Source of the DNA: Thermoanaerobaculia bacterium
Lineage (GTDB): Bacteria > Acidobacteriota > Thermoanaerobaculia > Multivoradales > JAIOJS01
Direction of reading: 5' to 3'
Assembly: GCA_030429235.1 (NCBI GenBank)
Contig: JAUIDB010000003.1
Location: 124,001-188,000 of the forward strand
Length of the DNA: 64,000 bases
Positions 1-64,000 of this stretch are shown in pieces. Positions within the stretch are counted from its first letter, which is position 1. Every line of letters begins with the position of its first letter. Under the pieces are notes generated by a model. It worked only from the letters and a program-made list of their open reading frames with translations. It was not told where the DNA came from and ran no database searches. Both the position numbers and the translations under genes were made by a program.

Positions 1-275
1 TCCATCGCGGCTTCGAGTGCCTGGCTGATCTTCTGCTCGATCAACCCACGCATCATGCTGGCCGGCGGACTCAGCTGGGCCCGACCGACGACCTTGCCGT
101 CCTCCAACTGGATGGTCCCCTTGGCGCCAGGACCGGAAAGATGGAGGACATCGCCCTCCCACTTTCGCTGCAACATGCCACCGGGAAACTGTTGGGCCAG
201 GGCACCGTCCAGGATGGGACGCAACTCGTCGGTGGACGTGATGTTGGTGGGGCGTTCGATCATCAGCTCGCTCAT
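1..275 (-). CDS. PHA-system-like small protein (partial, 3' end cut by window edge)
   Basis: Reading the minus strand from an ATG at 275 gives about 91 residues that run off the window. The middle (RKWEGDVLHLSGPGAKGTI, then a short hydrophilic strand and GLIEQKISQALE) resembles the polyhydroxyalkanoic acid system / PHA_gran_rgn family. Those are short proteins of about 90-100 residues with a W-x-G-D-x-L core and a basic C-terminal helix, so the visible part is nearly full length. The family is annotated as associated with PHA granules, but its biochemical role is poorly defined. No PHA synthase or phasin is visible, so function here is only a family guess. Confidence 0.5.
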   Translation of the reverse strand, partial: MSELMIERPTNITSTDELRPILDGALAQQFPGGMLQRKWEGDVLHLSGPGAKGTIQLEDGKVVGRAQLSPPASMMRGLIEQKISQALEAAM

Positions 276-328
276 GCGGCGGAAACTATCACAGCCGAGT
301 TCCGGGCGCCGACTTCCGGCAGTCCCGA

Positions 329-2593
329 CTAGAGGTAGCCCAGCGCGCGGAGAGCGGCCTCCTCGGCCTCGCTCCGTTCGACTCCTTCCGACCCCGTCGA
401 CGCCCGAAAACCGACAGCGGTGGACAGCGCCGAGAAGTCAGGAGCCTCCGGTGGGCACTCGGCGGGCATCCAGACTCCACCGTGCTGGCGCTCACACTGG
501 AGGTGGTCGTCCCAGGCCGTCACGCGGAGATCCCCCTGCTGGGCGCCGAGGAGGTCCTTCGCCACCTTCATCTCGGCGAACAGCGGATGCGGTTCGGCCT
601 CGTGCTCCTCGAAGTAGAGGAAACGCTCCGGTGGCACCGTCAGCTCTCGATCCGGGTAGAGCAGCGCACCCTGCTGCTCGCGAGGGATTCTCAGACCGGC
701 CGCCCGAAGGATGGTCGGGAAGAGATCGACTTGGGACACCGGGGTCTCGATCCGGCGTCCGGCTCGTTGTCCCGGCCACTTGATCAGCAGCGGAATCTCG
801 ACCAACTCGGGATCCAGCCGATGAGCGTGAGTGAAGAGACCTCGCTCCCCGAGCAGTTCGCCATGGTCGGCAACGACCACGATCAAGGTCTCGTCCCAGA
901 GCCCGCCGGCTCGGAGCCCCTCGAAGAGCCGGCCCAGTTGGTCGTCCATGTACGCCAGTTCGGCTCGATAGGCTCGCCGCAAGTACTCCTCCACTGCGGG
1001 GCCGAACCCTCCTTCACCGCGGATCGCGGCCGACAGTAGATCGGTGTTTCCGGCGACCAGTTCACCCCAGACCGGAAGCCCTTCGAGGTCGACTCCGGCC
1101 TGCGCCACCTCGAACCGCTCCTGGAAGCTCGACGGTGCCTGAAACAGAGCGTGAGGGTCGAAGTAGTTTGCAAACAGAAAAAGCGGTCGAGAGGTGGCCT
1201 CCTGGAGTAGACCCAGCACGTGATCGGTTAGCTCCTCTCCCGTGGTCTCGAACCCAGCGGGATTGCGGTAGCGATGCATTCCCTGGGCGAGTCCGAACTG
1301 ATGGCGGGCCAAGAAACCGCCGGCGGTGCCGAGGGTTCGGTAACCAGCGGCTCGGAGGTGCTCGGTGAGTGTTTCCAAGCTCGAAGGCAGGGCGCGATGC
1401 GTCGAGCCGGCTCCATGTTGACTCGGCCAGAGCCCAGTGAGGATCGAACTGTGGCTCGGAAGGGTCCAGGGAGAGGTGGCGAGCGCGCGGTCGAAGACGG
1501 TGGCCGTGCCGGCGAAGGCAGCCAGACTCGGCGTCGCAGACTCTGGGTGGTAGGGGGCCACGAAGTCGCGCCGCGTCGTATCGAGGGTGATCAGCACGAT
1601 CGAGGGTCGGGGGCTGGTGTCCGCATCTCCGGCGGGAGCGAAGTGGAGATCGCCGACGATCGTCAATCCCGAACCGCCTTGGATCTCGAGCCGAGCCGAC
1701 TCGCCGGCGGCCAGGGGTACCGTCCAGCGGGACTGGCTCGCGCTCCCGATCCGGTCGTGCACGTCCAGCCCCGGCGCCGTCAAACTCAGACCTCGATCCC
1801 TTCCCCCCACGCTCTCGACCTGGAAACGAAGCTCGCCGCTCTCCGACGCGACCAGATTAACGGTCTGCGCCCCGTCGACCAACAGCCCCCCGAGCAGTTC
1901 GTCGCCGCTCCCCGCCAGCCCCAGATCGAAGAACTCCCGCAGCTGACGGTAGCGCTCGAGACTCTCCGAACGCAGCTCTCCCGAAACGTCGCCCAGACGA
2001 TACCGAACTGCCTCGAAGTGGGTCTCGGGGCGCGCCCCGGCGACTCGCATCGCATCGCCGGGATAGTCACGACGCAAGGTGAGGCGATGAGTTCCTGGCG
2101 GCAGATCCGACGCCGGAATCTCCAGGCGCAGGAGCTCCCCGAAGACCTGCGGTTCGCCTGACCACGGACGTCCCCGCCAGAGGATCCGAGGCTGGTACGA
2201 CTGGGAGTCGGGACTGGCCTGCAACTCGACCACCAGTCCCGCGGCAGCCTCCGAATCGAGGGTTCGGCTCGAGGACCGGACTACGTGGACGACCAGCTCA
2301 CCTTGCGCATGAAACCTCCAACGGCCGTCGTCGGTCGTCTGCCAGTGGCTCGAAGGGACGACGTAGAAAGGAGCACCAACGATCGAACCGTAGGCCTCGT
2401 CCACCAGGACCGCAAACGGAGCATCCTGCGGCTGGCACGCTACCCAACTCGACGTCACGGCGAAGACCAATAGGAACCGAAGCACTCGCCAAGGGTAGCG
2501 ACGCGGCGCCGCAGGACCACCATTCCGTGAGGCGATCGGTCGTCGACTCGGCCTCGCCACCGCGACTGCGCCGGAGGGGGGGACCTCGATCAT
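329..2593 (-). CDS. Lipoprotein of the sulfatase / alkaline phosphatase superfamily
   Basis: The 754-residue protein has a hydrophobic segment and lipobox ending at Cys53 (SSWVAC), so it is probably outer-membrane anchored. Residues 60-320 look like beta-sandwich modules. The sulfatase fold starts near 330 (VLITLDTTRRDF) and includes WTLPSHSSILTG near 376 and the metal-binding VVVADHGELLGERG near 577. In formylglycine sulfatases the nucleophile region reads C/S-x-P-x-R; here Thr replaces Cys and His replaces Arg. A Thr-nucleophile phosphohydrolase or transferase is therefore as likely as a sulfatase. It starts 8 nt after the permease gene and is the last gene of the efflux operon. The C-terminus ALRALGYL is nearly repeated in the paralogue at 30779-33052. 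The substrate is unknown. Confidence 0.85.
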   Translation of the reverse strand: MIEVPPSGAVAVARPSRRPIASRNGGPAAPRRYPWRVLRFLLVFAVTSSWVACQPQDAPFAVLVDEAYGSIVGAPFYVVPSSHWQTTDDGRWRFHAQGELVVHVVRSSSRTLDSEAAAGLVVELQASPDSQSYQPRILWRGRPWSGEPQVFGELLRLEIPASDLPPGTHRLTLRRDYPGDAMRVAGARPETHFEAVRYRLGDVSGELRSESLERYRQLREFFDLGLAGSGDELLGGLLVDGAQTVNLVASESGELRFQVESVGGRDRGLSLTAPGLDVHDRIGSASQSRWTVPLAAGESARLEIQGGSGLTIVGDLHFAPAGDADTSPRPSIVLITLDTTRRDFVAPYHPESATPSLAAFAGTATVFDRALATSPWTLPSHSSILTGLWPSQHGAGSTHRALPSSLETLTEHLRAAGYRTLGTAGGFLARHQFGLAQGMHRYRNPAGFETTGEELTDHVLGLLQEATSRPLFLFANYFDPHALFQAPSSFQERFEVAQAGVDLEGLPVWGELVAGNTDLLSAAIRGEGGFGPAVEEYLRRAYRAELAYMDDQLGRLFEGLRAGGLWDETLIVVVADHGELLGERGLFTHAHRLDPELVEIPLLIKWPGQRAGRRIETPVSQVDLFPTILRAAGLRIPREQQGALLYPDRELTVPPERFLYFEEHEAEPHPLFAEMKVAKDLLGAQQGDLRVTAWDDHLQCERQHGGVWMPAECPPEAPDFSALSTAVGFRASTGSEGVERSEAEEAALRALGYL

Positions 2594-2601
2594 CGGCTCG
2601 G

Positions 2602-3840
2602 CTACTCGTACCGCAACGCTTCGATCGGGTCGAGTTCTGCGGCTCGGCGGGCCGGGTAGACGCCCGACACGAGACCGACGGAGACCGCGACGCCGGCCGC
2701 CAGGAAGACGGAACCCGCCGTGACGATGGTCGTCCAGTTGGCCGCGGCGGCGACGATCCGAGCGATGGCGATTCCCATGGCGATCCCCGCGAGTCCGCCG
2801 AGCACACTGAGCGTGAAGGCCTCGACGAGGAACTGCACGACGATGTCCCGGCGTCGGGCGCCGATGGCTCGACGGACCCCGATCTCTCGAGTGCGTTCCA
2901 TGACGCTGGCCAGCATGATGTTCATGATACCGATGCCACCGACGATCAACGAAATTCCCGCGATACAGCCCATCACCAGATTGAACATCTGCTGGGTGCG
3001 CTGACTCTCGGCCAAGAGAGCCTCGGGCACGACCAGTTCGTAGTCGTCAGCTCCGGCGTGGAGGTGCTCCAGAAGGTCGTCGATGACCACAGCCGCGGCC
3101 CGGGTAGAGGCCCCCGTACGAACGCGGACCACGAGTTCGTCGACCGGCGAAGCGAGAAGGTCTCGATCGAACTTGCGGCGTGCAGTCGACAGCGGCAAGA
3201 ACAGGGTCGTGGACACCGAACCCAGCTCCACGCCCTGGAACGACGCCTCGTCGCTAACCGTGGGAGCCAGGACACCCACGACTTCGAGCCAGACGTCGTC
3301 CACCTTGACCTCGCGCCCCACTGCGGGCTCGAAACCGAAGAGTGAGCGTCGCACCTCGCTTCCGAGTACCACCACCTGGGCGTGGTGCCGCTGGTCGAGG
3401 GGATCGAGGAAGCGCCCTTCGGAGAGTTCCAACGCCACCAACTCGCGATAGATTGGTTCGACCCCGAGCACGGTGGCCGCGACCGAACCACCGCGCGAGA
3501 AGATACGGCGAGCGTCGATCTCTACCACCGGGGCCACCAGCTCGACCTCGGGCATGGTGTCGACGATCGCCTCGGCGTCGCGGAGCGAGACCCCGACCGA
3601 GGTGCGACGAACCTCCTCCGCCTCGGACTCCCGGAGATCGCGAGCTCGTACCACGACGTTCTCGAGCCCGAGCCGCGTAATCGCCTCCAGAGCCTCGCGC
3701 TCCGCCCCGGCCCCGATCGACAGCATGGAGATGACGGCTCCGACGCCGAAGACGATACCCAGAGCCGTCAGCGAGGAACGCAAAGTATGAGCTCGCAGGT
3801 TCCCGAGGGACCCGATCACGACGGTCCGCAGGTCGATCAC
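2602..3840 (-). CDS. MacB/FtsX-type ABC transporter permease
   Basis: This 412-residue protein has the MacB permease layout: a TM helix after about 20 residues (RSSLTALGIVFGVGAVISM), a large periplasmic MacB-PCD domain (about 45-275), then three C-terminal TM helices. The conserved FtsX segment MNIMLASVMERTREIGVRRA is near 300-320. The family drives mechanotransmission-type efflux with a periplasmic adaptor and needs a separate or fused ATPase. No nucleotide-binding domain is fused here and none is encoded nearby. The GTG start at 3840 overlaps the adaptor stop (GTGA), so translation is probably coupled. The permease assignment is firm; its ATPase partner is unknown. Confidence 0.9.
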   Translation of the reverse strand: MIDLRTVVIGSLGNLRAHTLRSSLTALGIVFGVGAVISMLSIGAGAEREALEAITRLGLENVVVRARDLRESEAEEVRRTSVGVSLRDAEAIVDTMPEVELVAPVVEIDARRIFSRGGSVAATVLGVEPIYRELVALELSEGRFLDPLDQRHHAQVVVLGSEVRRSLFGFEPAVGREVKVDDVWLEVVGVLAPTVSDEASFQGVELGSVSTTLFLPLSTARRKFDRDLLASPVDELVVRVRTGASTRAAAVVIDDLLEHLHAGADDYELVVPEALLAESQRTQQMFNLVMGCIAGISLIVGGIGIMNIMLASVMERTREIGVRRAIGARRRDIVVQFLVEAFTLSVLGGLAGIAMGIAIARIVAAAANWTTIVTAGSVFLAAGVAVSVGLVSGVYPARRAAELDPIEALRYE

Positions 3841-5147
3841 GAGGTACCTCGTGCCGGCGGAGTCTCGCCCTCGGTCGGAGCGCTCTCTCCCCTCGGTCCC
3901 AAGGCCAGGGGTTCGAGACCGATCACTTCCCCGGCTTCGAGACCCGCCGTGACCACGACCCGCGAGCGGCTCCCGACCCCGAGTTCGACCTCGCGACGTT
4001 CGAACCCAGCCCCGCGGGCCACATAGAGGTAGGTGCGCTCGCCAACTTCGAGAACCGCCTGGCGTGGGACCGCCACCGCCGACTCCTCTCGGTGCAGGTA
4101 GATCGTCGCCACCACCCGTTGCCCCGGCTTCATCGCCGTCGCATCCGTCGAGTCCAACTCCACCGTGACGCCGAAGTACTGGACAGGGGAACCCCGACGA
4201 CGAGGTTGCGCGATGGCGTCGACCCGCGCCACTCGAGCCGAATGCACCTCCTCGGGACGCGACTCGATCACGACCTCAGCCTCCAGGCCCTCGGTCACTC
4301 CGCCGGCATCCGCCTCCAGGACGGAAACCTCGGCCTGCAGGGTATCGACGGCGGGAATCTCGCCGATCGGCCGACCCCGCCACAGCTCCTGTCCCACTTC
4401 GACCGGCTCCCCACGCCAGTCGCGGGCCCTCAAGAACAGTCCCGCATGGGGAGCCCGCACCACGAGGGCAGTCAGTCCCGACTCCGCCTCTTCGATCTCG
4501 AAGATCGCTTGCCGTTTCTCGACCCCCAAGATCCCCAGGTCGCTGCCGATCCGACGCTCCTCGGTGACGAGTTGTTCCTCGGCGTGTTCCATCCGGTCCT
4601 GCGCCAACTTCTCGTCCGTCTGCGACTCCAGAATCTCGTGTCGCGACCACACCGTTTCGTCGTCGGTGCGAAAGCGCTGGGCGAGTTCGAGTTCGAGTTC
4701 GGAAACCCCGAACTGCGTCGTGAGGCGCGCCTCGCCGACCTCACCCTGCGACGTCACCTCGAGAATCCGGTACTCGGCTGACGTCAGCGCCGACCGTCCG
4801 CTGGCCAAGCGGTCCTCGAGGGCCCCGGAATCGAAGCGTGCCACTACATCCCCCTCGGCCACGACGGTGGCGTCAGCGGCCACCCAGGCAATTCTCACCG
4901 AGTTCTTGACCTCGGCCGGAACGCTGAGAGTGACCACGTCCCGCGCCTCGAGCGTCCCCTCGGCGGTCACCTTCTGCACGAAACGACCGGACTCGACTCG
5001 AAGCGTCGAGATCGGGGATTCCGTACCGCATCCCCAGATCCCTCCGAGCACCCCGGTAAGGAACAGGATGAGTGGGTACGACCGCCGGCTCGGACGGTCC
5101 GGCACCCGGTCTAGGGTCGCCCCCTGCTGCCGGCGGAGACGGTTCAC
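3837..5147 (-). CDS. HlyD-family periplasmic adaptor (third of three), lipoprotein
   Basis: This is a membrane fusion protein of about 436 residues. The GTG at 5147 is chosen because it overlaps the TGA of the preceding adaptor (GTGA); the open frame extends further upstream, but only inside that gene. A signal segment ends in a lipobox (GGIWGC). It is followed by a lipoyl-like half (KVTAEGTLEARDVVTLSVP), an alpha-hairpin region and a beta-barrel with a C-terminal membrane-proximal domain (VPRQAVLEVGERTYLYV). Such adaptors link an inner-membrane pump to an outer-membrane exit duct. It lies directly before the permease, also with overlap, and is the most likely direct partner. Confidence 0.85.
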   Translation of the reverse strand: MNRLRRQQGATLDRVPDRPSRRSYPLILFLTGVLGGIWGCGTESPISTLRVESGRFVQKVTAEGTLEARDVVTLSVPAEVKNSVRIAWVAADATVVAEGDVVARFDSGALEDRLASGRSALTSAEYRILEVTSQGEVGEARLTTQFGVSELELELAQRFRTDDETVWSRHEILESQTDEKLAQDRMEHAEEQLVTEERRIGSDLGILGVEKRQAIFEIEEAESGLTALVVRAPHAGLFLRARDWRGEPVEVGQELWRGRPIGEIPAVDTLQAEVSVLEADAGGVTEGLEAEVVIESRPEEVHSARVARVDAIAQPRRRGSPVQYFGVTVELDSTDATAMKPGQRVVATIYLHREESAVAVPRQAVLEVGERTYLYVARGAGFERREVELGVGSRSRVVVTAGLEAGEVIGLEPLALGPRGESAPTEGETPPARGTS

Positions 5148-6328
5148 GATGACCCACCTCCCAACCCGACCCGGTCCCCCGCTTCGAGCCCCTCCAGGAC
5201 CTCGAAGTATTCGGCATTGCGGCGCCCCAGCTTCGGCACCACCAGCCGCTCCCCCACGGCTTGGTGCACCACGACCACGGGCCCCTCGGGAGCCCATTGT
5301 GGTGCCCCCGAGGGGAGGCAGACGGCCTGCTCGACGCGTTCCAGCTCGACGGAGCCCCGGAACCGCATGCCGGGGCGCATCGTTTCGGGGTCCGTAGCCT
5401 CCAGCGCCACCTCGATCGCGACGACCTTGGTCGGGTCACTGTCCGACTTCGGTCCCAGGGATTCGTGGAGCGTCTGAATCACACCGAACACCGGACGCCC
5501 GGGGTGGGCGTCGAGTTCGAACTCGACCCGCTGCCCGACCGCCAGCTGCCCGGCCTCCGACTCGTCGACCTGCCCTCGACCCACCATGGCCGAAAGATCG
5601 GGAATCTCGAGCAGAGTCTGCGCGCGCCACACCGAATCTCCGACGCGGGGTTTCTCACCCCGATTCTGAGCGTAGATGATCGTCCCCGCCCGCGGCGCCT
5701 TGACTTGCATCGCCTGGAGGTTGGCGCCGAGTTCGTCGACCCTCTGTGCCGCTCGATCTCGACGCCGCTCGAGTGCCGCCACTTCCGCCCGAGAACGCCG
5801 CGCCAGCAGCTCGAGCCGCTCCTGCAGACTTTCGACCTCGAGTTGGGCCAGATCGTGGTCGACTCGGGCGGTCGCCAACTCTCGGGCTGCGACCAGACCC
5901 TCGGGAACCTGCAGGCGCAGGGCCTCGCGACGCAGCCTGGCCTCCGCCTCGGCCAATTCCAGTTCGAGGTTCTGGCGTTCGATATCGAGTTCGCTCAGCC
6001 GCTTCTCGAGCTGCCCTTCGGCCGATTCCCTCTCCCCGGTCGACGTGCGCAGGCGCTGCCTCAGCTCGCTGGTATCGAACCCCACCACGGGTTGCCCGGC
6101 CTCGACCTCGATCCCCTCGGGAGCCAGCATCGCGATCTTGAAGTTCCAGATCTGCGGTACCGCCGGCGGAGTGATGCTCGCCGAGTCGACGGCTTCGAGG
6201 ACGCCCTCGACCGGGACCGTGAGGCTCAAGTCGCAGCGTTCCAACGCCACCCACTGGGCTGGCTCCTCCCCCTCTCTCGCCCACCACGTCGCCACGAGGA
6301 GCAGCAGGAGTCCGCTGATCGTGAGCAT
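5144..6328 (-). CDS. HlyD-family periplasmic adaptor (second of three)
   Basis: About 394 residues from the ATG at 6328, which puts a single hydrophobic anchor (MLTISGLLLLLVATWW) at the N-terminus. The frame stays open upstream to 6511, but that part overlaps the previous gene. The protein shows a lipoyl-like motif (VPVEGVLEAVDSASI), a long coiled-coil hairpin rich in Glu, Arg and Leu (about 95-195), the second lipoyl half (VKAPRAGTIIYA) and a beta-barrel. It differs clearly in sequence from its two neighbours, so the three adaptors are old paralogues rather than a recent duplication. The exact start is the least certain point. Confidence 0.8.
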   Translation of the reverse strand: MLTISGLLLLLVATWWAREGEEPAQWVALERCDLSLTVPVEGVLEAVDSASITPPAVPQIWNFKIAMLAPEGIEVEAGQPVVGFDTSELRQRLRTSTGERESAEGQLEKRLSELDIERQNLELELAEAEARLRREALRLQVPEGLVAARELATARVDHDLAQLEVESLQERLELLARRSRAEVAALERRRDRAAQRVDELGANLQAMQVKAPRAGTIIYAQNRGEKPRVGDSVWRAQTLLEIPDLSAMVGRGQVDESEAGQLAVGQRVEFELDAHPGRPVFGVIQTLHESLGPKSDSDPTKVVAIEVALEATDPETMRPGMRFRGSVELERVEQAVCLPSGAPQWAPEGPVVVVHQAVGERLVVPKLGRRNAEYFEVLEGLEAGDRVGLGGGSS

Positions 6329-6348
6329 CGACCGCGGCGCCAGCCGCC

Positions 6349-7518
6349 TCAGGGTGCTGACTCCGGTGATCTCATCCCGAAGGGTGCTTCGCTCAGGGCG
6401 CAGTGGTCGGTCGAACAGTCGAGCAGAGACACCGGCTCGAGTTCTCCCCCAGGTGCCTCCAGGTGGGGTTGCTCGCCCCGCCAAACCAATCGATGGCGCG
6501 GCACCAGCCACGCGTCTTCCACGGCTTGGTAGCTCACCTCGACCCGCACCGACATCCCCGGCCGCATACGCGTCGGATCGATCCCCTCGACCGCGACCAA
6601 CACCCGGAAGGACCGCCGATCCGTGCGTCGCCCCATGGGTTGAGCGATCTCCTCGACCTGAGCGACGACACCGGTGAGGACCTCCTCGGGGAAGGTATCC
6701 AGGATCACTTCCGCTTCCATGCCGGGAGCCACGAGCCCGTCGTCTACGTCGTACAGGTCCGCCACCACCTGTAACGTAGAGAGATCCGGTATGCGAGCCA
6801 CCGTGTTGCCTGGCCAGGTCTGGTCGCCGACCCGCAGCACCGAACCTTCCATCGACTCGCCCAAGAGCAGGACTCCATCGCTCGGAGCCCGCACCACGAG
6901 CCGCTCGAGGTCCGCTCGAGTCTGCTCGTACTTCAGTCTCGCTTCCTCGAGAACTTGACGCGCGGCCCCCAGGGTCGCGTCGCGCCCGTCTTGCCGAGCC
7001 CTGAGCGTCATCTCGGCCTGCGCCAGTCTGAGCTGACTCGCTTGGAGCTCCTGACGGCGGTTCGCCAATTCCTGCTCCGAGGTGACACCCTCCGGGAGGT
7101 CGGCCGCCAGTTCGGCCTTGGCCAGAGCGGCCCGCTGCCTCGCGACCTCGAGTCGAGCTGCGGCCGCTTCCGTCGCCGTGCTCGCCCTCGCCTGATCGAG
7201 TGCGCTCTCGGCCGAGACGATGGCGCTGCGTTCGTCTTCGAGCCGCGACGCGAGTTGCGCGTTGTCGAACTCGACGATCCGGTCGCCCGCTGTCACTCTA
7301 CTGCCCGCCGCGGCCAGCCAACGCACTTGCAACGGCCAGATCTTCACGACCGGAGCGACGGCCACCGTCGACTCAGCGGCGACGAGTTCTCCAGTCAGCA
7401 GAACCCGTTGTTCCAGTGGCCCCCGTGCGGGAGCGTCCCCGGACGCTGGCGAGGCCCAAATCCAACCGGCCACGACCAACCCCCAGCCCACCAATCCGCT
7501 GCATAGGAGAAACCTCAA
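6349..7518 (-). CDS. HlyD-family periplasmic adaptor (first of three)
   Basis: This 389-residue membrane fusion protein starts at a TTG (7518) with GGGGAG 10 nt upstream. An N-terminal hydrophobic segment (LVGWGLVVAGWIWAS) is followed by the first lipoyl half, an Ala/Glu/Arg-rich alpha-hairpin (about 85-190), the second lipoyl half (VVRAPSDGVLLLGES) and a beta-barrel (VVADLYDVDDGLVAPG). It is the first gene of the minus-strand efflux operon (three adaptors, permease, sulfatase-fold lipoprotein). A 14-bp inverted repeat lies just upstream of its ribosome-binding site. Confidence 0.85.
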   Translation of the reverse strand: MRFLLCSGLVGWGLVVAGWIWASPASGDAPARGPLEQRVLLTGELVAAESTVAVAPVVKIWPLQVRWLAAAGSRVTAGDRIVEFDNAQLASRLEDERSAIVSAESALDQARASTATEAAAARLEVARQRAALAKAELAADLPEGVTSEQELANRRQELQASQLRLAQAEMTLRARQDGRDATLGAARQVLEEARLKYEQTRADLERLVVRAPSDGVLLLGESMEGSVLRVGDQTWPGNTVARIPDLSTLQVVADLYDVDDGLVAPGMEAEVILDTFPEEVLTGVVAQVEEIAQPMGRRTDRRSFRVLVAVEGIDPTRMRPGMSVRVEVSYQAVEDAWLVPRHRLVWRGEQPHLEAPGGELEPVSLLDCSTDHCALSEAPFGMRSPESAP

Positions 7519-7533
7519 GACAACTAAACTCCC

Positions 7534-7547
7534 CTTGTTCCAACAAG
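7534..7547. promoter_or_regulatory. Inverted repeat before the efflux operon
   Basis: The sequence CTTGTTCCAACAAG is a perfect palindrome apart from its 2-nt centre. It abuts the GGGGAG Shine-Dalgarno (7529-7534, read on the minus strand) of the first adaptor gene. It could be a regulator operator or an RNA hairpin that hides the ribosome-binding site. Apart from this, and the rimP promoter and leader, nothing was recognised in the 7519-7927 intergenic region. Confidence 0.35.
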
Positions 7548-7670
7548 ACTATCACCACAACCGAATGTCATCACACCACAGCCACTCCCTCGAAGGGGTC
7601 TACGACTCGGCACTCTCTTTCGTCCAACCGAACCACGCGATCCAGGGAACCATCACCCATAGAAGAGAGT

Positions 7671-7699
7671 GTCGCTAGATCACGGGCCTGTGCTACACT
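7671..7699 (+). promoter_or_regulatory. Probable promoter of the rimP-nusA-infB operon
   Basis: An extended -10 element (TGC followed by TACACT, 7691-7699) lies just upstream of a structured leader. A poor -35 (GTCGCT at 7671-7676) sits 17 nt before it. Transcription would start near 7706, giving a leader of about 220 nt before rimP. The poor -35 keeps confidence modest. Confidence 0.4.
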
Positions 7700-7710
7700 A
7701 TGGGGGCTTC

Positions 7711-7847
7711 GCAACCATGGCCGATGGCGGCCATGGGCTCGGTGCGCCGATACCCCGACCCCACGGGTCCACTTCGATGAAGCGGCGCAACGGGTAACAA
7801 CTTCCGTTCGGCAACGAGGAGGTGGGCAAGAGCCCACTCTTTTTTTT
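7711..7847 (+). promoter_or_regulatory. Structured 5' leader RNA of the rimP operon
   Basis: Several perfect helices can be read directly. An 8-bp stem pairs 7715-7722 with 7729-7736. A 7-bp stem (7743-7749 with 7783-7789) encloses small hairpins, including CTTC-GAT-GAAG at 7772-7782. A CGTT-CGGC-AACG tetraloop hairpin lies at 7805-7816. The series ends in an intrinsic terminator at 7822-7847, about 80 nt before the rimP ATG. The layout suggests transcription attenuation of the operon, plausibly by NusA itself or by RNA cold-shock factors, but the ligand or factor is inference. No riboswitch class was recognised. Confidence 0.5.
7822..7847 (+). terminator. Intrinsic terminator/attenuator upstream of rimP
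   Basis: GTGGGC (7822-7827) and GCCCAC (7832-7837) form a six-pair GC-rich stem with the tetraloop AAGA. The stem is followed by TCT and an unbroken T run to 7847. It lies between the promoter and rimP, in the direction of the operon, so it can only act as a conditional terminator of the leader. Confidence 0.75.
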
Positions 7848-7927
7848 GGCCGGTGCTCCCGGCAGACCCTCCTCGTGGCAGGTCCTGACTGGGGCATGAA
7901 CGGGGCGCGAGGCGAGAACGAACCAGG

Positions 7928-8422
7928 ATGAGACAGAACCTCCCAGATTCCCTACGTGACGAGATCGGCGGTATCGCCGGCAGTGTCGGCTGTGAACTCT
8001 TCCAGATCGAGATCAAGGGGAGCACTCTCCGCATCGTGCTCGACTGCGAGGACGGTCCAGTGACCCACGACCACTGCTCGACCGTTTCCCGCCAGGTCTC
8101 GGCCCTGCTCGACGTGGAGGACTTCTCCACCGCGAAGTACGTGCTGGAGGTCAGCTCGCCGGGCCTCGATCGCCCGTTGCTGGCGAGCCGAGACTGGAAA
8201 CGGTTCACCGGTCGTCTCGCCAAGGTCACGTTTACGCGGCCCAAGTCCGACGACGACTCCACCCCGGTCAAACGCACGGTCGTCGGTCGGATCGACGCGT
8301 TCAGCCCCAATTCCAACAACCCGCACCTCGGGATCGTACATCTCGAGGTCGCCAGCCCCCAGGAATCCCTGGAACTCCGTCTGGAGGACATCTCGCGCGC
8401 CAAGCTCGAGGTGGAGCTCTAG
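7928..8422 (+). CDS. rimP: Ribosome maturation factor RimP
   Basis: This 164-residue protein (family usually 150-170) acts in the cytoplasm in 30S subunit maturation. The N-terminal alpha/beta domain carries the conserved VLDCEDGPVTHDHCSTVSRQ region and the core YVLEVSSPGLDRPL (about 76-90). The C-terminal SH3-like part follows (GRLAKVTFTRP, about 97 onward). It is the first gene of the rimP-nusA-infB operon, the usual order, and sits 30 nt before nusA. Expression probably depends on the attenuator in the leader. Confidence 0.95.
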   Translation: MRQNLPDSLRDEIGGIAGSVGCELFQIEIKGSTLRIVLDCEDGPVTHDHCSTVSRQVSALLDVEDFSTAKYVLEVSSPGLDRPLLASRDWKRFTGRLAKVTFTRPKSDDDSTPVKRTVVGRIDAFSPNSNNPHLGIVHLEVASPQESLELRLEDISRAKLEVEL

Positions 8423-8452
8423 ACAACCTGAACCTCTGAAGGATTAGACGCT

Positions 8453-9928
<1,476 letters not shown>

Positions 9929-9989
9929 ACGACGGGTCAGCCTGACAACAGAACGACATTTGCGTTAGAGAGCGGGAACAGGAGACCTC

Positions 9990-12374
9990 ATGGGAAAGAT
10001 ACGGGTACAGGACCTGGCGCGCACCATCAACATGGACGCCCAGGACCTCATTTTCAAGCTCCGGTCCATCGGAGTGCGGGTCGAGGGTGAAGACGCGCTG
10101 GTCGAGACCGACATCCTGAAGGCCGTGTTGCAGGGCAAGAAGCTCGCGGCACCGCGTGAGGTGATCGTGCGCGACGAGGAGTCTCCGGCGAGTTCACCGC
10201 CCCCCCGGCGCACCCAGCCAGGTCGCCGCACCCCGAGCTATCCACCGCGACCGTCCCGACCCCGGACGCAGATCGTCACCAGCGACCCGAAGATCCCCAC
10301 GATCCCGACGCGCCAAAAGCCGGTGGCCAAGGCAGAGCCAGCTCCCGCCCCGGCGGAAACGAAGGCGGCTCCCAAGAGCGCGCCGCCGGCCTCGGAGAAG
10401 CCGAAGACCAAGGAGAAGAAACCTCGGCCGAGCGAAGAGCCACAAGAGGACCTTCACGCCTACATCGGCAAGATCGACGAGGACAAGATCGACGAGGTTG
10501 TCGAAGAGGTTCAGGCGGCCCAGAAGGGTCCGAGCCGTCGGGCTCGGCGCGCCGATCGGAAGGAAGCCGCGAAGAGCGGTGCGGTCACCGTGCCCGCCGC
10601 CACCACCGAGGGCACGGTCACGATCGTCGAGAACATGACGGTGCGCGACTTCTCCGACAAGCTGGGAATCAAGTCCAAAGACCTCATCAAGAAGCTGTTC
10701 GAGCGCGGCATCATGGCCAATATCAACCACGTGCTGAGCCCCGAACTCGCCGAGGAGCTCGGCATCGAGTTCGGGGTCGAGACCAAACTCGTCAGCTTCG
10801 AGGAAGAGGTCCAGATCCAGCAGGTCGAATCCCTGGGGACCGAAGCGAAGGCCGAGGGCACCGAGCCGCGAGCGCCCGTGGTCACCATCATGGGCCACGT
10901 CGACCACGGTAAGACCACCCTGCTCGACACCATCCGTTCGGCCCGCGTAGCCGAGTCGGAAGCGGGTGGGATCACCCAGCACATCGCCGCCTACGAGGCC
11001 GAGTCGGACGGTCGCAAGCTGGTCTTCCTCGACACCCCGGGCCACGAGGCCTTCACCCAGCTGCGGGCTCGAGGCGCCAGTGCCACGGACATCGTGGTGC
11101 TGGTGGTCGCCGCCGACGATGGCGTGATGCCCCAGACCCTGGAGGCGATCGACCACGCCAACGCCGCTGACGTTCCGCTGTTGGTGGCGATCAACAAGAT
11201 CGACAAGAACAACGCCAATCCGGACCGCGTCAAGACCGAACTCTCGGAACGGGGACTGACGGCCGAGGAATGGGGCGGCGATACCATCATGGTACCGATC
11301 TCGGCGCTCAAGAACGAAGGCATCGACAACCTACTGGAGATGATCCTCCTGACGGCGGACATCCAGGAACTCACCTGCACCCCTGAGCTACCCGGTCAAG
11401 GCGTGGTGCTCGAAGCACGCAAGGAGGTCGGCCGCGGCATCATCGCGACCATCCTCGTCCAGGACGGGGGCGTGTCGGTCGGCGACACCTTCGTCGCTGG
11501 CGCGACCTGGGGTCGTGTCCGCTCGATGGTCAACGACCTCGGCAAGCGCATGAAGCAGGTCGGACCGGCGACTCCGGTCGAGGTCACCGGTTTCCAAGAG
11601 GTACCGGACGCCGGCGATCTGTTCCAGGTGGTGATGGAAGAGTCGAAGGCTCGCAGCATCGCCGAGTTCCGACAGCAGGAACAGCGGCGCAAGGAGCTCG
11701 CTCCGGCCCACGGCAAGCTGTCGCTCGAGCAACTCTTCAGCCGAATCCAGGAAGGCGACGTCAAGGAACTTCCGGTCGTCGTCAAAGCCGACGTCCAGGG
11801 TTCCGTCGAGGTGCTGCGCGATACCCTTGCCAAGCTCGGCAGCGAAAAGGTCCAGGTCAAGATGATCCGCGGTTCCGTCGGTGCGATCACCACCAACGAC
11901 GTGCTGCTCGCCTCGTCCTCCGACGCCATCATCATCGGTTTCAACGTTCGTCCCGAGCGCAACGCGGCCGATCTGGCCGAGAAGGAGGGAGTCGATATCC
12001 GGCTCCACACGATCATCTACGAGTTGACCGACGAGTTGACGAAGGCGATGGTCGGCCTGCTCGATCCCACCTTCCGTGAGGTAACTAATGGTCGCGCCGA
12101 AGTGCGGGAGCTGTTCAAGATCCCGCGCATCGGACAGATTGCAGGCTGCCATGTCATCGAGGGCACGATTCCTCGCAACGCATCGGCCCGTCTGCTCCGC
12201 GACAACGTCGTGGTCCACGATGGCAAAATCGCTTCGCTGCGGCGGTTCAAGGACGACGCGAGCGAAGTGCGTACCGGATTCGACTGTGGTATCGGACTCG
12301 AGAGATACCAGGACTTCAAGCCGGGCGACATCATCGAAGCCTATTCACAGGAAGAGGTCGCACAGACTCTCTGA
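9990..12374 (+). CDS. infB: Translation initiation factor IF-2
   Basis: A 794-residue GTPase that places initiator tRNA on the ribosome. There is an N-terminal IF2_N module (1-50), then a Pro/Ala/Lys-rich linker (about 60-150) and a second IF2_N-like module ([19 protein letters not shown], about 218-265). The G domain has [12 protein letters not shown] near 301, DTPGHEAF and NKID, and beta-barrel and C-terminal domains follow. The second half is strongly conserved and the linker variable, as usual. It lies 61 nt after nusA. Confidence 0.97.
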
Positions 12375-12449
12375 GCCGCCTCGCCCTGACTCCCACAGAT
12401 TCCCCGGTCGCTAGGTCTGCGGACCGACCGACCACATGACTCCACAGCT

Positions 12450-12740
12450 ATGGTTCTCGGGCTTCTCACCTTCGAGCTGCACATTCCGCACGCGCGGAGC
12501 CTGAAGGAGAAGCGCCGCGTGGTGCGGGCGGTCGTCGACCGTGTCCACCGTCGCTACCGAGCTTCGGTGATCGAGTCCGATCACCACGATCTCCACCAGC
12601 GCGCCGCCATCGCCGTCGCCCTGCTAGCCCAGAACGAAACCGAGATTCTCACCATGTTCCAGAACCTCCGATCGACCGTTGAGCTCTCCGAGGCTCGGAT
12701 CGCTCTGTGGGACGAGAGGATCCTCCAGGAGGCCCTATGA
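12450..12740 (+). CDS. DUF503 family protein
   Basis: A 96-residue protein that begins MVLGLLTFELHIPHARSLKE, the signature of the DUF503 family (YlxP in Bacillus), with conserved ESDHHDLHQRAAIAVALL in the middle. Genes of this family commonly sit between infB and rbfA, as here. The function is not established; position suggests a role in ribosome or RNA metabolism. The stop overlaps the rbfA start (ATGA), so the two are probably translated together. Confidence 0.9.
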   Translation: MVLGLLTFELHIPHARSLKEKRRVVRAVVDRVHRRYRASVIESDHHDLHQRAAIAVALLAQNETEILTMFQNLRSTVELSEARIALWDERILQEAL

Positions 12741-13120
12741 GCCGTCGCACCGACCGCGTCGCCGACCTTCTCCGCAAAGAGCTCTCGGTGATCCTTCTCC
12801 GCGAAGTATCCGATCCGCGCATCCGGCTCGCTACGCTGAGCGAAGTCAGCGTCACTCCCAACCTGGAATGGGCCAGAATCTCGGTTTCGGTACTCGGCGA
12901 CGAGGCCGAGCGGGACGCCTGCCTCGAAGCGTTGGGACGAGCTACCGGCTTTCTCCGTACTTTGCTCGGACGCCGCCTCGAACTGCGCACCATCCCCAAG
13001 CTCGAGTTCCGTCTCGACCGTGGAGCCGAGTACTCCCTGCACATGTCGCAGCTCCTGGACGAGCTGGTTCCTCGCGAGGACCTTGGCGACGCCGGCCCTG
13101 ACTCCCTGGAGGAAGAGTGA
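12737..13120 (+). CDS. rbfA: 30S ribosome-binding factor RbfA
   Basis: About 127 residues from the ATG at 12737, chosen because AGGAGG lies at 12727-12732 and the ATG overlaps the DUF503 stop. An upstream ATG at 12707 would fall inside DUF503. Family features are RTDRVADLLRKELSVIL at the N-terminus, DPRIRLATLSEVSVTPNL and the C-terminal LEFRLDRGAEYSLHM. RbfA binds the 30S subunit during late 16S rRNA maturation and cold adaptation. The tail is acidic. Confidence 0.95.
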   Translation: MSRRTDRVADLLRKELSVILLREVSDPRIRLATLSEVSVTPNLEWARISVSVLGDEAERDACLEALGRATGFLRTLLGRRLELRTIPKLEFRLDRGAEYSLHMSQLLDELVPREDLGDAGPDSLEEE

Positions 13121-14085
13121 TCCACCCGCCTTCGACCCTGCTCGACGCCATCACCAGTGGCGAGAGCTTTCTCGTCACCAGCCATCAGAATCCCGACGGA
13201 GACGCAATCGGCTCGGGATTGGCCACCGCGAGAGCACTTCGGCAGCTGGGCAAGCAGGTGACCCTCTGGTATCGCGATCCCGTCCCTACGGTCTACGGCA
13301 CCCTGCCCGACATCGAGCACCTGCACCTGGGTACGACCCCACCCACCGGTTTTCCACACGCCTTCGACCGAGTGATCACTCTGGAGTGTCCGAGCCTGGC
13401 GCGATGTGGGCTCGAGGAACATCTCGAAGGTCTCGACATCCTCAACATCGACCACCACCTCGGCAACGACGACTACGGTGTCGTGAACTGGGTCGACACG
13501 GAGGCTCCGTCGCTCGGCGAGCTGTTGTCGCACCTCTTCCGGGAATTGGGAGTCGCCCTCGACGAAGCGACCGCCACCCTGCTCTACCTGACCATCGTGA
13601 CCGACACGGGCGGGTTCCGCTTCTCTAACGCTACCGACCGTGCCTTCGATGCCGCGGCCGGACTCGTCCGCGCCGGCGCCCGACCCGAGCAGGTGTCGCT
13701 GTGGCTCTATGAGAGCCAACCCCCCGCTGCTCTGCGTCTGCTCGCCGAGATGCTGCCCACCATCGACCTCCACGGCGACGGACGGGTGGCCACGGCGCTG
13801 CTGACCGGCGAGATGTTCGAACGAGCCGGTGCGAGCCGAGGCGACGCCGAGGGGCTGATCGACTATCCCCGGTCGATCGCCGGCGTGGAGGGAGTGGCCC
13901 TCCTGCGTGAGATCGGCCCCGACCAGTACAAGGCGTCCCTGCGATCCCGGGGCGAGGTCGATGTCGAGAAGGTCGCCAGCCGCCACGGAGGGGGCGGACA
14001 CCGCAACGCCGCCGGCTGCGTGCTGCACGGCAATCCTGACGAAGTCCGCCAACAGATCGCAGGCGAGTTGCTCAATATTCTCTGA
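13117..14085 (+). CDS. nrnA: DHH/DHHA1 phosphoesterase, NrnA-like nano-RNase/pAp phosphatase
   Basis: A 322-residue DHH-family enzyme. The GTG start at 13117 overlaps the rbfA stop (GTGA). Motifs are SHQNPDGDAIGSGLA (about 22-36), LNIDHHLGNDDYG (the DHH motif, about 108-120), TDTGGFRFSNAT (about 165) and, in the DHHA1 domain, GGGGHRNAAGC near 290. NrnA-type proteins degrade oligoribonucleotides of 2-5 nt and remove the 3' phosphate of pAp. The place between rbfA and truB is the standard one in many phyla. Confidence 0.93.
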   Translation: MIHPPSTLLDAITSGESFLVTSHQNPDGDAIGSGLATARALRQLGKQVTLWYRDPVPTVYGTLPDIEHLHLGTTPPTGFPHAFDRVITLECPSLARCGLEEHLEGLDILNIDHHLGNDDYGVVNWVDTEAPSLGELLSHLFRELGVALDEATATLLYLTIVTDTGGFRFSNATDRAFDAAAGLVRAGARPEQVSLWLYESQPPAALRLLAEMLPTIDLHGDGRVATALLTGEMFERAGASRGDAEGLIDYPRSIAGVEGVALLREIGPDQYKASLRSRGEVDVEKVASRHGGGGHRNAAGCVLHGNPDEVRQQIAGELLNIL

Positions 14086-14094
14086 GGTTGTCCG

Positions 14095-15003
14095 ATGCTC
14101 GATGGATTGCTACTGATCGATAAAGACCCCGGAATGACGTCACACGACGTCGTGCAGCGAGTCCGGCGCTTGATCCACCAGAAGAAGGTGGGTCACTGCG
14201 GAACGTTGGACCCCGACGCGACGGGGCTCCTCATTCTCACCCTTGGCAAAGCCACCCGTCTCACCCGGTTCTTCATTCAGGCCCCCAAGGTCTACGAGGG
14301 CACCGTACGGTTCGGCCTCAGCACCGACACCTACGACGCCGCCGGAGAGATCACGGCCGAAGGCGACACGGGTGCCCTGACCATGGACCGCCTGCGAGTC
14401 GCGATGGAGGAACTTACGGGGACCTACCCTCAAACGCCGCCGCCCTTCTGCGCCAAGAAGGTGAAGGGCGTCCGGTTCTACGAACTGGCCCGGCGAGGCG
14501 AGGAGGTGCCGGTCGTGGCCAAGGAGATCACGGTCCACCGCTTCGAGCCGAAGGGCGAGCTCGCCGAGGACCGCCTCCCGTTCGAACTGGCCTGCGGTTC
14601 GGGAACCTACGCTCGCACGCTGGCTCACGAACTCGGAGCCAAGTGCGACTGCCCGTCCCACCTCGAAACCCTGCGTCGGACCTCGATCGGAAACTTCGCT
14701 TTGGACCAGGCGGCGACCCTGGCGCAACTGGCGGAAGCGGTCGAGACCAACGAACCCCCTGCGGGTTGGATCCCGTTCGACGCCATCGAACTGCCCTTCC
14801 AGCAGCTCACGACCGATGCCCAGCAGGAGCGGCGGCTGCGACACGGTCAGACCATCATCCTTCGTCAACTCGAGGGCGAAGAGGGGGACTGGATCAAGCT
14901 CGTCAACCCCAGTGGACAGTTCATCGCCGTGGGCAGCGTCAACGAACGGATCGGCGAGGCTGGAGTCGGCGTCGTTCAGCCGAGAATCGTCTTCAATCCC
15001 TGA
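14095..15003 (+). CDS. truB: tRNA pseudouridine(55) synthase TruB
   Basis: A 302-residue TruB. The N-terminus LLLIDKDPGMTSHDVVQRVR is followed by VGHCGTLDPDATGLLIL with the catalytic Asp (about 39-43). Later conserved segments are YEGTVRFGLSTDTYDA, PPPFCAKKVKGVRFYELAR, and GTYARTLAHELG near 183. It makes pseudouridine 55 in the T loop of tRNAs. The gene follows nrnA by 9 nt. The C-terminal PUA-like part is present (from about 240). Confidence 0.96.
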   Translation: MLDGLLLIDKDPGMTSHDVVQRVRRLIHQKKVGHCGTLDPDATGLLILTLGKATRLTRFFIQAPKVYEGTVRFGLSTDTYDAAGEITAEGDTGALTMDRLRVAMEELTGTYPQTPPPFCAKKVKGVRFYELARRGEEVPVVAKEITVHRFEPKGELAEDRLPFELACGSGTYARTLAHELGAKCDCPSHLETLRRTSIGNFALDQAATLAQLAEAVETNEPPAGWIPFDAIELPFQQLTTDAQQERRLRHGQTIILRQLEGEEGDWIKLVNPSGQFIAVGSVNERIGEAGVGVVQPRIVFNP

Positions 15004-15051
15004 CCCCAGGACTCACTTTTCGACGCCCCCCCCTTACTCACGCAAATCTGC

Positions 15052-15057
15052 TATTAT
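15052..15057 (+). promoter_or_regulatory. Possible -10 element of an rpsO promoter
   Basis: TATTAT lies 50 nt upstream of the rpsO start in an otherwise GC-rich gap after truB. No convincing -35 is seen at the right distance, so this could be an activator-dependent promoter or chance. AGGAGG at 15093-15098 is a strong ribosome-binding site for the TTG start of rpsO. Confidence 0.3.
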
Positions 15058-15106
15058 CCGCGGCTGGATGAGTGTATAGAGAAGAAGCGTTTAGGAGGAT
15101 ATACCC

Positions 15107-15376
15107 TTGGCACAAACCACCGAAATGAAGGCACAGACCATCACCGAGTTTCAGAGGCACGACGGCGACACCGGGTCGCCCGAGGTTCAGATCGCCCTGC
15201 TGACTCGCCGCATCGTCGAACTCACCGAGCACTTCAAGACCCACAAGAAGGACCACCACGGCCGTCGTGGTCTGCTCAAGCTGGTCGGACGACGCCGTCG
15301 TCTGCTCGACTACCTTCGCCACCAGAACCTCGCCAGCTACCGCGAGACCATCGCGGCGCTCGGCATCCGCAAGTAG
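15107..15376 (+). CDS. rpsO: Small ribosomal subunit protein uS15
   Basis: An 89-residue protein, the usual S15 length. It starts at a TTG (15107) with AGGAGG 8 nt upstream, which fixes the start. The signature [19 protein letters not shown] is at about 17-35 and [18 protein letters not shown] at about 53-70. S15 binds the central domain of 16S rRNA and nucleates platform assembly. It is followed by pnp, the order found in many bacteria. Confidence 0.97.
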
Positions 15377-15489
15377 TTTGCGGTTCGGGATACCGGCGGC
15401 GCCGGGCCCGAGGGTCGAGCGGTCTATCGGACCGGCTCACCCTCCCCCGCCGCGAGGTCCCGACTTTCCAGGCTGACGCCTGACCCATT

Positions 15490-15575
15490 GACTCGTTCGA
15501 GTCGAATCGGGCCACCGCAGCGTGCGGTAGCCCCTACGCAGTTCGCCGGCTGGCACCGAAGCGTGGACGCCGGCG
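15490..15575 (+). promoter_or_regulatory. Tandem hairpins in the rpsO-pnp intergenic region
   Basis: The 251-nt gap between rpsO and pnp contains three strong potential stems in series: GACTCG-TT-CGAGTC at 15490-15503; a 10-nt arm at 15510-15519 pairing with 15523-15532 with one mismatch; and CGCCGGC at 15544-15550 pairing with 15569-15575. In E. coli the same gap holds an RNase III-processed stem through which PNPase represses its own synthesis. A similar role here is inference. There is no T run, so these are not intrinsic terminators. Confidence 0.4.
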
Positions 15576-15627
15576 CATTATTGAGGTCCGCAACGCACGG
15601 GCGCGCGGACAAACCAAGGAAAACCGA

Positions 15628-17895
15628 ATGATCCACACAAAAGAGATCAAGATCGGCAACGGGACCATGGTCCTCGAAACCGGCCGGATGGCCCGACAGG
15701 CCGACGGATCCGTCACGATGCGACTGGGCGATACCGTCGTCCTCGCCACCGCCTGCATGGCCAAGGGAGACGGCCGCAAGCGCGACTTCCTCCCCCTCAC
15801 CGTCGACTACCGAGAGTACAGCTCTGCCGCAGGTCGCATCCCCGGGGGCTTCTTCAAGCGCGAAGGCCGACCGACCGAGAAGGAGATCATCACCTCCCGC
15901 CTGATCGATCGGCCCCTCCGCCCCCTCTTCCCCGAGGGCTACTACAACGAGACCCAGATCATCTCCTTCGTGCAGTCTGCCGACGGCGAGAACGATCCCG
16001 ACATCCTCGCTCTGAACGCGGCATCATCGGCCCTGGCCCTCTCCGACATCCCGTTCTACCATCCGATCGGCGCCGTCCGGGTCGGCATGATCGATGGCGA
16101 GTTGATCATGAACCCGACCAACAGCGAGCGGGACATCTCCGAACTCGACCTGATCGTGGCCGGCACGCGTGATGCCGTCGCCATGGTCGAGGCTGCGGCC
16201 TGCGAACTGGCCGAAGACCAGATCCTCGACGCGATCTTCGCGGCCCACGAGGAGATCCAGAAGGTCCTCGACGCCCAGGTAGAACTGTTCCGCGCCATGG
16301 GGCTGCAGAAGCCCTCGTGGGAGGTCGAGCCTCCTTACTCGGCCGAGCAGTACGCAGAGCTGAAGACCCGACTCTACGAGCCGCTCAAGGACGCCCTGAA
16401 CCAACCGGGCGACAAGTTCCAGCGCAAGGCCAACTCGAGCGCCGTGGTCAACGGCTACCTCGAGACCCTGCCGGAAGAAGACGAGGACCTGCGCGGGTCG
16501 GTCAAGAAGGCACTGCACGACATGGAGGAAGAGATCCTCCGGGACTGCGTGCTCAACAACCGACGCCGCTTCGACGGTCGGAGCCTGGACGAGATCCGGG
16601 ACATCTCGATCGAGATTGGCTTGTTGCCCCGCACCCACGGCTCCGCCCTGTTTACGCGAGGCGAGACTCAGGCTCTGGTCACGACCACGCTCGGGACGGG
16701 CCGGGACGCTCAGATCATCGAAGAGTACGAAGGTGAGAGCAAGCAGAAGTTCCTGCTGCACTACAACTTCCCGCCCTTCTCGGTGGGTGAGGTCCGGTTC
16801 CTGCGTGGCCCCGGACGCCGCGAGATCGGTCACGGCGTTCTCGCCCGTCGGGCCCTGACCCCGCTGCTGCCCGCCGACGACGACTTCGCGTACACCGTGC
16901 GCGTCGTCTCCGACATCATGGAGTCCAACGGATCCTCCTCGATGGCCACCGTATGCGGCGGCTCACTGGCTCTGTTCGACGCCGGAGTCCCGATGGAGTC
17001 GCCGGTCGCCGGCGTCGCCATGGGCCTGATCAAGTCGGACGACGACTTCGCGGTCCTTTCCGACATCGCCGGCGCCGAGGATCACTTCGGCGACATGGAC
17101 TTCAAGGTCGCCGGTACCCGCGACGGGATCACCGCCCTCCAGATGGATATCAAGATCAAGGGCGTGACTCGCGAGATCATGGCGCAAGCTCTGACGCAAG
17201 CTCAGGCTGGTCGCTACCACATCCTCGACAAGATGGAGCAGGCGATCGCGTCCCCTCGCACCGACCTGTCGCAGCACGCCCCGCGGCTGCACGTGGTCGA
17301 CGTGCCGGTCGACAAGATCCGCGACATCATCGGTCCCGGCGGAAAGACCATTCGGTCGATCACCGAGGAAACCGGATGCGACATCGAGGTCGAGAACGAC
17401 GGCAAGGTCAAGATCTACGCTCCGACCGGTATCGCGGCCGATCGCGCTCGCGACATCATCGAGCGCCTCACCGAGGTTCCCGAGGTCGGCAAGGTCTACA
17501 CCGGACCGGTCCGTCGCATCGAGGCCTTCGGTGCCTTCGTCGAGATCCTTCCCGGCAAGGACGGTCTGCTGCACATCAGCGAGCTCGCCCCCTACCGGGT
17601 CGGCGAGGTGCGGGACATCCTCTCCGAAGGAGACGAAGTCACGGTGAAGGTCCTCGAAGTCGACGAGGGGAGCGGCAAGGTGCGGCTCTCGCGCAAGGCC
17701 GTGATCATGGACGCCCCGGACTTCAATCCCGCCGACTACGAGGGGATGGACGCTCCGGCCCCGCCGCGGCGTGACAACGACCGCGGCGGCCGTGGCGGCT
17801 ACGGTCGCGGTGGCGGTCGAGGCCGTGGCGGTGACCGCGGCGGTCGTGGCGGCGGACGTGGCGGTGATCGCGGCGGCCGCGGTGGGCGCCGTTAG
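15628..17895 (+). CDS. pnp: Polyribonucleotide nucleotidyltransferase (PNPase) with RGG-rich tail
   Basis: A 755-residue PNPase, slightly longer than typical. The two RNase PH domains are present (first about 5-210, second about 310-540, with FLRGPGRREIGHG), joined by the helical linker. A KH domain (IIGPGGKTIRSI, about 565-580) and an S1 domain (VYTGPVRRIEAFGAFVEI, about 620-690) follow. The last 40 or so residues are almost entirely Arg and Gly in RGG/GGRGG repeats with a few Asp and one Tyr. It is a 3'-5' exoribonuclease of the RNA degradosome. The tail may add RNA binding or drive condensation. Confidence 0.97.
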   Translation: MIHTKEIKIGNGTMVLETGRMARQADGSVTMRLGDTVVLATACMAKGDGRKRDFLPLTVDYREYSSAAGRIPGGFFKREGRPTEKEIITSRLIDRPLRPLFPEGYYNETQIISFVQSADGENDPDILALNAASSALALSDIPFYHPIGAVRVGMIDGELIMNPTNSERDISELDLIVAGTRDAVAMVEAAACELAEDQILDAIFAAHEEIQKVLDAQVELFRAMGLQKPSWEVEPPYSAEQYAELKTRLYEPLKDALNQPGDKFQRKANSSAVVNGYLETLPEEDEDLRGSVKKALHDMEEEILRDCVLNNRRRFDGRSLDEIRDISIEIGLLPRTHGSALFTRGETQALVTTTLGTGRDAQIIEEYEGESKQKFLLHYNFPPFSVGEVRFLRGPGRREIGHGVLARRALTPLLPADDDFAYTVRVVSDIMESNGSSSMATVCGGSLALFDAGVPMESPVAGVAMGLIKSDDDFAVLSDIAGAEDHFGDMDFKVAGTRDGITALQMDIKIKGVTREIMAQALTQAQAGRYHILDKMEQAIASPRTDLSQHAPRLHVVDVPVDKIRDIIGPGGKTIRSITEETGCDIEVENDGKVKIYAPTGIAADRARDIIERLTEVPEVGKVYTGPVRRIEAFGAFVEILPGKDGLLHISELAPYRVGEVRDILSEGDEVTVKVLEVDEGSGKVRLSRKAVIMDAPDFNPADYEGMDAPAPPRRDNDRGGRGGYGRGGGRGRGGDRGGRGGGRGGDRGGRGGRR

Positions 17896-17917
17896 GCTCC
17901 TCACAGCCCCCTGAAGG

Positions 17918-17950
17918 AACCCCCGTCGGCTGCGGCCACGGGGGTTTTTT
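17918..17950 (+). terminator. Intrinsic terminator of the pnp transcript
   Basis: AACCCCCGT at 17918-17926 pairs with ACGGGGGTT at 17938-17946. The stem is followed by a run of six T (17945-17950). It lies 23 nt after the pnp stop and 19 nt before the end of the convergent minus-strand gene. Confidence 0.85.
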
Positions 17951-17968
17951 CGTGGTCTCGGGACTCGC

Positions 17969-18292
17969 CTAGGATCCTGATGCCGGTGGATTCGGCCCCG
18001 CGGAGAGCGGCTTCCCGGTCGTCGGATCGATCAACACCTCGTCCGCTCGTCCGCGCTCGAAGCGCACGATGAGATCGGTGAGCACGTGGAGGGCTTCCTC
18101 GATCCCCCGACCGCGTTCCCAGTCGAACTCCCGCGGCGAGAACGGCCAGTGCCGCCCCAGGGGGTCGCGTCCCGCCTGGGTTCCCAACCACTCGATGCGC
18201 CGTAGGAGCCGAGCGACCTCGGGGGCAAACGGCTCCAGACCGTGTCGCCTGAAGTCGGTCAAGGGGTTGTCACCGGGCCTACCGTTGGGCAT
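17969..18292 (-). CDS. Small conserved-type hypothetical protein
   Basis: A 107-residue soluble protein starting MPNGRPGDNPLTDFRRHG. The ATG at 18292 has GAAGGAGG about 6 nt upstream, which selects it over longer in-frame starts. The beginning resembles short bacterial proteins of unknown function that start MPNG-PGDHPLTD; this is recalled similarity, not a search result. Residues 25-80 look helical with several Arg/Glu pairs (RRIEWLGTQAGRDPLGRHW), and the C-terminus is Pro/Gly-rich. It is convergent with pnp and divergent from the Nif3-like gene. No function can be given. Confidence 0.7.
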   Translation of the reverse strand: MPNGRPGDNPLTDFRRHGLEPFAPEVARLLRRIEWLGTQAGRDPLGRHWPFSPREFDWERGRGIEEALHVLTDLIVRFERGRADEVLIDPTTGKPLSAGPNPPASGS

Positions 18293-18424
18293 TCGCGCCC
18301 TCCTTCTCGAGCCTCTCTCGATCGGATGAGGTTTCGACTCTACTCGACACAACAGCCTTGCGCGGCGTCTATTGCCACGGCGGTCCTACCAACCGAACCA
18401 GATCAGCGGTAAGGTTCTCGGACG

Positions 18425-19198
18425 ATGAGCACACACCCGGTTCGCCTCGATGCCCTCGCCCAACACCTCGACGACTACCTCGCCGTGTCCGAGATCTCCG
18501 ACTACGGTCCCAACGGCATCCAAGTGGCCGGTCGTTCCGAGATCCGCAAGCTCGTGACCGGAGTGTCAGCCTGCCAGGCCCTGTTCGATCGCGCCCACCA
18601 AGTCGGCGCCGACTCGATTCTGGTGCACCACGGGATCTTCTGGGACGGGATGCCCTATCCCCTGGTCGGACTGCAGTATCGACGTGTGCGGACCCTGGTC
18701 GAGCACCGTCTCTCGCTGCTCGCCTACCACCTGCCGCTCGATCGACACGGCGAGGTGGGAAACAACGCGGTGGCGGTCGAGCGCCTCGGTTTAATCGAGC
18801 GCGAGCCGTTTGGAGTCCACCAGGGCGTGGCGATTGGCTTTCGGGCTCGACTGCCCGAGCCGATCCCGTTCTCCGCCCTGCTCGAACGACTCGGGGAACT
18901 CTACGGGCAAGAGCCCCTCGGCTTCGCCACCGACCCCGAAGCACCGGTCTCCACCATCGGTATCATCAGCGGCGGCGCGCAAAAGGAACTGCACCAGGCG
19001 ATCGCGGCCGGGCTCGACGTCTTCGTGACCGGCGAGGCCAGCGAGTGGGTGATGAACCTCGCGCTGGAATCCGGGACTCGCTTCGTGAGCTGCGGCCACT
19101 ACGCCACCGAACGGCTGGGCGTGCAGGTACTCGGTGACCACATCGCCGAGCGTTTTGGCCTCGAGGTGGAGTTTATCGACGTGCCCAATCCCGTTTAG
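18425..19198 (+). CDS. Nif3-like dinuclear metal-centre protein
   Basis: A 257-residue member of the Nif3/YqfO/YbgI family of hexameric toroids with a two-metal site. Metal-ligand segments are present: SILVHHGIFWDG (about 62-73), LPLDRHGEVGNN (about 104) and the late pair VTGEASEW and SCGHYATERLGV (about 200-230). The biochemical role is not settled; some members act as GTP cyclohydrolase I type 2-like enzymes or metal regulators. It is 38 nt upstream of the CHAD gene and may share a transcript with it. Confidence 0.92.
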   Translation: MSTHPVRLDALAQHLDDYLAVSEISDYGPNGIQVAGRSEIRKLVTGVSACQALFDRAHQVGADSILVHHGIFWDGMPYPLVGLQYRRVRTLVEHRLSLLAYHLPLDRHGEVGNNAVAVERLGLIEREPFGVHQGVAIGFRARLPEPIPFSALLERLGELYGQEPLGFATDPEAPVSTIGIISGGAQKELHQAIAAGLDVFVTGEASEWVMNLALESGTRFVSCGHYATERLGVQVLGDHIAERFGLEVEFIDVPNPV

Positions 19199-19236
19199 AG
19201 AACCCACGGCTCACCACGCCCCCAGCGACGTTCGCA

Positions 19237-20739
19237 GTGCAGATCTACACCCTACCGGCCCCGAATCTCGACCCTCTGCAAGAGGCTCTCGGCGAGCGCT
19301 ATCGGTTCGAGACCGGAGCCAACACGCTGGAGCGCGCTACCCTGCTCGACACCTTCGACGGGCGCTTGCGGTCCGCCGCCCTGGAACTGCGACACTCGGC
19401 TCAGGAACTCCAGCTCCTGCCCGGGCGGGACTCGGCGGTTGCTCCCCGCTCCGCCCCCTGTGCCCAGCCTCCCGAGTTCGCTGAGGATCTTCCGGTCGGC
19501 CCCCTGCGCGACCTGGTCGAGCCGCTGATCGAGATCCGCCGTTTGCTCCCCGTGATCACCTGGCAGCGAGAAGTGACCTCCCTCAGGGTCCTGGACCGGA
19601 GACGCAAAACGGTCGTTCGCGGCGAACTCGCACGGGCGCAGTTCGGTGGCCACACGTCCACCTACCTCGAGATTCGACCGGTACGGGGGTACGACCGCGC
19701 CCTGGCCAGGGTGCGAGAAGCCCTGGCCTCACTCGAAGCCTCGGAAGCCGAGACCACGGAGGGAGAGGCGCTGGCGCGCGCCACTGGACACCTCTGGTCC
19801 TACGACAACAAGCTGCGACTTACCCTCCATCCCGAAATGCGGGCCGACCTCGCGATGCGCCTAATCCATCTCCGTCTCCTCGACATCGCCGAGGCGAATA
19901 TCCCGGGACTCCGACGGGCTCTCGACGTCGAGTTCCTGCACGACTTCCGGGTCGCTCTGCGCAAGAGCCGTAGCGGACTGTCCCAGGTGCGGCGGGTCTT
20001 CCCCGAACCGGCGGTGCAGCACTTCAAGGAGGAGTTGCGAACGCTGTTCCGACGCACCGGTCGACAGCGCGATCTCGACGTGTTTCTCCTGTCGATGCCC
20101 GACTACCGTGGGGCCTTGCCGCCGGAAGCAGCTCGAGACCTCGACCCACTGCAGTCCTATCTGGAACGGCAGCAAGCGGCGGAGACGAAAGACCTCGATC
20201 GCCTCTTCCGATCCCAGCGCACGCGTCACACCCTGACCAGTTGGCGTGACTACCTGGAAAGCGAGATCCCCACCCGATCCCTTCCCACCGCGGCCCAGCG
20301 GCCGATCCACGAGGTGGCGAGACAGTCGATCCACCGGATCTGGAACCGGGTTCTCCGCGACGGCGGGCGGATCGGCGAGACCACGGAGGATGCCGCGGTG
20401 CACGCGGTCCGCGTGCAGATCAAGAAACTCCGCTATCTCTTCGAGTTCTTCCGCAGCATCCTGCCGGCGGAGGCCAAGACCGCCATCCGCGAAACCAAAC
20501 GCCTGCAGGAGAATCTCGGCCGCTTCGCAGACTACTCGGTCCAACAGCAGCAGATCAGATCTCTGGCCTCGGACCTGGCGTCCGGAGACTGGTCCAATGC
20601 CAAGACATTGCTGGCCATGGGACAACTCCTGCCACAACTCGAAGCGGGTCAACAGTATGAACGTCAACGCTTCCACCAGACGTTCGGTCGGTTCTCGAGC
20701 GCCGCCAACCAGAAACTGATGAAGGGACTCCTCGCATGA
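19237..20739 (+). CDS. CHAD-domain protein with N-terminal CYTH-like region
   Basis: A 500-residue protein from a GTG start. Residues 1-190 resemble a CYTH/triphosphate-tunnel fold (LERATLLDTFDGRL, LELRHSAQELQLLPGR, TYLEIRPVRGYDRAL), but the ExExK start is not obvious. Residues about 198-500 form a CHAD domain: two helical bundles rich in conserved basic residues (EFLHDFRVALRKSRSGL, and VHAVRVQIKKLRYLFEFF near 390). CHAD domains bind inorganic polyphosphate and target proteins to polyphosphate granules. Its stop overlaps the start of the ParA gene (ATGA), so the two products are made together. Confidence 0.9.
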   Translation: MQIYTLPAPNLDPLQEALGERYRFETGANTLERATLLDTFDGRLRSAALELRHSAQELQLLPGRDSAVAPRSAPCAQPPEFAEDLPVGPLRDLVEPLIEIRRLLPVITWQREVTSLRVLDRRRKTVVRGELARAQFGGHTSTYLEIRPVRGYDRALARVREALASLEASEAETTEGEALARATGHLWSYDNKLRLTLHPEMRADLAMRLIHLRLLDIAEANIPGLRRALDVEFLHDFRVALRKSRSGLSQVRRVFPEPAVQHFKEELRTLFRRTGRQRDLDVFLLSMPDYRGALPPEAARDLDPLQSYLERQQAAETKDLDRLFRSQRTRHTLTSWRDYLESEIPTRSLPTAAQRPIHEVARQSIHRIWNRVLRDGGRIGETTEDAAVHAVRVQIKKLRYLFEFFRSILPAEAKTAIRETKRLQENLGRFADYSVQQQQIRSLASDLASGDWSNAKTLLAMGQLLPQLEAGQQYERQRFHQTFGRFSSAANQKLMKGLLA

Positions 20740-21530
20740 CGGCCATCCAGAAGTCGAAGCCGGCGAACCGACCGCCCCGACCGAGGGTCCTCGCGACCTA
20801 CAGCATCAAGGGTGGAGTGGGAAAAACGGCCACCGCCGTCAACCTCGCGTACCTCGCGGCGGCACAACAGGGAGCACGCGTCCTGCTCTGGGACCTCGAT
20901 CCGCAAGCGGCCTCGACCTTCTACTTCCGCATCAAGCCCAAACTGAAGGGCGGCGTCCGCAAACTGATCGCGGGGGGATCCAAACTGCGGTCTCGGATTC
21001 GAGGCACGGACTACGAAGGGCTCGACCTGCTGCCGGCCGACTTCTCCTACCGGCACTTCGACCTCGATCTCGACGACCTGGGGAAACCCCACAAACGGCT
21101 CCGCAAACTGATCGCCTCGCTGGCGGACGACTACGACTACATCCTCTTCGACTGTGCCCCTTCGATCTCGATCGTCTCGGAGAGCGTGTTCCGGGTCGTC
21201 GATACCCTGATCGTGCCGGTGATTCCGACTCCGCTGTCGGTGCGGACGCTGAAGCAGCTCCGGCGACACCTGAACAAGAACGGTCTCTCGGTACCGGTAC
21301 TCCCCTTCTACTGCATGGTCGACCGTCGCAAGAGCCTGCACCGCGAGTTGCTCTCCCAACGCAGTCAGGCGGATCTCGAGATGCTCGAAACCGTCGTCCC
21401 GTACTCGACCTGGGTCGAGCGCATGGGCCTGGAACGGGCCCCCTTGGCGGAGTTCGCGCACCGAACCTCCGCCGCGCTGGCCTACCGCGAACTCTGGTGG
21501 GAGATCTGGGACCGATTGCAGAAGTCCTAG
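20736..21530 (+). CDS. ParA/MinD-type ATPase coupled to the CHAD gene
   Basis: A 264-residue P-loop ATPase with the deviant Walker A YSIKGGVGKTATAVNLA (about 21-37, both Lys present), Walker A' LLWDLDPQAASTFYF (about 50) and Walker B YILFDCAPSISIVSE (about 130). ParA-type ATPases form DNA- or surface-bound gradients that position plasmids, chromosomes, carboxysomes or storage granules. There is no ParB gene and no replication gene nearby. The translational coupling to a CHAD protein suggests its cargo is a polyphosphate body; this is inference. Confidence 0.93.
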   Translation: MTAIQKSKPANRPPRPRVLATYSIKGGVGKTATAVNLAYLAAAQQGARVLLWDLDPQAASTFYFRIKPKLKGGVRKLIAGGSKLRSRIRGTDYEGLDLLPADFSYRHFDLDLDDLGKPHKRLRKLIASLADDYDYILFDCAPSISIVSESVFRVVDTLIVPVIPTPLSVRTLKQLRRHLNKNGLSVPVLPFYCMVDRRKSLHRELLSQRSQADLEMLETVVPYSTWVERMGLERAPLAEFAHRTSAALAYRELWWEIWDRLQKS

Positions 21531-21584
21531 CCGTCCCATAGGCTCAGAATTCCACCGCACCATCTGCCAACTCGAGGAGGCCCC

Positions 21585-22643
21585 ATGTTCCGTCACTCCC
21601 GCACTCTGTTCGCCCTCGTCGTCTCCATCGTGGTTTCGATCACTCCAGCTACGGCTGGAATCTGGGGGGCGCACGATCCGGTCCCGGCATCGACGCTCGT
21701 AGTGCCCTTCTTCGAGGTAGGCATCAACCAAACGACGCATCCTCAGAACACGAACTTCACGGTCTACGCCGCCCGCGGTCCGGTCACCATTCACTGGGAG
21801 GTCTGGGATCGCGATGGCAACGGTACCCTGAGTCTCTTCGGCAACGTCGACCTCGACGTCGGTGAGACGTTCTCCGGCAACATGAATTCCCTGATCGGCG
21901 CAGCGCTGGAGGACGACCGGCTCCTCCTGGCCGACGGCGACTTCTATCGAGGCTTCATGACCATCGATGTCGTGACCGAGAGCACGACCATGACTCCGTT
22001 CAATGACGGCTATCCCTTCGGCACCTCGAACAGCATCATTGGCACCATCTACTACCTGAGGTTGACCGAAGGATCCGCCAACGGCTTGCCCATGATCGGC
22101 CTGGAGTACACCTCTGACAGTGCCAACGACTTCCTGGAGGGTTTCTACGTCGCCGGCGACGGCCGTGAGGAGATCGACGACAATGCCAGGGAGTGCGCTG
22201 CTGCCCTGATCCAGGGCAACGGCCCCTGTACGGACTCCGACCAGGTCATCGACTCGATTCGAGCGCGCGTATTCCACTCCGCTCCGCTGAACGGTTCGAC
22301 TCGGGTCATCGTCTTCACCTGGACCACGAACGACAACGCCGGCGGCGGTCCCTCCGCCCTCTGCGACGGCGTGGTCTGCGATCAGCTCTACTCCTTCGCT
22401 CAGCGCCGGGAGGATGCGAGTGTCGTTCAGAGCGGACTGCTCGCCTTGGACCACGTGGTCAACATCATCGAGACGGTGGGACCGAGCCCGGGTGAGTTCC
22501 TACTCTTCGACGTCCCAGACCCCAACTTCTCGATGCAGGTGTACGCCTTCGTCTTCAACTCCGCCAGCCCCGCCGACAACCCCGAGACCAATTGGGACGC
22601 GATCTTCGAAGCCTCGGTGTGGCCGATGGCCGACGAACTCTGA
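21585..22643 (+). CDS. Exported protein of unknown function
   Basis: A 352-residue protein with a clear signal peptide (ALVVSIVVSITPATAG, cleavage near residue 25) and a Shine-Dalgarno GAGGAGG just before the ATG. The mature part is predicted mostly beta, acidic and rich in Asn, Asp and aromatic residues (VTIHWEVWDRDGNGTLSLFG), and has four cysteines that could form two disulfides (about 205-220 and 262-266). No catalytic motif or anchor is seen, so it is probably periplasmic, surface-attached or secreted. The family was not recognised. It ends 33 nt from the convergent tatD. Confidence 0.75.
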   Translation: MFRHSRTLFALVVSIVVSITPATAGIWGAHDPVPASTLVVPFFEVGINQTTHPQNTNFTVYAARGPVTIHWEVWDRDGNGTLSLFGNVDLDVGETFSGNMNSLIGAALEDDRLLLADGDFYRGFMTIDVVTESTTMTPFNDGYPFGTSNSIIGTIYYLRLTEGSANGLPMIGLEYTSDSANDFLEGFYVAGDGREEIDDNARECAAALIQGNGPCTDSDQVIDSIRARVFHSAPLNGSTRVIVFTWTTNDNAGGGPSALCDGVVCDQLYSFAQRREDASVVQSGLLALDHVVNIIETVGPSPGEFLLFDVPDPNFSMQVYAFVFNSASPADNPETNWDAIFEASVWPMADEL

Positions 22644-22676
22644 AGCGGTTCCACCGAGCGGGCCAAGGGCCCCGTG

Positions 22677-23483
22677 CTACTTCAGACCGAAGAGGCGGCG
22701 TGCATTGGCAGTGGTCCTCCGCGCCGTCTCTTCGGCGGACCAGCCCAGTTCCTCCCCTACGCGTCGGGTGATCTCGACCACCCAGGCCGGCTGATTCGGC
22801 TTGCCCCGAAAGGGCGTGGGAGCCAAGTACGGCGTATCGGTCTCTACCAGAAGGCGGTCCGCAGGGACGCGAGGCAAGATCTCCCGAATGTTGTCCGCTC
22901 GCTTGAAGGTCACCATTCCGGAGAACCCGAAGTAGACGTCGCGCTCGACCAGTTCCTCGAACATCTCTACTCCACCACTGTAGGAATGGAAGTCGGCCCG
23001 CAGGGAGGAGAAGTCGGGGTGGCGGACCATCTCGAGCATCGCCTCATTGCTCTCCCGGTTGTGGACCACGACCGGGAGATCCAGTTCGACCGCGATCTCC
23101 CACTGTTCCCGGAGGACACGCTGCTGCACCTCTCGGGGCGACAGGTCGTAGTGGAAGTCCAGGCCACACTCGCCCACCGCCACCACCTTCGGGTGCTGGA
23201 GGAGGGTTCGCAACCGCTTCCCGTCACCGGGCTGCCAGGTCGAGGCTTCATGCGGATGAGTGCCGAGAGCGCACCAGATGTCCGCGTTCCGATCACAGAG
23301 TTCGAGCAGCAGGTCGGCATCGTCGAGCCGGATCGCCGGCACCAGAAAGCCCACCACTCCCCGCTCGCGGGCCGACTCCAAGGCCCGTTCCCTCTCCTCC
23401 GCCCCGAGACTCTGAAGATGACAGTGCGAATCGATCACGCCGTCGAGGCGGGAACCGTCGGTGGTCTGACCAGCGGAACTCAT
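22677..23483 (-). CDS. tatD: TatD-family metal-dependent hydrolase/DNase
   Basis: A 268-residue TIM-barrel hydrolase. The ATG at 23483 overlaps the metG stop (ATGA). Family motifs are IDSHCHLQSLG (about 18-28), CALGTHPHEAS, AVGECGLDFHYDLSP (about 100), VVVHNRES, and LLVETDTPYLAPTPFRGKPN near 215, with the His, Glu and Asp metal ligands present. TatD proteins are 3'-5' DNases/RNases or related quality-control enzymes. Linkage to metG is conserved in many bacteria and supports the assignment. Confidence 0.93.
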   Translation of the reverse strand: MSSAGQTTDGSRLDGVIDSHCHLQSLGAEERERALESARERGVVGFLVPAIRLDDADLLLELCDRNADIWCALGTHPHEASTWQPGDGKRLRTLLQHPKVVAVGECGLDFHYDLSPREVQQRVLREQWEIAVELDLPVVVHNRESNEAMLEMVRHPDFSSLRADFHSYSGGVEMFEELVERDVYFGFSGMVTFKRADNIREILPRVPADRLLVETDTPYLAPTPFRGKPNQPAWVVEITRRVGEELGWSAEETARRTTANARRLFGLK

Positions 23484-25435
23484 CGCACTCGGGTACCGCT
23501 CGGTACCCGCTTCTCGGGGCGCAGAGCGACCGCCGCTCCGTCGACCGAGGCTGCCAGCACCATTCCCTGCGACTCGATCCCCATCAACTTGGCCGGTTTG
23601 AGGTTGGCGACGATCACCACCTGGCCCCCCACGAGGTCCTCGGGGGCGTACTGCTGTTGGATGCCGGCCACGACGGTCCGCTCGACTCCGTCCAGGTCGA
23701 GGGTGAGCCGGAGCAGCTTCTTCGACTTCGGCACGCACTCCGCCGCCTTGACGTCCGCCACCCTGAGATCGACCTCCGCAAACTGACTGATGTCGATCTG
23801 GGGAGAATCCTCGGCCCGAGTCGCGTCGGGGTCGGACTTGCGAGCGGGCGGCGGCGCCGAGCTCGCCTCGGCCTGCTTCTCGGCCGCGGCGAAGTACTTC
23901 TTCTTGTCGATGCGCGGAAAGAGCGAAGGACTCTCGGGTAGTTCGGCGCCGAGCGGCAGACCACCCCAGGCGAGGCTGCTTTCGTTGCCGACCGTCGGAG
24001 CGCCCAGGCCTTCCAGCACCTTGGGAGCGGTCGAGGGCATTACCGGCAGCAGAGCCGAGGCGACGATCCGTACCGCCTCCAGGCCCGAGGCGAGGACGCA
24101 AGCCACCTGGTCGCGTTCCTCCACGTTCTTCAGCTTCTTCCACGGTTCGTTCCGAACGAGAAACTGGTTGGTCTCGCCGAGCAGCCGCCAGAGCGCCTCG
24201 AGAGCGCGATGGAAGGCGGACTCCTCCATGGCCGACAGGTAATCCCCGGCGCACTGCTCGGCGAACTGTCGCAGCGCACCGTCCCACTCGGTTCCGACGG
24301 GAGGCGTCTGGCCGTCGAAGGCTCGACGACTGAGCGTTACGAGTCGGCTCAGAGTGTTGCCGAGCCCGTTGGCGAGGTCGCTGTTGAAACGATCGACGAA
24401 CGCTTCGTCAGAGAAACTCGCGTCCTGACCGAAGACCATGTCGCGCAGTAGGAAGAGGCGCAGCGCATCCGCTCCGAACTCCTCGACCAGATGGTCCGGG
24501 CGGGCTACGTTGCCCACCGACTTCGACATCTTCTTCTCGTCGACCAACCACCAGCCGTGGGCCACCACCGAGGTCGGCAGGGGAAGACCCGCCGAGAGCA
24601 GAAAGGCCGGCCAGTAGACGGCGTGGAAACGGAGGATGTCCTTCCCGATCAGGTGGATACGCTGATCATCGGGTTCCTCGCTGCGCCAGAACTTCTCGAA
24701 CAGGCTGGTATCGTCGCTCCCGAACCCCAGGGCGCTGATGTAGTTGGTCAGGGCATCCAGCCAAACGTAGACGGTATGGCCCTCGTGCCCCGGAAACGAC
24801 ACCCCCCAATCGACCTTGGTGCGACTTACCGACAAGTCGCGCAAGCCGCCTTCGACGAACGCCCTGACTTCGTTGCGTCGCGACCGTGGCTGAACAGGGC
24901 TCGGGTCCTGGTCGTACCAGGCGAGGAGCGCCTCCTGGTACTTCGACAGGCGAAAGAAGACGTTCTCTTCGGCCTCCCACTCTGCCGGCCGCTCGTGGAC
25001 CGGACAGTGCTTTTCCTCGGTGAGTTCCTTGTCGGTGTAGAAGGCCTCGCAGCCCGAACAGTACCAACCCTCGTGTCGAGCGACGTAGAAGTCACCCTTG
25101 GCGTCGATGCGCCGTACCATCTCCTGAACGGCTCGGTGGTGGCGTTCCTGGGAGGTGCGAATGAGGTCGTCGTGGGTCATCCCCAGCTGATCCCACAGCT
25201 CGACGTAGCGCTCGACGACGCGATCGGCCAACTGGATCGGCGTCACCCCCTGTTGGGCCGCGGCTCGCTGGATCTTCTGTCCGTGCTCGTCGGTGCCGGT
25301 GAGAAAGTAGACATCGTCCCCGCGGAAGCGGTGGAAACGAGCCATGGTGTCGCAGACCACGGTCGAGTAGATGTGACCGACGTGGGGAAGGTCGTTCACG
25401 TAGTAGATCGGAGTGGTGACGTAGAAGTTGCTCAT
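23480..25435 (-). CDS. metG: Methionyl-tRNA synthetase
   Basis: A 651-residue class I synthetase. It starts MSNFYVTTPIYYVNDLPHVG with the HIGH-type signature near 18-24. A zinc knuckle (CSGCEAF and CPVH) follows at about 127-150, KMSKSVGN near 303, then the anticodon-binding helical domain and a C-terminal EMAPII/Trbp111-like tRNA-binding OB domain (about 550-651, SQFAVDLR-type segment and VANLKPAKLMGIESQGM). It charges initiator and elongator tRNA-Met. It is cotranscribed with tatD. Confidence 0.97.
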   Translation of the reverse strand: MSNFYVTTPIYYVNDLPHVGHIYSTVVCDTMARFHRFRGDDVYFLTGTDEHGQKIQRAAAQQGVTPIQLADRVVERYVELWDQLGMTHDDLIRTSQERHHRAVQEMVRRIDAKGDFYVARHEGWYCSGCEAFYTDKELTEEKHCPVHERPAEWEAEENVFFRLSKYQEALLAWYDQDPSPVQPRSRRNEVRAFVEGGLRDLSVSRTKVDWGVSFPGHEGHTVYVWLDALTNYISALGFGSDDTSLFEKFWRSEEPDDQRIHLIGKDILRFHAVYWPAFLLSAGLPLPTSVVAHGWWLVDEKKMSKSVGNVARPDHLVEEFGADALRLFLLRDMVFGQDASFSDEAFVDRFNSDLANGLGNTLSRLVTLSRRAFDGQTPPVGTEWDGALRQFAEQCAGDYLSAMEESAFHRALEALWRLLGETNQFLVRNEPWKKLKNVEERDQVACVLASGLEAVRIVASALLPVMPSTAPKVLEGLGAPTVGNESSLAWGGLPLGAELPESPSLFPRIDKKKYFAAAEKQAEASSAPPPARKSDPDATRAEDSPQIDISQFAEVDLRVADVKAAECVPKSKKLLRLTLDLDGVERTVVAGIQQQYAPEDLVGGQVVIVANLKPAKLMGIESQGMVLAASVDGAAVALRPEKRVPSGTRVR

Positions 25436-25489
25436 CGCAGAAGACCTTGAGGTTCGGGGCGGGAGTGTGCGGTAGGACGCGAAGATGGC

Positions 25490-26431
25490 TTAGGACACGG
25501 CGCGAGCCGCTTCGATCTCCTGGTGACGGAAGTGGTGCACTTCGCCACAGAAGGAGCATTCGGCGTTGACGGTACGATCTTCGTCGCTCATGAACTCGAG
25601 ATCGTCGGCAACCATGCGGCTGAGCTGGCTCAGGAGCCGCTGGCGGTCGCAGCGGCAATGGTACCTTAGCGACTGGCGCTCGAGCACCTCCGCTTGCAGG
25701 CCGTCGAGCAATACCTCTTCCACGGTGTCGATACCGCCATGTTCGACCAGGCTACTGACCCCCGTTTGGCGCAGGATATTGGCCTCGAGGCGGCCGAGTA
25801 CCTCGTCGGGGACCCCGGGCAGCGGCTGCACGATGAGACCTCCGGCCGCAGCCACCCGCCCGGGTCGGGTCAGGACCCCGACGAGGACCGCGGAACGGGT
25901 CTGCTCACTCTGGTGGAGGAAGTGCGCCAGATCATCTCCGATCTCACCGCTGACCAGCCCGACCTGACTGTCGTGCCAGCTGCCATCGTCCTCACGCCGA
26001 ACGACCCGCAGGCGGCCCTCGCCCACCGCCACCCCAACCGCCAGCTTGCCGTTGGGGTAGTTCGGCACATCGACGCGAGGCTCGGCCACCGCACCGCGTA
26101 GATTGCCCTCCGCGTCCGCTTCGGCCAGGAGCAAACCGAGCGGCCCATCGCCCCGAACCTCGAGATGCAGGCGGGTCGCCCGCTTGGACGACAACCGCCT
26201 CATCATCGCCACCCCCGCCAGACCGCGTCCCAGAGCCGCCGCTGCGACCGGTGACAGATCACGCTGCCGCCGCACCCAACGTAGGGGGCCGGTGACGTCG
26301 ACTGCGGCCCAGCGGAGCGTGCCGCCGGCAGCGATTCCCGACTCCAGGCTTCCGGACTCGTCAGGCGCCAAGTTCTGGTCTCCTTCCGGAGAATCCTCGA
26401 TCCCGGTGGTCTCTCGTTCGTCTCGACTCAT
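25490..26431 (-). CDS. hslO: Hsp33 redox-regulated chaperone
   Basis: About 313 residues from the ATG at 26431 (MSRDERETTG); the frame stays open farther upstream but without family similarity. The chaperone domain shows the Hsp33 pattern (AAAALGRGLAGVAMM, VRGDGPLGLLLAEADAEGN, LRVVRREDDG, QSEQTRSAVLVGV). The C-terminal redox switch has YHCRCD (about 250) and AECSFCGEVHHF (about 285), the four zinc-binding Cys. Hsp33 is activated by oxidation plus unfolding in the cytoplasm. A long acidic N-terminal extension of about 30 residues is unusual. Confidence 0.93.
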   Translation of the reverse strand: MSRDERETTGIEDSPEGDQNLAPDESGSLESGIAAGGTLRWAAVDVTGPLRWVRRQRDLSPVAAAALGRGLAGVAMMRRLSSKRATRLHLEVRGDGPLGLLLAEADAEGNLRGAVAEPRVDVPNYPNGKLAVGVAVGEGRLRVVRREDDGSWHDSQVGLVSGEIGDDLAHFLHQSEQTRSAVLVGVLTRPGRVAAAGGLIVQPLPGVPDEVLGRLEANILRQTGVSSLVEHGGIDTVEEVLLDGLQAEVLERQSLRYHCRCDRQRLLSQLSRMVADDLEFMSDEDRTVNAECSFCGEVHHFRHQEIEAARAVS

Positions 26432-26493
26432 CGCCGGGATTCTACGGGAAGCCCGACCGGAACGGGTTCCTGCCCGGCTCTCAGGCCCGACGG

Positions 26494-27231
26494 CTACCAT
26501 CCCCCCCGACGCCGGAGTGATACCCAACGGCTCGCGCTACCCAGGATCAGGTGGTCGAGCAGGCGAACTCCGAGCAGCTCGCCGGCGTCAGAGAGTCGAC
26601 GAGTGAACGCCAGGTCTTCGGGACTGGGAGACGGATCGCCGCTGGGATGGGTGTGGAAGACGACAAACCCCGCAGCGGAGCGCACCAACCCTTGCTTCAG
26701 GATCGCCCGCGGTTCGACCGCCGCCCGGCCCAGGGTGCCACGAAAGAGCTCGGCCTCCCCCAGGAGTCGATTGCGAATATCGAGATAGAGTGCCCCCATC
26801 ACCTCCTGATCGCGGTCGGCGTAGCGCAGCAGCAGGTACCGAGCGACCGCCTCTGGATGTCCGAGCCCCAGGCGTTGCGGCAGCTCGGCCCGGGCCAGCC
26901 GACGCGCCAGCTCGGTGGCGGCCAGCAACGTCGCCTGCTTGGCCGCCCCGAGCCCCCGGCGGCGGAACGAGTCGGCCTCGAGCGTGACCAGGCCCGCCAG
27001 ACCGCCATTCTCGGTCAGGAGCTGCTGCGCGAGGTCGAGCGCCGAGGCCCCTACACACCCCGTGCGCAGCAACACGGCGAGCAGCTCGGTGTCGGAGAGT
27101 GCTGCTCCCCCCTCCCGCAACAGGCGTTCCCGGGGGCGATCCCGGCTCGGCATCTCGCGGATCGATCGCGCGGGTTGGCCGAAGGGGGCCTGCGCGGTTG
27201 CGAGATCCGACGTGGGGTGGTGAGGTCCCAT
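26494..27231 (-). CDS. radC: RadC/JAB-domain protein (DNA repair-type)
   Basis: A 245-residue RadC family protein. The N-terminal helix-hairpin-helix-like part includes DRPRERLLREGGAALSDTEL (about 31-50). The MPN/JAMM domain carries HTHPSGDPSPSPED near 193, with the metal-binding His, His and Asp, and VRLLDHLILG near 223. The family was named for repair, but the enzymatic role is unclear. The start at 27231 is the longest; a start at MPSRDRP is also possible. It ends 62 nt before the hslO start. Confidence 0.92.
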   Translation of the reverse strand: MGPHHPTSDLATAQAPFGQPARSIREMPSRDRPRERLLREGGAALSDTELLAVLLRTGCVGASALDLAQQLLTENGGLAGLVTLEADSFRRRGLGAAKQATLLAATELARRLARAELPQRLGLGHPEAVARYLLLRYADRDQEVMGALYLDIRNRLLGEAELFRGTLGRAAVEPRAILKQGLVRSAAGFVVFHTHPSGDPSPSPEDLAFTRRLSDAGELLGVRLLDHLILGSASRWVSLRRRGGW

Positions 27232-27276
27232 GCCTCACAGTACGAGAACGATCCCCGCGATCTTTCTAGGGCCCAG

Positions 27277-28995
27277 TCAGTCCCCGCCCAGGCGACCGTA
27301 GATCAGCTCTCGATAGGAACGCTCGCGTTCGAGATCGCCGAGCGCGAAGTACACGTCGGAGAGCTTCAGGTAGAGCGACTGGGTTCCGGGTTGGGCCTCC
27401 AGAGCGCGCTCGTACTGTCGCAAAGCGTCTTCGACCTCGCCCGCCCAGAACGCGGCATCCCCCTGGCGCTCGATCCACGGCCCGGTCCGGGCCTGCAGTC
27501 GCTCGGCGCGGGTTTCGCTCCGTTCGGCATAGGTCCGCGCCTCGACCAACCGGCCCTGCCATAACAGTACGTAGTAGCGATGCTCCGCCAATAGCGCGTT
27601 GCGTACCAGGTCACGCCAACGCTCGGGAAAGGCCCGCTCGAGTTCCAAAGCGAGTTCGTGGGAAAGCTCCCCGGACCAGAGGCGACGAAGCAAGGCGTGC
27701 TCGGTCGGCTCCTCGTCGGCCACCAGTTCCAGAGTCTCCTCCACCCACTCGAAGTCACCGGCCATCAGGCCCAATTGGGCGGCTACCGTCGGAAAGCGGG
27801 GATCGTGCCTCCAGTCGGGGTAGATCGCGAGCCACAGTTCGTCGGCCTCCTCCCATCGACCCTCCCGCGCCAGCGCCACGACCCGGGCCATCGGATACAG
27901 CTTCGCTTCCGGCACCGCTTGCGCAGCTCGTTCGAAATAGTCGGAAGCGCAAAGGTCCGACCGGCAGCGCGTGGTGGCTCGACAGCCGCGGTTCCAGAAC
28001 GACATTCCCTCCAACCGCCGGCCCAGGTCAGAGTCCAGCTTCTCCGTCGGAACTGCGCTCCTGTCGTTCCTCCGCTCGGCCAGAGCCCAATAGCTCTCCA
28101 TGAGATCGGCGGCTAGCAGCCGCCGAAGCGAACCGTCGTCAAAGCCGAAGTCCTCTGGTTTCAGAGCTGGCAAGCAGCTCGGGTCGGCGGCGGCCTGTTG
28201 CCGGTAGTGGTCCCAGAGATCGACGAACAGCACCCGGCGGCCCGGCGCCACGAACGGAGCCTGCTCTACCACCTCGTCGGCGCCGACGAAGATGTCGTCC
28301 ACGTAGAAGCGCACCTCCGAGGTATCGAACCCCGGCGGATCGCCGATGAACGAGAACTTGAAGACTCGCGACCCCTCCAGCTCGACCGCGTTGACCTGGT
28401 CGCTGAGCGATACCAGGGGGGCTCGGTGGCCCTCCTCGCGCACGGCGAGGTCGTAGAGACCGGAATCGATGCGATAGATCACCTCGAACTCGTACCAGGT
28501 GAAGGCGCGAACCTCGGCCAGCGGTTGCATGGCGCCGGCGGTGTAGTGCACGAACTCTCCGTCGCGGGTCCCTAGCCAGAAGGCGATTCCATCGCGCGCC
28601 AGCACGAAATGCGACGCGCCCGCGAGAGCCACGTTCAAGGCTTCTTCCGGCTCGGCCGTCATCAGGGCAAACCGAAAGTACACAGTTCCGGTATCGAGTT
28701 GAGGGAAGAAACCCTGCAGCTCGGCGAAGTCACCGTCCCCGGCGACGTCGCGAATCTCCACCGAACGTTCGCCACTGTGCCGATACACCGAGTTCAACCC
28801 CACGCTGCCGCGCGAGTCCTGAAACACCATGACCGTGTAGGGCCCCGTCTCGACGGCGGAGCCATCGAAATCGTAGGCGACGAGACCGTGGGGCGCCTGC
28901 GCGACCAGGACACTGGTCCAACTGCTGCCGAGGAGGACCAGGACGGCCCACCACGGCCGGCGCCTTGCCGCCCTGCTCTCGAGCCCTTCGCGCAT
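27277..28995 (-). CDS. Exported protein with lectin-like and TPR-like regions
   Basis: A 572-residue protein with a signal peptide (WWAVLVLLGSSWTSVLVAQ, cleavage near 33). Residues about 40-245 look like a concanavalin-type beta-sandwich (YDFDGSAVETGPYTVMV, DTGTVYFRFALM, SEVRFYVDDIFVG). Residues about 330-570 contain repeated helix pairs of TPR type (EVEDALRQYERALEAQPGTQ, LYLKLSDVYFALGDLERE). Two Cys pairs near 345-360 (RGCRATTRCRSDLC) may be disulfides. The role is unknown; the domains suggest binding of a glycan or partner outside the inner membrane. Confidence 0.75.
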   Translation of the reverse strand: MREGLESRAARRRPWWAVLVLLGSSWTSVLVAQAPHGLVAYDFDGSAVETGPYTVMVFQDSRGSVGLNSVYRHSGERSVEIRDVAGDGDFAELQGFFPQLDTGTVYFRFALMTAEPEEALNVALAGASHFVLARDGIAFWLGTRDGEFVHYTAGAMQPLAEVRAFTWYEFEVIYRIDSGLYDLAVREEGHRAPLVSLSDQVNAVELEGSRVFKFSFIGDPPGFDTSEVRFYVDDIFVGADEVVEQAPFVAPGRRVLFVDLWDHYRQQAAADPSCLPALKPEDFGFDDGSLRRLLAADLMESYWALAERRNDRSAVPTEKLDSDLGRRLEGMSFWNRGCRATTRCRSDLCASDYFERAAQAVPEAKLYPMARVVALAREGRWEEADELWLAIYPDWRHDPRFPTVAAQLGLMAGDFEWVEETLELVADEEPTEHALLRRLWSGELSHELALELERAFPERWRDLVRNALLAEHRYYVLLWQGRLVEARTYAERSETRAERLQARTGPWIERQGDAAFWAGEVEDALRQYERALEAQPGTQSLYLKLSDVYFALGDLERERSYRELIYGRLGGD

Positions 28996-29138
28996 CGCTT
29001 CTCCCGCCGGATCGAACGTCTCCCGCTCATATTAGCCCACCAGGTCGTTGTCAGGCCCCCCGGCCACGTGACCCCCACGGCGGAGAGGACCGGACGCCAG
29101 AAGCACGGGAGGGATCGTCGAGGTACTAGAATCGACTC

Positions 29139-29786
29139 GTGAACCGCCGAGTACTTCTTCTGCTCCTGCTCCTGGCCGCAGGTTTCTTCCTCTGGCGCGA
29201 TCAACTCTCGAACCTCGCCGGGGTCGAGGTGGATTCGGCGGACCTTCCGGACCCCTGGCCTCCGGTCGTCGGTGAGGTCTACCCCGACCTCGAGCTGGTC
29301 GATCACCAGGGCCACGAGTTCCGCCTCTCCTCCCTCGAAGGCAAGATCGTGATCCTCGAGCCGATCGGGATGAACTGCCCGGCCTGCCAGGGGTTCTCAG
29401 GCGGCAACGAGGTCGGAGGTCTGGGCGGATTCCAGCCCCAGCGAGGTGCCCTGGCGCTCGAGCGATATCTCGAGAGCTATGCCCCCGAGGTCTCCCTCAG
29501 GGATCCCGACCTGGTGCTCCTACAACTCCTGCTCTACGACCTCGAAATGCGAGCCCCGGGCGCCGACGATGCCCGACTCTGGGCGGACCACTTCCCGAGC
29601 GACTTCGGACGACGCATCGTCGCTGCACCTCAACGCAGCCTCATCTCTCAGGCCAGCTACGACCTCATTCCCGGATTCCAGCTCCTGGATCGTGAGAGGG
29701 TGCTCCTATCGGACAGCTCGGGACATCAACCCCGCCACAGTCTGACCGACCACCTCTTCCCACGCCTGACGTCGGCGCTGCGCTGA
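29139..29786 (+). CDS. Thioredoxin-fold (AhpC/TSA- or SCO-like) anchored protein
   Basis: A 215-residue protein from a GTG start with an N-terminal membrane anchor (VLLLLLLLAAGFFLW). After a short linker it has an alkyl hydroperoxide/thiol oxidoreductase-type start (YPDLELVDHQGHEFRLSSLE) and the motif GMNCPACQGFSGG near 85-97, a CPAC redox-like pair. A middle insertion is unusually long. It probably acts in the periplasm, but whether as a reductase or copper chaperone cannot be said. It is divergent from the exported TPR-like gene and convergent with the PqqB-like gene. Confidence 0.75.
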   Translation: MNRRVLLLLLLLAAGFFLWRDQLSNLAGVEVDSADLPDPWPPVVGEVYPDLELVDHQGHEFRLSSLEGKIVILEPIGMNCPACQGFSGGNEVGGLGGFQPQRGALALERYLESYAPEVSLRDPDLVLLQLLLYDLEMRAPGADDARLWADHFPSDFGRRIVAAPQRSLISQASYDLIPGFQLLDRERVLLSDSSGHQPRHSLTDHLFPRLTSALR

Positions 29787-29802
29787 GCCTCCCTGGCCGA
29801 AC

Positions 29803-30747
29803 CTAAAGTTCCTGACGTTCTCCCTCCACCGCCAGGTGGCACCCTGCCCGTCGCACCAGCTCGGCCTCCTCGCTGTTGCGATCGAGGGCAGGATTCGTGC
29901 GGTTGAGATGGAGGAATCGGACCTTGCTGCGCTCGGAAACGGGAAGCGCGGCGAACCGCTCCAGGCTCTCGGCCACGAAAGGATGGGGAATCTCGGACAT
30001 CGCGCGACCCGGAATCTCGCCGTCTTGGAAGAAACTCCCGTCGATGTAGGCGACATCGACCCGTCGGATCCACGACTCGATCTGCCCAGGAGCACCCGCC
30101 ACCTCGTCCCAGCGCTCCCACTTGTCGATATCGGGGAGGAAGAGGACGCTGCGGTCGGGACCCTCGATGAAGAAACCCACGGTCTCGCTGTACTCGTCCC
30201 GATGCGGAACCTCGATCGGGGTCACTCCCAGGTCGGGCGCGAGGGCCACTCGCTGGCCGTCGTGCAGCTCGCGAACCACGATGTTCTCCAGCCGCACGAG
30301 CTGCTCCCAGGGTCCGTTCTCTCGCAGGAATCCTGCCATCCGCGGCATCGCCCACACCGGAACCCCTCGAGCACCGATCGCCTCGCGCCCCAGATGGATC
30401 AAACCCGCGTAGTGCCCCATGTGGGCATGCGTGAGGAAGATACCGGCCAGGCCGGGCACGCCCGGAGCTTCGGCCACTCGGTCGAACTGGTGCAACTGCT
30501 CTCGAAAGTCCGGCGTCGCGTCGAAGAGCCAGCGCTTGCCACTGCGAGAGTCGACCAGTCCCAGACTCGCGGCCATGCGGCGGCGCTCTGGTTCCCACTC
30601 CGGACCGGGTGGAGTTCCCGCCTGTGGATATCCCGCATCCTGCCCGACGCCCAGGACGACGACGAATGGTCCCGGAGCCGCCAGCGACGGCGCGGACGGA
30701 GCGGCGGTCAGGAGCAGGACCAGGATCAGAACCAGGCGACGAAACAC
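29803..30747 (-). CDS. Exported PqqB-like metallo-beta-lactamase-fold hydrolase
   Basis: A 314-residue protein with a signal peptide (VLILVLLLTAAPSAPSLAA). The MBL-fold domain has VVLGVGQDAGYPQAG at the start, FLTHAHMGHYAGL near 105 (the usual HxHxDH with Gly in place of Asp), PHRDEYSETVGFFI, FLPDIDKWERWDE and HLNRTNPAL near the end. These match the PqqB branch of MBL proteins. No other pqq genes are present and PqqB itself is cytoplasmic, so this exported version probably has another substrate. Confidence 0.8.
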   Translation of the reverse strand: MFRRLVLILVLLLTAAPSAPSLAAPGPFVVVLGVGQDAGYPQAGTPPGPEWEPERRRMAASLGLVDSRSGKRWLFDATPDFREQLHQFDRVAEAPGVPGLAGIFLTHAHMGHYAGLIHLGREAIGARGVPVWAMPRMAGFLRENGPWEQLVRLENIVVRELHDGQRVALAPDLGVTPIEVPHRDEYSETVGFFIEGPDRSVLFLPDIDKWERWDEVAGAPGQIESWIRRVDVAYIDGSFFQDGEIPGRAMSEIPHPFVAESLERFAALPVSERSKVRFLHLNRTNPALDRNSEEAELVRRAGCHLAVEGERQEL

Positions 30748-30778
30748 ACGGCCAGTCTATCAAACGGCCTGGTCGAAC

Positions 30779-33052
30779 CTACTGGATGTAGCCGAGAGCG
30801 CGGAGGGTATCGATCGCTTCGTCGCTGACCAGCTCCCCAGGACTCGATTGCGCCGCGTCGAGGGCTCGACGCTCCTGCCAACGCTCCAGCGTCCGGCGGC
30901 AACGTTCCGCCTTCGACGCCTCGACGGGCAAGGGGATTCGCTCGGCCGCGTCCACCGTCAGATCGAAGGCCAGCCATGTGGGCTGCTCTTCGCCGAACTG
31001 ATCGACTCCGAGGCGGTTCTCGATGCATTTCATCGCGGGTCCGATCAGGGCCTGATAGTCCACGGTGCCAGCAAAGGGGCCCGCCTCCGGATTGACCTGA
31101 CTGAACACGACCCTGGCTGGTCCGGTCGGTTGGCCCAGGACCTCGGTCAGGCTGCGACCATCGAAGGTCCCTGGCGGCGTCTCGATCCCGGCCAACTCGT
31201 ACACGGTAGGAGCGAGATCGACCAGACTGACCGGACTCTCGACGCGCTCGCCCGACCACTGTCCGCGGGGAAAGCGGATGATGAGCGGTACCTCGATCAT
31301 CTCGCGGTACAGCGTGCGGCCATGATCGAAGGCGCCATGGTCTCCGAACTCCTCGCCGTGATCCGAGACGAAGACGATCAGACTGTCATCGTAGAGTCCC
31401 AACCGTCGGAGAAGGTCGAGGAAGCGGCCGAACTGTGCGTCGGTGTAGCGCACCTCGCCCTCGTACAGTCCTCGCAGGTGGGCGATCTCCTTGGTCTCCC
31501 CGGCCCGCCGATCGCGGTTGAAGAAGCCGGGACCGTAGTCCTTCGGATCCAACGAGCCGGGATGTTCCCGAGCGAGGGCGTCGTAGGGTGGAATCGGAGC
31601 GTACGGCGAATGGGGATCGACCGAATGGAGATAGGCGAACAGCGGGCGTTCGTCATCGCGCGACCGAAACCACTCGAGGAACATCCGTCGCAGCAGAGGA
31701 CTCGCCTGACCGAAGTCGTTGAGCTGATCGTGCAACCAAAACTCACCGAATCCGCGATCGACACCGAAGGCCTCGCTGGCGATGAACGACTGAGAGAAGG
31801 CCACCGTGTCGTAGCCGTTCCGCTCGAGCCGCGACGCCAGTGGTTCGACCGCACCGAGCTTCTCGAATCCCTTCATGACGCCGTGTCGATCTGCGTAGGT
31901 ACCGGTCAGCAGCGAGACCACCGAGGGAAGGGTCCAGGCACTGGCCGCCTGAGCCCGTTCGTAGACCACCCCTTCGGAGGCGAAGGCGTCCAGAGCGGGA
32001 GTGTGGGCGGCCGCCGCTCCATAGGGACCGAGGGAATCGGCGCGCAGGGTATCCACCAGATAGACGAAGACGTGGGGCGACGAAGGAGCACGATGCGACG
32101 AGGTCGTGGCGAGAAAGTCCGGCGGCAGATCGACGGTCACCACCTGGTCGGGGACAAAGCGCTCCGCCGCACCTTGCGCCGAAAAGACGAGACGACTCCC
32201 AGGCTCGGTACTGCGCCACTCGAGCTGGCGATCGCTACTCTCGTCCACGCTCTCGCTCCAAAGCAGTTCCTCCTGTCCATCCGGCGCGCGGACTACAACC
32301 TGGAGTGTTGCTCGCCGAGCCCCTCGAACCCTCCCCCACCGCACCGTGCCGTGCCCCGGGCCCGGCACCGGCAGTGCCAACTCCCCTCCCAAGGGAAGCC
32401 TCAGGCCGTCCCTCTCCGTCCAGCCCGCCGCCGCCAGGAACTTCCTCGGTTCCACCAACCCGCGCGGCACGACCGCGATTCCGGTCACTTCGGCCGCCAG
32501 GGGCCGCTCATCGCCTCCCTCTCCGTAGAAGTCCCGGGGAAGCGTCGTCCTCTCGAAGTCGAGGATGAGTTCGTAGAGCCGGCCGGTCACCAGCCCATCG
32601 GGCAAGGGGATCCTGACCTCCTCCCAAGCGTCAGAACGGAGAGTTGCGCGGGCGACGACCTCGTCGCCCAAACGGACCGTGATTCGCTGCGGCGTGTCCG
32701 ACGCCCCCGGAGGAAACGCCATGGCGTCGATCCACAAGTCGACCAGGCCTTGGGGCTTGACGAACCGGACTCGCGAGCTCCCCCCGATGGCCCAGACCCG
32801 GCGATCGGAAGAGCCGAGATGATCCACACGGTGCTCAGGAGTCCAACCTCGATCGAGCACCAAAGAACCTCCGCCGTCCAGCACCAGCGCGCTCGGGCTC
32901 GCGGCATCGAAGGCCGCGACCCAGCGGTCCAGGTGCACCCCGTTCTCTCCTGGCTCGGGCTCGCCACCGCCGCACGCCACCAGAAAACCACAGGCGATCA
33001 GTCCTGCCCATCGTCGACCGAGCCTCTGTGCTAGTCGACCGACCGAGTCCAT
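30779..33052 (-). CDS. Second lipoprotein of the sulfatase / alkaline phosphatase superfamily
   Basis: About 757 residues from the ATG at 33052, giving a short basic N-terminus and a lipobox (CGFLVACGGG). Residues about 60-310 are beta-rich accessory domains. The catalytic fold starts near 327 (HVFVYLVDTLRADSLGPYG), has WTLPSVVSLLTG near 371 and the metal-binding VFVSDHGEEFGDHG near 562. As in the paralogue at 329-2593, Thr stands where formylglycine sulfatases have Cys and the motif Arg is missing (Val). The C-terminus TLRALGYIQ also matches that paralogue. Extracytoplasmic phosphodiester, phosphoglycerol or sulfate chemistry on envelope glycans is possible. Confidence 0.85.
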   Translation of the reverse strand: MDSVGRLAQRLGRRWAGLIACGFLVACGGGEPEPGENGVHLDRWVAAFDAASPSALVLDGGGSLVLDRGWTPEHRVDHLGSSDRRVWAIGGSSRVRFVKPQGLVDLWIDAMAFPPGASDTPQRITVRLGDEVVARATLRSDAWEEVRIPLPDGLVTGRLYELILDFERTTLPRDFYGEGGDERPLAAEVTGIAVVPRGLVEPRKFLAAAGWTERDGLRLPLGGELALPVPGPGHGTVRWGRVRGARRATLQVVVRAPDGQEELLWSESVDESSDRQLEWRSTEPGSRLVFSAQGAAERFVPDQVVTVDLPPDFLATTSSHRAPSSPHVFVYLVDTLRADSLGPYGAAAAHTPALDAFASEGVVYERAQAASAWTLPSVVSLLTGTYADRHGVMKGFEKLGAVEPLASRLERNGYDTVAFSQSFIASEAFGVDRGFGEFWLHDQLNDFGQASPLLRRMFLEWFRSRDDERPLFAYLHSVDPHSPYAPIPPYDALAREHPGSLDPKDYGPGFFNRDRRAGETKEIAHLRGLYEGEVRYTDAQFGRFLDLLRRLGLYDDSLIVFVSDHGEEFGDHGAFDHGRTLYREMIEVPLIIRFPRGQWSGERVESPVSLVDLAPTVYELAGIETPPGTFDGRSLTEVLGQPTGPARVVFSQVNPEAGPFAGTVDYQALIGPAMKCIENRLGVDQFGEEQPTWLAFDLTVDAAERIPLPVEASKAERCRRTLERWQERRALDAAQSSPGELVSDEAIDTLRALGYIQ

Positions 33053-33185
33053 GGCGACGAGCCTGGCCGTCGGTTGAGTTCCTCGAGGTGAAGGAGCCAG
33101 CACTCTGGAGTCGACGGCGGAAGGCGCGAGGGTGACGGGATCGGAGCCGCTGCCGGGCTACCTACAGGCTCGGAACTCGCTCGAC

Positions 33186-33545
33186 TCAGGTGAGCTGACG
33201 AATGACATCCACGATGTCTTCGCGCTGGAACGGTTTTGCGATGTAGGCGGCGGCCCCAGCGTCGAGCCCGCGCTGGGTGTCCTCCTCCTTGCCCTCGGTC
33301 GAGACGATCACCACCGGGATCTTCGAGAACACCGGGTCCTGTTTGATATGCGCGAGAAACTCGAGACCACTCATCCGTGGCATGTTGAGGTCGAGCAGGA
33401 TCAGCTGGGCATCTGCGTGGTTCGTGAGGGTCTGGAGAGCTTCCTGACCGTCGTAGCAGTGCACGATCTCGTGAGGGCGCAGCATCAGGTCGTACATCCG
33501 GTGAACGAGCTTCGAATCCTCTACGACCAGGATCTTCTTCTTCAC
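33186..33545 (-). CDS. CheY-like single-domain response regulator
   Basis: 119 residues from the GTG at 33545, giving the classic receiver start KKKILVVEDSKLVHRMYDLM. The acidic pair is near 8-9, the phosphorylated Asp lies in LILLDLNMPRMSGLEFLA (about 53), Ser/Thr in VVIVSTEGKEED (about 81) and Lys in YIAKPFQRED (about 103). There is no output domain, so it acts by protein contact. GAGAGG lies upstream of the GTG. A promoter with a built-in palindrome is at 33601-33629. No partner kinase is adjacent. Confidence 0.93.
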   Translation of the reverse strand: MKKKILVVEDSKLVHRMYDLMLRPHEIVHCYDGQEALQTLTNHADAQLILLDLNMPRMSGLEFLAHIKQDPVFSKIPVVIVSTEGKEEDTQRGLDAGAAAYIAKPFQREDIVDVIRQLT

Positions 33546-33600
33546 GCCTGGGGTCCTCTCGAGCGTTGGGTTGTTGGCAAAGTGGACTGGGTCCACCCTT

Positions 33601-33629
33601 ATTGTACGGCATCCCAGCCCGGATGCCAT
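33601..33629 (-). promoter_or_regulatory. Promoter with embedded palindrome for the CheY-like gene
   Basis: On the minus strand ATGGCA (33629-33624, -35) and TACAAT (33606-33601, -10) are 17 nt apart. The spacer is almost exactly a perfect inverted repeat, GGCATCC-CAGCCC-GGATGCC (33608-33627), which is the position expected for a repressor operator or MerR-type site. Transcription would start near 33594, about 50 nt before the GTG. Confidence 0.5.
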
Positions 33630-33661
33630 GACGAGCGCCCTTTGCGATATCCTCCCGCTCC

Positions 33662-34837
33662 ATGCAGAGACTACAACTCACCACCGCCGGCGAGAGCCAT
33701 GGTCCGGGTCTGACGGCCCTTCTGATGGGCCTGCCAGCTGGACTCGGCATCGACTACGAACTCCTGCGCCACGATATGAAGCGCCGGATGCATGGTTACG
33801 GTCGCGGTCGTCGGATGAAGATCGAGGCCGACACGGTGGAGATCCGCGGCGGAGTGCGCGACGCCGAGACCCTGGGTTCCCCGATCGCGCTCTGGGTAGA
33901 GAACCGGGACTACAAGAACTGGGAACGGATGATGTCGCCGGTCGAGACCGACCCGCACATGGTGGCCAAACGTCGGCTGCACGCCCCCCGACCGGGCCAT
34001 GTCGACCTGGCCGGCGGATTGAAGTACGACCGCCGAGACCTGCGAGACGTGCTCGAACGCGCGTCGGCGCGGGAGACGGCGGCCCGGGTGGCCGCCGGTG
34101 CCCTCGCCCGGATGTTCGTGCGCGAGTTCGGCATCGAGATCAAGAGCGGGGTGCGCTCGCTAGGGCCGGTAGGAGCTGATGCGCCGGCCCCGAGTTGGGA
34201 GGACCTGCTGCGCGTCGACGAGGAGTCGCCGCTCCGAGCCATCGACTCGTCGCTCGAGGCCGAGATGGTGGCCTGGGTCGACCGCATGAAGGACGAAGGC
34301 GATACCCTGGGGGGAGCGGTGACCGTCATCGCCCACGGCGTGCCGATCGGCCTCGGTTCTCACATCCAGTGGCACCAGAAGCTCGACTCCCGATTGGCGC
34401 AGGCGGTGATGTCGGTACCAGCGGTCAAGGCGGTTGAGATCGGCAACGCGCTGCAGGCCAGCCGAGGACCGGGAAGTGACGCCCACGATCCGATCTCCCG
34501 AACCGACGACGGGAGGTGGTTCCGTCCGTCGAATCACGCCGGTGGCACCGAGGGCGGCATCACCAATGGAGCCGACCTGTCGGTGACCGCCTACATGAAG
34601 CCGATCTCCACCCTGCGCAAAGGGATGCCGAGCATCGATATCGACACTCTGGAGCCCCACCAATCCCAATACGAGCGCAGCGACGTCACCGCCCTCCCGG
34701 CCTGTGGTGTGGTGGCCGAAGCGATGGTGGCGTTGGTGCTCGCCGATGCGATCCTCGAAAAGTACGGCGGCGACTCGATGGTGGAGGTCAAGGCTCACTT
34801 CGAGGCCAGCCAGGCCCTACAAGCCGACTGGCCCTGA
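33662..34837 (+). CDS. aroC: Chorismate synthase
   Basis: A 391-residue enzyme of the shikimate pathway that converts EPSP to chorismate with reduced FMN. Signatures are LTTAGESHGPGLTALLMGLP (about 6-25), HMVAKRRLHAPRPGHVDLAG with KYDRRDLRDVLERASARET (about 98-140), and FRPSNHAGGTEGGITNGADL near 285. The length and the FMN-binding segments are typical. It diverges from the CheY-like gene and has no other aro gene nearby. Confidence 0.97.
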   Translation: MQRLQLTTAGESHGPGLTALLMGLPAGLGIDYELLRHDMKRRMHGYGRGRRMKIEADTVEIRGGVRDAETLGSPIALWVENRDYKNWERMMSPVETDPHMVAKRRLHAPRPGHVDLAGGLKYDRRDLRDVLERASARETAARVAAGALARMFVREFGIEIKSGVRSLGPVGADAPAPSWEDLLRVDEESPLRAIDSSLEAEMVAWVDRMKDEGDTLGGAVTVIAHGVPIGLGSHIQWHQKLDSRLAQAVMSVPAVKAVEIGNALQASRGPGSDAHDPISRTDDGRWFRPSNHAGGTEGGITNGADLSVTAYMKPISTLRKGMPSIDIDTLEPHQSQYERSDVTALPACGVVAEAMVALVLADAILEKYGGDSMVEVKAHFEASQALQADWP

Positions 34838-34852
34838 GTCGAGCGCTTCCGC

Positions 34853-36214
34853 CTACTTCAGGTGACTTCCCCCCTCCTTCCAGAGGGCGTAGACCGACTC
34901 GAGGTCGATCGGGGCGTCTGCAGTGAGCACTTCGTGCCCGTCCTCGGTGACGAGCACCGAGTCCTCGAGCCGGATGTGAAGACCCCGTTCGGGGATGTCG
35001 ATGATCGGCTCGACGTTGAAGACCACTCCGGGCACGAAGGGTTCGCTGCGGCTTCCCACATCGTGAGGTGACAGCCCGATGTAGTGGCCGATGCCGCGGG
35101 CCGCATGCTCGGCGTAGCCGTGGGCCTCGTAGACCTCGCGAGCGACTGCCATCAGGTCCCGCACCGTGACGCCGGGTTTCACCGCCGCAATCGTCTTCTC
35201 GTGTGCCTCGAGGATGCAGTCGTAGATCGCTTTCTGCTCTTCGTCGAAGGTGCCACCTACCGGCCAGGTGCGCGTGATGTCAGTCGAGTAGTAGTCGTAC
35301 TCGGCCCCGATGTCGGCCAGGACCAGGTCGCCGTCTTCCATCTGGCGGTTGTTCTGGAAGTAGTGCCAGATGTTGGCGTTGGGGCCCGAGGCGACGATAT
35401 TGTCCCAGGCCAACCGGGCCGCGCCCCCTCGCTTCATGACGAACTCCGCCACCGCCGAGATCTCGTATTCGTAACGCCCGGGACGCGTGTGGCGAATCGC
35501 CTCCATCACGGCCTCCGCCGAGAGTTTGCCACTGGCCCGGAGCGAAGCGATCTCGCGCTCGCTCTTGACCCGGCGCAGCGCATGCACGACCGAATCATGG
35601 CTCGCGACGTCGAGGGTCGGGATGCGGTCTCGCAACCACTGGATCATGCGCGCCTCGCGTGACAGCACACCATCCCAGGGAACCTGACCCGCCAGCAGAT
35701 GGCCGAGTGCATTGTCGACCGCGGGAAGCTCTTCCGGGAAGGAGGAGAGGTACACCTTGGGCGGCGCATCCGAGTAGAACTGGCGGAAGGTCAAGCCCCC
35801 CAGCAGGGAGCGCGTCAGTTCATCGATGTACTGGATCGAGTCGAGGCCGGTGGCCTCGACCGCTTCGTCCCCAGGCTGCAACTGGGGCCCTTCGACCCGG
35901 ATGTCTCGGTCGGAGAAACGGGGCAGGAACAGGCTACTGCGCTTGCTCCGGCCGTCGAGGAGCAGGACAGCGTTGGGCGTCTCGACTCCGGTGAAGTAGT
36001 AGAAGCTGTTGTTCTGACGGAAGCCGAGGTAGTCGGCTCGCGACTGCGCCCCGAGGAAAATCGCCATTCCATCGTCGATCTTCTCGAAGAAGCGTGACCG
36101 TCGCGCCTCGTACTCCTCCTTCGGATACGGAGGGTCGAAACCGTCGAGGGCACCGGCCGGTGCCATCGGCAGGAACAGCGTCACCAGAATCAGGCTCAGA
36201 ATGGTCTTCCGCAT
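34853..36214 (-). CDS. Secreted Xaa-Pro aminopeptidase (M24B)
   Basis: About 453 residues from the ATG at 36214, preceded by GAGGAG at a good distance. A signal peptide is visible (ILSLILVTLFLPMAPAGA). The creatinase-like N-terminal domain has YFTGVETPNAVLLLDG. The pita-bread domain holds metal ligands in VLADIGAEYDYYSTDITRTW (about 295), RGIGHYIGLSPHDVG (about 375), FNVEPIIDIP and RLEDSVLVTEDG. It removes N-terminal residues before Pro, here probably in the periplasm, which is less common than the cytoplasmic form. Confidence 0.93.
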   Translation of the reverse strand: MRKTILSLILVTLFLPMAPAGALDGFDPPYPKEEYEARRSRFFEKIDDGMAIFLGAQSRADYLGFRQNNSFYYFTGVETPNAVLLLDGRSKRSSLFLPRFSDRDIRVEGPQLQPGDEAVEATGLDSIQYIDELTRSLLGGLTFRQFYSDAPPKVYLSSFPEELPAVDNALGHLLAGQVPWDGVLSREARMIQWLRDRIPTLDVASHDSVVHALRRVKSEREIASLRASGKLSAEAVMEAIRHTRPGRYEYEISAVAEFVMKRGGAARLAWDNIVASGPNANIWHYFQNNRQMEDGDLVLADIGAEYDYYSTDITRTWPVGGTFDEEQKAIYDCILEAHEKTIAAVKPGVTVRDLMAVAREVYEAHGYAEHAARGIGHYIGLSPHDVGSRSEPFVPGVVFNVEPIIDIPERGLHIRLEDSVLVTEDGHEVLTADAPIDLESVYALWKEGGSHLK

Positions 36215-36286
36215 CGAACAACTCCTCATCAGATAGAACGCTCAGGCGTCGGGCCTTCGGGTCGCCAGCGGCTCCGCGCCACGAAC

Positions 36287-37471
36287 TCAGCCGACGACGG
36301 GCAGGGGACTGCTAGCCAAGGCGCGGTTCTCGGCCGTGATGGCGTACCGGAATCGCTCGGCGACCTCGGCGGTATCCTCCGGCTCCACGAAACGCTCGTA
36401 GAGATTGGTACGCTGGCGCGGGCGGTACCCGGCCTGAACGATCAGGCGCTCCATCTCCTCCTGGCTCATCTTGAAGGCCGTGCCGGCAGCGGAAACGACG
36501 TTCTCTTCGATCATGATCGACCCCATGTCGTCGGCCCCGAACTTCAGTGCCAGTTGGCCGATCTTCTTGCCCTGGGTCACCCAGCTCGTCTGGAAGTGCT
36601 GGACGTTGTCGAGGAAAAGGCGCGTGACGGCCAGTGTCCTGAGGTACTCGTGGGCATAGGTTTCCGGAACCAGTGGCATGTCGGTGTTGTCGTGCTGGAA
36701 GGTCCAGGAGATGAAGGCGGTGAACCCGCCGGTCTCGTCCTGGAGATCGCGAATGCGCTGGAGGTGCTCGAGGCGGGGTTCGAGCCCTTCGCCCATGCCG
36801 TACATCATGGTCGCCGAGGTGCGCAGTCCGACGAGGTGTGCCTGACGATTGATGTCGATCCATTCGTCGGCGGTGCACTTCGGAAGCGCCAAGACCTCCT
36901 TGCGGATGCCGTCCGACAGAAGCTCCGCTCCCCCACCGGGAATCGACATCAGCCCAGCGTCCTTCAGCCGAGCCACGACCTCGGCGAAGGACAGCCGCTC
37001 CTTGCGCGCGATGAACTTGACCTCGGGCGGCGAGAAGGCATGCACGTGGATCTCGGGATACTCACGCCGGATGAAGCGGAGGAGGTCCTCGTAGTAGTCG
37101 ATGCCGAGGTCGGGATGGACCCCACCCTGCATCAGGATGCCGGTTCCGTTGAGCGCCAGGGTCTCCTCGATCTTGCGCCCGATCTCTTCGTGCGAGAGCA
37201 GATACCCTTCGGGGTCACCAGGAGCGCGATAGAAAGCACAGAACCGGCACTTGTAGACGCACACGTTGGTGTAGTTGATGTTGCGATCGATGTTGTAGGT
37301 CGCAACCTCGGGATCGTTGTGACGCCGACGCACGGCGTCCGCCGCGATGCCTAGTTCGAGCAGATCGCTGTCGAGAAGGAGCCGGTGGGCAGCGCCGAGG
37401 TCGAGACGGCGCCCCTCCTGCACATCGAGGAGGAGTTCGGCCACGGAACGAGAGCTGGGTGACGCATCCAT
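36287..37471 (-). CDS. mqnC: Cyclic dehypoxanthine futalosine synthase (MqnC)
   Basis: 394 residues from the ATG at 37471. A radical SAM enzyme with the cluster motif CVYKCRFCAFYRAPGD (about 62-78) after NIDRNINYTN. The MqnC-type segments MQGGVHPDLGIDYYEDLL, HVHAFSPPEV, GLMSIPGGGAELL, SWTFQHDNTDM and ADDMGSIMIEENVVSAAG are all present. It cyclises dehypoxanthine futalosine in the futalosine route to menaquinone. The other mqn genes are not in this window. The menaquinone link fits the Nqr complex nearby. Confidence 0.93.
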   Translation of the reverse strand: MDASPSSRSVAELLLDVQEGRRLDLGAAHRLLLDSDLLELGIAADAVRRRHNDPEVATYNIDRNINYTNVCVYKCRFCAFYRAPGDPEGYLLSHEEIGRKIEETLALNGTGILMQGGVHPDLGIDYYEDLLRFIRREYPEIHVHAFSPPEVKFIARKERLSFAEVVARLKDAGLMSIPGGGAELLSDGIRKEVLALPKCTADEWIDINRQAHLVGLRTSATMMYGMGEGLEPRLEHLQRIRDLQDETGGFTAFISWTFQHDNTDMPLVPETYAHEYLRTLAVTRLFLDNVQHFQTSWVTQGKKIGQLALKFGADDMGSIMIEENVVSAAGTAFKMSQEEMERLIVQAGYRPRQRTNLYERFVEPEDTAEVAERFRYAITAENRALASSPLPVVG

Positions 37472-37578
37472 AGCGCCGTACTCTAGCATCTGCGTCCGGA
37501 CCGTCGTCGTCGAAATCGACCAAAGTCCGACTGGCGGCCGGCCCCGAATCACGAAGCCAGCCGCCAGCCGTTTCCGGC

Positions 37579-37944
37579 TCAGACTTCGAGTCCGGCCTCG
37601 GCCGTAGCCAACTTGTGACGGGCCATGGCCAGATTGCTCTTCTGTCGGTCGAGTACCAGGTAGAGAAACAGGTTCGAGGCCGACACCAGCGGTCGAATCA
37701 GGTGGTACTGGGTCCCCAGGGTGATGAGAATGTCCTCGATCGTGGTCTCGAGACCGAGGTTCTGCATCACCTGCATCTTGGCCTGCACGACCTGGGTGTT
37801 GCCGGCCGCGGCGACCTCGAGGTTGAAGTCGTCGCCGCCTCCGGCCTGCCCGAGCGACATGCCGCTCTCGTAGTCCACGAGGGAACAGGCGCTCGCCCCG
37901 TCGATGCTCATCAGACTCTTCAAGGTCTCTTTCACGTTTGCCAT
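37579..37944 (-). CDS. Roadblock/LC7 protein from an internal start
   Basis: The ATG at 37944 is in frame with the upstream receiver gene and is preceded by AAAGGAG at the ideal distance. It would give 121 residues: [20 protein letters not shown], with the roadblock core [16 protein letters not shown] and [20 protein letters not shown]. Free roadblock proteins of this size are common and act as GTPase-activating partners of small Ras-like GTPases such as MglA; no such GTPase is encoded nearby. Whether this product is made independently is inferred from the Shine-Dalgarno only. Confidence 0.6.
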
Positions 37945-38727
37945 GGGGTGCTCCTTTCGAGCGTTGGATTGGGTCGGGTTTGGTTCTGGCTCACCGGCCT
38001 CTGACCCAGACGAGGGCACGGGAGCGTCACGGAAACTCTGTTCATCTTGGTTGCTTTCATCGAGGGCCCGGGCTGCGTCGAGCAACAGATGGCTCAGGGG
38101 CAAAGTGGTCCGGCGTCGACGAGAACCGGGAATCTCGTGCAGGACCAGGACCACTCCTTGCCAGCCGAGAATGTCGAGAGCGGCTCGGTCTCCCTCGACC
38201 TCCTCGGTGACGGCATCGATCAGCTGCCCATCCTCGAACACGAGGTCACCCTGTCGCCCTTCCGACCGGACCCTGAGGAGACAGGTTTTCCCCTCGAGTT
38301 CCAGGAGTTGGGTGAAGCCGGCCACGGTGAGTCCATCGAGCACGCTCTCGGGGTGACTGAGGGCGGCTCGCACGAGCTCGATCAGCGTCGTCAGGTCGAT
38401 CGGCTTCTCGAGGCAGGCGATCGCCCCGAGCTGGCGAACCGCCCTCTCGGTCTCGTCGGTGAGGTAGGCGCTGACGACCATGACCCTACCCCCGAACTCG
38501 GCTTGAGAAATCCCAGCCAACATCTCCACGCCACCGATCCCCGGCATGTTGAGATCCGTCACGACCAGGTCGAAACGGGTCGCGCCGAGCTTCTCTAGAG
38601 CTTCGCCACCGTCCCCGGCCGTATCAACTTCGGAGAACCCCTCGGCCGCGAGAGCCTCAGCCACGCTGCTGAGGAACAGTGGCTCATCGTCAACGACGAG
38701 AATTCTCTTCTGGCTATCAGCTTCCAC
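37579..38727 (-). CDS. Receiver - DUF4388 - roadblock/LC7 signalling protein
   Basis: A continuous frame of about 382 residues. A GTG at 38727 starts just before the receiver domain ([19 protein letters not shown]; Asp in [17 protein letters not shown], about 53). A DUF4388/PATAN-like domain follows ([17 protein letters not shown], about 133-215). After a Ser/Glu/Pro linker comes a roadblock/LC7 domain (about 262-382). A second start with its own strong ribosome-binding site begins exactly at the roadblock domain (37944). The gene could therefore yield both the fusion and a free roadblock protein. DUF4388 and roadblock proteins act in GTPase-linked polarity and motility signalling. It follows the sigma-54 regulator by 114 nt. 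Confidence 0.85.
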
Positions 38728-38841
38728 ACGGATCCAGATAGCAGCCTGCGTGCCAGCGACACAAGAGCCCAAGGATGAGGACTCAGGCCGATTTCCCCCT
38801 TCAGCAGGACCACGAGGGAGCGCCCAAAATGAGCGACCCGC

Positions 38842-40164
38842 TCACTCTGACCGCAGTGATCTCAGCTTCCGCCGGAGAGTCGATACCCCGATTCCGAGGG
38901 CTTCTGCGGTGCGTTGGCGATGGCCGTCGAAATGGCTCAGGACGGCCAGGATGTGGCGCTTCTCCAGGGTGTCGAGGCGTTCCACGCTCCCCGACCCGTT
39001 CCCAGCCTCGACGGCGACCGCAGGAAGCGACACCGCTGGGAGCAGACTCGAAGGTCGAAGCGCGAGAGGCTCGTGCAAGAGGACCGACCGTTCGAGAAGG
39101 TTGCGGAGTTCTCGCACGTTGCCGGGCCACGGGTACTGGGCCATGCGCTCGATCTCTCCCGGTGCCAGGGCCAACGGGTGGACACCAAACGACTGCAGCA
39201 GGAAATCGACAAGCGCCGGTAGGTCGCCGAGACGGTCGCGTAGGGGAGGTACTCGCAAGCGACCGATGTCGAGCCGGAAGAAGAGATCGGAACGGAACGC
39301 TCCTTCGGCCATCGCCTGTTCGAGGTCACGATTGGTCGCCGAGATGATCCGCACGTCGAAGCGCCGCGGCTTCGAACCCCCGACGCGACGCGACTCCCCG
39401 TCCTCCAGAACCCCGAGGAGCTTCGCCTGCACGGCCGGCGACAGTTCTCCGATCTCATCGAGGAAGAGGGTGCCTCCGTGCGCGAGTTCGAACAACCCAG
39501 TCCGCGACGCGGTCGCTCCGGTAAAGGCACCTCGCTCGACCCCGAAGAGCTCGGCTTCCACCAATCCCTCGGGGAGGGCAGCGCAGTTCAACTTGACGAA
39601 GGGTCGCTCGTCGCCGCGCACGTAGTGCACCGCCTTGGCGATCAGCGACTTGCCCGAACCGGTCTCGCCCGTGATCAGGACGGGACAGTCGGATTGGCCG
39701 ATCCGCTCGACCAGGGATCGAGTCGCCTGCAGTCCCTGCCCCACCAGACGGAGCCGCGAACGGTCCGACTCCGTACGTCGACGATGCAGAGCATCGACCT
39801 GCTCCAGCCTCAGCGACTCGGCACTGCGCAACACGGCATGCCGCACGACCTCGAGTTCGACCGGCTTGGAGAGGTAGTCATCAATCCGCAACCTCAGCGC
39901 CTGCACCGCGTCTCCGATTCGGGGATGCCCGGTGACCATGAGGATCCGGGTCGGTAGGCCCTGCTCCAGAATCTCCTGCGCCAGATCTAGCCCCTCTCCA
40001 TCCGGCAGTTGCTGATCGAGAATGACGACCTGTGGACCCACCGCCAGCACCCCTCTCGCCTCCGCCAGCGTGAAAGCGCTGCGCACGTCGTGATCGTCCC
40101 GAGCCAGGTAGGTGGCCACCATCTCGCACCAGAGTTGGTTGTCGTCGACGACGAGGACCTTCAA
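38842..40164 (-). CDS. Sigma-54-dependent NtrC-family response regulator
   Basis: A 440-residue regulator. The receiver (MKVLVVDDNQLWCEMV) has its phosphorylated Asp in VVILDQQLPDGEGLDL (about 51). The AAA+ domain starts near 140 with Walker A GETGSGKSLIAKA, the sigma-54 contact loop ERGAFTGAT near 215, Walker B GGTLFLDEIGELS, and the arginine finger region FRSDLFFRLDIG. The C-terminal Fis-type HTH is HRQRTAEALGIGVSTLRRKL (about 410-435). It activates RpoN promoters. Its start overlaps the stop of the kinase gene (ATGA), so the two form a two-component pair. Confidence 0.96.
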   Translation of the reverse strand: MKVLVVDDNQLWCEMVATYLARDDHDVRSAFTLAEARGVLAVGPQVVILDQQLPDGEGLDLAQEILEQGLPTRILMVTGHPRIGDAVQALRLRIDDYLSKPVELEVVRHAVLRSAESLRLEQVDALHRRRTESDRSRLRLVGQGLQATRSLVERIGQSDCPVLITGETGSGKSLIAKAVHYVRGDERPFVKLNCAALPEGLVEAELFGVERGAFTGATASRTGLFELAHGGTLFLDEIGELSPAVQAKLLGVLEDGESRRVGGSKPRRFDVRIISATNRDLEQAMAEGAFRSDLFFRLDIGRLRVPPLRDRLGDLPALVDFLLQSFGVHPLALAPGEIERMAQYPWPGNVRELRNLLERSVLLHEPLALRPSSLLPAVSLPAVAVEAGNGSGSVERLDTLEKRHILAVLSHFDGHRQRTAEALGIGVSTLRRKLRSLRSE

Positions 40165-41648
40165 TCGTCCCTCCCCGCGGTCGCTCTCTGGGCGGGACGA
40201 TCGGCGATTCCGAGATCGATGGTGACTGCCGTTCCCCCTTGGCGGTGCGAGTCGATGGAGAGTGTCCCGCGCATGCGATTGATCAGCTTGTTGACGATGC
40301 TGAGTCCCAGGCCGGCTCGCTTGGGTCGGGTCGTGTAGAAGGGGCCCACGACCCGCCCCAGATCCTCCTTCGGAATCCCTTCGCCGTTGTCGATCACCGA
40401 GAGAAACACCCGCCCCTCGACGGCGTGGGCCTCAAAGGTGATTTCAGGATCGTCGGTCGACGCGACGCCCTCGATGGCGTTCTGCACCAGGTGTCGAAGC
40501 GCGTGCAGGAGGCCGGACCGGTCGGCCATGACCTCGAGCTTGGTGGGTGGAAGACGAACCACCAGCTCGACTCCAGCGGCGGTGAGCTCTCGTTCGATCG
40601 CGCCATGCAGCTTCTCCACCACTTCTTGCAGCTCGAGCCGTTCGATATGGAACCGCTCGAACTGTCCGAAATTGCGGAGAGAGGCCAGTAGGAACTCCAT
40701 GCGACCGACCTCGTCCAGGATGCGACTGACGTAGCCGGACTGACGTGACGAGAGGGGGTCCTGGTCCGACTCGAGAATCGTAAGCGCCGACTTGATCGAG
40801 TTGACCGGGTTTCCCAGCTCGTGCCGAATCACCGCAAACATCTGCTCCAGTTGGTCGACCTGACCGTGAGCCTTGGCGATCGCTACCAGGCGGGTGCGCT
40901 CGGTGACGTCGCGACTGATCACCACGAACTCCGATACCTCCTCACCCTCGCTACGGACGGGCGAAATCGTGGTGAAGACCGTGCGGCGCTCGTTCCCCAA
41001 CTGGATCTCATACTCGCGCTGCCAAGAATCCCCCCGGGTGAGCCTCCGTCGAGCCCAGGCGAGATCCTCGCGCGCGGCGGGGCAGCCGGGCAGGGTCCAG
41101 ATCCGTCGGCCGAGGACCTCGTCGGCACTACACTTCGACCAGGCCAGGTACGCCGCGTTCACGTACCGCACTCGTCCCGTGGCATCGAAGATCACGACTT
41201 CGTCGAGCGTCTGGTCGAGAGCCAGGCGGAGTCGTCGGTTGTGCGCCAGCTCTTCGCTCTCGCGCGTGGCGTCTCGCTGCACCGCAAAGTAGTGGGTCGC
41301 CTTCCCCTCGTCGTCGCGGATGGCTCGAATCCGCAGTTCCATGACGAAGGACTCCCCACCCTTTCGATAGTTGGTGAGTTGCCCGTCGAAGTCACCACCG
41401 CTCTGCAGGCACTTCTTCAGGCGCCGCAGGGCACCCAGCTGCGAGGTTCCGCCTTGGAGGAAGCGCGGGGAGCGTCCGATGACCTCGCTCGCGAGATAGC
41501 CGGTCATCTCGGTGAAGGCCTGGTTCACGTAGACGATCTGTGGACCTGGGGAATCCAGGTCCGCCGTCGTGATCATGAACGACTCGTCGATCAGGTTTGC
41601 CGCGCGAACCAGCAAAGGGATCGAAGCAAGGGTCCTGTCTAGCTCCAT
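40161..41648 (-). CDS. PAS-domain sensor histidine kinase
   Basis: About 495 residues from the ATG at 41648; a GTG at 41663 is also possible. The first PAS domain (about 20-125) resembles a LOV domain, but the flavin-Cys motif GRNCRFLQ reads GRSPRFLQG here. A second PAS follows (about 145-255). There is no TM segment, so the kinase is cytoplasmic. The H box is FAVIRHELGNPVNSIKSAL (about 272), and the ATPase boxes are LVQNAIEG, VIDNGEGIPKEDLG and GLGLSIVNKLINRM. It pairs with the adjacent sigma-54 regulator. The signal is unknown; a lost photoreceptor or a redox/ligand PAS is possible. Confidence 0.94.
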   Translation of the reverse strand: MELDRTLASIPLLVRAANLIDESFMITTADLDSPGPQIVYVNQAFTEMTGYLASEVIGRSPRFLQGGTSQLGALRRLKKCLQSGGDFDGQLTNYRKGGESFVMELRIRAIRDDEGKATHYFAVQRDATRESEELAHNRRLRLALDQTLDEVVIFDATGRVRYVNAAYLAWSKCSADEVLGRRIWTLPGCPAAREDLAWARRRLTRGDSWQREYEIQLGNERRTVFTTISPVRSEGEEVSEFVVISRDVTERTRLVAIAKAHGQVDQLEQMFAVIRHELGNPVNSIKSALTILESDQDPLSSRQSGYVSRILDEVGRMEFLLASLRNFGQFERFHIERLELQEVVEKLHGAIERELTAAGVELVVRLPPTKLEVMADRSGLLHALRHLVQNAIEGVASTDDPEITFEAHAVEGRVFLSVIDNGEGIPKEDLGRVVGPFYTTRPKRAGLGLSIVNKLINRMRGTLSIDSHRQGGTAVTIDLGIADRPAQRATAGRDD

Positions 41649-41924
41649 TGGGCTCACCCCCACAGTAATCAGATGCGGCGGAGCCTAACATACCTCCACC
41701 AGGCAGGTTCTACCGTCCTAAGGGTTAGAATAACGCCTGCCCAGGCGAACAGGGATCGTCAGGCGGCTAGAGACACTGGCGTCCCTAGACTCCCGCCCAT
41801 CGGGGGCCAGCTCCCCGTCGAAACAGCTACCTTGGTCCGGGGCCGGAGCGTCCTTCCTACCCAGAGGCTGGCCAGCACCTGAGTCCGAGCACTCTCTTCA
41901 GGGTGTCGCGACCAGATCAGAGGC

Positions 41925-42101
41925 CTATTGAGTCTCCCGTCTCCGGGGACAGGTGGCGCAGCTCATCGGCTCGCCGTCGGGACCAAGCACCTCGGGACCG
42001 CCGCAGGAACCTCGCAGGCAGGGACGTTGGAACATCACTCCAACCGCCATGATCGCCATGGCGCATCCGATGATCAGTGCAGCGAGGATCAGGGTTCCCA
42101 T
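41925..42101 (-). CDS. nqrM: NqrM, Nqr iron-site maturation protein
   Basis: Direct reading from the ATG at 42101 gives 58 residues: a single TM helix (LILAALIIGCAMAIMAVGVM), then FQRPCLRGSCGGPEVLG and MSCATCPRRRETQ. Four Cys after the helix and the RGSCGG core match NqrM (formerly DUF539), a small membrane protein needed to deliver iron to the NqrD/NqrE cysteine site. It lies 21 nt after apbE, the same order as in known nqr operons. Its small size hides it from ordinary gene calls. About 260 nt follow before the kinase gene, with nothing recognised. Confidence 0.9.
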   Translation of the reverse strand: MGTLILAALIIGCAMAIMAVGVMFQRPCLRGSCGGPEVLGPDGEPMSCATCPRRRETQ

Positions 42102-42122
42102 CACGCGTCGATTCTAACAGGT

Positions 42123-43217
42123 CTAGTGGGAAGCGACTGCTCCCGCGGAGACCAGGGCAAATTGGCCAAACCGAGGCGTTGCTTCGTGGCGGTAGGAGCC
42201 ATCTGCCTCACGAAACAGAAAGAGGGCAGCGAGACTCTCCTCCCGAGCCAAGTCGACTCCGTCGGCACCGAGGACGAGGAGCGCCGTAGCCCAGGCATCG
42301 GCAGCGGCACATCGTTCACTCACCACACTCACCGATGCGAGCCGGTGTGCGATCGGGCGCCCGGTACGCGGATCGATGGTGTGGGAGAGGCGCTTCCCGT
42401 CGAGCTCCCAGTAGTTGCGATAGTCGCCCGAAGTCGCGAGCGACCACCCGGCGAGTTCTACCAGGCTGTGGAGTTCCCGACCGGATGCCTCGGGGACCTC
42501 GATCGCGATGCGCCAGGGCACGCCATCGAGATTGTGACCCGAGGTCCGCACCTCGCCTCCGACCTCGACCATGTAGCGATCGACCTCGAGTTCGTCTTCG
42601 AGCGCGACCGCCACCGCGTCGACCGCGTACCCCTTGGCAATCCCTGAGAGATCGATCGATAGTGCGGGTTCGCTCTTCTGCAGAAGCCAGTGCGTCCCTT
42701 CGTCGGACTGCGCCGCCTCGGCTCGCAGTTTCTCGAAACCGATCGAGGTGCGCAACGCCTCGAGATCCTGCTGGGTGGGAGCCTCCAGGACCTCGCCCTG
42801 AGGACCGAATCCCCAGGCGTCGACCAGCGGCGAGACCGTGGCGTCGAAGCTGCCCCCCGATCGCTCGCTGATCTCGTTCGCGAGCCCGACGACCGCAAAG
42901 AGTGGCTGCGAGACGGCAAAGGGCACGGTGGACTGATGCCGGTTGAACCGAGAGACCTCCGAGTCGGCCTTCCAAGTCGACATCGACCGGTCGACGAGGT
43001 CGAGCGCAGTCTCGACCGTCGCCCGCAGCTCGGCCTCGAGGGGAGCCGACTCGAGACCCCGCACGACCTTGACGGTGTAGGTCGTACCCATCGTCTCGCC
43101 CTGGATTGCCACCTCGTGGAACCGCGACGGCTCTCCGTCCGGGCGGCCGCAGGCTCCCAGCAGACAGCAGAGGACGAGGAGCCCGCCGTAGCGAACTCCT
43201 CCGCGACCGATCCGCAT
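42123..43217 (-). CDS. apbE: FAD:protein FMN transferase ApbE, lipoprotein
   Basis: A 364-residue ApbE with a lipobox (LCCLLGACGR), so it acts on the periplasmic side. Motifs are QGETMGTTYTVKVVRG (about 42), SRFNRHQ, IDLSGIAKGYAVDAVAVAL (about 190), YMVEVGGEVRTSG, HTIDPRTGRPI near 285 and CAAADAWATALLVLG near 305. It attaches FMN to Thr in SGAT-type sites of NqrB and NqrC. It lies between nqrF and nqrM, 4 nt after nqrF. Confidence 0.95.
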   Translation of the reverse strand: MRIGRGGVRYGGLLVLCCLLGACGRPDGEPSRFHEVAIQGETMGTTYTVKVVRGLESAPLEAELRATVETALDLVDRSMSTWKADSEVSRFNRHQSTVPFAVSQPLFAVVGLANEISERSGGSFDATVSPLVDAWGFGPQGEVLEAPTQQDLEALRTSIGFEKLRAEAAQSDEGTHWLLQKSEPALSIDLSGIAKGYAVDAVAVALEDELEVDRYMVEVGGEVRTSGHNLDGVPWRIAIEVPEASGRELHSLVELAGWSLATSGDYRNYWELDGKRLSHTIDPRTGRPIAHRLASVSVVSERCAAADAWATALLVLGADGVDLAREESLAALFLFREADGSYRHEATPRFGQFALVSAGAVASH

Positions 43218-43221
43218 CCGA

Positions 43222-44448
43222 CTATCCGAAGTCGTCGAAGAGGATGTTCTCGGGCTCGACCCCGAGGTCGTTCAGCATCTGCATGCACGCCTTGAGCATC
43301 ATCGGTGGACCGCACAGGTAGTACTCGATGTCCTCGGGAGCCGGATGATCTTGCAGGTAGTTGTCGTGGAGTACCTGGTGGATGAACCCGGTATAACCGT
43401 CCCAGTTGTCCTCTTCGAGCGGTTCGGAGAGCGCCAGATGCCACTCGAAGTTGGGATTCTCGGCCTGGATCATGTCGAAGTCCTCCTGGTAGAAAGCCTC
43501 GCGCTTGCTGCGGGCTCCGTACCAGAACGTGACCTTGCGGTCGGTCGACAGCCGTCGGAACTGATCGAAGATGTGAGAGCGCATGGGCGCCATTCCGGCC
43601 CCACCCCCGATGAAGCACATCTCGGCGTCCGTCTCCTTGGCGAAGAATTCTCCGAACGGACCTGAAATCGTGACTTCGTCTCCCGGCTTCAGATTGAAGA
43701 TGTAGGACGACATGATGCCGGGCGGGGTGCCTTCAGGCGCCCTCGGAGGGGGCGAGGCGATCCGGACGTTCAGCATGATGACGCCACGTTCTTCGGGGTA
43801 GTTGGCCATGGAGTAGGCCCGGGTCACGGTCTCTTCGACCTTGGATACGTACTGCCACTGACTGTACTTGTCCCAGTCACCGCGGTACTCCTCGGCGATG
43901 TCGAAGTTCTTGTACTCGACAACGTGGGGCGGACACTGGATCTGGATGTAGCCACCGGCCCGGAAAGGAACCGACTCCCCCTCGGGCAACTCGAGGATCA
44001 GCTCTTTGATGAACGTCGCGACGTTGTCGTTCGACTTCACCTTGCACTTCCACTGCTGGACCGAGAAGATCTCCGGCTCCAGCTCGATCTTCATGTCGGA
44101 CTTCACCTTGACCTGGCAGGAGAGGCGACATCCCTCGCGGGCCTCACCTCGACTGATGTGGCTGGTCTCGGTGGGGAGCATCGCCCCGCCACCTTCGAGC
44201 ACGTCGACCTTGCAGACACCGCAGGTGCCCTTCCCGCCACACGCCGAAGGGATGAAGATCCGGTTGGCGGCCAGGGTGCCCAGCAGGGTGCCGCCAGCCT
44301 GAGTCACCAGCGTGTTGTCGGGATCGTCGTTGATCAGGATCTGAACGTCACCCATGGCCACGAGCCGGTTGCGGGCCACCATCAGGACCCCCACCAGGGC
44401 CACGATGACGAAGGTGAACATGAATACGCCGAGCGCGATCGTCATCAT
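43222..44448 (-). CDS. nqrF: Na+-translocating NADH:quinone reductase subunit F
   Basis: A 408-residue NADH-oxidising subunit. An N-terminal TM helix ([17 protein letters not shown]) is followed by a 2Fe-2S ferredoxin domain with [18 protein letters not shown] and later GCRLSCQ (about 70-112). The FAD domain has RAYSMANYP near 210, and the NADH-binding part has [14 protein letters not shown] near 275 and [13 protein letters not shown] near 380. Electrons pass NADH, FAD, 2Fe-2S and on to the NqrD/E iron site. It is sixth in the operon. Confidence 0.97.
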
Positions 44449-44461
44449 CTGTCAGAGTCCC

Positions 44462-45079
44462 CTAGAGCTGGATTCCGGCGAAGGCCATGAAGCCGATCGC
44501 CATCAAGCCGGTGATGATGAAGGTGATCCCCAGGCCGCGCAGGCCGGGTGGAATGTTGCTGTAGCGAAGTCGCTCGCGAATGGCGGCCAGTCCGATGATC
44601 GCCAGGGCCCAACCGATCCCGGAGCCGATGCCGTAGACCGTACTCTCGCCGAGCGTGTAGTCCCTCTCGACCATGAACAGCGAGGCGCCCAGAATGGCGC
44701 AGTTCACAGCGATGAGCGGCAGGAACACTCCGAGCGCGCCGTACAGCGCCGGAGCGTAGCGGTCGAGCGTCATCTCGACGATCTGCACCATCGCGGCGAT
44801 GGTACCGATGTAGGTCAAGAAGCCGAGGAATGAGAGGTCGTACTGCGCCAGGCTGGGGTGAATCCACTCCAGCGATCCCTCCTTGAGGAGGTAGTTGTAG
44901 ATCAGGTTGTTCATCGGGACGGTGATCGTCAACACGAACGTCACCGCCATGCCGAGACCGATCGCCGTATCGACCTTCTTGGAAACCGCCAGGAAGGAAC
45001 ACATGCCCAGGAAGAAGGCCAGGGCCATGTTCTCGACGAAAATCGCCGTCAGGGCGATGCTGAGATAGTGCTCGAGCAT
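44462..45079 (-). CDS. nqrE: Na+-translocating NADH:quinone reductase subunit E
   Basis: A 205-residue membrane protein with six TM helices, homologous to NqrD. It starts [20 protein letters not shown] and contains [20 protein letters not shown] (about 26-45, with the Cys of the intramembrane iron site) and [19 protein letters not shown] (about 115). It forms an antiparallel pair with NqrD that carries electrons across the membrane. It follows nqrD by 3 nt. Confidence 0.97.
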
Positions 45080-45082
45080 TCT

Positions 45083-45709
45083 CTATTCCTCCTCCACCTG
45101 TTCGGGCTTCCAGACCCTGAGGATCCAGATGAAGAACCCGATGAGGAAGAAGGCTCCGGGGGAAAGAACCATCAGCCCGTTGGGGGTGTACCAACCGCCC
45201 TCGGTGGCCAGCTGGAAGATCTGCTTGCCAAAGAGCGTGCCGGAGCCAAACAACTCGCGGAAGAACGCGGTCAGCATCAAGATCACCGCGTAGCCGAGTC
45301 CATTGCCGATCCCGTCGATCAGACTGAGTCCGGGCGGGTTCTGCATCGCGTAGGCCTCGGCACGCCCCATCACGATGCAGTTGGTGATGATGAGACCGAC
45401 AAAGACCGACAGCTGCTTCGAGATCTCGAAGACGTAGGCCTTCAGCACCTGGTCGGTCACGATCACCAACGAGGCGATGATGGTCAGCTGCACGATGATC
45501 CGGATGCTGTTGGGGATCTGGTCACGCAAGACGCTGACGAAGAAGTTCGACAGCGAGATGACCACGACCACCGCGATGCTCATCACCATGGCGGTGTCCA
45601 TCTTGGTGGTCACGGCGAGCGCCGAGCAGATCCCGAGCACCTGGAGGGCGATCGGGTTGTTGTTGAACAGCGGATCGATGAGCGCCTCACGCGCCTTGTT
45701 CGAAGCCAT
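45083..45709 (-). CDS. nqrD: Na+-translocating NADH:quinone reductase subunit D
   Basis: 208 residues from the ATG at 45709, which overlaps the nqrC stop (TGATG). The frame is open upstream but without meaning. Features are [20 protein letters not shown] (about 15-34, iron-site Cys), [20 protein letters not shown] (about 100-120, second Cys) and about six TM helices. With NqrE it forms the Na+-linked electron relay. The C-terminus is a charged stretch (KPEQVEEE). Confidence 0.97.
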
Positions 45710-46488
45710 CAGGCAGCCCTCCTTGCGGCCTGCTTGTCGATGTACGGGCCGAAACCCTCGGGGCCGAGCCAGAACTGTACGAGATAGGAGACCCCACGGC
45801 TGGTGATGGTCGCCCCTGAGAGCCCGTCGACCTTGTAGGGCTCCTCGGCCGGCGGACCGGCGCGACCCTTCACCACTTCGATCTCCGGCTCCCCGTCGGG
45901 ACCGAAGATCTTGCGGCCCGGCCACAGCGACTTCCAACCCGGGTTGTCGACTTCGCCCCCGAGACCCGGGGTCTCTTTGTGTTCGTAGAAGGTGATCCCG
46001 GCCACGGTTTGAAGGTCTGCTTCCAGGGCGATGAAACCCCGCAGGGTCGACCACAGCCCCTTGCCCTCGACCGGGAAGATGTACTTTTCGACCTCGCCGC
46101 CGTCACCCTTGACCAGATAGACGAGGGCGAGGTTGGGAACCCGCTGCACGCGAGCGAGGTTGTCCGGGGCCTTTTCGCTGGTGGCTGGATCCTGGGCGGC
46201 TTTCTTCTGGTCGAACGTGGCGGGATCCACATCGTCGCGGATCTCTCCGGTGGCGAGCTCGATCACCTGGGCTTCGATGGTGGCAAAACGCTCCTCGATC
46301 ACCTCGGGCGGCAGCTGCTCGCCGGGCATCCGCATGCCCGCCGCTTCGAGTACGTTGCTCTGCTTGTCGAGCAGGACGTTGACATCCTGCCGTTCCTTGA
46401 GCTGTACCGCCGAGCCCGACACGACCACCGCGCACACGATGCACACCAGGGTGGCGAAGAGCAGGGTGTATCCGACGCTACGCTGCAT
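45709..46488 (-). CDS. nqrC: Na+-translocating NADH:quinone reductase subunit C
   Basis: A 259-residue subunit with one N-terminal TM helix ([18 protein letters not shown]) and a periplasmic FMN-binding domain. The flavin attachment site is [15 protein letters not shown] near 223-237, where the Thr of SGAT is esterified to FMN by ApbE. Other family segments are [19 protein letters not shown] and [15 protein letters not shown]. It overlaps nqrB by 11 nt. Confidence 0.96.
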
Positions 46489-47692
46489 AACGGGCCATCC
46501 TTCGCTTGATGTTGGACTGGACCACGAAGTAGTCGATGGTGGGTGCGAAGACGTTCATCAGGAGAATCGCCAGCATCATCCCTTCGGGGTAGGCCGGGTT
46601 GATGATCCGGATCAGCACCACGAGCATACCGATCATCACTCCGTAGACCCAGCGCCCACGACTGGAGTGCGGAGCCGATACCGGGTCCGTGGCCATGAAC
46701 GCCATACCGAAGGCCCAGCCTCCGAGCAGGAACTGCCACCAGAACGGGACCCCGAAGAAGGGGTTGGTCGGAGAGTCGATCACGTTGAGCAGCAGTCCCA
46801 TGGCGGCGGTTCCCAGCGTGACGCCGGCCATGATGCGCCAAGAACCCACGCGGGTGACGATGAGCAGCAGGGCTCCCGCCAGGCAGGCCAGGGTCGAAGT
46901 CTCTCCCATCGAGCCGGGAATCAGACCGATGAAGGCGTCCCACCAGTCCAGGGTTAGCGCCTCGGTGCCAGTCTCGGCGGCGCGAGCCAGCCAGGTAGCG
47001 CCGCTCACGCCGTCGGCTCGGGTCACGGCGGCGGTCCAGACCTTGTCGCCAGAGATTTCGGCCGGGTAGGCGAAGAAGAGGAACGCGCGCGCCGTCAGGG
47101 CCGGGTTGAGGATGTTCATCCCCGTACCACCGAAGATCTCCTTGCCGACCACCACGCCGAAGCTGATGCCGACGGCCACCTGCCAGAGGGGGATCGTCGG
47201 AGGAAGGATCAGCGGAAAGAGCATCCCGGTAACGAAGAATCCCTCGTTGACCTCGTGGTTCCGGACGGTCGCGAAGAGGACCTCCCAGAGCCCTCCCACC
47301 GCGAAGCAAACCACCAGCACCGGCACGTAGTACAGGGCACCGTGGACCAGACAGGCCAGCAGGTTCGTCGGATCGAGGGCGAAGCCGAGCTTGGCCATGG
47401 CCGCCGTCTGCCAGGTCTCGAGGGCCGGGGCCCCCAGTGAAACCGCCAGATTCGCCTGGTACCCGGTGTTGTACATCGCCATGTAGATGCACCCGAGCAG
47501 CGAGACCACCACGGTCATCATGACCCGCTTGAGGTCCATGCCGTCGCGGACGTGCGACGGCCCGTCGGTCACTTCCCCCGGTGTGTAGAGAAAGGTGTCC
47601 TGCGCCTCCCAGAGGGGGTAAAGCTTCTCGAGTTTGCCCCCCTTCTCGAACATCGGCGCCTGCTTGTCCAGCAGTTGACGGAGAAACTTCAT
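46478..47692 (-). CDS. nqrB: Na+-translocating NADH:quinone reductase subunit B
   Basis: A 404-residue integral subunit with about ten TM helices. The covalent FMN site is [13 protein letters not shown] near 222-235. Other features are [20 protein letters not shown] near 50, [20 protein letters not shown] near 180, and [20 protein letters not shown] near 338. NqrB carries the last flavins of the chain and the Na+ path and contacts quinone. It overlaps nqrA by the TGATG junction. Confidence 0.97.
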
Positions 47693-49071
47693 CAGCTCTC
47701 CTTCTCGATGATGGTGAGCACTTCGCGAAGGCAGCGCCCGAAGTCATTCTTTCCCGTGTCGACGAACGTGCACAGGGCGACGTCCTCCTCCTCGAGTTCC
47801 AACACGCCCAGCTTCTCGGCGGTTTCGACGTCTCGCATGAGCAAGGAGCGCAGCAGCGGCGTGGCCATGATGTCGAAGGCCATCACCCGTTCGTAGGCCC
47901 CAAGCGGCATGATCGCCCGGTGGGAGCCGTACGAGGTGGTCGTCATGTCGAACTTCTTACCCGGTAGCAGGCGCGAGGCGAAGAGGTTGGTGACCGAAAA
48001 CCGATCGGTACCGGGAGCCAACCACCCCAGGAACCGCCGCTCGCGATCCTCCGCCAACAGAGAAATCTGCTGGTGGTAGCGACCGAGGAAGCCGTGGACC
48101 TCCCCCATCGCTCGGCGGCCGGCGAGGACGGAACCAGAGACCGCCCGGAGGTCCTCGGCGTTCGACTCTCCCGCGACCAGTTCGTCGACCGAGGCCCCTA
48201 GGCGGGTCCTGAGCAGGCGAGGCCGCTCGGCCGCGGGGCCGGACAGGGCTACGACCCGATCGACGTGCAGAGTGCCGGAGGCGAACAGGTGTCCCACCGC
48301 GATCACGTCCTGGAACCCGATGTGCCATACGAAACGCTCGCGACTCACCGGCGCCAGCGTGTGGATGTGGAAACCGACGGTGCCCGACGGATGCACCCCC
48401 GAGAAACGCTCGTGGCGGATCCGCGCGTCGTTCGGAATCGCCACGTCGGTATCGGCATCGGTACACACGAACACGTCACCCTCGGTGAGGGTCGACAGCA
48501 CCGTCAGCCCGAGTTGGAAGCGCTCCGACTCACCGGCCATCACGGCGCCGACATCGAGCGCGAGCGGGCTCGAGTCCACCGCGGTCACGAAGATCGAATG
48601 GGGCGTGGTCTCGGGATCGGCCACGCGGCCGAACGGGCGAGCCCGCAGCGCGGTCCACAGCCCCGATTCCAGAAGCAGTGCACGCGCCTCGTCGCGCTTG
48701 AGCTGCGAACTCGGCGTGTTCCGGTAGGCCTTGAAGCTCACCGAGTCCGGACCGCCAGCGCGGCCTTCGATCTCGCTACGGCTGGTTTCGATCACCAGCG
48801 ACTGGAAGGCTCGGCGTGCCCCGCGGTGGATCGCCACCACTCGCCCGGCGGCGGGTGCCGTGTACCGAACCCCTGGAGTCTTCTTGTCGTCAAAGAGAAG
48901 CTGCCCTCGTCGCACGTCTTCGCCGACCTTGACGTGCATCGTCGGTCGCATGCCGACGTAGTCGGCGGCCAGGATCGCAACCCGGCGCGGTGGTGCCGCG
49001 CGCTCGATCTCCTGGACCGGTTCTCCGGTGATGGGCAGCCGGAGTCCTCGCTTGGTCTTGTACAAACCCAT
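47692..49071 (-). CDS. nqrA: Na+-translocating NADH:quinone reductase subunit A
   Basis: 459 residues from the ATG at 49071. The frame continues upstream to 49371, but the family start ([18 protein letters not shown]) fixes the site. It contains the barrel-sandwich segment [20 protein letters not shown] (about 65), [30 protein letters not shown] (about 250) and [15 protein letters not shown]-like sequence near 400. NqrA is the cytoplasmic peripheral subunit. It is the first gene of the eight-gene nqrABCDEF-apbE-nqrM operon. The leader has a 10-bp direct repeat (GTTCTGCTTC/T) just before the ATG. Confidence 0.96.
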
Positions 49072-49179
49072 GTTCTGCTTCGTTCTGCTTGTGGTGGATG
49101 GTTCGAACGAGCGGACGACTACCCAGCCCGCACCTCGGAGGCTCGATTGTTCCACAGACGAACTTGGAAAATCCAGAGG

Positions 49180-49185
49180 TATGAT
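49180..49185 (+). promoter_or_regulatory. Possible -10 of the CBS-protein promoter
   Basis: TATGAT lies 28 nt before the ATG of the CBS gene, and AAGGAG at 49203-49208 is a good ribosome-binding site. No strong -35 is found at 16-18 nt. The 142-nt gap also has to serve the divergent nqr operon, for which no clear promoter was seen. Confidence 0.3.
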
Positions 49186-49213
49186 GCGGGCAACAAGCCA
49201 ATAAGGAGAGACC

Positions 49214-49756
49214 ATGTTCGACTTGGATATCCCCCGAGCCCGCGACACGATGGCCGCCGCCGCGTTCACCGTCTCTCCGGACACCGATCTCCTGGCTGCG
49301 ATCGACCAGCTGGTGACGCGCAAGGCTGCGGCGGTGCCGGTCGTCGATGGGGAGCGCTGCCTCCTCGGCATGTTGACCGAGAAGGACTGTCTGCGCCTGA
49401 TCTCCGCGGCTGCCTTCGATCAACCGCGCATCGGACCGGTCCGCGACTTCATGTCGAAGGTTTCGGTCCAGCTCGAGCCGACGATGGATCTCTTCCGAGT
49501 CGCCGAACTGTTTCTGAGTACCAACTTCCCGATGCTGCCAGTGGTCGAGGACGGCCGGCTCGTCGGATGCATCACCCGCCAACAGATGCTGGTGGCGGTC
49601 CAAGCCGTCGGCCGGCAACTCGACGCTCAGCAGCAGCGGATCGAGACCAACGCCTCCCAATCCACTTCGCGACCCCGCTCGATCGAGCAGATGCAACAGA
49701 CTGCCGCCCGGCTCTCCCCCGGACAGCTCGCGAGCAAGCTGGGGCGACGTTCCTGA
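49214..49756 (+). CDS. CBS-domain pair protein
   Basis: A 180-residue soluble protein with two CBS motifs: about 10-68 (TMAAAAFTVSPDTDLLAAID, VPVVDGERCLLGMLTEKD) and about 78-135 (DFMSKVSVQLEPTMDLFRVA, LPVVEDGRLVGCITRQQML). A short hydrophilic tail follows. CBS pairs bind adenine nucleotides or S-adenosyl ligands and gate partner proteins. No catalytic domain is attached, so it is a stand-alone energy or ligand sensor. It diverges from nqr and is 31 nt upstream of the LOG-like gene. Confidence 0.9.
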   Translation: MFDLDIPRARDTMAAAAFTVSPDTDLLAAIDQLVTRKAAAVPVVDGERCLLGMLTEKDCLRLISAAAFDQPRIGPVRDFMSKVSVQLEPTMDLFRVAELFLSTNFPMLPVVEDGRLVGCITRQQMLVAVQAVGRQLDAQQQRIETNASQSTSRPRSIEQMQQTAARLSPGQLASKLGRRS

Positions 49757-49787
49757 CGGTCCTCGCTTCGACCACCTGAACCAGGTA

Positions 49788-50333
49788 GTGGGTCGGCGCC
49801 CCATCATCGGTGTCATGGGTTCGGGACAACGACCGCACCCAGTCCGAGCGGCCGCTTTGGGTCGCTGGCTCGCCACGCGTGGATTCCACCTGCTCACTGG
49901 CGGTGGGCGCGGTGTCATGTCCAGCGTCAGCCGCGCGTTCTACGAGGTCGCCGAGCGCGATGGGCTCGTGCTGGGGGTGCTTCCCGCCGACTCCGAGCGG
50001 ACCGACACCTCGAGACCGGGTTACCCCAACCCCTGGGTCGAAGTCCCCATCCGAACCCACCTCTCCCTGAGTGGCGAGCGGGGAGCCGAAGCTGGTTCGA
50101 GAAACCCGATCAACGTTCTCAGCTCCGATGTCGTCGTGGCACTTCCCGGCAGCGCTGGCACCTCCAGTGAGGTCCGGCTCGCCGTCCGCTACGGGAAACC
50201 CGTGGTCTGTTTTCTGCGGTCACGAGACGAGATCCCGGAACTGCCGCCCGAGGTACCGGTCGAGTCGGAACTGGGAGGCGTCCAACGCTTCGTGCTCGCT
50301 CACTTGCCGCCGCCACCAGCCGACGCCGGCTGA
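49788..50333 (+). CDS. LOG/TIGR00725-type (molybdenum cofactor carrier-like) protein
   Basis: A 181-residue protein from a GTG. The Rossmann-like fold has IGVMGSGQRPHPVRAAALG, then LLTGGGRGVMSSVSRAFYEV (about 36-55), and VVVALPGSAGTSSEVRLAV (about 120-138) in place of the LOG motif PGGxGTxxE; this variant is nearer the TIGR00725/MoCo carrier branch. LOG proteins hydrolyse nucleoside monophosphates; the carrier branch binds molybdenum cofactor. The Glu after GTSS is kept. Which substrate applies is unclear. Confidence 0.8.
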   Translation: MGRRPIIGVMGSGQRPHPVRAAALGRWLATRGFHLLTGGGRGVMSSVSRAFYEVAERDGLVLGVLPADSERTDTSRPGYPNPWVEVPIRTHLSLSGERGAEAGSRNPINVLSSDVVVALPGSAGTSSEVRLAVRYGKPVVCFLRSRDEIPELPPEVPVESELGGVQRFVLAHLPPPPADAG

Positions 50334-50349
50334 GCCACTACGGGAGACC

Positions 50350-50568
50350 TCAGGAGTCCAAGCTGCAGGCGGGTCGAAAGCCGAGAGATCGCAGGACCAT
50401 CGCCGCCGGGCAGAAGCCGGTGAACGCCTGTTGGAAGAGGTTCACCCCTACGAAGACCGTGAACCAGATGAAACCGGGGTGGACGAAAACCGTCAACACC
50501 ACGGAGAGGAGAACCATCAATCCGGCAAAGGCCTCGACTGCGTGTTCCAAGGACATGCTGCGCTGCAT
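50350..50568 (-). CDS. DUF2892 family membrane protein
   Basis: 72 residues from the ATG at 50568, preceded by AAAGGA. It begins MQRSMSLEHAVEAFAGLMVL, has two TM helices and the segment LFQQAFTGFCPAAMVLRSLG. This is the DUF2892 (YgaP C-terminal-like) family with its FTGFCP motif. Family members are often coded beside rhodanese or sulfide-oxidising genes and beside ArsR-type persulfide sensors. It is the last gene of the RND operon, 20 nt after the outer-membrane gene, which ties the operon to sulfur metabolism. Confidence 0.85.
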   Translation of the reverse strand: MQRSMSLEHAVEAFAGLMVLLSVVLTVFVHPGFIWFTVFVGVNLFQQAFTGFCPAAMVLRSLGFRPACSLDS

Positions 50569-50588
50569 CGATTCGTTCCTTTCTGTGT

Positions 50589-51887
50589 TCAGTAGCTGAA
50601 CCGAAGCCGAAGGTAGGCGTTGGAAGCGTCCTCCAGCTGACCGAAGAAGGTGAAGGGGTCCTGCCCGCCGAGAACACTGGCCCCCAGCGTCAACGACCAC
50701 TGATCGTTGTGTCGATAGTGCAAACTGGGCCGGAAGTAGTAGTCCTGATCGCTCGGAGAGTAGAAGGTAAAGAGAGACACCGTGTAGCGGCCCAGGCTCG
50801 AGCGATAGGTCAACCGGTTGGTCAAGAGGTGCCGTACCTCGTCGGGGTCGAACCTCTGGTCGCGCGAGTTCCGACGCAGCGCGCGGTAATCGAGCGTCCA
50901 GTCGAGGGCGTACTGCAGACCGACTGTGACGCCCTTCCGCGCCTCCCACTCGTATCCCACGAGAGTGCGCAACTGATCGTTGGGTACCAGCGGATCGTCA
51001 CCGTCCCGGTCGTCGATCGAATCGTAGTAGGCCAACTCGGCGTGAAGCACTCCGACCCCGGCCGACTGTCGCAGACTCGCCCCCCACGAGTTCAGCGGGG
51101 CAAAGGTCGGGAGCAGACTCGTCGACGCAGTCTCCAACAGCGCCGAAGGACCCTTGAAGAATCCGTGGTAGCCGTAGAGCGCGAGTTCGCGCCCGCGGAC
51201 CGTACGGAACAGCCGGAGCGCGAACTCGGCCTGCTCGAAGGTGCGAGCCGGTTCGATCGCTGCAGCCGGAGGCCGCGGGGCGACGAGGCGCCCAGCCGGG
51301 CCGGAGAAGAAGGAGAACCGCTCTCCCGTCAGGTAGACATCCGGCGTGAAGACCGGAGTCCAGACCAGATCCAGGTTGACCTTGCCGAGGTAGGCGGTCA
51401 AGCGAACCGAGTCCGCCGGGGACTTGAGGTACTCGTCGTCGCGCCCCGCGAAGAAGGAGACGAAGTCCTTGGGGAAGAGATCGTTCAGAAACACCAGGTC
51501 TCCGGTGCCCCAGGTCTGGACCTGGCGGCCTAGCCTCAACTCGACCTTCGGCCCCAGCGAGGTGGAAAAACTGAGCTCTCGCACCGCGAGCCGCCACTCC
51601 TCCTCGACGGCGTCGTAGGCGAGGTCTCCGCTCCAGGCAATCGCACGGTCGCCGAACTGCTTCTCGGTCTCGCTGCGAACTGTCAGCTCGGCCAACGTCT
51701 CGCCATCCTCGAGCCTCGGATCCGCGTCCCAGCGGGTTCCGAACCCGGCCTCGACGAAGCCGGTCCAAACCAATCCCTCATCCTGGTCGCCCCAGTCGTC
51801 CTCCCAGAGATCCTCCTGAGCGGTGAGGACCGATGGTGCGAGCAGGAACCAGCTCGCCAGGAGCACGAGAAGAACGCGGTACTTCAC
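50589..51887 (-). CDS. Outer-membrane beta-barrel protein (DUF1302-like)
   Basis: A 432-residue protein with a signal peptide (VLLVLLASWFLLAPSVLTAQ) and a mature part of alternating amphipathic strands ending in YLRLRFSY, a classic barrel C-terminus with a terminal aromatic. Segments such as ELRLGRQVQTWGTGDLVFLN near 120 and KDFVSFFAGRDDEYLKSPAD resemble DUF1302 barrels found with MMPL-type RND exporters. It is 9 nt after the LolA-like gene. It is probably the outer-membrane part of the export route. The substrate is unknown. Confidence 0.8.
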   Translation of the reverse strand: MKYRVLLVLLASWFLLAPSVLTAQEDLWEDDWGDQDEGLVWTGFVEAGFGTRWDADPRLEDGETLAELTVRSETEKQFGDRAIAWSGDLAYDAVEEEWRLAVRELSFSTSLGPKVELRLGRQVQTWGTGDLVFLNDLFPKDFVSFFAGRDDEYLKSPADSVRLTAYLGKVNLDLVWTPVFTPDVYLTGERFSFFSGPAGRLVAPRPPAAAIEPARTFEQAEFALRLFRTVRGRELALYGYHGFFKGPSALLETASTSLLPTFAPLNSWGASLRQSAGVGVLHAELAYYDSIDDRDGDDPLVPNDQLRTLVGYEWEARKGVTVGLQYALDWTLDYRALRRNSRDQRFDPDEVRHLLTNRLTYRSSLGRYTVSLFTFYSPSDQDYYFRPSLHYRHNDQWSLTLGASVLGGQDPFTFFGQLEDASNAYLRLRFSY

Positions 51888-51896
51888 GGTCGCTCC

Positions 51897-52712
51897 TCAG
51901 TCCGTGGGACGCTGCAGCCATTGGCGCGGAGGGTTGCGAAGCGACCTCTCGGTGAATACCTCGGCCGGCAACCCCAGGTCGTACTTGATGTAGCGAAACT
52001 GCATGTCGGTCTGGCCGCCACTGAGCAGATCCGAGACCCGGCTGGCCGTCACGGTCGGGTTGCCGTCGATCTTTTCGACGGCGAGCACCTCGACCCGGCG
52101 GTAGATCTGACCCGCTTCGTTGTGGTACTCGATCTTCGTCGGCAGGAAGGTCGATCGATCGATCCACGTCACGTAGCGGTGAAACTCGACGTCAGCATCC
52201 TCCCGCGGCTCGTGTTCTAGAACGTAGTGGGTCTCGGTCGCCTCGACGAACCGGTGAAGGTCCTCGCTGGGACTCCGACCGGAGACGTCCTCGTAGAAGT
52301 AGTGGGCACCGACGAAGCTGGTTCGTTTGTCTCCGGCCGAGATGCGTTTCACCAGATCCAATCCGGGCAGATACAGCCAACGGTCATCATCTCGGTCGGC
52401 ATGCTTGTGCACCAAGAAGACGGTTCCCCGCACGTCGGAGGGCTGGCTGAAGGACACGAGGAACTTCTGATCCCCACCGTCCTCGACGTCGCTCCGCAAG
52501 ACCGTGAACTGCCGGCGCTGCTGGCGCCCCTGAGCGTCGGCGATGATCATTCGCACCTCCGACCGACCATCCGCACCCGCGTAGTAGGCGGCGAGATTGG
52601 CTCGGGCGACGATCGCGTCGGCGTCCTCGAGGTTCGACTGGGCGAGCCCCGAACTCCCGGTACCGACAAGGAAGAGAACTCCTAGGGTGAGAAGGATTCG
52701 TTGACGGGTCAT
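51897..52712 (-). CDS. LolA-like outer-membrane lipoprotein-sorting protein
   Basis: 271 residues from the ATG at 52712, which overlaps the RND stop (ATGA). The signal peptide is ILLTLGVLFLVGTGSSGLAQ. The mature protein shows the LolA/LolB-type fold found in DUF4292-like proteins: SEVRMIIADAQGRQQRRQFT, FLVSFSQPSDVRGTVFLV, DRWLYLPGLDLVKRISAGDK, FYEDVSGRSPSEDL and KIEYHNEAGQIYRRVE. Such proteins act as periplasmic lipid or lipoprotein carriers and often pair with MMPL exporters. Between an RND pump and a barrel, it is the likely periplasmic shuttle. Confidence 0.85.
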   Translation of the reverse strand: MTRQRILLTLGVLFLVGTGSSGLAQSNLEDADAIVARANLAAYYAGADGRSEVRMIIADAQGRQQRRQFTVLRSDVEDGGDQKFLVSFSQPSDVRGTVFLVHKHADRDDDRWLYLPGLDLVKRISAGDKRTSFVGAHYFYEDVSGRSPSEDLHRFVEATETHYVLEHEPREDADVEFHRYVTWIDRSTFLPTKIEYHNEAGQIYRRVEVLAVEKIDGNPTVTASRVSDLLSGGQTDMQFRYIKYDLGLPAEVFTERSLRNPPRQWLQRPTD

Positions 52713-55294
52713 GACGACACCTCCTGATTCAGTTGGGCCAAGGGCAGGTCGGGGAACAGCCACGGACCGGCCGCGGTCACCAGCGCCGGCAGCAGCAACA
52801 GTGTGGTGAGCCCCGAGATCGCCATGATCGCCGCCATGAACGAACCGACGGTGATGTAGGGCACCAGGGGGGCGAAGAAGAGCGGAGTGAATCCGATCGC
52901 GATGACGATGGCGTTCCTGGCGATCGCTCGCGCCGGCTCCTCGAACAGAGCCTCGAGTGCGATGCCTTGGGAACCCGACTCCCGCAGGAGGGAACGGGTC
53001 CGGGCGATGAAGTGGATGGCGAAGTCGACCGACAGCCCCAGCGTCAAGGCGGAGAGCACGGCGATCGGCATGTCGTAGTCCTTGCCGATCCAACCGATCG
53101 CGCCGTAGACCCCGACGATGGTCAAGGACAGGGGCACCATGGCGAGTAAGCCCAAACGCCAGCTGCGAAACAGGAGGGTCATGATCACCAGCACCGCCAC
53201 GAAGGCACCGAGCAGGCTCTTGAGCATGCCCTGGACCATCGACTGCTGCCAGACGACGTTGATGTAGGACTTGCCGGCCCAGGCCAACTCCAGACCGGCG
53301 GGCAGCGGCTGCGCCTCGAGTTCGCGATCGAGAGCTTGGAGGACCTGGCTCATGTCCTGGTTGTCGCCGCTCTTCAGCTGCAACCAGATCGCGGTCGAGG
53401 CGAAGTCCGGTGTCACCATGTGCCAGAGGTCCTGCGGCCGGTGGGACGACTGATACTGCAGGAGCGATTGGGCCACTGCCGGAGCCGTGTCCGGAACCCG
53501 GTACTCCTCGGCACGACCTCCCCGCAGTTCTCGGTGCACGACCTTGACGATGTCGGGCAGGGCATTGGTCTTACCGACCAGCCCGGTGGTGGCCAGCGCA
53601 GCCTGCAGCGATTCGATCGTCCGCAGACTCTCGGGACGCTGAAAGTAGCGGCCGGTACTCTGCGCCGACTCGGTCAGAGCGAGCAGTCGGGCCAGGCGAT
53701 CCTGGTCCTCGGGGTCCTCGACGTCGAACAGCGCGTCGTCGATCACCGCGATGAGGTCGCCATACCAGGCATCGAGGTCCTCGTTCGATAGCGCCGGGGC
53801 CGTCGCGAGTCGCGGCTCGATCAGCGCCGCGACCTCCGGTGCCAGCTCGCTCAGAGCGGCCTCGGCCGCCCGCTGGAACTCGGCCCGGGCCTCGTCGTTG
53901 CGAAACGTCAGCACCAGAAACGCGTCGTAGGTCCCCGCGAAGTGCTGGTTGAGGACCCGATCCGCCACCCGGATCGGATGGTTCTCCTTGAACCAGCGCA
54001 CCGGATTGTCGTTGATCTGAATCCGAGCCACTCCCAGAGCGCTGACGACAGCGAGGAGCAGGGCCACGCCGATGATCGGCTTGGCGTGGACCACAGCCGT
54101 GCGCCCCAGTCGCCGAAGGAGCCGCGCCAGGAGGCTCTCGCTCTCCAGCACTTCGCCCCGAGCTGCGAGTGCTTCCAGTGATGATGGAGACATGCGAACC
54201 ACGTAGGCAGGGATCAGGGTGATCGTCAACAGGAAGGCGACCAGAATTCCGAAGGCGACGAAGGCACCGAACACCTGCACCGGTGGAATAGGCGTGAGGA
54301 GCAACGAGAGGAAACCCAGGGCCGAGGTCGCGGAGGTAAAGAGCATCGGCGTGAACAACTCCTCGACGACGTTGCGAATCACTCGTCGCACGTCAGCCCC
54401 CGGACGGTAGCGATCGGCGAATTCCGACATGATGTGGACCGAGTCCACTACCGCGATCGGCATGAGGAAGATCGGGATCATCGAACTCATGATGTGCACC
54501 GAGAAACCGAGCGCGGTCAGTAGGCCCATGCTCGCGACGACGGTCGCCACGGCCACCAGCATCGGCACGGTGACGAGTTGCACGCTGCGAAAGAAGTAGA
54601 ACATCAAGAGGAAGATCATCAGACCGGCCAACGGCGCCGAGATCCCCATCTGGACGAACATATCGTGTCCGAAGGTATCCTCGGCCACCGGCAGGCCAGT
54701 GATATGGAAGTCGTCGTCCGAGTCCAGACCGGCCGCCAGGTCCCGGATCGCCAGGGAGAGGGGATGGCTCAGGTCCTTGCTGACGATGGGAACGTAGATG
54801 GCAGCCGCCCTACCGTCCCCCGAGACCAGGGTGTCCCGTAGGAGGGGAAGCCGGTCGACCTTGGCCCGCAGCTCCGCCGCTTGGTCCAGGGTCACTGGAG
54901 CTTCCTGCATCATCCACTCGAAACGGAGGACTCCCTCCCCCTCCTGCGAGATGTTGTCCGCCTGGGCCAGCGACATGAGGTCGGGCGGCACCACTCCTTC
55001 CAGCGCCAGAATGGAGTGACTGAGGCGATGGAGCGCCGCGAGCGACCGGGGGTTGTAGATTCCATTCGGATCCCGTTCGTTGACCACCCCGACCACGATG
55101 GCATCGTGGAGGGAGAACCGCCTCTCCACCTCGTTGTGGAAGAGGCGGTCGATCTGGGTCGACGGCAGCATGTTCTCGGGGTCGGTGTCGATCTGGGTCC
55201 GCCCCAGAAAGGCGCCGAGCGCCAGTACCGACAGCAAAACGATCCCATAGACGGCCCGGGGGCGACGGATGGAGAATTCGGTCAAGGTGGTCAT
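52709..55294 (-). CDS. MMPL/HpnN-type RND exporter
   Basis: An 861-residue RND protein with two repeats of one TM helix, a large periplasmic loop and five TM helices. TM1 is near 18-32 (GIVLLSVLALGAFLG). The first sterol-sensing-type bundle is about 215-360 (PLAGLMIFLLMFYFFRSVQL), with IPIFLMPIAVVDSVHIMSEF; the second is about 700-850, with LTLGLSVDFAIHFIARTRS. No tripartite AcrB signature is seen; the arrangement matches MMPL/HpnN lipid exporters driven by the proton gradient. It is the first gene of a four-gene operon that diverges from the ArsR gene and has a near-consensus promoter. Confidence 0.93.
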   Translation of the reverse strand: MTTLTEFSIRRPRAVYGIVLLSVLALGAFLGRTQIDTDPENMLPSTQIDRLFHNEVERRFSLHDAIVVGVVNERDPNGIYNPRSLAALHRLSHSILALEGVVPPDLMSLAQADNISQEGEGVLRFEWMMQEAPVTLDQAAELRAKVDRLPLLRDTLVSGDGRAAAIYVPIVSKDLSHPLSLAIRDLAAGLDSDDDFHITGLPVAEDTFGHDMFVQMGISAPLAGLMIFLLMFYFFRSVQLVTVPMLVAVATVVASMGLLTALGFSVHIMSSMIPIFLMPIAVVDSVHIMSEFADRYRPGADVRRVIRNVVEELFTPMLFTSATSALGFLSLLLTPIPPVQVFGAFVAFGILVAFLLTITLIPAYVVRMSPSSLEALAARGEVLESESLLARLLRRLGRTAVVHAKPIIGVALLLAVVSALGVARIQINDNPVRWFKENHPIRVADRVLNQHFAGTYDAFLVLTFRNDEARAEFQRAAEAALSELAPEVAALIEPRLATAPALSNEDLDAWYGDLIAVIDDALFDVEDPEDQDRLARLLALTESAQSTGRYFQRPESLRTIESLQAALATTGLVGKTNALPDIVKVVHRELRGGRAEEYRVPDTAPAVAQSLLQYQSSHRPQDLWHMVTPDFASTAIWLQLKSGDNQDMSQVLQALDRELEAQPLPAGLELAWAGKSYINVVWQQSMVQGMLKSLLGAFVAVLVIMTLLFRSWRLGLLAMVPLSLTIVGVYGAIGWIGKDYDMPIAVLSALTLGLSVDFAIHFIARTRSLLRESGSQGIALEALFEEPARAIARNAIVIAIGFTPLFFAPLVPYITVGSFMAAIMAISGLTTLLLLPALVTAAGPWLFPDLPLAQLNQEVSS

Positions 55295-55337
55295 GAGAGT
55301 CTCCGTGGAAGATCAGGCTTGTGCCATCGACTGCCTC

Positions 55338-55365
55338 AGTATATCACTTTTCACTAATTTAGCAA
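55338..55365 (-). promoter_or_regulatory. Promoter of the RND-LolA-barrel-DUF2892 operon
   Basis: On the minus strand TTGCTA (55365-55360) and TATACT (55343-55338) are 16 nt apart. The start point would be near 55331, about 36 nt before the RND ATG. The -35 lies inside the first 19-bp repeat (55354-55372), so a protein bound there would block RNA polymerase. Confidence 0.7.
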
Positions 55366-55402
55366 CAGCTATTCAATTGACTCCTAATTTAGAATCTGCT
55401 AT
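55354..55402. promoter_or_regulatory. Twin 19-bp direct repeats, probable ArsR operators
   Basis: Two copies of CTAATTTAG-N5-GCTAT lie at 55354-55372 and 55384-55402, exactly 30 bp apart, in an AT-rich island of a GC-rich region. The 5-nt centres differ (CAACA and AATCT) while the outer 14 positions are identical, the usual pattern for a protein-binding site. One copy covers the -35 of the RND operon; the other covers the spacer and -10 of arsR. This suggests one repressor controlling both directions. Confidence 0.65.
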
Positions 55403-55405
55403 ATT
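55377..55405 (+). promoter_or_regulatory. Promoter of the ArsR-family regulator gene
   Basis: TTGACT (55377-55382) and TATATT (55400-55405) are separated by 17 nt, close to the sigma-70 consensus and unusual for this GC-rich genome. Transcription would start near 55412, about 38 nt before the ATG at 55450. The second operator repeat covers the spacer and the first bases of the -10, so autorepression is expected. Confidence 0.75.
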
Positions 55406-55449
55406 TGTCGCCTAGGGAACCCCAGGGAGGCCCACTCCCCAACCGACCC

Positions 55450-55788
55450 ATGGCAGAATACGACCGACCACACGCCGATCAGCCCTCGCCCCCGCTGACC
55501 GAGATGCGGCGTCATGCGGCGAGCGCGGCCGGACTGATGAAGACCCTCGGCAACGAGAGTCGACTGTTGATCCTTTGTGCCCTCGCGGAAGGGGAACGCT
55601 CGGTGGGCGAACTCAACGAGGTCGTGCCGCTAAGCCAGTCGGCCCTCTCGCAGCAGCTGGCCCGGCTCCGACGGGACAAACTCGTCACGACCCGCCGAGA
55701 GTCACAGAGTATCTACTACTCGCTCGCCCCCGGCCCGGTCGACGAGGTGCTCCAACTTCTCCACTCGATCTACTGCGCGCCGGGCTAG
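55450..55788 (+). CDS. ArsR-family regulator, SqrR/BigR/YgaV-like persulfide sensor
   Basis: 112 residues from the ATG at 55450; a TTG at 55405 overlaps the -10 and is rejected. The winged-helix core includes LGNESRLLILCALAEGERS, the recognition helix SQSALSQQLARLRR (about 62-75) and the wing TTRRESQSIYYSL. Only two Cys occur, C43 and C109. In SqrR (C41/C107) and BigR (C42/C108) the same two positions, also 66 residues apart, form a tetrasulfide link on reaction with persulfides and release DNA. The arsenic (alpha3 CxC) and SmtB zinc ligands are absent. It probably represses itself and the divergent RND operon. Confidence 0.88.
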   Translation: MAEYDRPHADQPSPPLTEMRRHAASAAGLMKTLGNESRLLILCALAEGERSVGELNEVVPLSQSALSQQLARLRRDKLVTTRRESQSIYYSLAPGPVDEVLQLLHSIYCAPG

Positions 55789-55834
55789 CGCCACCGACTC
55801 GTCACCTTTGCTCGGTCCCGTCTCGAACCGAAGG

Positions 55835-56323
55835 CTAGAGCTGTCCTCCCAACAACCTCTCGTAGATCTGCTCGACCCTCTGTTGCACCTCGTCATCGGT
55901 TAGGCGGCGGCGCCGTTCAGGGTCTTCGAGTTCACGCACCTGACGATCCAAGTCGTCGTCGAGTTCGCGCCCCACCACCAACAGGGGGTGGTCCTCGAGG
56001 GCGAGGAGGGTCTCGAGACTTGGTTCGTGCACGAAGTCGGAAACCGGGTCCGAACCCGCGAACTCACCACTCGCACCGAGCCAGGGCAGCTGCAGGGCGG
56101 CCACCGCTTGGTTGTGGACCGTAAAGAAGGAGAAGCCGACCACCCCGACCAGGATTCCAGCGATCGCCAGCTGGAGTGGAGACTGGCCTAGGCCAGCCGC
56201 GGCGGGAGCAGGCGTGGGAGCGGGCTCCGCCTCGCGGAGACAGCGGGCACACCCGCTGGTGGCGGCTGCGTTGAAACGCAACCCATGGGTCGCGCAGGTC
56301 TCGATTCTCACCGGTTCACTCAT
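55835..56323 (-). CDS. Membrane-anchored protein with a short Cys-rich finger
   Basis: 162 residues from the ATG at 56323, overlapping the upstream gene stop (ATGA). The N-terminus has ETCATHGLRFNAAATSGCAR with a further Cys (CxxH and CxxC, a possible zinc ribbon). It is followed by an Ala/Pro linker, one TM helix (AIAGILVGVVGFSFFTVH, about 52-70) and an acidic, helical tail (DDDLDRQVRELEDPERRR). No enzyme motif is seen. It is third in a small operon with the larger zinc-finger membrane protein. Confidence 0.7.
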   Translation of the reverse strand: MSEPVRIETCATHGLRFNAAATSGCARCLREAEPAPTPAPAAAGLGQSPLQLAIAGILVGVVGFSFFTVHNQAVAALQLPWLGASGEFAGSDPVSDFVHEPSLETLLALEDHPLLVVGRELDDDLDRQVRELEDPERRRRLTDDEVQQRVEQIYERLLGGQL

Positions 56324-57231
56324 GGCTCGTAGATCGCCTCCAGCTGGTCGGCGTATCGGCGAAAGAGAAGACCCGCGAGATGCGGCTCCAAGAAGAGCCA
56401 GTAGAGGCTCACGATCAGAACCGCGAACACCCCGAGAATCGGAAAGGCCAGCACCAGAAACACCTGAACCAGGAAGACCGCCGCGATCATCGAGAACACG
56501 ACGTTCGCGATCAACAGGCCGTCGCCGCCGGTGGCCAAGAAGCCTCGAAGGTGACGATCGGACCGCAGCACCTGGTGCTTCCAGTGCACCGCTGCGGCTC
56601 CAAAGCCCATGATCGCCAGTACACTCCCGAGCCAGAGGCAGAGGGCAGCCCCAATCCAGAAGACGAGCGAGGGTTCGTTGGTCCGGAGGCCGGCGCGGCC
56701 GAACAGGGTTAGATACAGGACCAGTGGGAGCCACTGCAGCAGACCTACGAAGACCCAGGTGAAGAACTCGACAAAGCGCTCCCCGAGGCTGAAGTACTCC
56801 GGCCAATCAGGGAGTTCGTCGTCACCGTCGGCCGTCGTCTTGACGATCCGAAACTGCAAACCGGCCACCAGGGTCAGCCAGCCTACCCAAACCACGATCC
56901 CGACGCACGCGAGCCCATAGTTCTTCAGAAACTCGACGAAAAGCAGGGACACGAAAGCGGCCAGAAACATGAACAGGCCCATTCCGCGGAACGGGTAGAA
57001 CCAGGCATCTCGCACCCGGTACTTCGCCCCTTCGGCCCGCCGTCGGTGCAGTTCCTCCTGCTGCACGCTCGCCGCCGCACCCGCCACGAGAGGCAACGCT
57101 CGCTCACCACAATGCCCGCACAGCAGCAGAACCCGCGACCGCTCGAGGCAGTCCTCACAGAGAAACCGCTGGCAGCCATCGCATTGATGAGTCGCTTCCC
57201 GATCACCGTGAGCAGCGCAAGAGTCGGACAC
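56320..57231 (-). CDS. Multi-pass membrane protein with N-terminal B-box-like zinc finger
   Basis: A 303-residue protein. The first 45 residues carry CAAHGDREATHQCDGCQRFL and then CEDCLE and LCGHCGE, the Cys/His order of a B-box-type zinc finger. About six TM helices follow from residue 85 (FMFLAAFVSLLFVEF, ACVGIVVWVGWLTLVAGL), with an amphipathic loop (PDWPEYFSLGERFVEFFTW) that recalls DUF4013-type proteins. The cytoplasmic finger may bind a partner. The function is unknown. Confidence 0.75.
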   Translation of the reverse strand: MSDSCAAHGDREATHQCDGCQRFLCEDCLERSRVLLLCGHCGERALPLVAGAAASVQQEELHRRRAEGAKYRVRDAWFYPFRGMGLFMFLAAFVSLLFVEFLKNYGLACVGIVVWVGWLTLVAGLQFRIVKTTADGDDELPDWPEYFSLGERFVEFFTWVFVGLLQWLPLVLYLTLFGRAGLRTNEPSLVFWIGAALCLWLGSVLAIMGFGAAAVHWKHQVLRSDRHLRGFLATGGDGLLIANVVFSMIAAVFLVQVFLVLAFPILGVFAVLIVSLYWLFLEPHLAGLLFRRYADQLEAIYEP

Positions 57232-57255
57232 CGTGAACCCGAACCGACTGCCCGG

Positions 57256-57624
57256 CTACTTCTTGATCGGCCGCTTGGAGTAGACCTCCTCGGGGGCCAG
57301 GAACTTGCCATTGGCCACCACGATGTCGTCGTCGTCACCGAGCTTCCCGTTGGGGCCGGCGGAACAGAGGTCGTACTTGTCACTCCGCCACTTCCGGTAC
57401 AGGAGCTCGTTGCCCCATGAATCTCGCGGTTCGAGCTCGACGCGAAGCAGAGGGTCGATGTCGGAGAGCCGATCAGGGAACTCATAGTTCCCCACCGCAT
57501 CGGTCGCGATATGGAGTTTCAGGGCTTCCGCCCACCGCGTCATCGTGTGCCGCGTCGCGGTGTCGGCACCCCCACACGCCACTACGAGACTGGTCAACAG
57601 CATAGCCACCAGGAATCGCTTCAA
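57256..57624 (-). CDS. Lipoprotein with GspG C-terminal-like domain
   Basis: About 122 residues from a TTG at 57624 with GGGAGG 8 nt upstream; longer starts lack a ribosome-binding site. It has a lipobox (LLTSLVVACGG) and a domain with RDSWGNELLYRKW and DLCSAGPNGKLGDDDDIVVA. This is the pattern of the C-terminal half of type II secretion major pseudopilin GspG (D-WGNPYLY and SYGADGK-GG-DADI), including its calcium-site acidic run. Here it is a lipoprotein without a pilin helix, so it is not a pilus subunit. It is first of a three-gene set. Confidence 0.7.
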   Translation of the reverse strand: MKRFLVAMLLTSLVVACGGADTATRHTMTRWAEALKLHIATDAVGNYEFPDRLSDIDPLLRVELEPRDSWGNELLYRKWRSDKYDLCSAGPNGKLGDDDDIVVANGKFLAPEEVYSKRPIKK

Positions 57625-57781
57625 GGTCTGTACCTCCCTGCCTTCAGTTGTCTTGGTTGGTCTAAGTCTATTCCGACGGCCGATCGATGGGAATCGGCCT
57701 CGATGGGCCGATTGAGCAGTCACCTTCTGATCGCCTCGGGACCGGTGCGCCGATCCGCCGACCGTAAGCTAGGCTCGGATC

Positions 57782-60328
57782 ATGGTGCTGGTCCCTAGGG
57801 AGTCGCAACGACGCTACGAGCCGTGCCGCAGGCTCGGGTCGGTCCTGATCCTTCTGCTGGCCCTGGTCCCCGCCACGCTCGCCGCACGCGCGAAGCAGGA
57901 AGGGACCGTCGTCTCGACGGTGCCGGTACCGCTCCACTACCAGCTTCGGTGGCTCGACGAAGTGGCACCGTTCCTCACCACCGCGGAACGAACCACGTAC
58001 CTGGCGCTCGAGACCGCCGAAGCGAGGACCCTGTTTCAGCGGGAGTTCTGGCGCGCGCGGGATCCCACCCGCCGAACTCCGCTCAACGAATCGAAGGAAC
58101 GGTATCTTCACCATCTGGTCGCGATGCGCAAGGAGGGCCTCGACCCGGCATCCGACCGAGCTCGGGTCCGATTGCTGCTCGGCCCGCCAGACTTCGGCTA
58201 TCAGCACGGCGACTGCAGGCACCCGCGGGAAGATCCGTTCCCGGCCGACTGCTTCCGGGGACCCACCTTCGAAGTCGTCAGCTACGAGCCGACCGCGGAC
58301 CGCGAGGGAGTCGTCGCGGTCCTGGCGGCCGACCAGAGAGCTTGTCGCCTGGCCCCGGAACGAAAGCCGGTACGAATCCGACTGAGACCACGAGCCCGCT
58401 GCGCCACGGAGGGCACGCCCCAGCGAGTGCAGCAAGAGGTGCAGCAGGCTCTGGGGAACCGGACGGCTTGGCCAAAGCTCGCCGAACTCGGCCTGTCCGC
58501 CCCTGCCCGACAGGACTGGCTCGGCCAGTTCCCAGCCACGATCTCTAGGCACTCAGCGGTCATCCCGCAACTCGAAGTGCGATCGATCGCGGCGACCGGG
58601 GAAGGCAGGGGACGCCGGCAAGGTGACCCCGCTCTTCTCGAACTGAACGCGGCGCTGGTCGTCCCGCTGCGCGAGGAGTGGTGGCGTCACGGGAGCCCCT
58701 GGCGCAACCTGTTCGTGCGCGGCGACCTCCTCGTCAACCATCGACTCGTCGGAGGCTGGGAGACCCGTCGCACCCTCTTCTGGAGGCCCGAGGAGTCGTT
58801 GCAACTCCCGATCCGACTGCGACTGGTCGAAGGCGTCGCCCAGACCATCGTGATCCACGTCGAGGACGAGGCGGGTGAGCTCTACGAAACCGCGGCGTTC
58901 GTGATCCGGCCCTTCGGCGAACACTCCCCTCCGCCCGCGGCCTCAGTACCGCCGGCCACTCCCGCCGAGGTGGTCCCACCTCGGTTCGAAATCGAACCCC
59001 TACCCGGACTGCGCCTGGGAAACACCGAGGTCAACGTCGTGACGACCGGTTTATCGGTTGCCAGTGTCCAATACCTGCTCGACGGGGCGCTGGCAGGCCA
59101 AAGTGCAACACCGCCGTTCTCCCTCGACATCGACCTCGGACCCGTGCCGCTCGAACGGGCACTGCAAGCGCTCGGGTACGACGAAGCCGGCAACGTCATC
59201 GCCCGCGACGAGTGGACCCTCAACCCGGGAGCCAACCGCTTCCGGGTGCGGCTGGTCGATCTCTCGGACCAGGAAGCCGAGCAGTTCGCCCTGAGAGCGC
59301 GCGCGGAGGTACCGGTTGGAAGCACCCTCCAACGGCTGGAGCTCTTCGAGGGCGACGAGCTCGTCGCGATTCAACCGGCGCCGCGCCTGGAGTACCGACG
59401 TCCGGAATCGGAGGCGGAGGTTGCGGGCCGTGGCGTCGCGATCTTCCGCGTGGTGGCGCACCTAGCAGACGGACGATCTACCTCCGACACCAAACTGCTC
59501 TCTCGCAGCCCGATCGACGAGGTCGACACCGATCTGGTGGAGGTCTTCGCATCGGTCCGCACCGCGGAGGGAACTCCCCTCACCGACCTCCAGCCGCACG
59601 AGGCCACGGTACTCGAAGAGGGTCGGGAGCACTCACTGACCCACTTCGAGCGCGTCGAGAACCTGCCCCTCAACCTGGTGCTGTTGCTCGACGTCTCAGC
59701 CACCATGAAGGAGGAGATCGAAACCGTTCGAGAGAGCGCCGCGGCGTTCATGGAGAGTACCGTCCGCGAAGAAGACCGCGCCGCGTTGATCGCGTTCTCG
59801 GGAATCGGCTACGTCGCTGCGCCGTTCACCAACGACGTCCAAACCCTACGCGAAGCGAGTCATGCCCTCACGGCCTGGGGCAGCACGGCCCTCTGGGACA
59901 GCATCCAGGTGAGCCTCTACTACCTGTTGGGCCTCGAAGGGAAGAGTGCGCTCGTCCTGCTGAGCGATGGCGTCGACCAAGCGAGCAACATCGACTTCCG
60001 GGCTGCCCTCGAGTTCGCCGAGCGAACGGGGATCGCCGTCTACACCATCGGTCTCGGCCTACCCGTCGGCGAGGACACGGGTGTAGGCGGAGAAGCCCGC
60101 CGCCGCTTGCGCCGCCTGGCGGAACAGACCGGGGGCCGCTACTACCCCCTGGTCACGACCGAGGAGCTGCCCTCGATCTACCGCCAGATCGAGTTGGACC
60201 TCCGCTCGCAGTACCTGCTCGTGTACGAGAGCTCCGGCGCCCCGGACCCCGAGAGCTATCGGACCATTCAGGTGCGGCTGACTCGCTCCGGAGCCCAGGT
60301 GGAAGCGAAACCCGGCTACTACCCCTGA
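57782..60328 (+). CDS. Exported GWxTD and von Willebrand A domain protein
   Basis: An 848-residue protein with a signal segment (VLILLLALVPATLAARA). Residues about 45-170 form a GWxTD-type domain (YLALETAEARTLFQREFWRA, then DRARVRLLLGPPDFGY). The middle part is beta-rich (about 270-560). The VWFA-related domain is at about 590-848: LNLVLLLDVSATMKEEIE (MIDAS DxSxT, about 639), ALIAFSGIGYVAAPF, GKSALVLLSDGVDQAS, and VEAKPGYYP at the end. This fusion is characteristic of Acidobacteriota-like genomes. It is probably periplasmic and involved in protein or surface interactions. Confidence 0.85.
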   Translation: MVLVPRESQRRYEPCRRLGSVLILLLALVPATLAARAKQEGTVVSTVPVPLHYQLRWLDEVAPFLTTAERTTYLALETAEARTLFQREFWRARDPTRRTPLNESKERYLHHLVAMRKEGLDPASDRARVRLLLGPPDFGYQHGDCRHPREDPFPADCFRGPTFEVVSYEPTADREGVVAVLAADQRACRLAPERKPVRIRLRPRARCATEGTPQRVQQEVQQALGNRTAWPKLAELGLSAPARQDWLGQFPATISRHSAVIPQLEVRSIAATGEGRGRRQGDPALLELNAALVVPLREEWWRHGSPWRNLFVRGDLLVNHRLVGGWETRRTLFWRPEESLQLPIRLRLVEGVAQTIVIHVEDEAGELYETAAFVIRPFGEHSPPPAASVPPATPAEVVPPRFEIEPLPGLRLGNTEVNVVTTGLSVASVQYLLDGALAGQSATPPFSLDIDLGPVPLERALQALGYDEAGNVIARDEWTLNPGANRFRVRLVDLSDQEAEQFALRARAEVPVGSTLQRLELFEGDELVAIQPAPRLEYRRPESEAEVAGRGVAIFRVVAHLADGRSTSDTKLLSRSPIDEVDTDLVEVFASVRTAEGTPLTDLQPHEATVLEEGREHSLTHFERVENLPLNLVLLLDVSATMKEEIETVRESAAAFMESTVREEDRAALIAFSGIGYVAAPFTNDVQTLREASHALTAWGSTALWDSIQVSLYYLLGLEGKSALVLLSDGVDQASNIDFRAALEFAERTGIAVYTIGLGLPVGEDTGVGGEARRRLRRLAEQTGGRYYPLVTTEELPSIYRQIELDLRSQYLLVYESSGAPDPESYRTIQVRLTRSGAQVEAKPGYYP

Positions 60329-60478
60329 GGTGCCTCCGAGAGCCTTCCGACGAATCCTCGCCAGACGGCGCGACGAGTTCCACCCGCCGACCATCGATTC
60401 GACCAGGCGCCGACCGTCACCGGTACCAAGGCACCAACCGGAAGGATCCCTTCCTGTCGACCCGAGAGGCTTGCCGAA

Positions 60479-61249
60479 CTAAGCCGGTTCTACGCGTCCA
60501 CCGAGACTCTCGACCACGTTGCCGTCCTGGTCCAACAGCTCGATGCGGGCGTCGTCCTGCTCGTCGACGATCAGTCGGATGCGCGGTCGAGAGCCGGAGT
60601 CCTTGATCTCCAGCATCGCTCTGCGGTCCTCCGCTCCTTCGCTACCGAGGAAGATCCGATGCGCCAGGTAGCCCTTCTCCCCCAGCATGGGCAGGTACTC
60701 GTAGAAGTAGATCCGATCCGCCTCCTCGTCATCGACCGCTGCATCCATCCGCGCTAGGACCGCCGCCACATCCGGGTCCGAGTCCGCATCGCCGGCGAAC
60801 TTCTCGGTCGAGTAGTCGGTGATCTCTAGGACCGACCGCACGTAACCGCCACTTCTCCAATGGCGAAGCGCGATGGCTTGCCCCGTCTGTTTGATCTGGT
60901 CCATCGACAGCTGGACCCCACCGTCGTAGGTCCCCTCCACGGTCCTCGCCGGGTAGATCAAGCCCCCGATCTCATCCCCGAGGTTGTTGTAGAAGATGAT
61001 TCCGGGAACTCCCGTCCGCGGACCACTCTCCTGCCCGTCGATCCTCGACCCCGGCAGCTTCATCGAGTTCGCCAACACCAGCGCCCGGTTGCCGTTGTCC
61101 TCGACGATGTTGATCCGTTTGACGTTGAGTTCTTCGACCACCTCCGCTTCCGGGTTGACCCCAATCCCCAGTTGGGGCGCCAGCGCAGCCCCTACCAAGC
61201 CGCCCATCACTCCCACCAAACCCACTCCCACTACGTAGCCAACTCTCAT
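60479..61249 (-). CDS. Anchored or exported protein of unknown function
   Basis: 256 residues from the ATG at 61249 with GAGGAG upstream. The N-terminus (VGYVVGVGLVGVMGGLVGAA) is a signal anchor. The rest is mixed alpha/beta with repeated strand-like motifs (VKRINIVEDNGNRALVLANS, YNNLGDEIGGLIYPA, RIRLIVDEQDDARIELLDQD) that look like beta-solenoid or quinoprotein-type strands. There is no Cys and no recognised catalytic motif. The family was not identified. The gap of 150 nt to the upstream VWA gene holds nothing seen. Confidence 0.75.
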   Translation of the reverse strand: MRVGYVVGVGLVGVMGGLVGAALAPQLGIGVNPEAEVVEELNVKRINIVEDNGNRALVLANSMKLPGSRIDGQESGPRTGVPGIIFYNNLGDEIGGLIYPARTVEGTYDGGVQLSMDQIKQTGQAIALRHWRSGGYVRSVLEITDYSTEKFAGDADSDPDVAAVLARMDAAVDDEEADRIYFYEYLPMLGEKGYLAHRIFLGSEGAEDRRAMLEIKDSGSRPRIRLIVDEQDDARIELLDQDGNVVESLGGRVEPA

Positions 61250-61942
61250 GCTCTCTCCTCCTCTGGCCCGCGCAGTCGTCGCGGTGCTGTCGATGTGTGT
61301 CCCTCGATCCAGGTCGAACCCCCGTGGACCGAGCCTCGAAGAGCAGTCAGGTCCCTCGAGGCTGCGCGCAATCGTAGCAACTCTGTCCCAGAACGGAGCG
61401 CAGAACAGGAGAACCGCCCGAGGCATGGTCTGATCTCGACGATCCCTAGGAGGGGAGATTCCCGACCCAAACTACTGAACGCGGACCCGCACTCAATGGG
61501 CCCACTCCCCGAAGGGTGCCACCGACAAGATCGACGGCTCTCGCCAGGCTCGCTGGCGCAAAGCTCTCTCAACACTATGAGGACTCGCTGACACTGATGA
61601 CGAGAGGGAGTGGGGTCACCTCAGCCGGGAAACCGCGTTCAGCGCCCGCCACCTAGCTGAACGACGAAACTCAGGTGCTCAGCTTAGGAGAGCTCTCGTG
61701 TCGCTCCGCGTGCGCCTCCCGCGCGAGTTGCGTGATTGCGAGTCCAGGACGCAGCACCGTTCTCAACGTTGCCGAACACACCTTGCGAGACCAACTCGGT
61801 TGGTGGTCGTCCAAAGCTGGTCCCAGTCTAGCTCCGGGAGTCCAGGGGTAGCAGCAAGGGACGACAAGTGCCAGAGAGGAACGACTCTTGACTACGGCAT
61901 CTGGAGATCCCAAGCGGCTGTATCTGGCGATCTGATGGCACG
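61250..61942. other. Gene-poor stretch, 693 nt
   Basis: It lies between the start of the anchored unknown (60479-61249) and the end of the VWFA-related gene. It must hold the promoter of the former, but no clear -35/-10 pair was recognised. The longest open frame (minus strand, 61671-61913, 80 codons) has no Shine-Dalgarno and an unlikely composition (SSLALVVPCCYPWTPGARLG). No T-run terminator, tRNA or transposase remnant could be supported. By eye the base composition is less GC-rich than the main part of the window. Confidence 0.5.
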
Positions 61943-63643
61943 TTAGTAACTCGAAGACCTGTTCGCGCGTTCGCAGCAGGGAGAGCTCTCACTACCGCCT
62001 CCCCTCGTTTCCGCTTCGCCAGAGAGTTGATCGGGTCTCATGAAGAGAGGGTCGACACGCGCGAAATCCATCCCAACGTTGCCGTCCACGAGATCGAGTA
62101 CAGCCATTGCGATTGTGTAGTCGTCTGGTGGAAGTGTCGTCAAGAAACTCTGGACTTGGGCTTCACCAGCACTATCGCTCCCGACCGCAAGCACCCGTTC
62201 CTCGCTAGCCAGATCCAGCAGAACCCCGCTCGCGTTGTACACCGCAAAGAAGAACTCTACTCTTCCGGTTCTCTCTCCGTCGTCCGAGATCAAGCCCAAT
62301 CGCTCTGTCGGCACCGAAAGGGTCGACTCCAGGGCAAGCGAATTCCGCTCTGACCAAGACGCCTCGACTACCAGACTCACCGGCAGCTGGGTCGCGACCT
62401 TCGGAATGTTGGCCGTGGTTCGAAGCTGCTCGATCAGGCGATCCCTCGGTGTGACGTGGAGAATTCGCTTCGGATGGCGAACGCGGAACCGCCCCTTCCG
62501 TTTAACTCTCACCGCAATGCTGTGTTCCCGTCCGTCCGGGGCTCGAGCCACTTGATACCAGATCCGATAGTGGTTCTCCGTTGCATTCACGGCGAGCTCA
62601 ATACTTCTAGCAAGATCGTTGAGTGCCACATGCCACCCCCCCGTTTCTACCGCTAGAGAGTTCGCTACTGTCCGGTGCGTCGAGACCGCCAGACCAGGAT
62701 GCAGAGATGGGTTCCTCAACCCGGCAGCGTCGGAGGAATAGATGACGAAACCAGCGGTCGCCGCCTTCTGAGCGACGCTCTCCACGAGTTCGTGAATCTC
62801 CCTGCTATTGTCCCGCGCTCCCCCAGAGCCCGATGCCTCCGAAGACCCTTGCTGGTAGTTCAAGAGAAGGGTCTTGCTGCCTTCGAGGCTAGACCATCCA
62901 CTGAAGACCGCTTCGAGCGATTCAAAGAGACGTTGGGCTCGAATCCGATTGTCTCTATCCCTGGCGACAGCGGTGAGGTTGTCCAGGGTCGCTGAACCCC
63001 TTTCCCTCGCCGTGGGGTGAGTGGCCGCTCCGCTCGTCCCGGTCCCTCCCAGAATCGACCCGCCGCCCCAAGCTGTGACTGGTGTCCCAAGTCGCAACCC
63101 ATAGAGGGAATCGAGTGCGCCGGAGACCTTCCAGCGGTTGTTCGAGAAGGGAAGTAGAACGCGGGCCCCTGGGCCAAGCACGACCACAGACCAGTACGTG
63201 TTTGGGTCGGCTACCCCCTCCACAAACTCCTTGGAGCGTGACGCTACCTGGTAGAGACGAGCAGGCTCTAGACTCCCGAAGTCGAACCCGAGAACGAAGT
63301 AGCGAGGCAACGAGCCCTCACCGCTTGTAGTGCCCAATCGACTATCGAAGAGCCCCTCTTCCCCGGCTGGCTCGATCGAGCCAGCCACGACCCTCTCAAA
63401 GTGAGTTACTGGAACTGGTTCGCCGTCCTCGAAGACCTCAAAGTCGCCTACTCCAAGATCCATGACACCCTGGCCTAGTGGCCACTGCTGCACGGTCACA
63501 ACGATCGGAACGAGGTCTACGTGCAGTTCGTCACTAAACGTCGTCTCTTGGGCCAGACAAGGCAAGGCCGCCGCTGCCAAACAAGAAGCGATCCACAAGA
63601 TTGTCGACGATCGAGCCAGATCTGCCTCCAAGAAACCGAGCAC
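61943..63643 (-). CDS. Exported VWFA-related protein
   Basis: About 566 residues from the GTG at 63643, which places a signal peptide at the start (SSTILWIASCLAAAALPCLAQ). The frame is open to 63913, but the extra part runs into repeat DNA. Residues about 35-60 (HVDLVPIVVTVQQWPLGQ, LGVGDFEVFEDGEPVPVTHF) match the start of VWFA-related proteins of Acidobacteriota. The A domain is degenerate: YFVLGFDFGSLEP has no clear MIDAS DxSxS. The C-terminal half is beta-rich. Codon use is looser and less GC-biased than in the rest of the window. The start is uncertain. Confidence 0.7.
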   Translation of the reverse strand: MLGFLEADLARSSTILWIASCLAAAALPCLAQETTFSDELHVDLVPIVVTVQQWPLGQGVMDLGVGDFEVFEDGEPVPVTHFERVVAGSIEPAGEEGLFDSRLGTTSGEGSLPRYFVLGFDFGSLEPARLYQVASRSKEFVEGVADPNTYWSVVVLGPGARVLLPFSNNRWKVSGALDSLYGLRLGTPVTAWGGGSILGGTGTSGAATHPTARERGSATLDNLTAVARDRDNRIRAQRLFESLEAVFSGWSSLEGSKTLLLNYQQGSSEASGSGGARDNSREIHELVESVAQKAATAGFVIYSSDAAGLRNPSLHPGLAVSTHRTVANSLAVETGGWHVALNDLARSIELAVNATENHYRIWYQVARAPDGREHSIAVRVKRKGRFRVRHPKRILHVTPRDRLIEQLRTTANIPKVATQLPVSLVVEASWSERNSLALESTLSVPTERLGLISDDGERTGRVEFFFAVYNASGVLLDLASEERVLAVGSDSAGEAQVQSFLTTLPPDDYTIAMAVLDLVDGNVGMDFARVDPLFMRPDQLSGEAETRGGGSESSPCCERANRSSSY

Positions 63644-63878
63644 CTTGTTCGAGGCTCTCAGAAGAGCGGGGCGCCACGCATCGGCTTGTTCCTCGAAGCT
63701 CGACGACGTCCGCTCCCGCGTTCTGCGGACGACCACTAGGAGTGACAGTCGTCTCTGAAAAAGTGAAGCATAGACACTAAGTATGCAAGTCAAGTCCTGC
63801 ACATGGTATCTGATTGCGCGACGCCGAGAGCAAACAGGACTCGTGCAAGACGCCAGCGCAGGTAGCGCTACGATGCGC

Positions 63879-63999
63879 CCGGCGCGACCTCCGAATCCCT
63901 TCCGATTCTCCATTGCACGCCAGGGCGCGACCGTGCGGAAGGGATTCGCTACGAGCGGCGGAGCGCCAGCTCCGGCGCGACCTCCGAATCCCTTCCGAT
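63879..63999. repeat. Direct and inverted repeat cluster at the right edge
   Basis: A 28-nt unit starting CCGGCGCGACCTCCGAATCC occurs identically at 63879-63906 and 63972-63999. Its core CGAATCCCTTCCG (63892-63904 and 63985-63997) also occurs inverted as CGGAAGGGATTCG at 63936-63948, so the three copies can form long hairpins. The array is cut by the window end and may continue. No coding sequence is supported in 63914-64000, and 63644-63878 holds only the possible upstream region of the VWFA-related gene. Confidence 0.8.
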
Positions 64000-64000
64000 C

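Follow-up and report, generated by a model that had tools for sequence, protein, structure and literature searches.

Within the 64,000-nucleotide stretch of DNA that we analysed, hereafter the window, a tightly spaced minus-strand operon (positions 50350-55294) carries the genes for an MMPL-type RND transporter, a LolA-like protein, a β-barrel and a DUF2892 protein. The first of these is an inner-membrane protein of 861 amino acids (52709..55294, minus strand) that matches the Pfam MMPL family PF03176 with E=2e-31 and a score of 109.5 bits against a cut-off of 20.5. Its AlphaFold2 model (pLDDT 88.1) gave MmpL5/MmpL4, HpnN and the NPC1 family as best Foldseek matches, with TM values of 0.66/0.73 for MmpL5, and D284 and D757, which are invariant in the alignment, correspond to the conserved transmembrane aspartates and are candidates for the proton relay. 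The MMPL domains, the RND fold and these aspartates together place the protein in the MMPL-type RND superfamily, and its scores fall below the curated NCBIfam cut-offs for HpnN (100.7 versus 751.85), BstA (18.4 versus 1400) and HAE3 (180 versus 351.9).

The LolA-like periplasmic carrier (51897..52712, minus strand; 271 amino acids, no cysteine; PF17131, E=2e-52) overlaps the stop of the MMPL gene by 4 bp (ATGA) and has solved relatives in 4z48, 9tp6 and 3bk5, with E values of about 1e-26 to 1e-25. After a further 9 bp, the next gene begins with a GTG start (50589..51887, minus strand), so that the close spacing proposed in a preliminary description of this DNA is borne out. The same description had called its product a DUF1302-like barrel. 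An outer-membrane β-barrel is indeed predicted with confidence (AlphaFold2 pLDDT 90.8; about 18 strands, counted in the model), but the DUF1302 label is not sustained, as the protein scores 18.8 bits against a Pfam cut-off of 23.2 and no single stretch passes alone. Foldseek matched the barrel to general porins, MOMP and AlgE with TM values of about 0.4-0.55, and a PDB sequence search with it returned nothing useful. The last gene (50350..about 50568, minus strand, ATG start) encodes a small membrane protein of the DUF2892 family, now PF11127 (YgaP-like TM; E=9e-12), with a CP motif whose cysteine is kept in 41/41 aligned relatives.

The four-gene set appears to span the whole cell envelope. 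A tripartite efflux pump of the AcrAB-TolC type was ruled out, the partners of the transporter being the LolA-like protein and a porin-like barrel, with neither a membrane-fusion protein nor a TolC-type channel in the operon. Assembly contamination is also unlikely, given the 223-kb length of the contig that holds the cassette and the presence of the cassette, at 80% identity, in a second genome of the same genus.

The divergent repressor and its predicted operator

Divergent from the operon, on the plus strand, lies a gene for an ArsR-family repressor (55450..55788) with an HTH_5 domain and cysteines at positions 43 and 109. Its closest solved structures are persulfide sensors, namely HlyU (2e-25), the 6o8l series (SqrR), BigR (3pqj) and YgaV (3cuo), with which it shares the winged helix and the two sensor cysteines. 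Cys43 and Cys109 correspond in the alignment to the HlyU pair of alpha2 and alpha5, as is characteristic of this subfamily, and the pair is conserved in 56/57 complete linked homologues. The best NCBIfam score was 86.6 bits against a cut-off of 155 for the BigR equivalog NF040642, which makes the protein a relative that is not itself called BigR.

Of a predicted operator, CTAAWTTAG, the 4.85 Mb genome has exactly two copies, both in the 155-bp arsR/MMPL intergenic region, the number expected by chance in the window being 0. One copy, CTAATTTAG at 55384..55392, falls within the spacer of the promoter predicted for arsR (TTGACT-17-TATATT, 55377..55405, plus strand; 10/12 matches to consensus), and the other, CTAATTTAG at 55354..55362, overlaps the -35 hexamer of the promoter predicted for the four-gene operon (TTGCTA-16-TATACT, 55338..55365, minus strand; 9/12 matches), both promoters being called by consensus match only. 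The motif is about 180-fold enriched at cassette promoters (47 sites at 80 homologous loci), and 11 other permuted palindromes gave ≤2 sites each at the same promoters. The tested HlyU operator hlyO contains the same 9-mer (PMC10509353), and the CTAAATTAG core of hlyO is likewise present here, so that a matching operator is found at the promoters predicted to be regulated. The prediction that the repressor is a persulfide sensor, at first no more than an inference, gains strength from the conserved cysteine pair and from this operator.

Conservation of the cassette and its linkage to sulfur genes

Far from being unique to this genome, the four-gene order is kept in dozens of genomes, mostly of marine gammaproteobacteria, from which the cassette was probably acquired. 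Carriers that can be cultured include Kangiella aquimarina DSM 16071, Microbulbifer marinus and Ferrimonas. In these relatives the cassette adjoins genes for SQR, persulfide dioxygenase (PDO), rhodanese and DUF302. SQR lies near 26/82 loci and, in homologous operons, can immediately precede the MMPL gene; these SQR relatives match the Acidithiobacillus ferrooxidans SQR at E=2e-149 with the conserved cysteines kept. When cassette loci with full flanks were compared with paralogous MMPL loci from the same genomes, a link to an ArsR gene or a sulfur enzyme was found in 49/58 and 0/20 respectively (Fisher p=5e-12, a value that overstates independence because the family members are kin). Sulfur enzymes alone (SQR, PDO or rhodanese) accompany 36 of the 58, and nine of the 58, a Thioalkalivibrio locus among them, show no link of either kind. 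The linkage extends to deeper branches at 45-51% identity, the position of the linked ArsR gene varies (divergent, downstream or codirectional), and one locus (L033) combines a type-III-like SQR with an ArsR-rhodanese fusion. A rhodanese match at another locus (L168) was given no weight, because the scanned stretch yielded only a VTT domain.

The transporter itself is depleted of cysteine. The window protein has none in its 861 residues, and cassette MMPL proteins contain 0.54 cysteines per 1000 amino acids compared with 4.5 in same-genome paralogs (p=2e-9, again overstated by the kinship of the sequences), the depletion being weaker in deeper branches, where most ORFs have 1-7 cysteines.

The preliminary description had noted that no sulfide enzyme accompanies these genes. 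This holds for the window, where the operon contains no SQR, PDO or rhodanese and so does not constitute a sulfide-oxidation cluster, but not for the relatives. No close SQR was found in the organism's own genome, which has only a PDO-rhodanese fusion elsewhere. Since the operons of relatives carry SQR, PDO, rhodanese and DUF302, gene neighbourhood favours reading the operon as part of the SQR/PDO/rhodanese sulfide-oxidation system, namely as a transport module, over reading it as an independent response without enzymes. The known SqrR/BigR/HlyU/YgaV regulons resemble it in the SQR, PDO and rhodanese linkage of its relatives but differ from it in that here, apart from arsR, the sensor's only predicted target in the window is an enzyme-free transport operon.

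Cargo, direction of transport and relation to known systems

Building on the operon, the sensor type, the operator, the sulfur-gene linkage in relatives and the cysteine depletion, all of which the sequences support, we propose as the best explanation a trans-envelope transport cassette, derepressed by persulfide, with a role in sulfide oxidation and sulfane-sulfur homeostasis and most likely in the export of zero-valent sulfur, and we would give this proposal a chance not far short of even. The two-cysteine ArsR protein would sit on the CTAAWTTAG operators over its own promoter and that of the operon until a build-up of persulfide or polysulfide bridged the cysteine pair, whereupon the repressor would leave the DNA and the operon would be expressed. 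The proton-driven MMPL/RND protein would then take a hydrophobic cargo from the inner membrane and pass it on to the LolA-like protein, with the barrel releasing it at the outer membrane. The DUF2892 protein, whose membrane domain has an invariant cysteine, may accept or donate sulfur within the membrane. As cargo, the most likely candidate would be the product of SQR at the inner membrane, zero-valent sulfur as S8 or polysulfanes. The stricter form of the proposal, a dedicated persulfide-induced exporter of zero-valent sulfur made up of RND pump, LolA-like sulfur carrier and outer-membrane barrel, is possible and is held more loosely. The folds (MmpL, HpnN and NPC1, together with a LolA-like carrier) fit a hydrophobic cargo, and the FadL-family gene of Ferrimonas described below was counted in favour as well; relatives of MmpL, HpnN and NPC1 carry lipids, which we counted against sulfur as the cargo. 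Also counted against the best explanation were the missing close SQR in the organism's own genome, the unlinked loci and the weaker cysteine depletion in deeper branches.

The main alternative keeps the same regulation but has a hydrophobe, lipid or otherwise (hopanoid-like, wax-like or a repair lipid), carried to the outer membrane as reactive sulfur increases, in protection of the envelope. The closest folds are indeed those of lipid carriers (MmpL5/4/3, HpnN and NPC1), there is a weak match to the HpnN NCBIfam model, and in Ferrimonas a FadL-family gene (PF03349) lies just upstream of the cassette. However, the HpnN match is far under its cut-off, cysteine avoidance is unexpected in a lipid pump, SQR, PDO and rhodanese recur beside the cassette, and no lipid-synthesis gene was recognized as an adjacent partner in the minority of neighbour clusters that were annotated; we regard a lipid cargo as rather unlikely. 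With the MmpL, HpnN and BstA carriers of hydrophobes, the cassette transporter shares the predicted fold and the proton-relay aspartates, but it is partnered by a LolA-like protein and an outer-membrane barrel, is nearly cysteine-free and predicted to be sulfur-controlled, and falls under the HpnN, BstA and HAE3 cut-offs.

Uptake of a hydrophobic substrate, with sulfur control secondary or zero-valent sulfur imported, is a less probable reading still. Its model is the long-chain alkane transport proteins TOL_3187/TOL_3188 of Thalassolituus, which have a similar parts list (MMPL, LolA-like domain and porin-like barrel) and of which TOL_3187 is up 42-fold and TOL_3188 expressed only on n-C28 (PMC6304351); moreover, the direction of transport in the cassette is one that we infer. 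That system is alkane-induced (C28), with no ArsR, SQR or DUF2892 described there (PMC6304351), and at the paralogous MMPL-LolA loci the cassette barrel, ArsR and the sulfur genes are all missing, indicating that the MMPL-LolA pair alone does not predict sulfur linkage. Lipoprotein sorting, in which the LolA-like protein and MMPL would convey lipoproteins, or the barrel itself, to the outer membrane, is suggested by the PF17131 name and the LolA fold, but is very improbable given that MMPL is not LolCDE, that no Lol genes were seen among those recurrent neighbours that could be identified and that a protein of this LolA-like family also goes with about half of the unrelated MMPL paralogs. Least credible of all is metal resistance under a metal- or arsenic-sensing ArsR, which we rejected in spite of the superfamily membership and the frequent export of metals by RND pumps, as the best PDB matches are persulfide sensors, the protein's only two cysteines occupy the positions of that group and so leave no CxC metal site, the operator contains the hlyO core, and SQR, PDO and rhodanese are neighbours in relatives.

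A full-text literature search found nothing specific on an RND exporter of sulfur or on an MMPL/LolA/DUF1302/ArsR system, and the earlier remark that no described system of this kind was known to its author stands in so far as the searchable literature holds no dedicated description. The link has not gone entirely unnoticed, since the main text of a survey by Li and colleagues in 2025 (PMC12423496) names RND pumps as one kind of gene neighbour of two-cysteine sensors, which is the same general association. This is a single sentence that treats them as efflux pumps across the cytoplasmic membrane, and the LolA-like/barrel/DUF2892 cassette, the operator and a control comparison are absent from that main text. 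The YedE1E2 importer (PMC10812762) resembles the proposed exporter in moving zero-valent sulfur and in occurring with PDO, but is confined to the inner membrane, needs cysteines and imports rather than exports.

In some bacteria the oxidation of sulfide yields insoluble sulfur that comes to lie extracellularly, and for Chlorobaculum the way in which sulfur crosses the envelope is stated to be unknown (PMC12285230). If the cargo of the cassette is a lipid, it would point instead to reactive sulfur eliciting a remodelling of the outer membrane, of which we know of no description. If the sulfur reading is true, SQR-made sulfur would have a protein route out of a Gram-negative cell. Gene order connects the cassette with SQR and the operator connects it with a persulfide sensor, and it provides a concrete gene set for testing, as a candidate machine that would carry sulfur, or else a protective lipid, out of the cell.

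Operon layout and its divergent sensor

The cassette is a compact minus-strand operon, in which the MMPL gene (52709-55294), the LolA-like gene (51897-52712), the barrel gene (50589-51887) and the DUF2892 gene (50350-50568) follow each other with spacings of -4, 9 and about 20 bases, and ribosome-site-like sequence precedes the gene starts. A convergent gene for a SLOG cluster 4 family protein (49788-50333), a CBS-pair protein gene (49214-49756) and, past both on the same strand, nqrA and nqrB of the Na+-translocating NADH:quinone reductase (46478-49047) look to be flanking genes with no evident relation to it.

The divergent ArsR gene (55450-55788, plus strand) encodes a protein of 112 residues whose closest solved structure is HlyU (E=2e-25), followed by SqrR, BigR and YgaV. 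Its only two cysteines are the pair that defines persulfide sensors; of the 57 complete homologues linked to a cassette, 56 retain both. As it scores under the BigR equivalog cut-off, we assign it to the persulfide-sensor group and do not name it BigR; the remaining ArsR proteins of the genome resemble it only distantly (≤31 bits).

Two copies of the palindrome CTAAWTTAG, none being expected in shuffles of the window, lie 30 bp apart between the ArsR and MMPL genes. One sits in the spacer of the predicted arsR promoter (TTGACT-17-TATATT) and the other overlies the -35 element of the predicted operon promoter (TTGCTA-16-TATACT), and no further exact copy was found in the whole 4.85 Mb assembly (92 contigs). 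Across 80 homologous loci the 250-bp regions preceding MMPL or ArsR hold 47 sites in a total of 31 kb, compared with 10 in 1.2 Mb, an enrichment of ~180-fold, and the 11 other permuted palindromes gave 0-2 sites each in the same upstream regions. Many Woeseiaceae-type loci carry arrays of related sites with 15-bp phasing, and in several loci with ArsR downstream (L076, L081, L083, L089 and L097) sites are also found immediately upstream of MMPL. The hlyO DNA used in binding measurements with Vibrio cholerae HlyU includes CTAAATTAG (PMC10509353).

Distribution and sulfur-gene linkage

A scan of GTDB genomes returned 80 cassette loci at 47-80% identity, gammaproteobacterial almost throughout, and MMPL, LolA-like and barrel genes remain grouped in nearly all. 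Prevalence is low (E≤1e-100), at 16/369 sampled genomes of the gammaproteobacterial class and 3/396 of the window's phylum. One gammaproteobacterial genome has two cassettes (L163 and L170), one of which adjoins sulfide:quinone oxidoreductase (SQR) and rhodanese genes. The MMPL tree places the sequences of the window and of a same-genus relative within a clade of Woeseiaceae-type gammaproteobacteria (14 rows, support 100), a nesting that points to probable horizontal transfer of the cassette into this Acidobacteriota lineage.

Among the 58 loci with enough flank, an ArsR or sulfur enzyme gene is nearby in 49 and a sulfur enzyme gene in 36, whereas ArsR, sulfur enzymes, the cassette barrel and DUF2892 were all absent near 20 paralogous MMPL loci of the same genomes (≤34% identity; Fisher p=5e-12 for ArsR or a sulfur enzyme and 4e-7 for sulfur enzymes), about half of which do have a LolA-like gene. 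An evenly drawn second sample, taking in deeper branches at 45-51% identity, agrees: SQR adjoins L160, L161, L162, L168 and L170, and ArsR adjoins others. In many Woeseiaceae it is SQR that separates ArsR from MMPL; this protein matches the Acidithiobacillus ferrooxidans SQR structure (E=2e-149) and conserves cysteines 128, 160 and 354, the counterparts of catalytic cysteines 128, 160 and 356. Elsewhere the neighbours are persulfide dioxygenase, rhodanese and DUF302. The DUF302 gene, which adjoins the sensor gene in Woeseiaceae-type loci (L035:7129-7518 and 13 more), is possibly part of the sulfide response.

In an order-level relative, a diverged cassette (L033) has an ArsR-rhodanese fusion upstream (445-1119; genome G046, contig C273), with a CxxCH-containing protein in between, and a type-III-like SQR downstream. 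Since ArsR position and orientation vary across the tree, its association with the cassette has probably gone through several rounds of rearrangement or reassembly rather than a single inheritance in fixed form. In Ferrimonas (L086, L087, L095, L096 and L102) a gene for a FadL-family outer-membrane hydrophobe transporter lies directly upstream on the same strand, ~1.4 kb from MMPL (PF03349, E=8e-127 at L095).

Among the open-access main texts searched, we found no described system matching the cassette. RND efflux pumps are noted among genes near two-cysteine sensors, without analysis in that passage of the main text (2025, PMC12423496), and the mechanism of sulfur transfer to extracellular globules is stated as unknown, with vesicles proposed (PMC12285230).

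Cysteine content and candidate cargo

Cassette MMPLs have a median of zero cysteines (none in 50/80), and the 0.54 per 1000 residues compares with 4.5 for same-genome paralogs and 7.3 for all genes of the cassette loci, a test that overstates independence because these MMPLs form one clade. Deeper-branch cassettes contain a few. The LolA-like protein is cysteine-free in 66/79 and the barrel in 58/76, as periplasmic and outer-membrane proteins frequently are; DUF2892 has one invariant cysteine (41/41). We take this pattern for an adaptation to exposure to reactive sulfur.

The predicted MMPL fold resembles MmpL5, HpnN and NPC1, which carry hydrophobic molecules, and two transmembrane aspartates are retained; the LolA-like protein has relatives of solved structure and the barrel is predicted to have 18 strands. 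Cargo would thus pass from the inner membrane to the LolA-like carrier and on to the barrel. The main rival reading is that this cargo is lipid. Zero-valent sulfur, the hydrophobic product of SQR, is the cargo that best suits the SQR linkage. Counting against sulfur export, a search of the window's genome found no close SQR. Its sole recognized sulfide-type enzyme, encoded on a different contig from the cassette, is a fusion of a persulfide-dioxygenase-like protein with two rhodanese domains (L126:332-1741, contig C11), and no exact CTAAWTTAG occurs at its gene. If zero-valent sulfur is exported, its source in this organism would therefore have to differ, for example cysteine breakdown or outside polysulfide.

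Follow-up and report, generated by a model that had tools for sequence, protein, structure and literature searches.

The two 19-bp repeats lying between a divergently oriented arsR-like gene and an MMPL transporter gene are very probably operators for the dithiol repressor of the ArsR family encoded next to them, which would shut both arsR and the MMPL operon and would be released by sulfane sulfur or oxidation. Binding, repression and a persulfide-type inducer are inferred here from the conserved sites and promoters and from the family and cysteines of the regulator. The switch itself is well supported as a fairly ordinary one of a familiar kind; what deserves interest is the operator lattice together with the conserved, sulfur-linked MMPL operon.

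Repeats and promoters in the arsR/MMPL intergenic region

In the window (the whole 64-kb stretch of DNA analysed), the arsR-like gene (+ strand, ATG at 55450) and the MMPL gene (- strand, from 55294) are separated by a 155-bp gap which holds both repeats. The pattern CTAATTTAG-N5-GCTAT is present on the + strand at 55354-55372 (copy 1, CTAATTTAGCAACAGCTAT) and 55384-55402 (copy 2, CTAATTTAGAATCTGCTAT), 30 bp apart from start to start, and the copies are identical at 16 of 19 positions and share all 14 specified letters. A 19-bp repeat at a spacing of exactly 30 bp had been described in the sequence-only reading of this DNA, and every particular of that description was correct. In place of nine letters, N5 and five letters, a putative dyad, WTTAG-N6-CTAWW, with an extra CTAA half-site upstream gives a better reading of the unit recognised. 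The dyad of copy 1 is TTTAG-CAACAG-CTATT (55358-55373) and that of copy 2 is TTTAG-AATCTG-CTATA (55388-55403).

The scan for sigma-70-like promoters revealed two, with 0.1 expected. The arsR promoter, TTGACT-17-TATATT, was located at 55377-55405 on the + strand and the transporter promoter, TTGCTA-16-TATACT, at 55338-55365 on the - strand, so the two near-consensus promoters proposed earlier in GC-rich surroundings were both recovered. The GC content was 48% in the intergenic region and 28% in its AT-rich core, in comparison with 65% in the window. According to the coordinates, copy 1 overlaps the -35 of the transporter (RND) promoter and copy 2 the -10 of the arsR promoter, in agreement with the initial description. 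A candidate third, weaker site, ATTAGTGAAAAGTGAT, may lie one 15-bp step away at 55343-55358 on the - strand, inside the transporter promoter at its spacer and the edge of its -10, and it is the sole exact match in the 64-kb window to the consensus (A/T)TTAG-N9-A(T/A) of NolR.

The search of the window with the CTAATTTAG-N5-GCTAT pattern and up to three mismatches returned just these two matches (shuffle mean 0.37), as did the search of the whole 4.85 Mb genome with up to two mismatches (three for the reversed control pattern). Dinucleotide shuffling produced a direct repeat of 16/19 in four of 2000 trials with the 155-bp intergenic region and in one of 5000 with the AT-rich core. The exact search of the genome with WTTAG-N6-CTAWW also returned these two places only (reversed control, one); because this pattern had been relaxed with the window in view, a stricter one was tried in other genomes. 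Both window dyads are degenerate, matching ATTAG/CTAAT at 8/10 and 7/10 letters. Taken singly, the better of them was equalled by 25 of 300 shuffles of the AT-rich region, and neither dyad is significant by itself.

Conservation of the sites and the 15-bp lattice

A lack of the repeats in relatives had been named as grounds for refuting the initial reading. The comparison with one same-genus genome, G001, revealed both repeats (CTAAATTAG...CTA and CTAATTTAG...CTA) at the same 30-bp spacing, both promoters at the equivalent positions (TTGAGA-17-TATATT for arsR and TTGCTA-16-TATAAT for the transporter) and the same divergent gene order. The repeats were identical at 15 of 19 (copy 1) and 16 of 19 positions (copy 2), i.e., 31/38, and the six half-sites described below at 23 of 24, versus 17/43 and 13/44 (30/87) in the leaders. 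Predicted sites are located on both divergent promoters in the window as well as in G001, which is the arrangement of a divergent autoregulatory switch. The suggestion that one regulator acts on both transcripts, through binding predicted from the sites, is supported by this conservation and by matches at arsR and transporter promoters elsewhere.

For the wider relatives, 43 loci upstream of arsR relatives were collected in a genome-wide scan. ATTAG-N6-CTAAT was perfect in 12 of them (a score reached by 0 or 1 of 300 shuffles) and matched at nine of ten letters in a further 10 (0 to 14 of 300 shuffles), with six loci scoring 8 and 15 scoring 7 or less. The exact search for CTAAWTTAG-N6-CTA in 12 genomes of our own choice (about 46 Mb) gave 14 matches in eight genomes, compared with one for the reversed pattern, and each of the 14 fell in the upstream region of arsR or, in the case of Microbulbifer, immediately before the MMPL gene. 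In G111, which belongs to another family of the same phylum, two of the eight genome-wide matches to the strict dyad (one mismatch) fell within the 96-bp arsR/MMPL gap. The divergent arsR/MMPL order with dyads was also found in L103, L104 and L107 with less clear promoters, and scanning such more remote loci for promoters yielded no clean pair that overlaps the dyads.

The strict dyad ATTAG-N6-CTAAT with one mismatch had zero matches in the genome of the window, and its total counts in nine genomes never exceeded those of the reversed control (228 versus 234 in G069 and 14 versus 39 in G072). The strict dyad alone therefore defines no regulon, and the idea of a genome-wide regulon based on it was rejected.

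The spacing of the sites was analysed in 16 representative loci of the 43, the window and the congener being excluded, and 82 offsets were examined. Relative to the best dyad, extra dyads were enriched at offsets of -15, +15, -30 and +30 bp (z 7.2, 5.8, 4.3 and 3.7, respectively), and offset +5 (z 7.6) overlaps the best dyad itself. The ±15 signals stand clear, and those at -30 and +30 are not far above the rest, since offsets +19, -18, -5 and +18 reach z of 3.1 to 3.7. Several loci of relatives spell TTAG-N6-CTAA-W-TTAG-N6-CTAA outright. The window is placed on the same lattice with six of eight half-sites (CTAA 55354, TTAG 55359, CTAT 55369, CTAA 55384, TTAG 55389 and CTAT 55399). Because the relatives carry arrays of ATTAG-N6-CTAAT on a 15-bp lattice, the 30-bp spacing of the window repeats looks like two 15-bp steps and the 9-mer CTAA-W-TTAG like the junction between neighboring dimer sites. 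In this way, a testable operator model recurring across Acidobacteriota and Proteobacteria is provided.

Two loci were observed with several dyads just upstream of an MMPL gene. In Pseudomaricurvus (L105, 5466-5497), two dyads are 16 bp apart and the arsR relative is encoded on another contig. In Microbulbifer (L109, 5880-5947), three successive dyads follow each other at 15-bp steps (GTTAGCATTCTCTAAAGTAGATAAATCTAATTTAGAAAGTGCTAAC), with a fourth further out.

The regulator, the proposed switch and its alternatives

The arsR-like gene (55450-55788, + strand) encodes a protein of 112 aa, which scored 45 bits against HTH_5 (PF01022, cut-off 22) and so belongs among the ArsR/SmtB winged helix-turn-helix proteins. 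Its AlphaFold2 model (pLDDT 85.7) has the expected order of helices and wing. The nearest solved structures were HlyU (E 1.9e-25 by sequence), followed by SqrR, NolR, BigR and YgaV, and the Foldseek search with the model returned the same set, with HlyU ranked first. The only cysteines, Cys43 and Cys109, are conserved without exception in the 30 aligned sequences; Cys43 is located within helix 36-46 and Cys109 ends the last helix (96-109), as expected of the dithiol group and as reported for BigR/SqrR (PMC8960804). BigR itself (NF040642) was the best NCBIfam match, with 86.6 bits against a cut-off of 155, and because this cut-off was missed, the protein was filed as a member of the dithiol group and not as BigR. 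Gln63 corresponds to the position of NolR Gln56, as judged from the match offset, not from a printed alignment. By its sequence, the regulator belongs to the dithiol HlyU/SqrR/BigR/NolR group, not to the arsenic/metal type, and the label of an arsenic-type regulator is replaced by that of a dithiol, sulfur/redox-type one. The reading of the repeats as a metal/arsenic operator was rejected, as the closest relatives of the protein are non-metal dithiol sensors and the two redox cysteines are its only ones.

In the proposed switch, each repeat would offer one dimer site (WTTAG-N6-CTAWW) and a neighboring CTAA half-site. Reduced dimers on two, perhaps three, lattice sites would block RNA polymerase at both promoters, one dimer covering the transporter -35 and another the arsR -10, so the reduced repressor would shut its own gene as well as the MMPL-LolA_like-porin-YgaP_TM operon. 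Once sulfane sulfur forms a bridge between Cys43 and Cys109, or the pair is oxidised in another way, the repressor would leave the DNA, both promoters would fire, and the regulator and the transporter operon would be made together. Related proteins are reported to behave in comparable ways: the footprint of YgaV lies on the sigma-70 promoter of its own gene, where it represses, sulfide relieving the repression (PMC9774250); a divergent intergenic region is shifted by SoxR into two bands (PMC10451225); HlyU responds to persulfides and not to peroxide (PMC10509353); and BigR from A. baumannii uses C34/C100 (PMC7315123).

The same ArsR protein could occupy these operators with a metal(loid) or plain peroxide as the inducer, in the manner of classical ArsR/SmtB sensors, and its score against the HTH_metalloreg model (83.9, cut-off 55) fits such an inducer. 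This is nevertheless unlikely, as the protein is nearest to HlyU, SqrR, BigR and YgaV, shares their cysteine pair and has no further cysteine, and the loci of relatives contain SQR-like flavoproteins, a Blh-like dioxygenase fragment, DUF302 and YgaP_TM genes and, by eye, rhodanese-like ORFs. A role of the regulator chiefly in activating the transporter operon or in countering its silencing, as was proposed for HlyU, seems less likely still: its closest solved relatives are indeed the HlyU activators, but both dyads overlap core promoter elements, the classical position of a repressor, and YgaV is reported to repress at its own promoter (PMC9774250).

It is very unlikely that the repeats serve a regulator from another locus, with arsR no more than a neighbor. 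The genome contains further ArsR paralogues (four matches in all) and the dyads of Pseudomaricurvus precede an MMPL gene with the arsR relative on another contig, but the dyad accompanies this clade of arsR genes, lying ahead of the gene itself, with 22 of 43 loci scoring at least 9/10. A likeness due to chance or derived from promoter letters (TATAT/TTG) in an AT-rich region can hardly be credited. Single dyads of such quality do arise by chance in a core of 28% GC, but the paired repeat was rare in shuffles (1/5000 and 4/2000), is kept with its spacing in the congener, and has no other place in the exact genome-wide searches.

HlyU of Vibrio cholerae and V. vulnificus resembles the window regulator in structure and has the same two cysteines. 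The footprinted V. cholerae site is reported to contain the same CTAATTTAG 9-mer on one strand, and its 17-bp palindrome, TAATTYAG-N1-CTRAATTA, is in another register than the window dyads (PMC4330345). The HlyU half-site TAATTTAG occurs twice in the window, once in each repeat, and the second half-site in the HlyU register is absent. In contrast to the arrangement proposed here, the HlyU site is an activator site about 180 bp upstream of its target, and the HlyU target genes are unrelated. BigR of Xylella, Agrobacterium and Acinetobacter is, like the proposed switch, an autoregulated dithiol repressor, but its known operons encode a sulfur transferase/dioxygenase and YeeE/YedE instead of an MMPL operon. 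The E. coli YgaV-YgaP pair shares a repressor acting on its own sigma-70 promoter and a YgaP-like_TM protein in the regulated operon; it differs in a site resembling ATTC-N8-GAAT, in the absence of MMPL genes and in its layout as one operon instead of a divergent pair.

NolR of Sinorhizobium, reported to recognise (A/T)TTAG-N9-A(T/A) (PMC12445080), has a consensus contained exactly in the ATTAG-N6-CTAAT dyad of the relatives, but it has no cysteines and regulates nodulation genes. Both window repeats have TTTAG and miss the NolR consensus by one letter, at the right end. SqrR and SoxR from Alphaproteobacteria are persulfide-bridged ArsR repressors, as is proposed for the window protein. The SqrR operator ATTC-N8-GAAT had no match in the intergenic region or the window, and the reading of the repeats as an SqrR-type operator was rejected on that account; this sequence was found in four of the 43 arsR relatives.

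The transporter operon and its neighbors

The operon divergent from arsR is encoded on the - strand. It comprises genes for an MMPL/RND (HAE3-like) inner-membrane transporter of 861 aa (52709-55294), a LolA_like (PF17131) periplasmic lipid-carrier-like protein with an uncertain start codon (51897-52763), a DUF1302-like outer-membrane beta-barrel with a weak match below the cut-off (50589-51887) and a small YgaP-like_TM (PF11127) membrane protein from the family of the membrane part of E. coli YgaP (50350-50574). In G001 the order is MMPL, LolA_like, porin and a small protein resembling the YgaP_TM of the window. Orthologues of the transporter were found in four of 59 relatives, in three of 396 genomes of the phylum including its own and in eight of 20 genomes picked for having an arsR relative.

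In the searches of the phylum, an ArsR-family gene adjoined the MMPL-LolA_like-porin operon in five of six distinct genomes (G000, G001, G046, G111 and, by eye, G410), and the ORF list of G015 contained no ArsR-family gene beside it. In G046 the ArsR domain is fused to a rhodanese domain according to Pfam (L091, 445-1122, + strand), the fusion being located upstream of the operon. Among the proteobacterial loci, Amphritea (L103) and Parashewanella (L104) have the operon and arsR in divergent orientation. In L102 and L106 an SQR-like flavoprotein is encoded ahead of the operon, and in L110 and L111 SQR-like, DUF302 or YgaP_TM genes accompany it. This SQR assignment is weak, since the best NCBIfam match is well below the cut-off. 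The search of three genomes, including that of the window, for the SQR-like protein was run without a positive control and returned no close match, and a dioxygenase-like query gave matches of 32-39% in all three.

The target operon is conserved and apparently undescribed, as no relevant paper on an MMPL-LolA_like-porin operon with an ArsR or sulfide link was found in targeted searches of the open-access literature. This orphan operon is tied to sulfide/persulfide-type genes (SQR-like, rhodanese, YgaP_TM and DUF302), which makes the substrate of the transporter group a tractable question.

The lattice and the operon may be joined in one tentative reading. This group of regulators would use tandem operators on a 15-bp lattice with CTAA-W-TTAG dimer junctions, the dimers sitting on alternating helix faces (15 bp = 1.43 turns), so one array could span and lock two divergent promoters. 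The genes locked would form a conserved envelope-spanning MMPL-LolA_like-porin(-YgaP_TM/-SQR-like) system of sulfane-sulfur homeostasis, not described before and perhaps exporting hydrophobic sulfur species or damaged lipid.

The arsR and MMPL genes (window 50350-55788) look horizontally acquired, as judged from sequence identities. The closest MMPL outside the genus was found in a gammaproteobacterium (68% identity, versus 59% and 51% for the copies in the same phylum/order), and the close arsR relatives were mostly proteobacterial. Further along the window, the ORFs at 57782-60328 and 61943-63913 encode what we take, by eye, to be von Willebrand-factor-A-type proteins.
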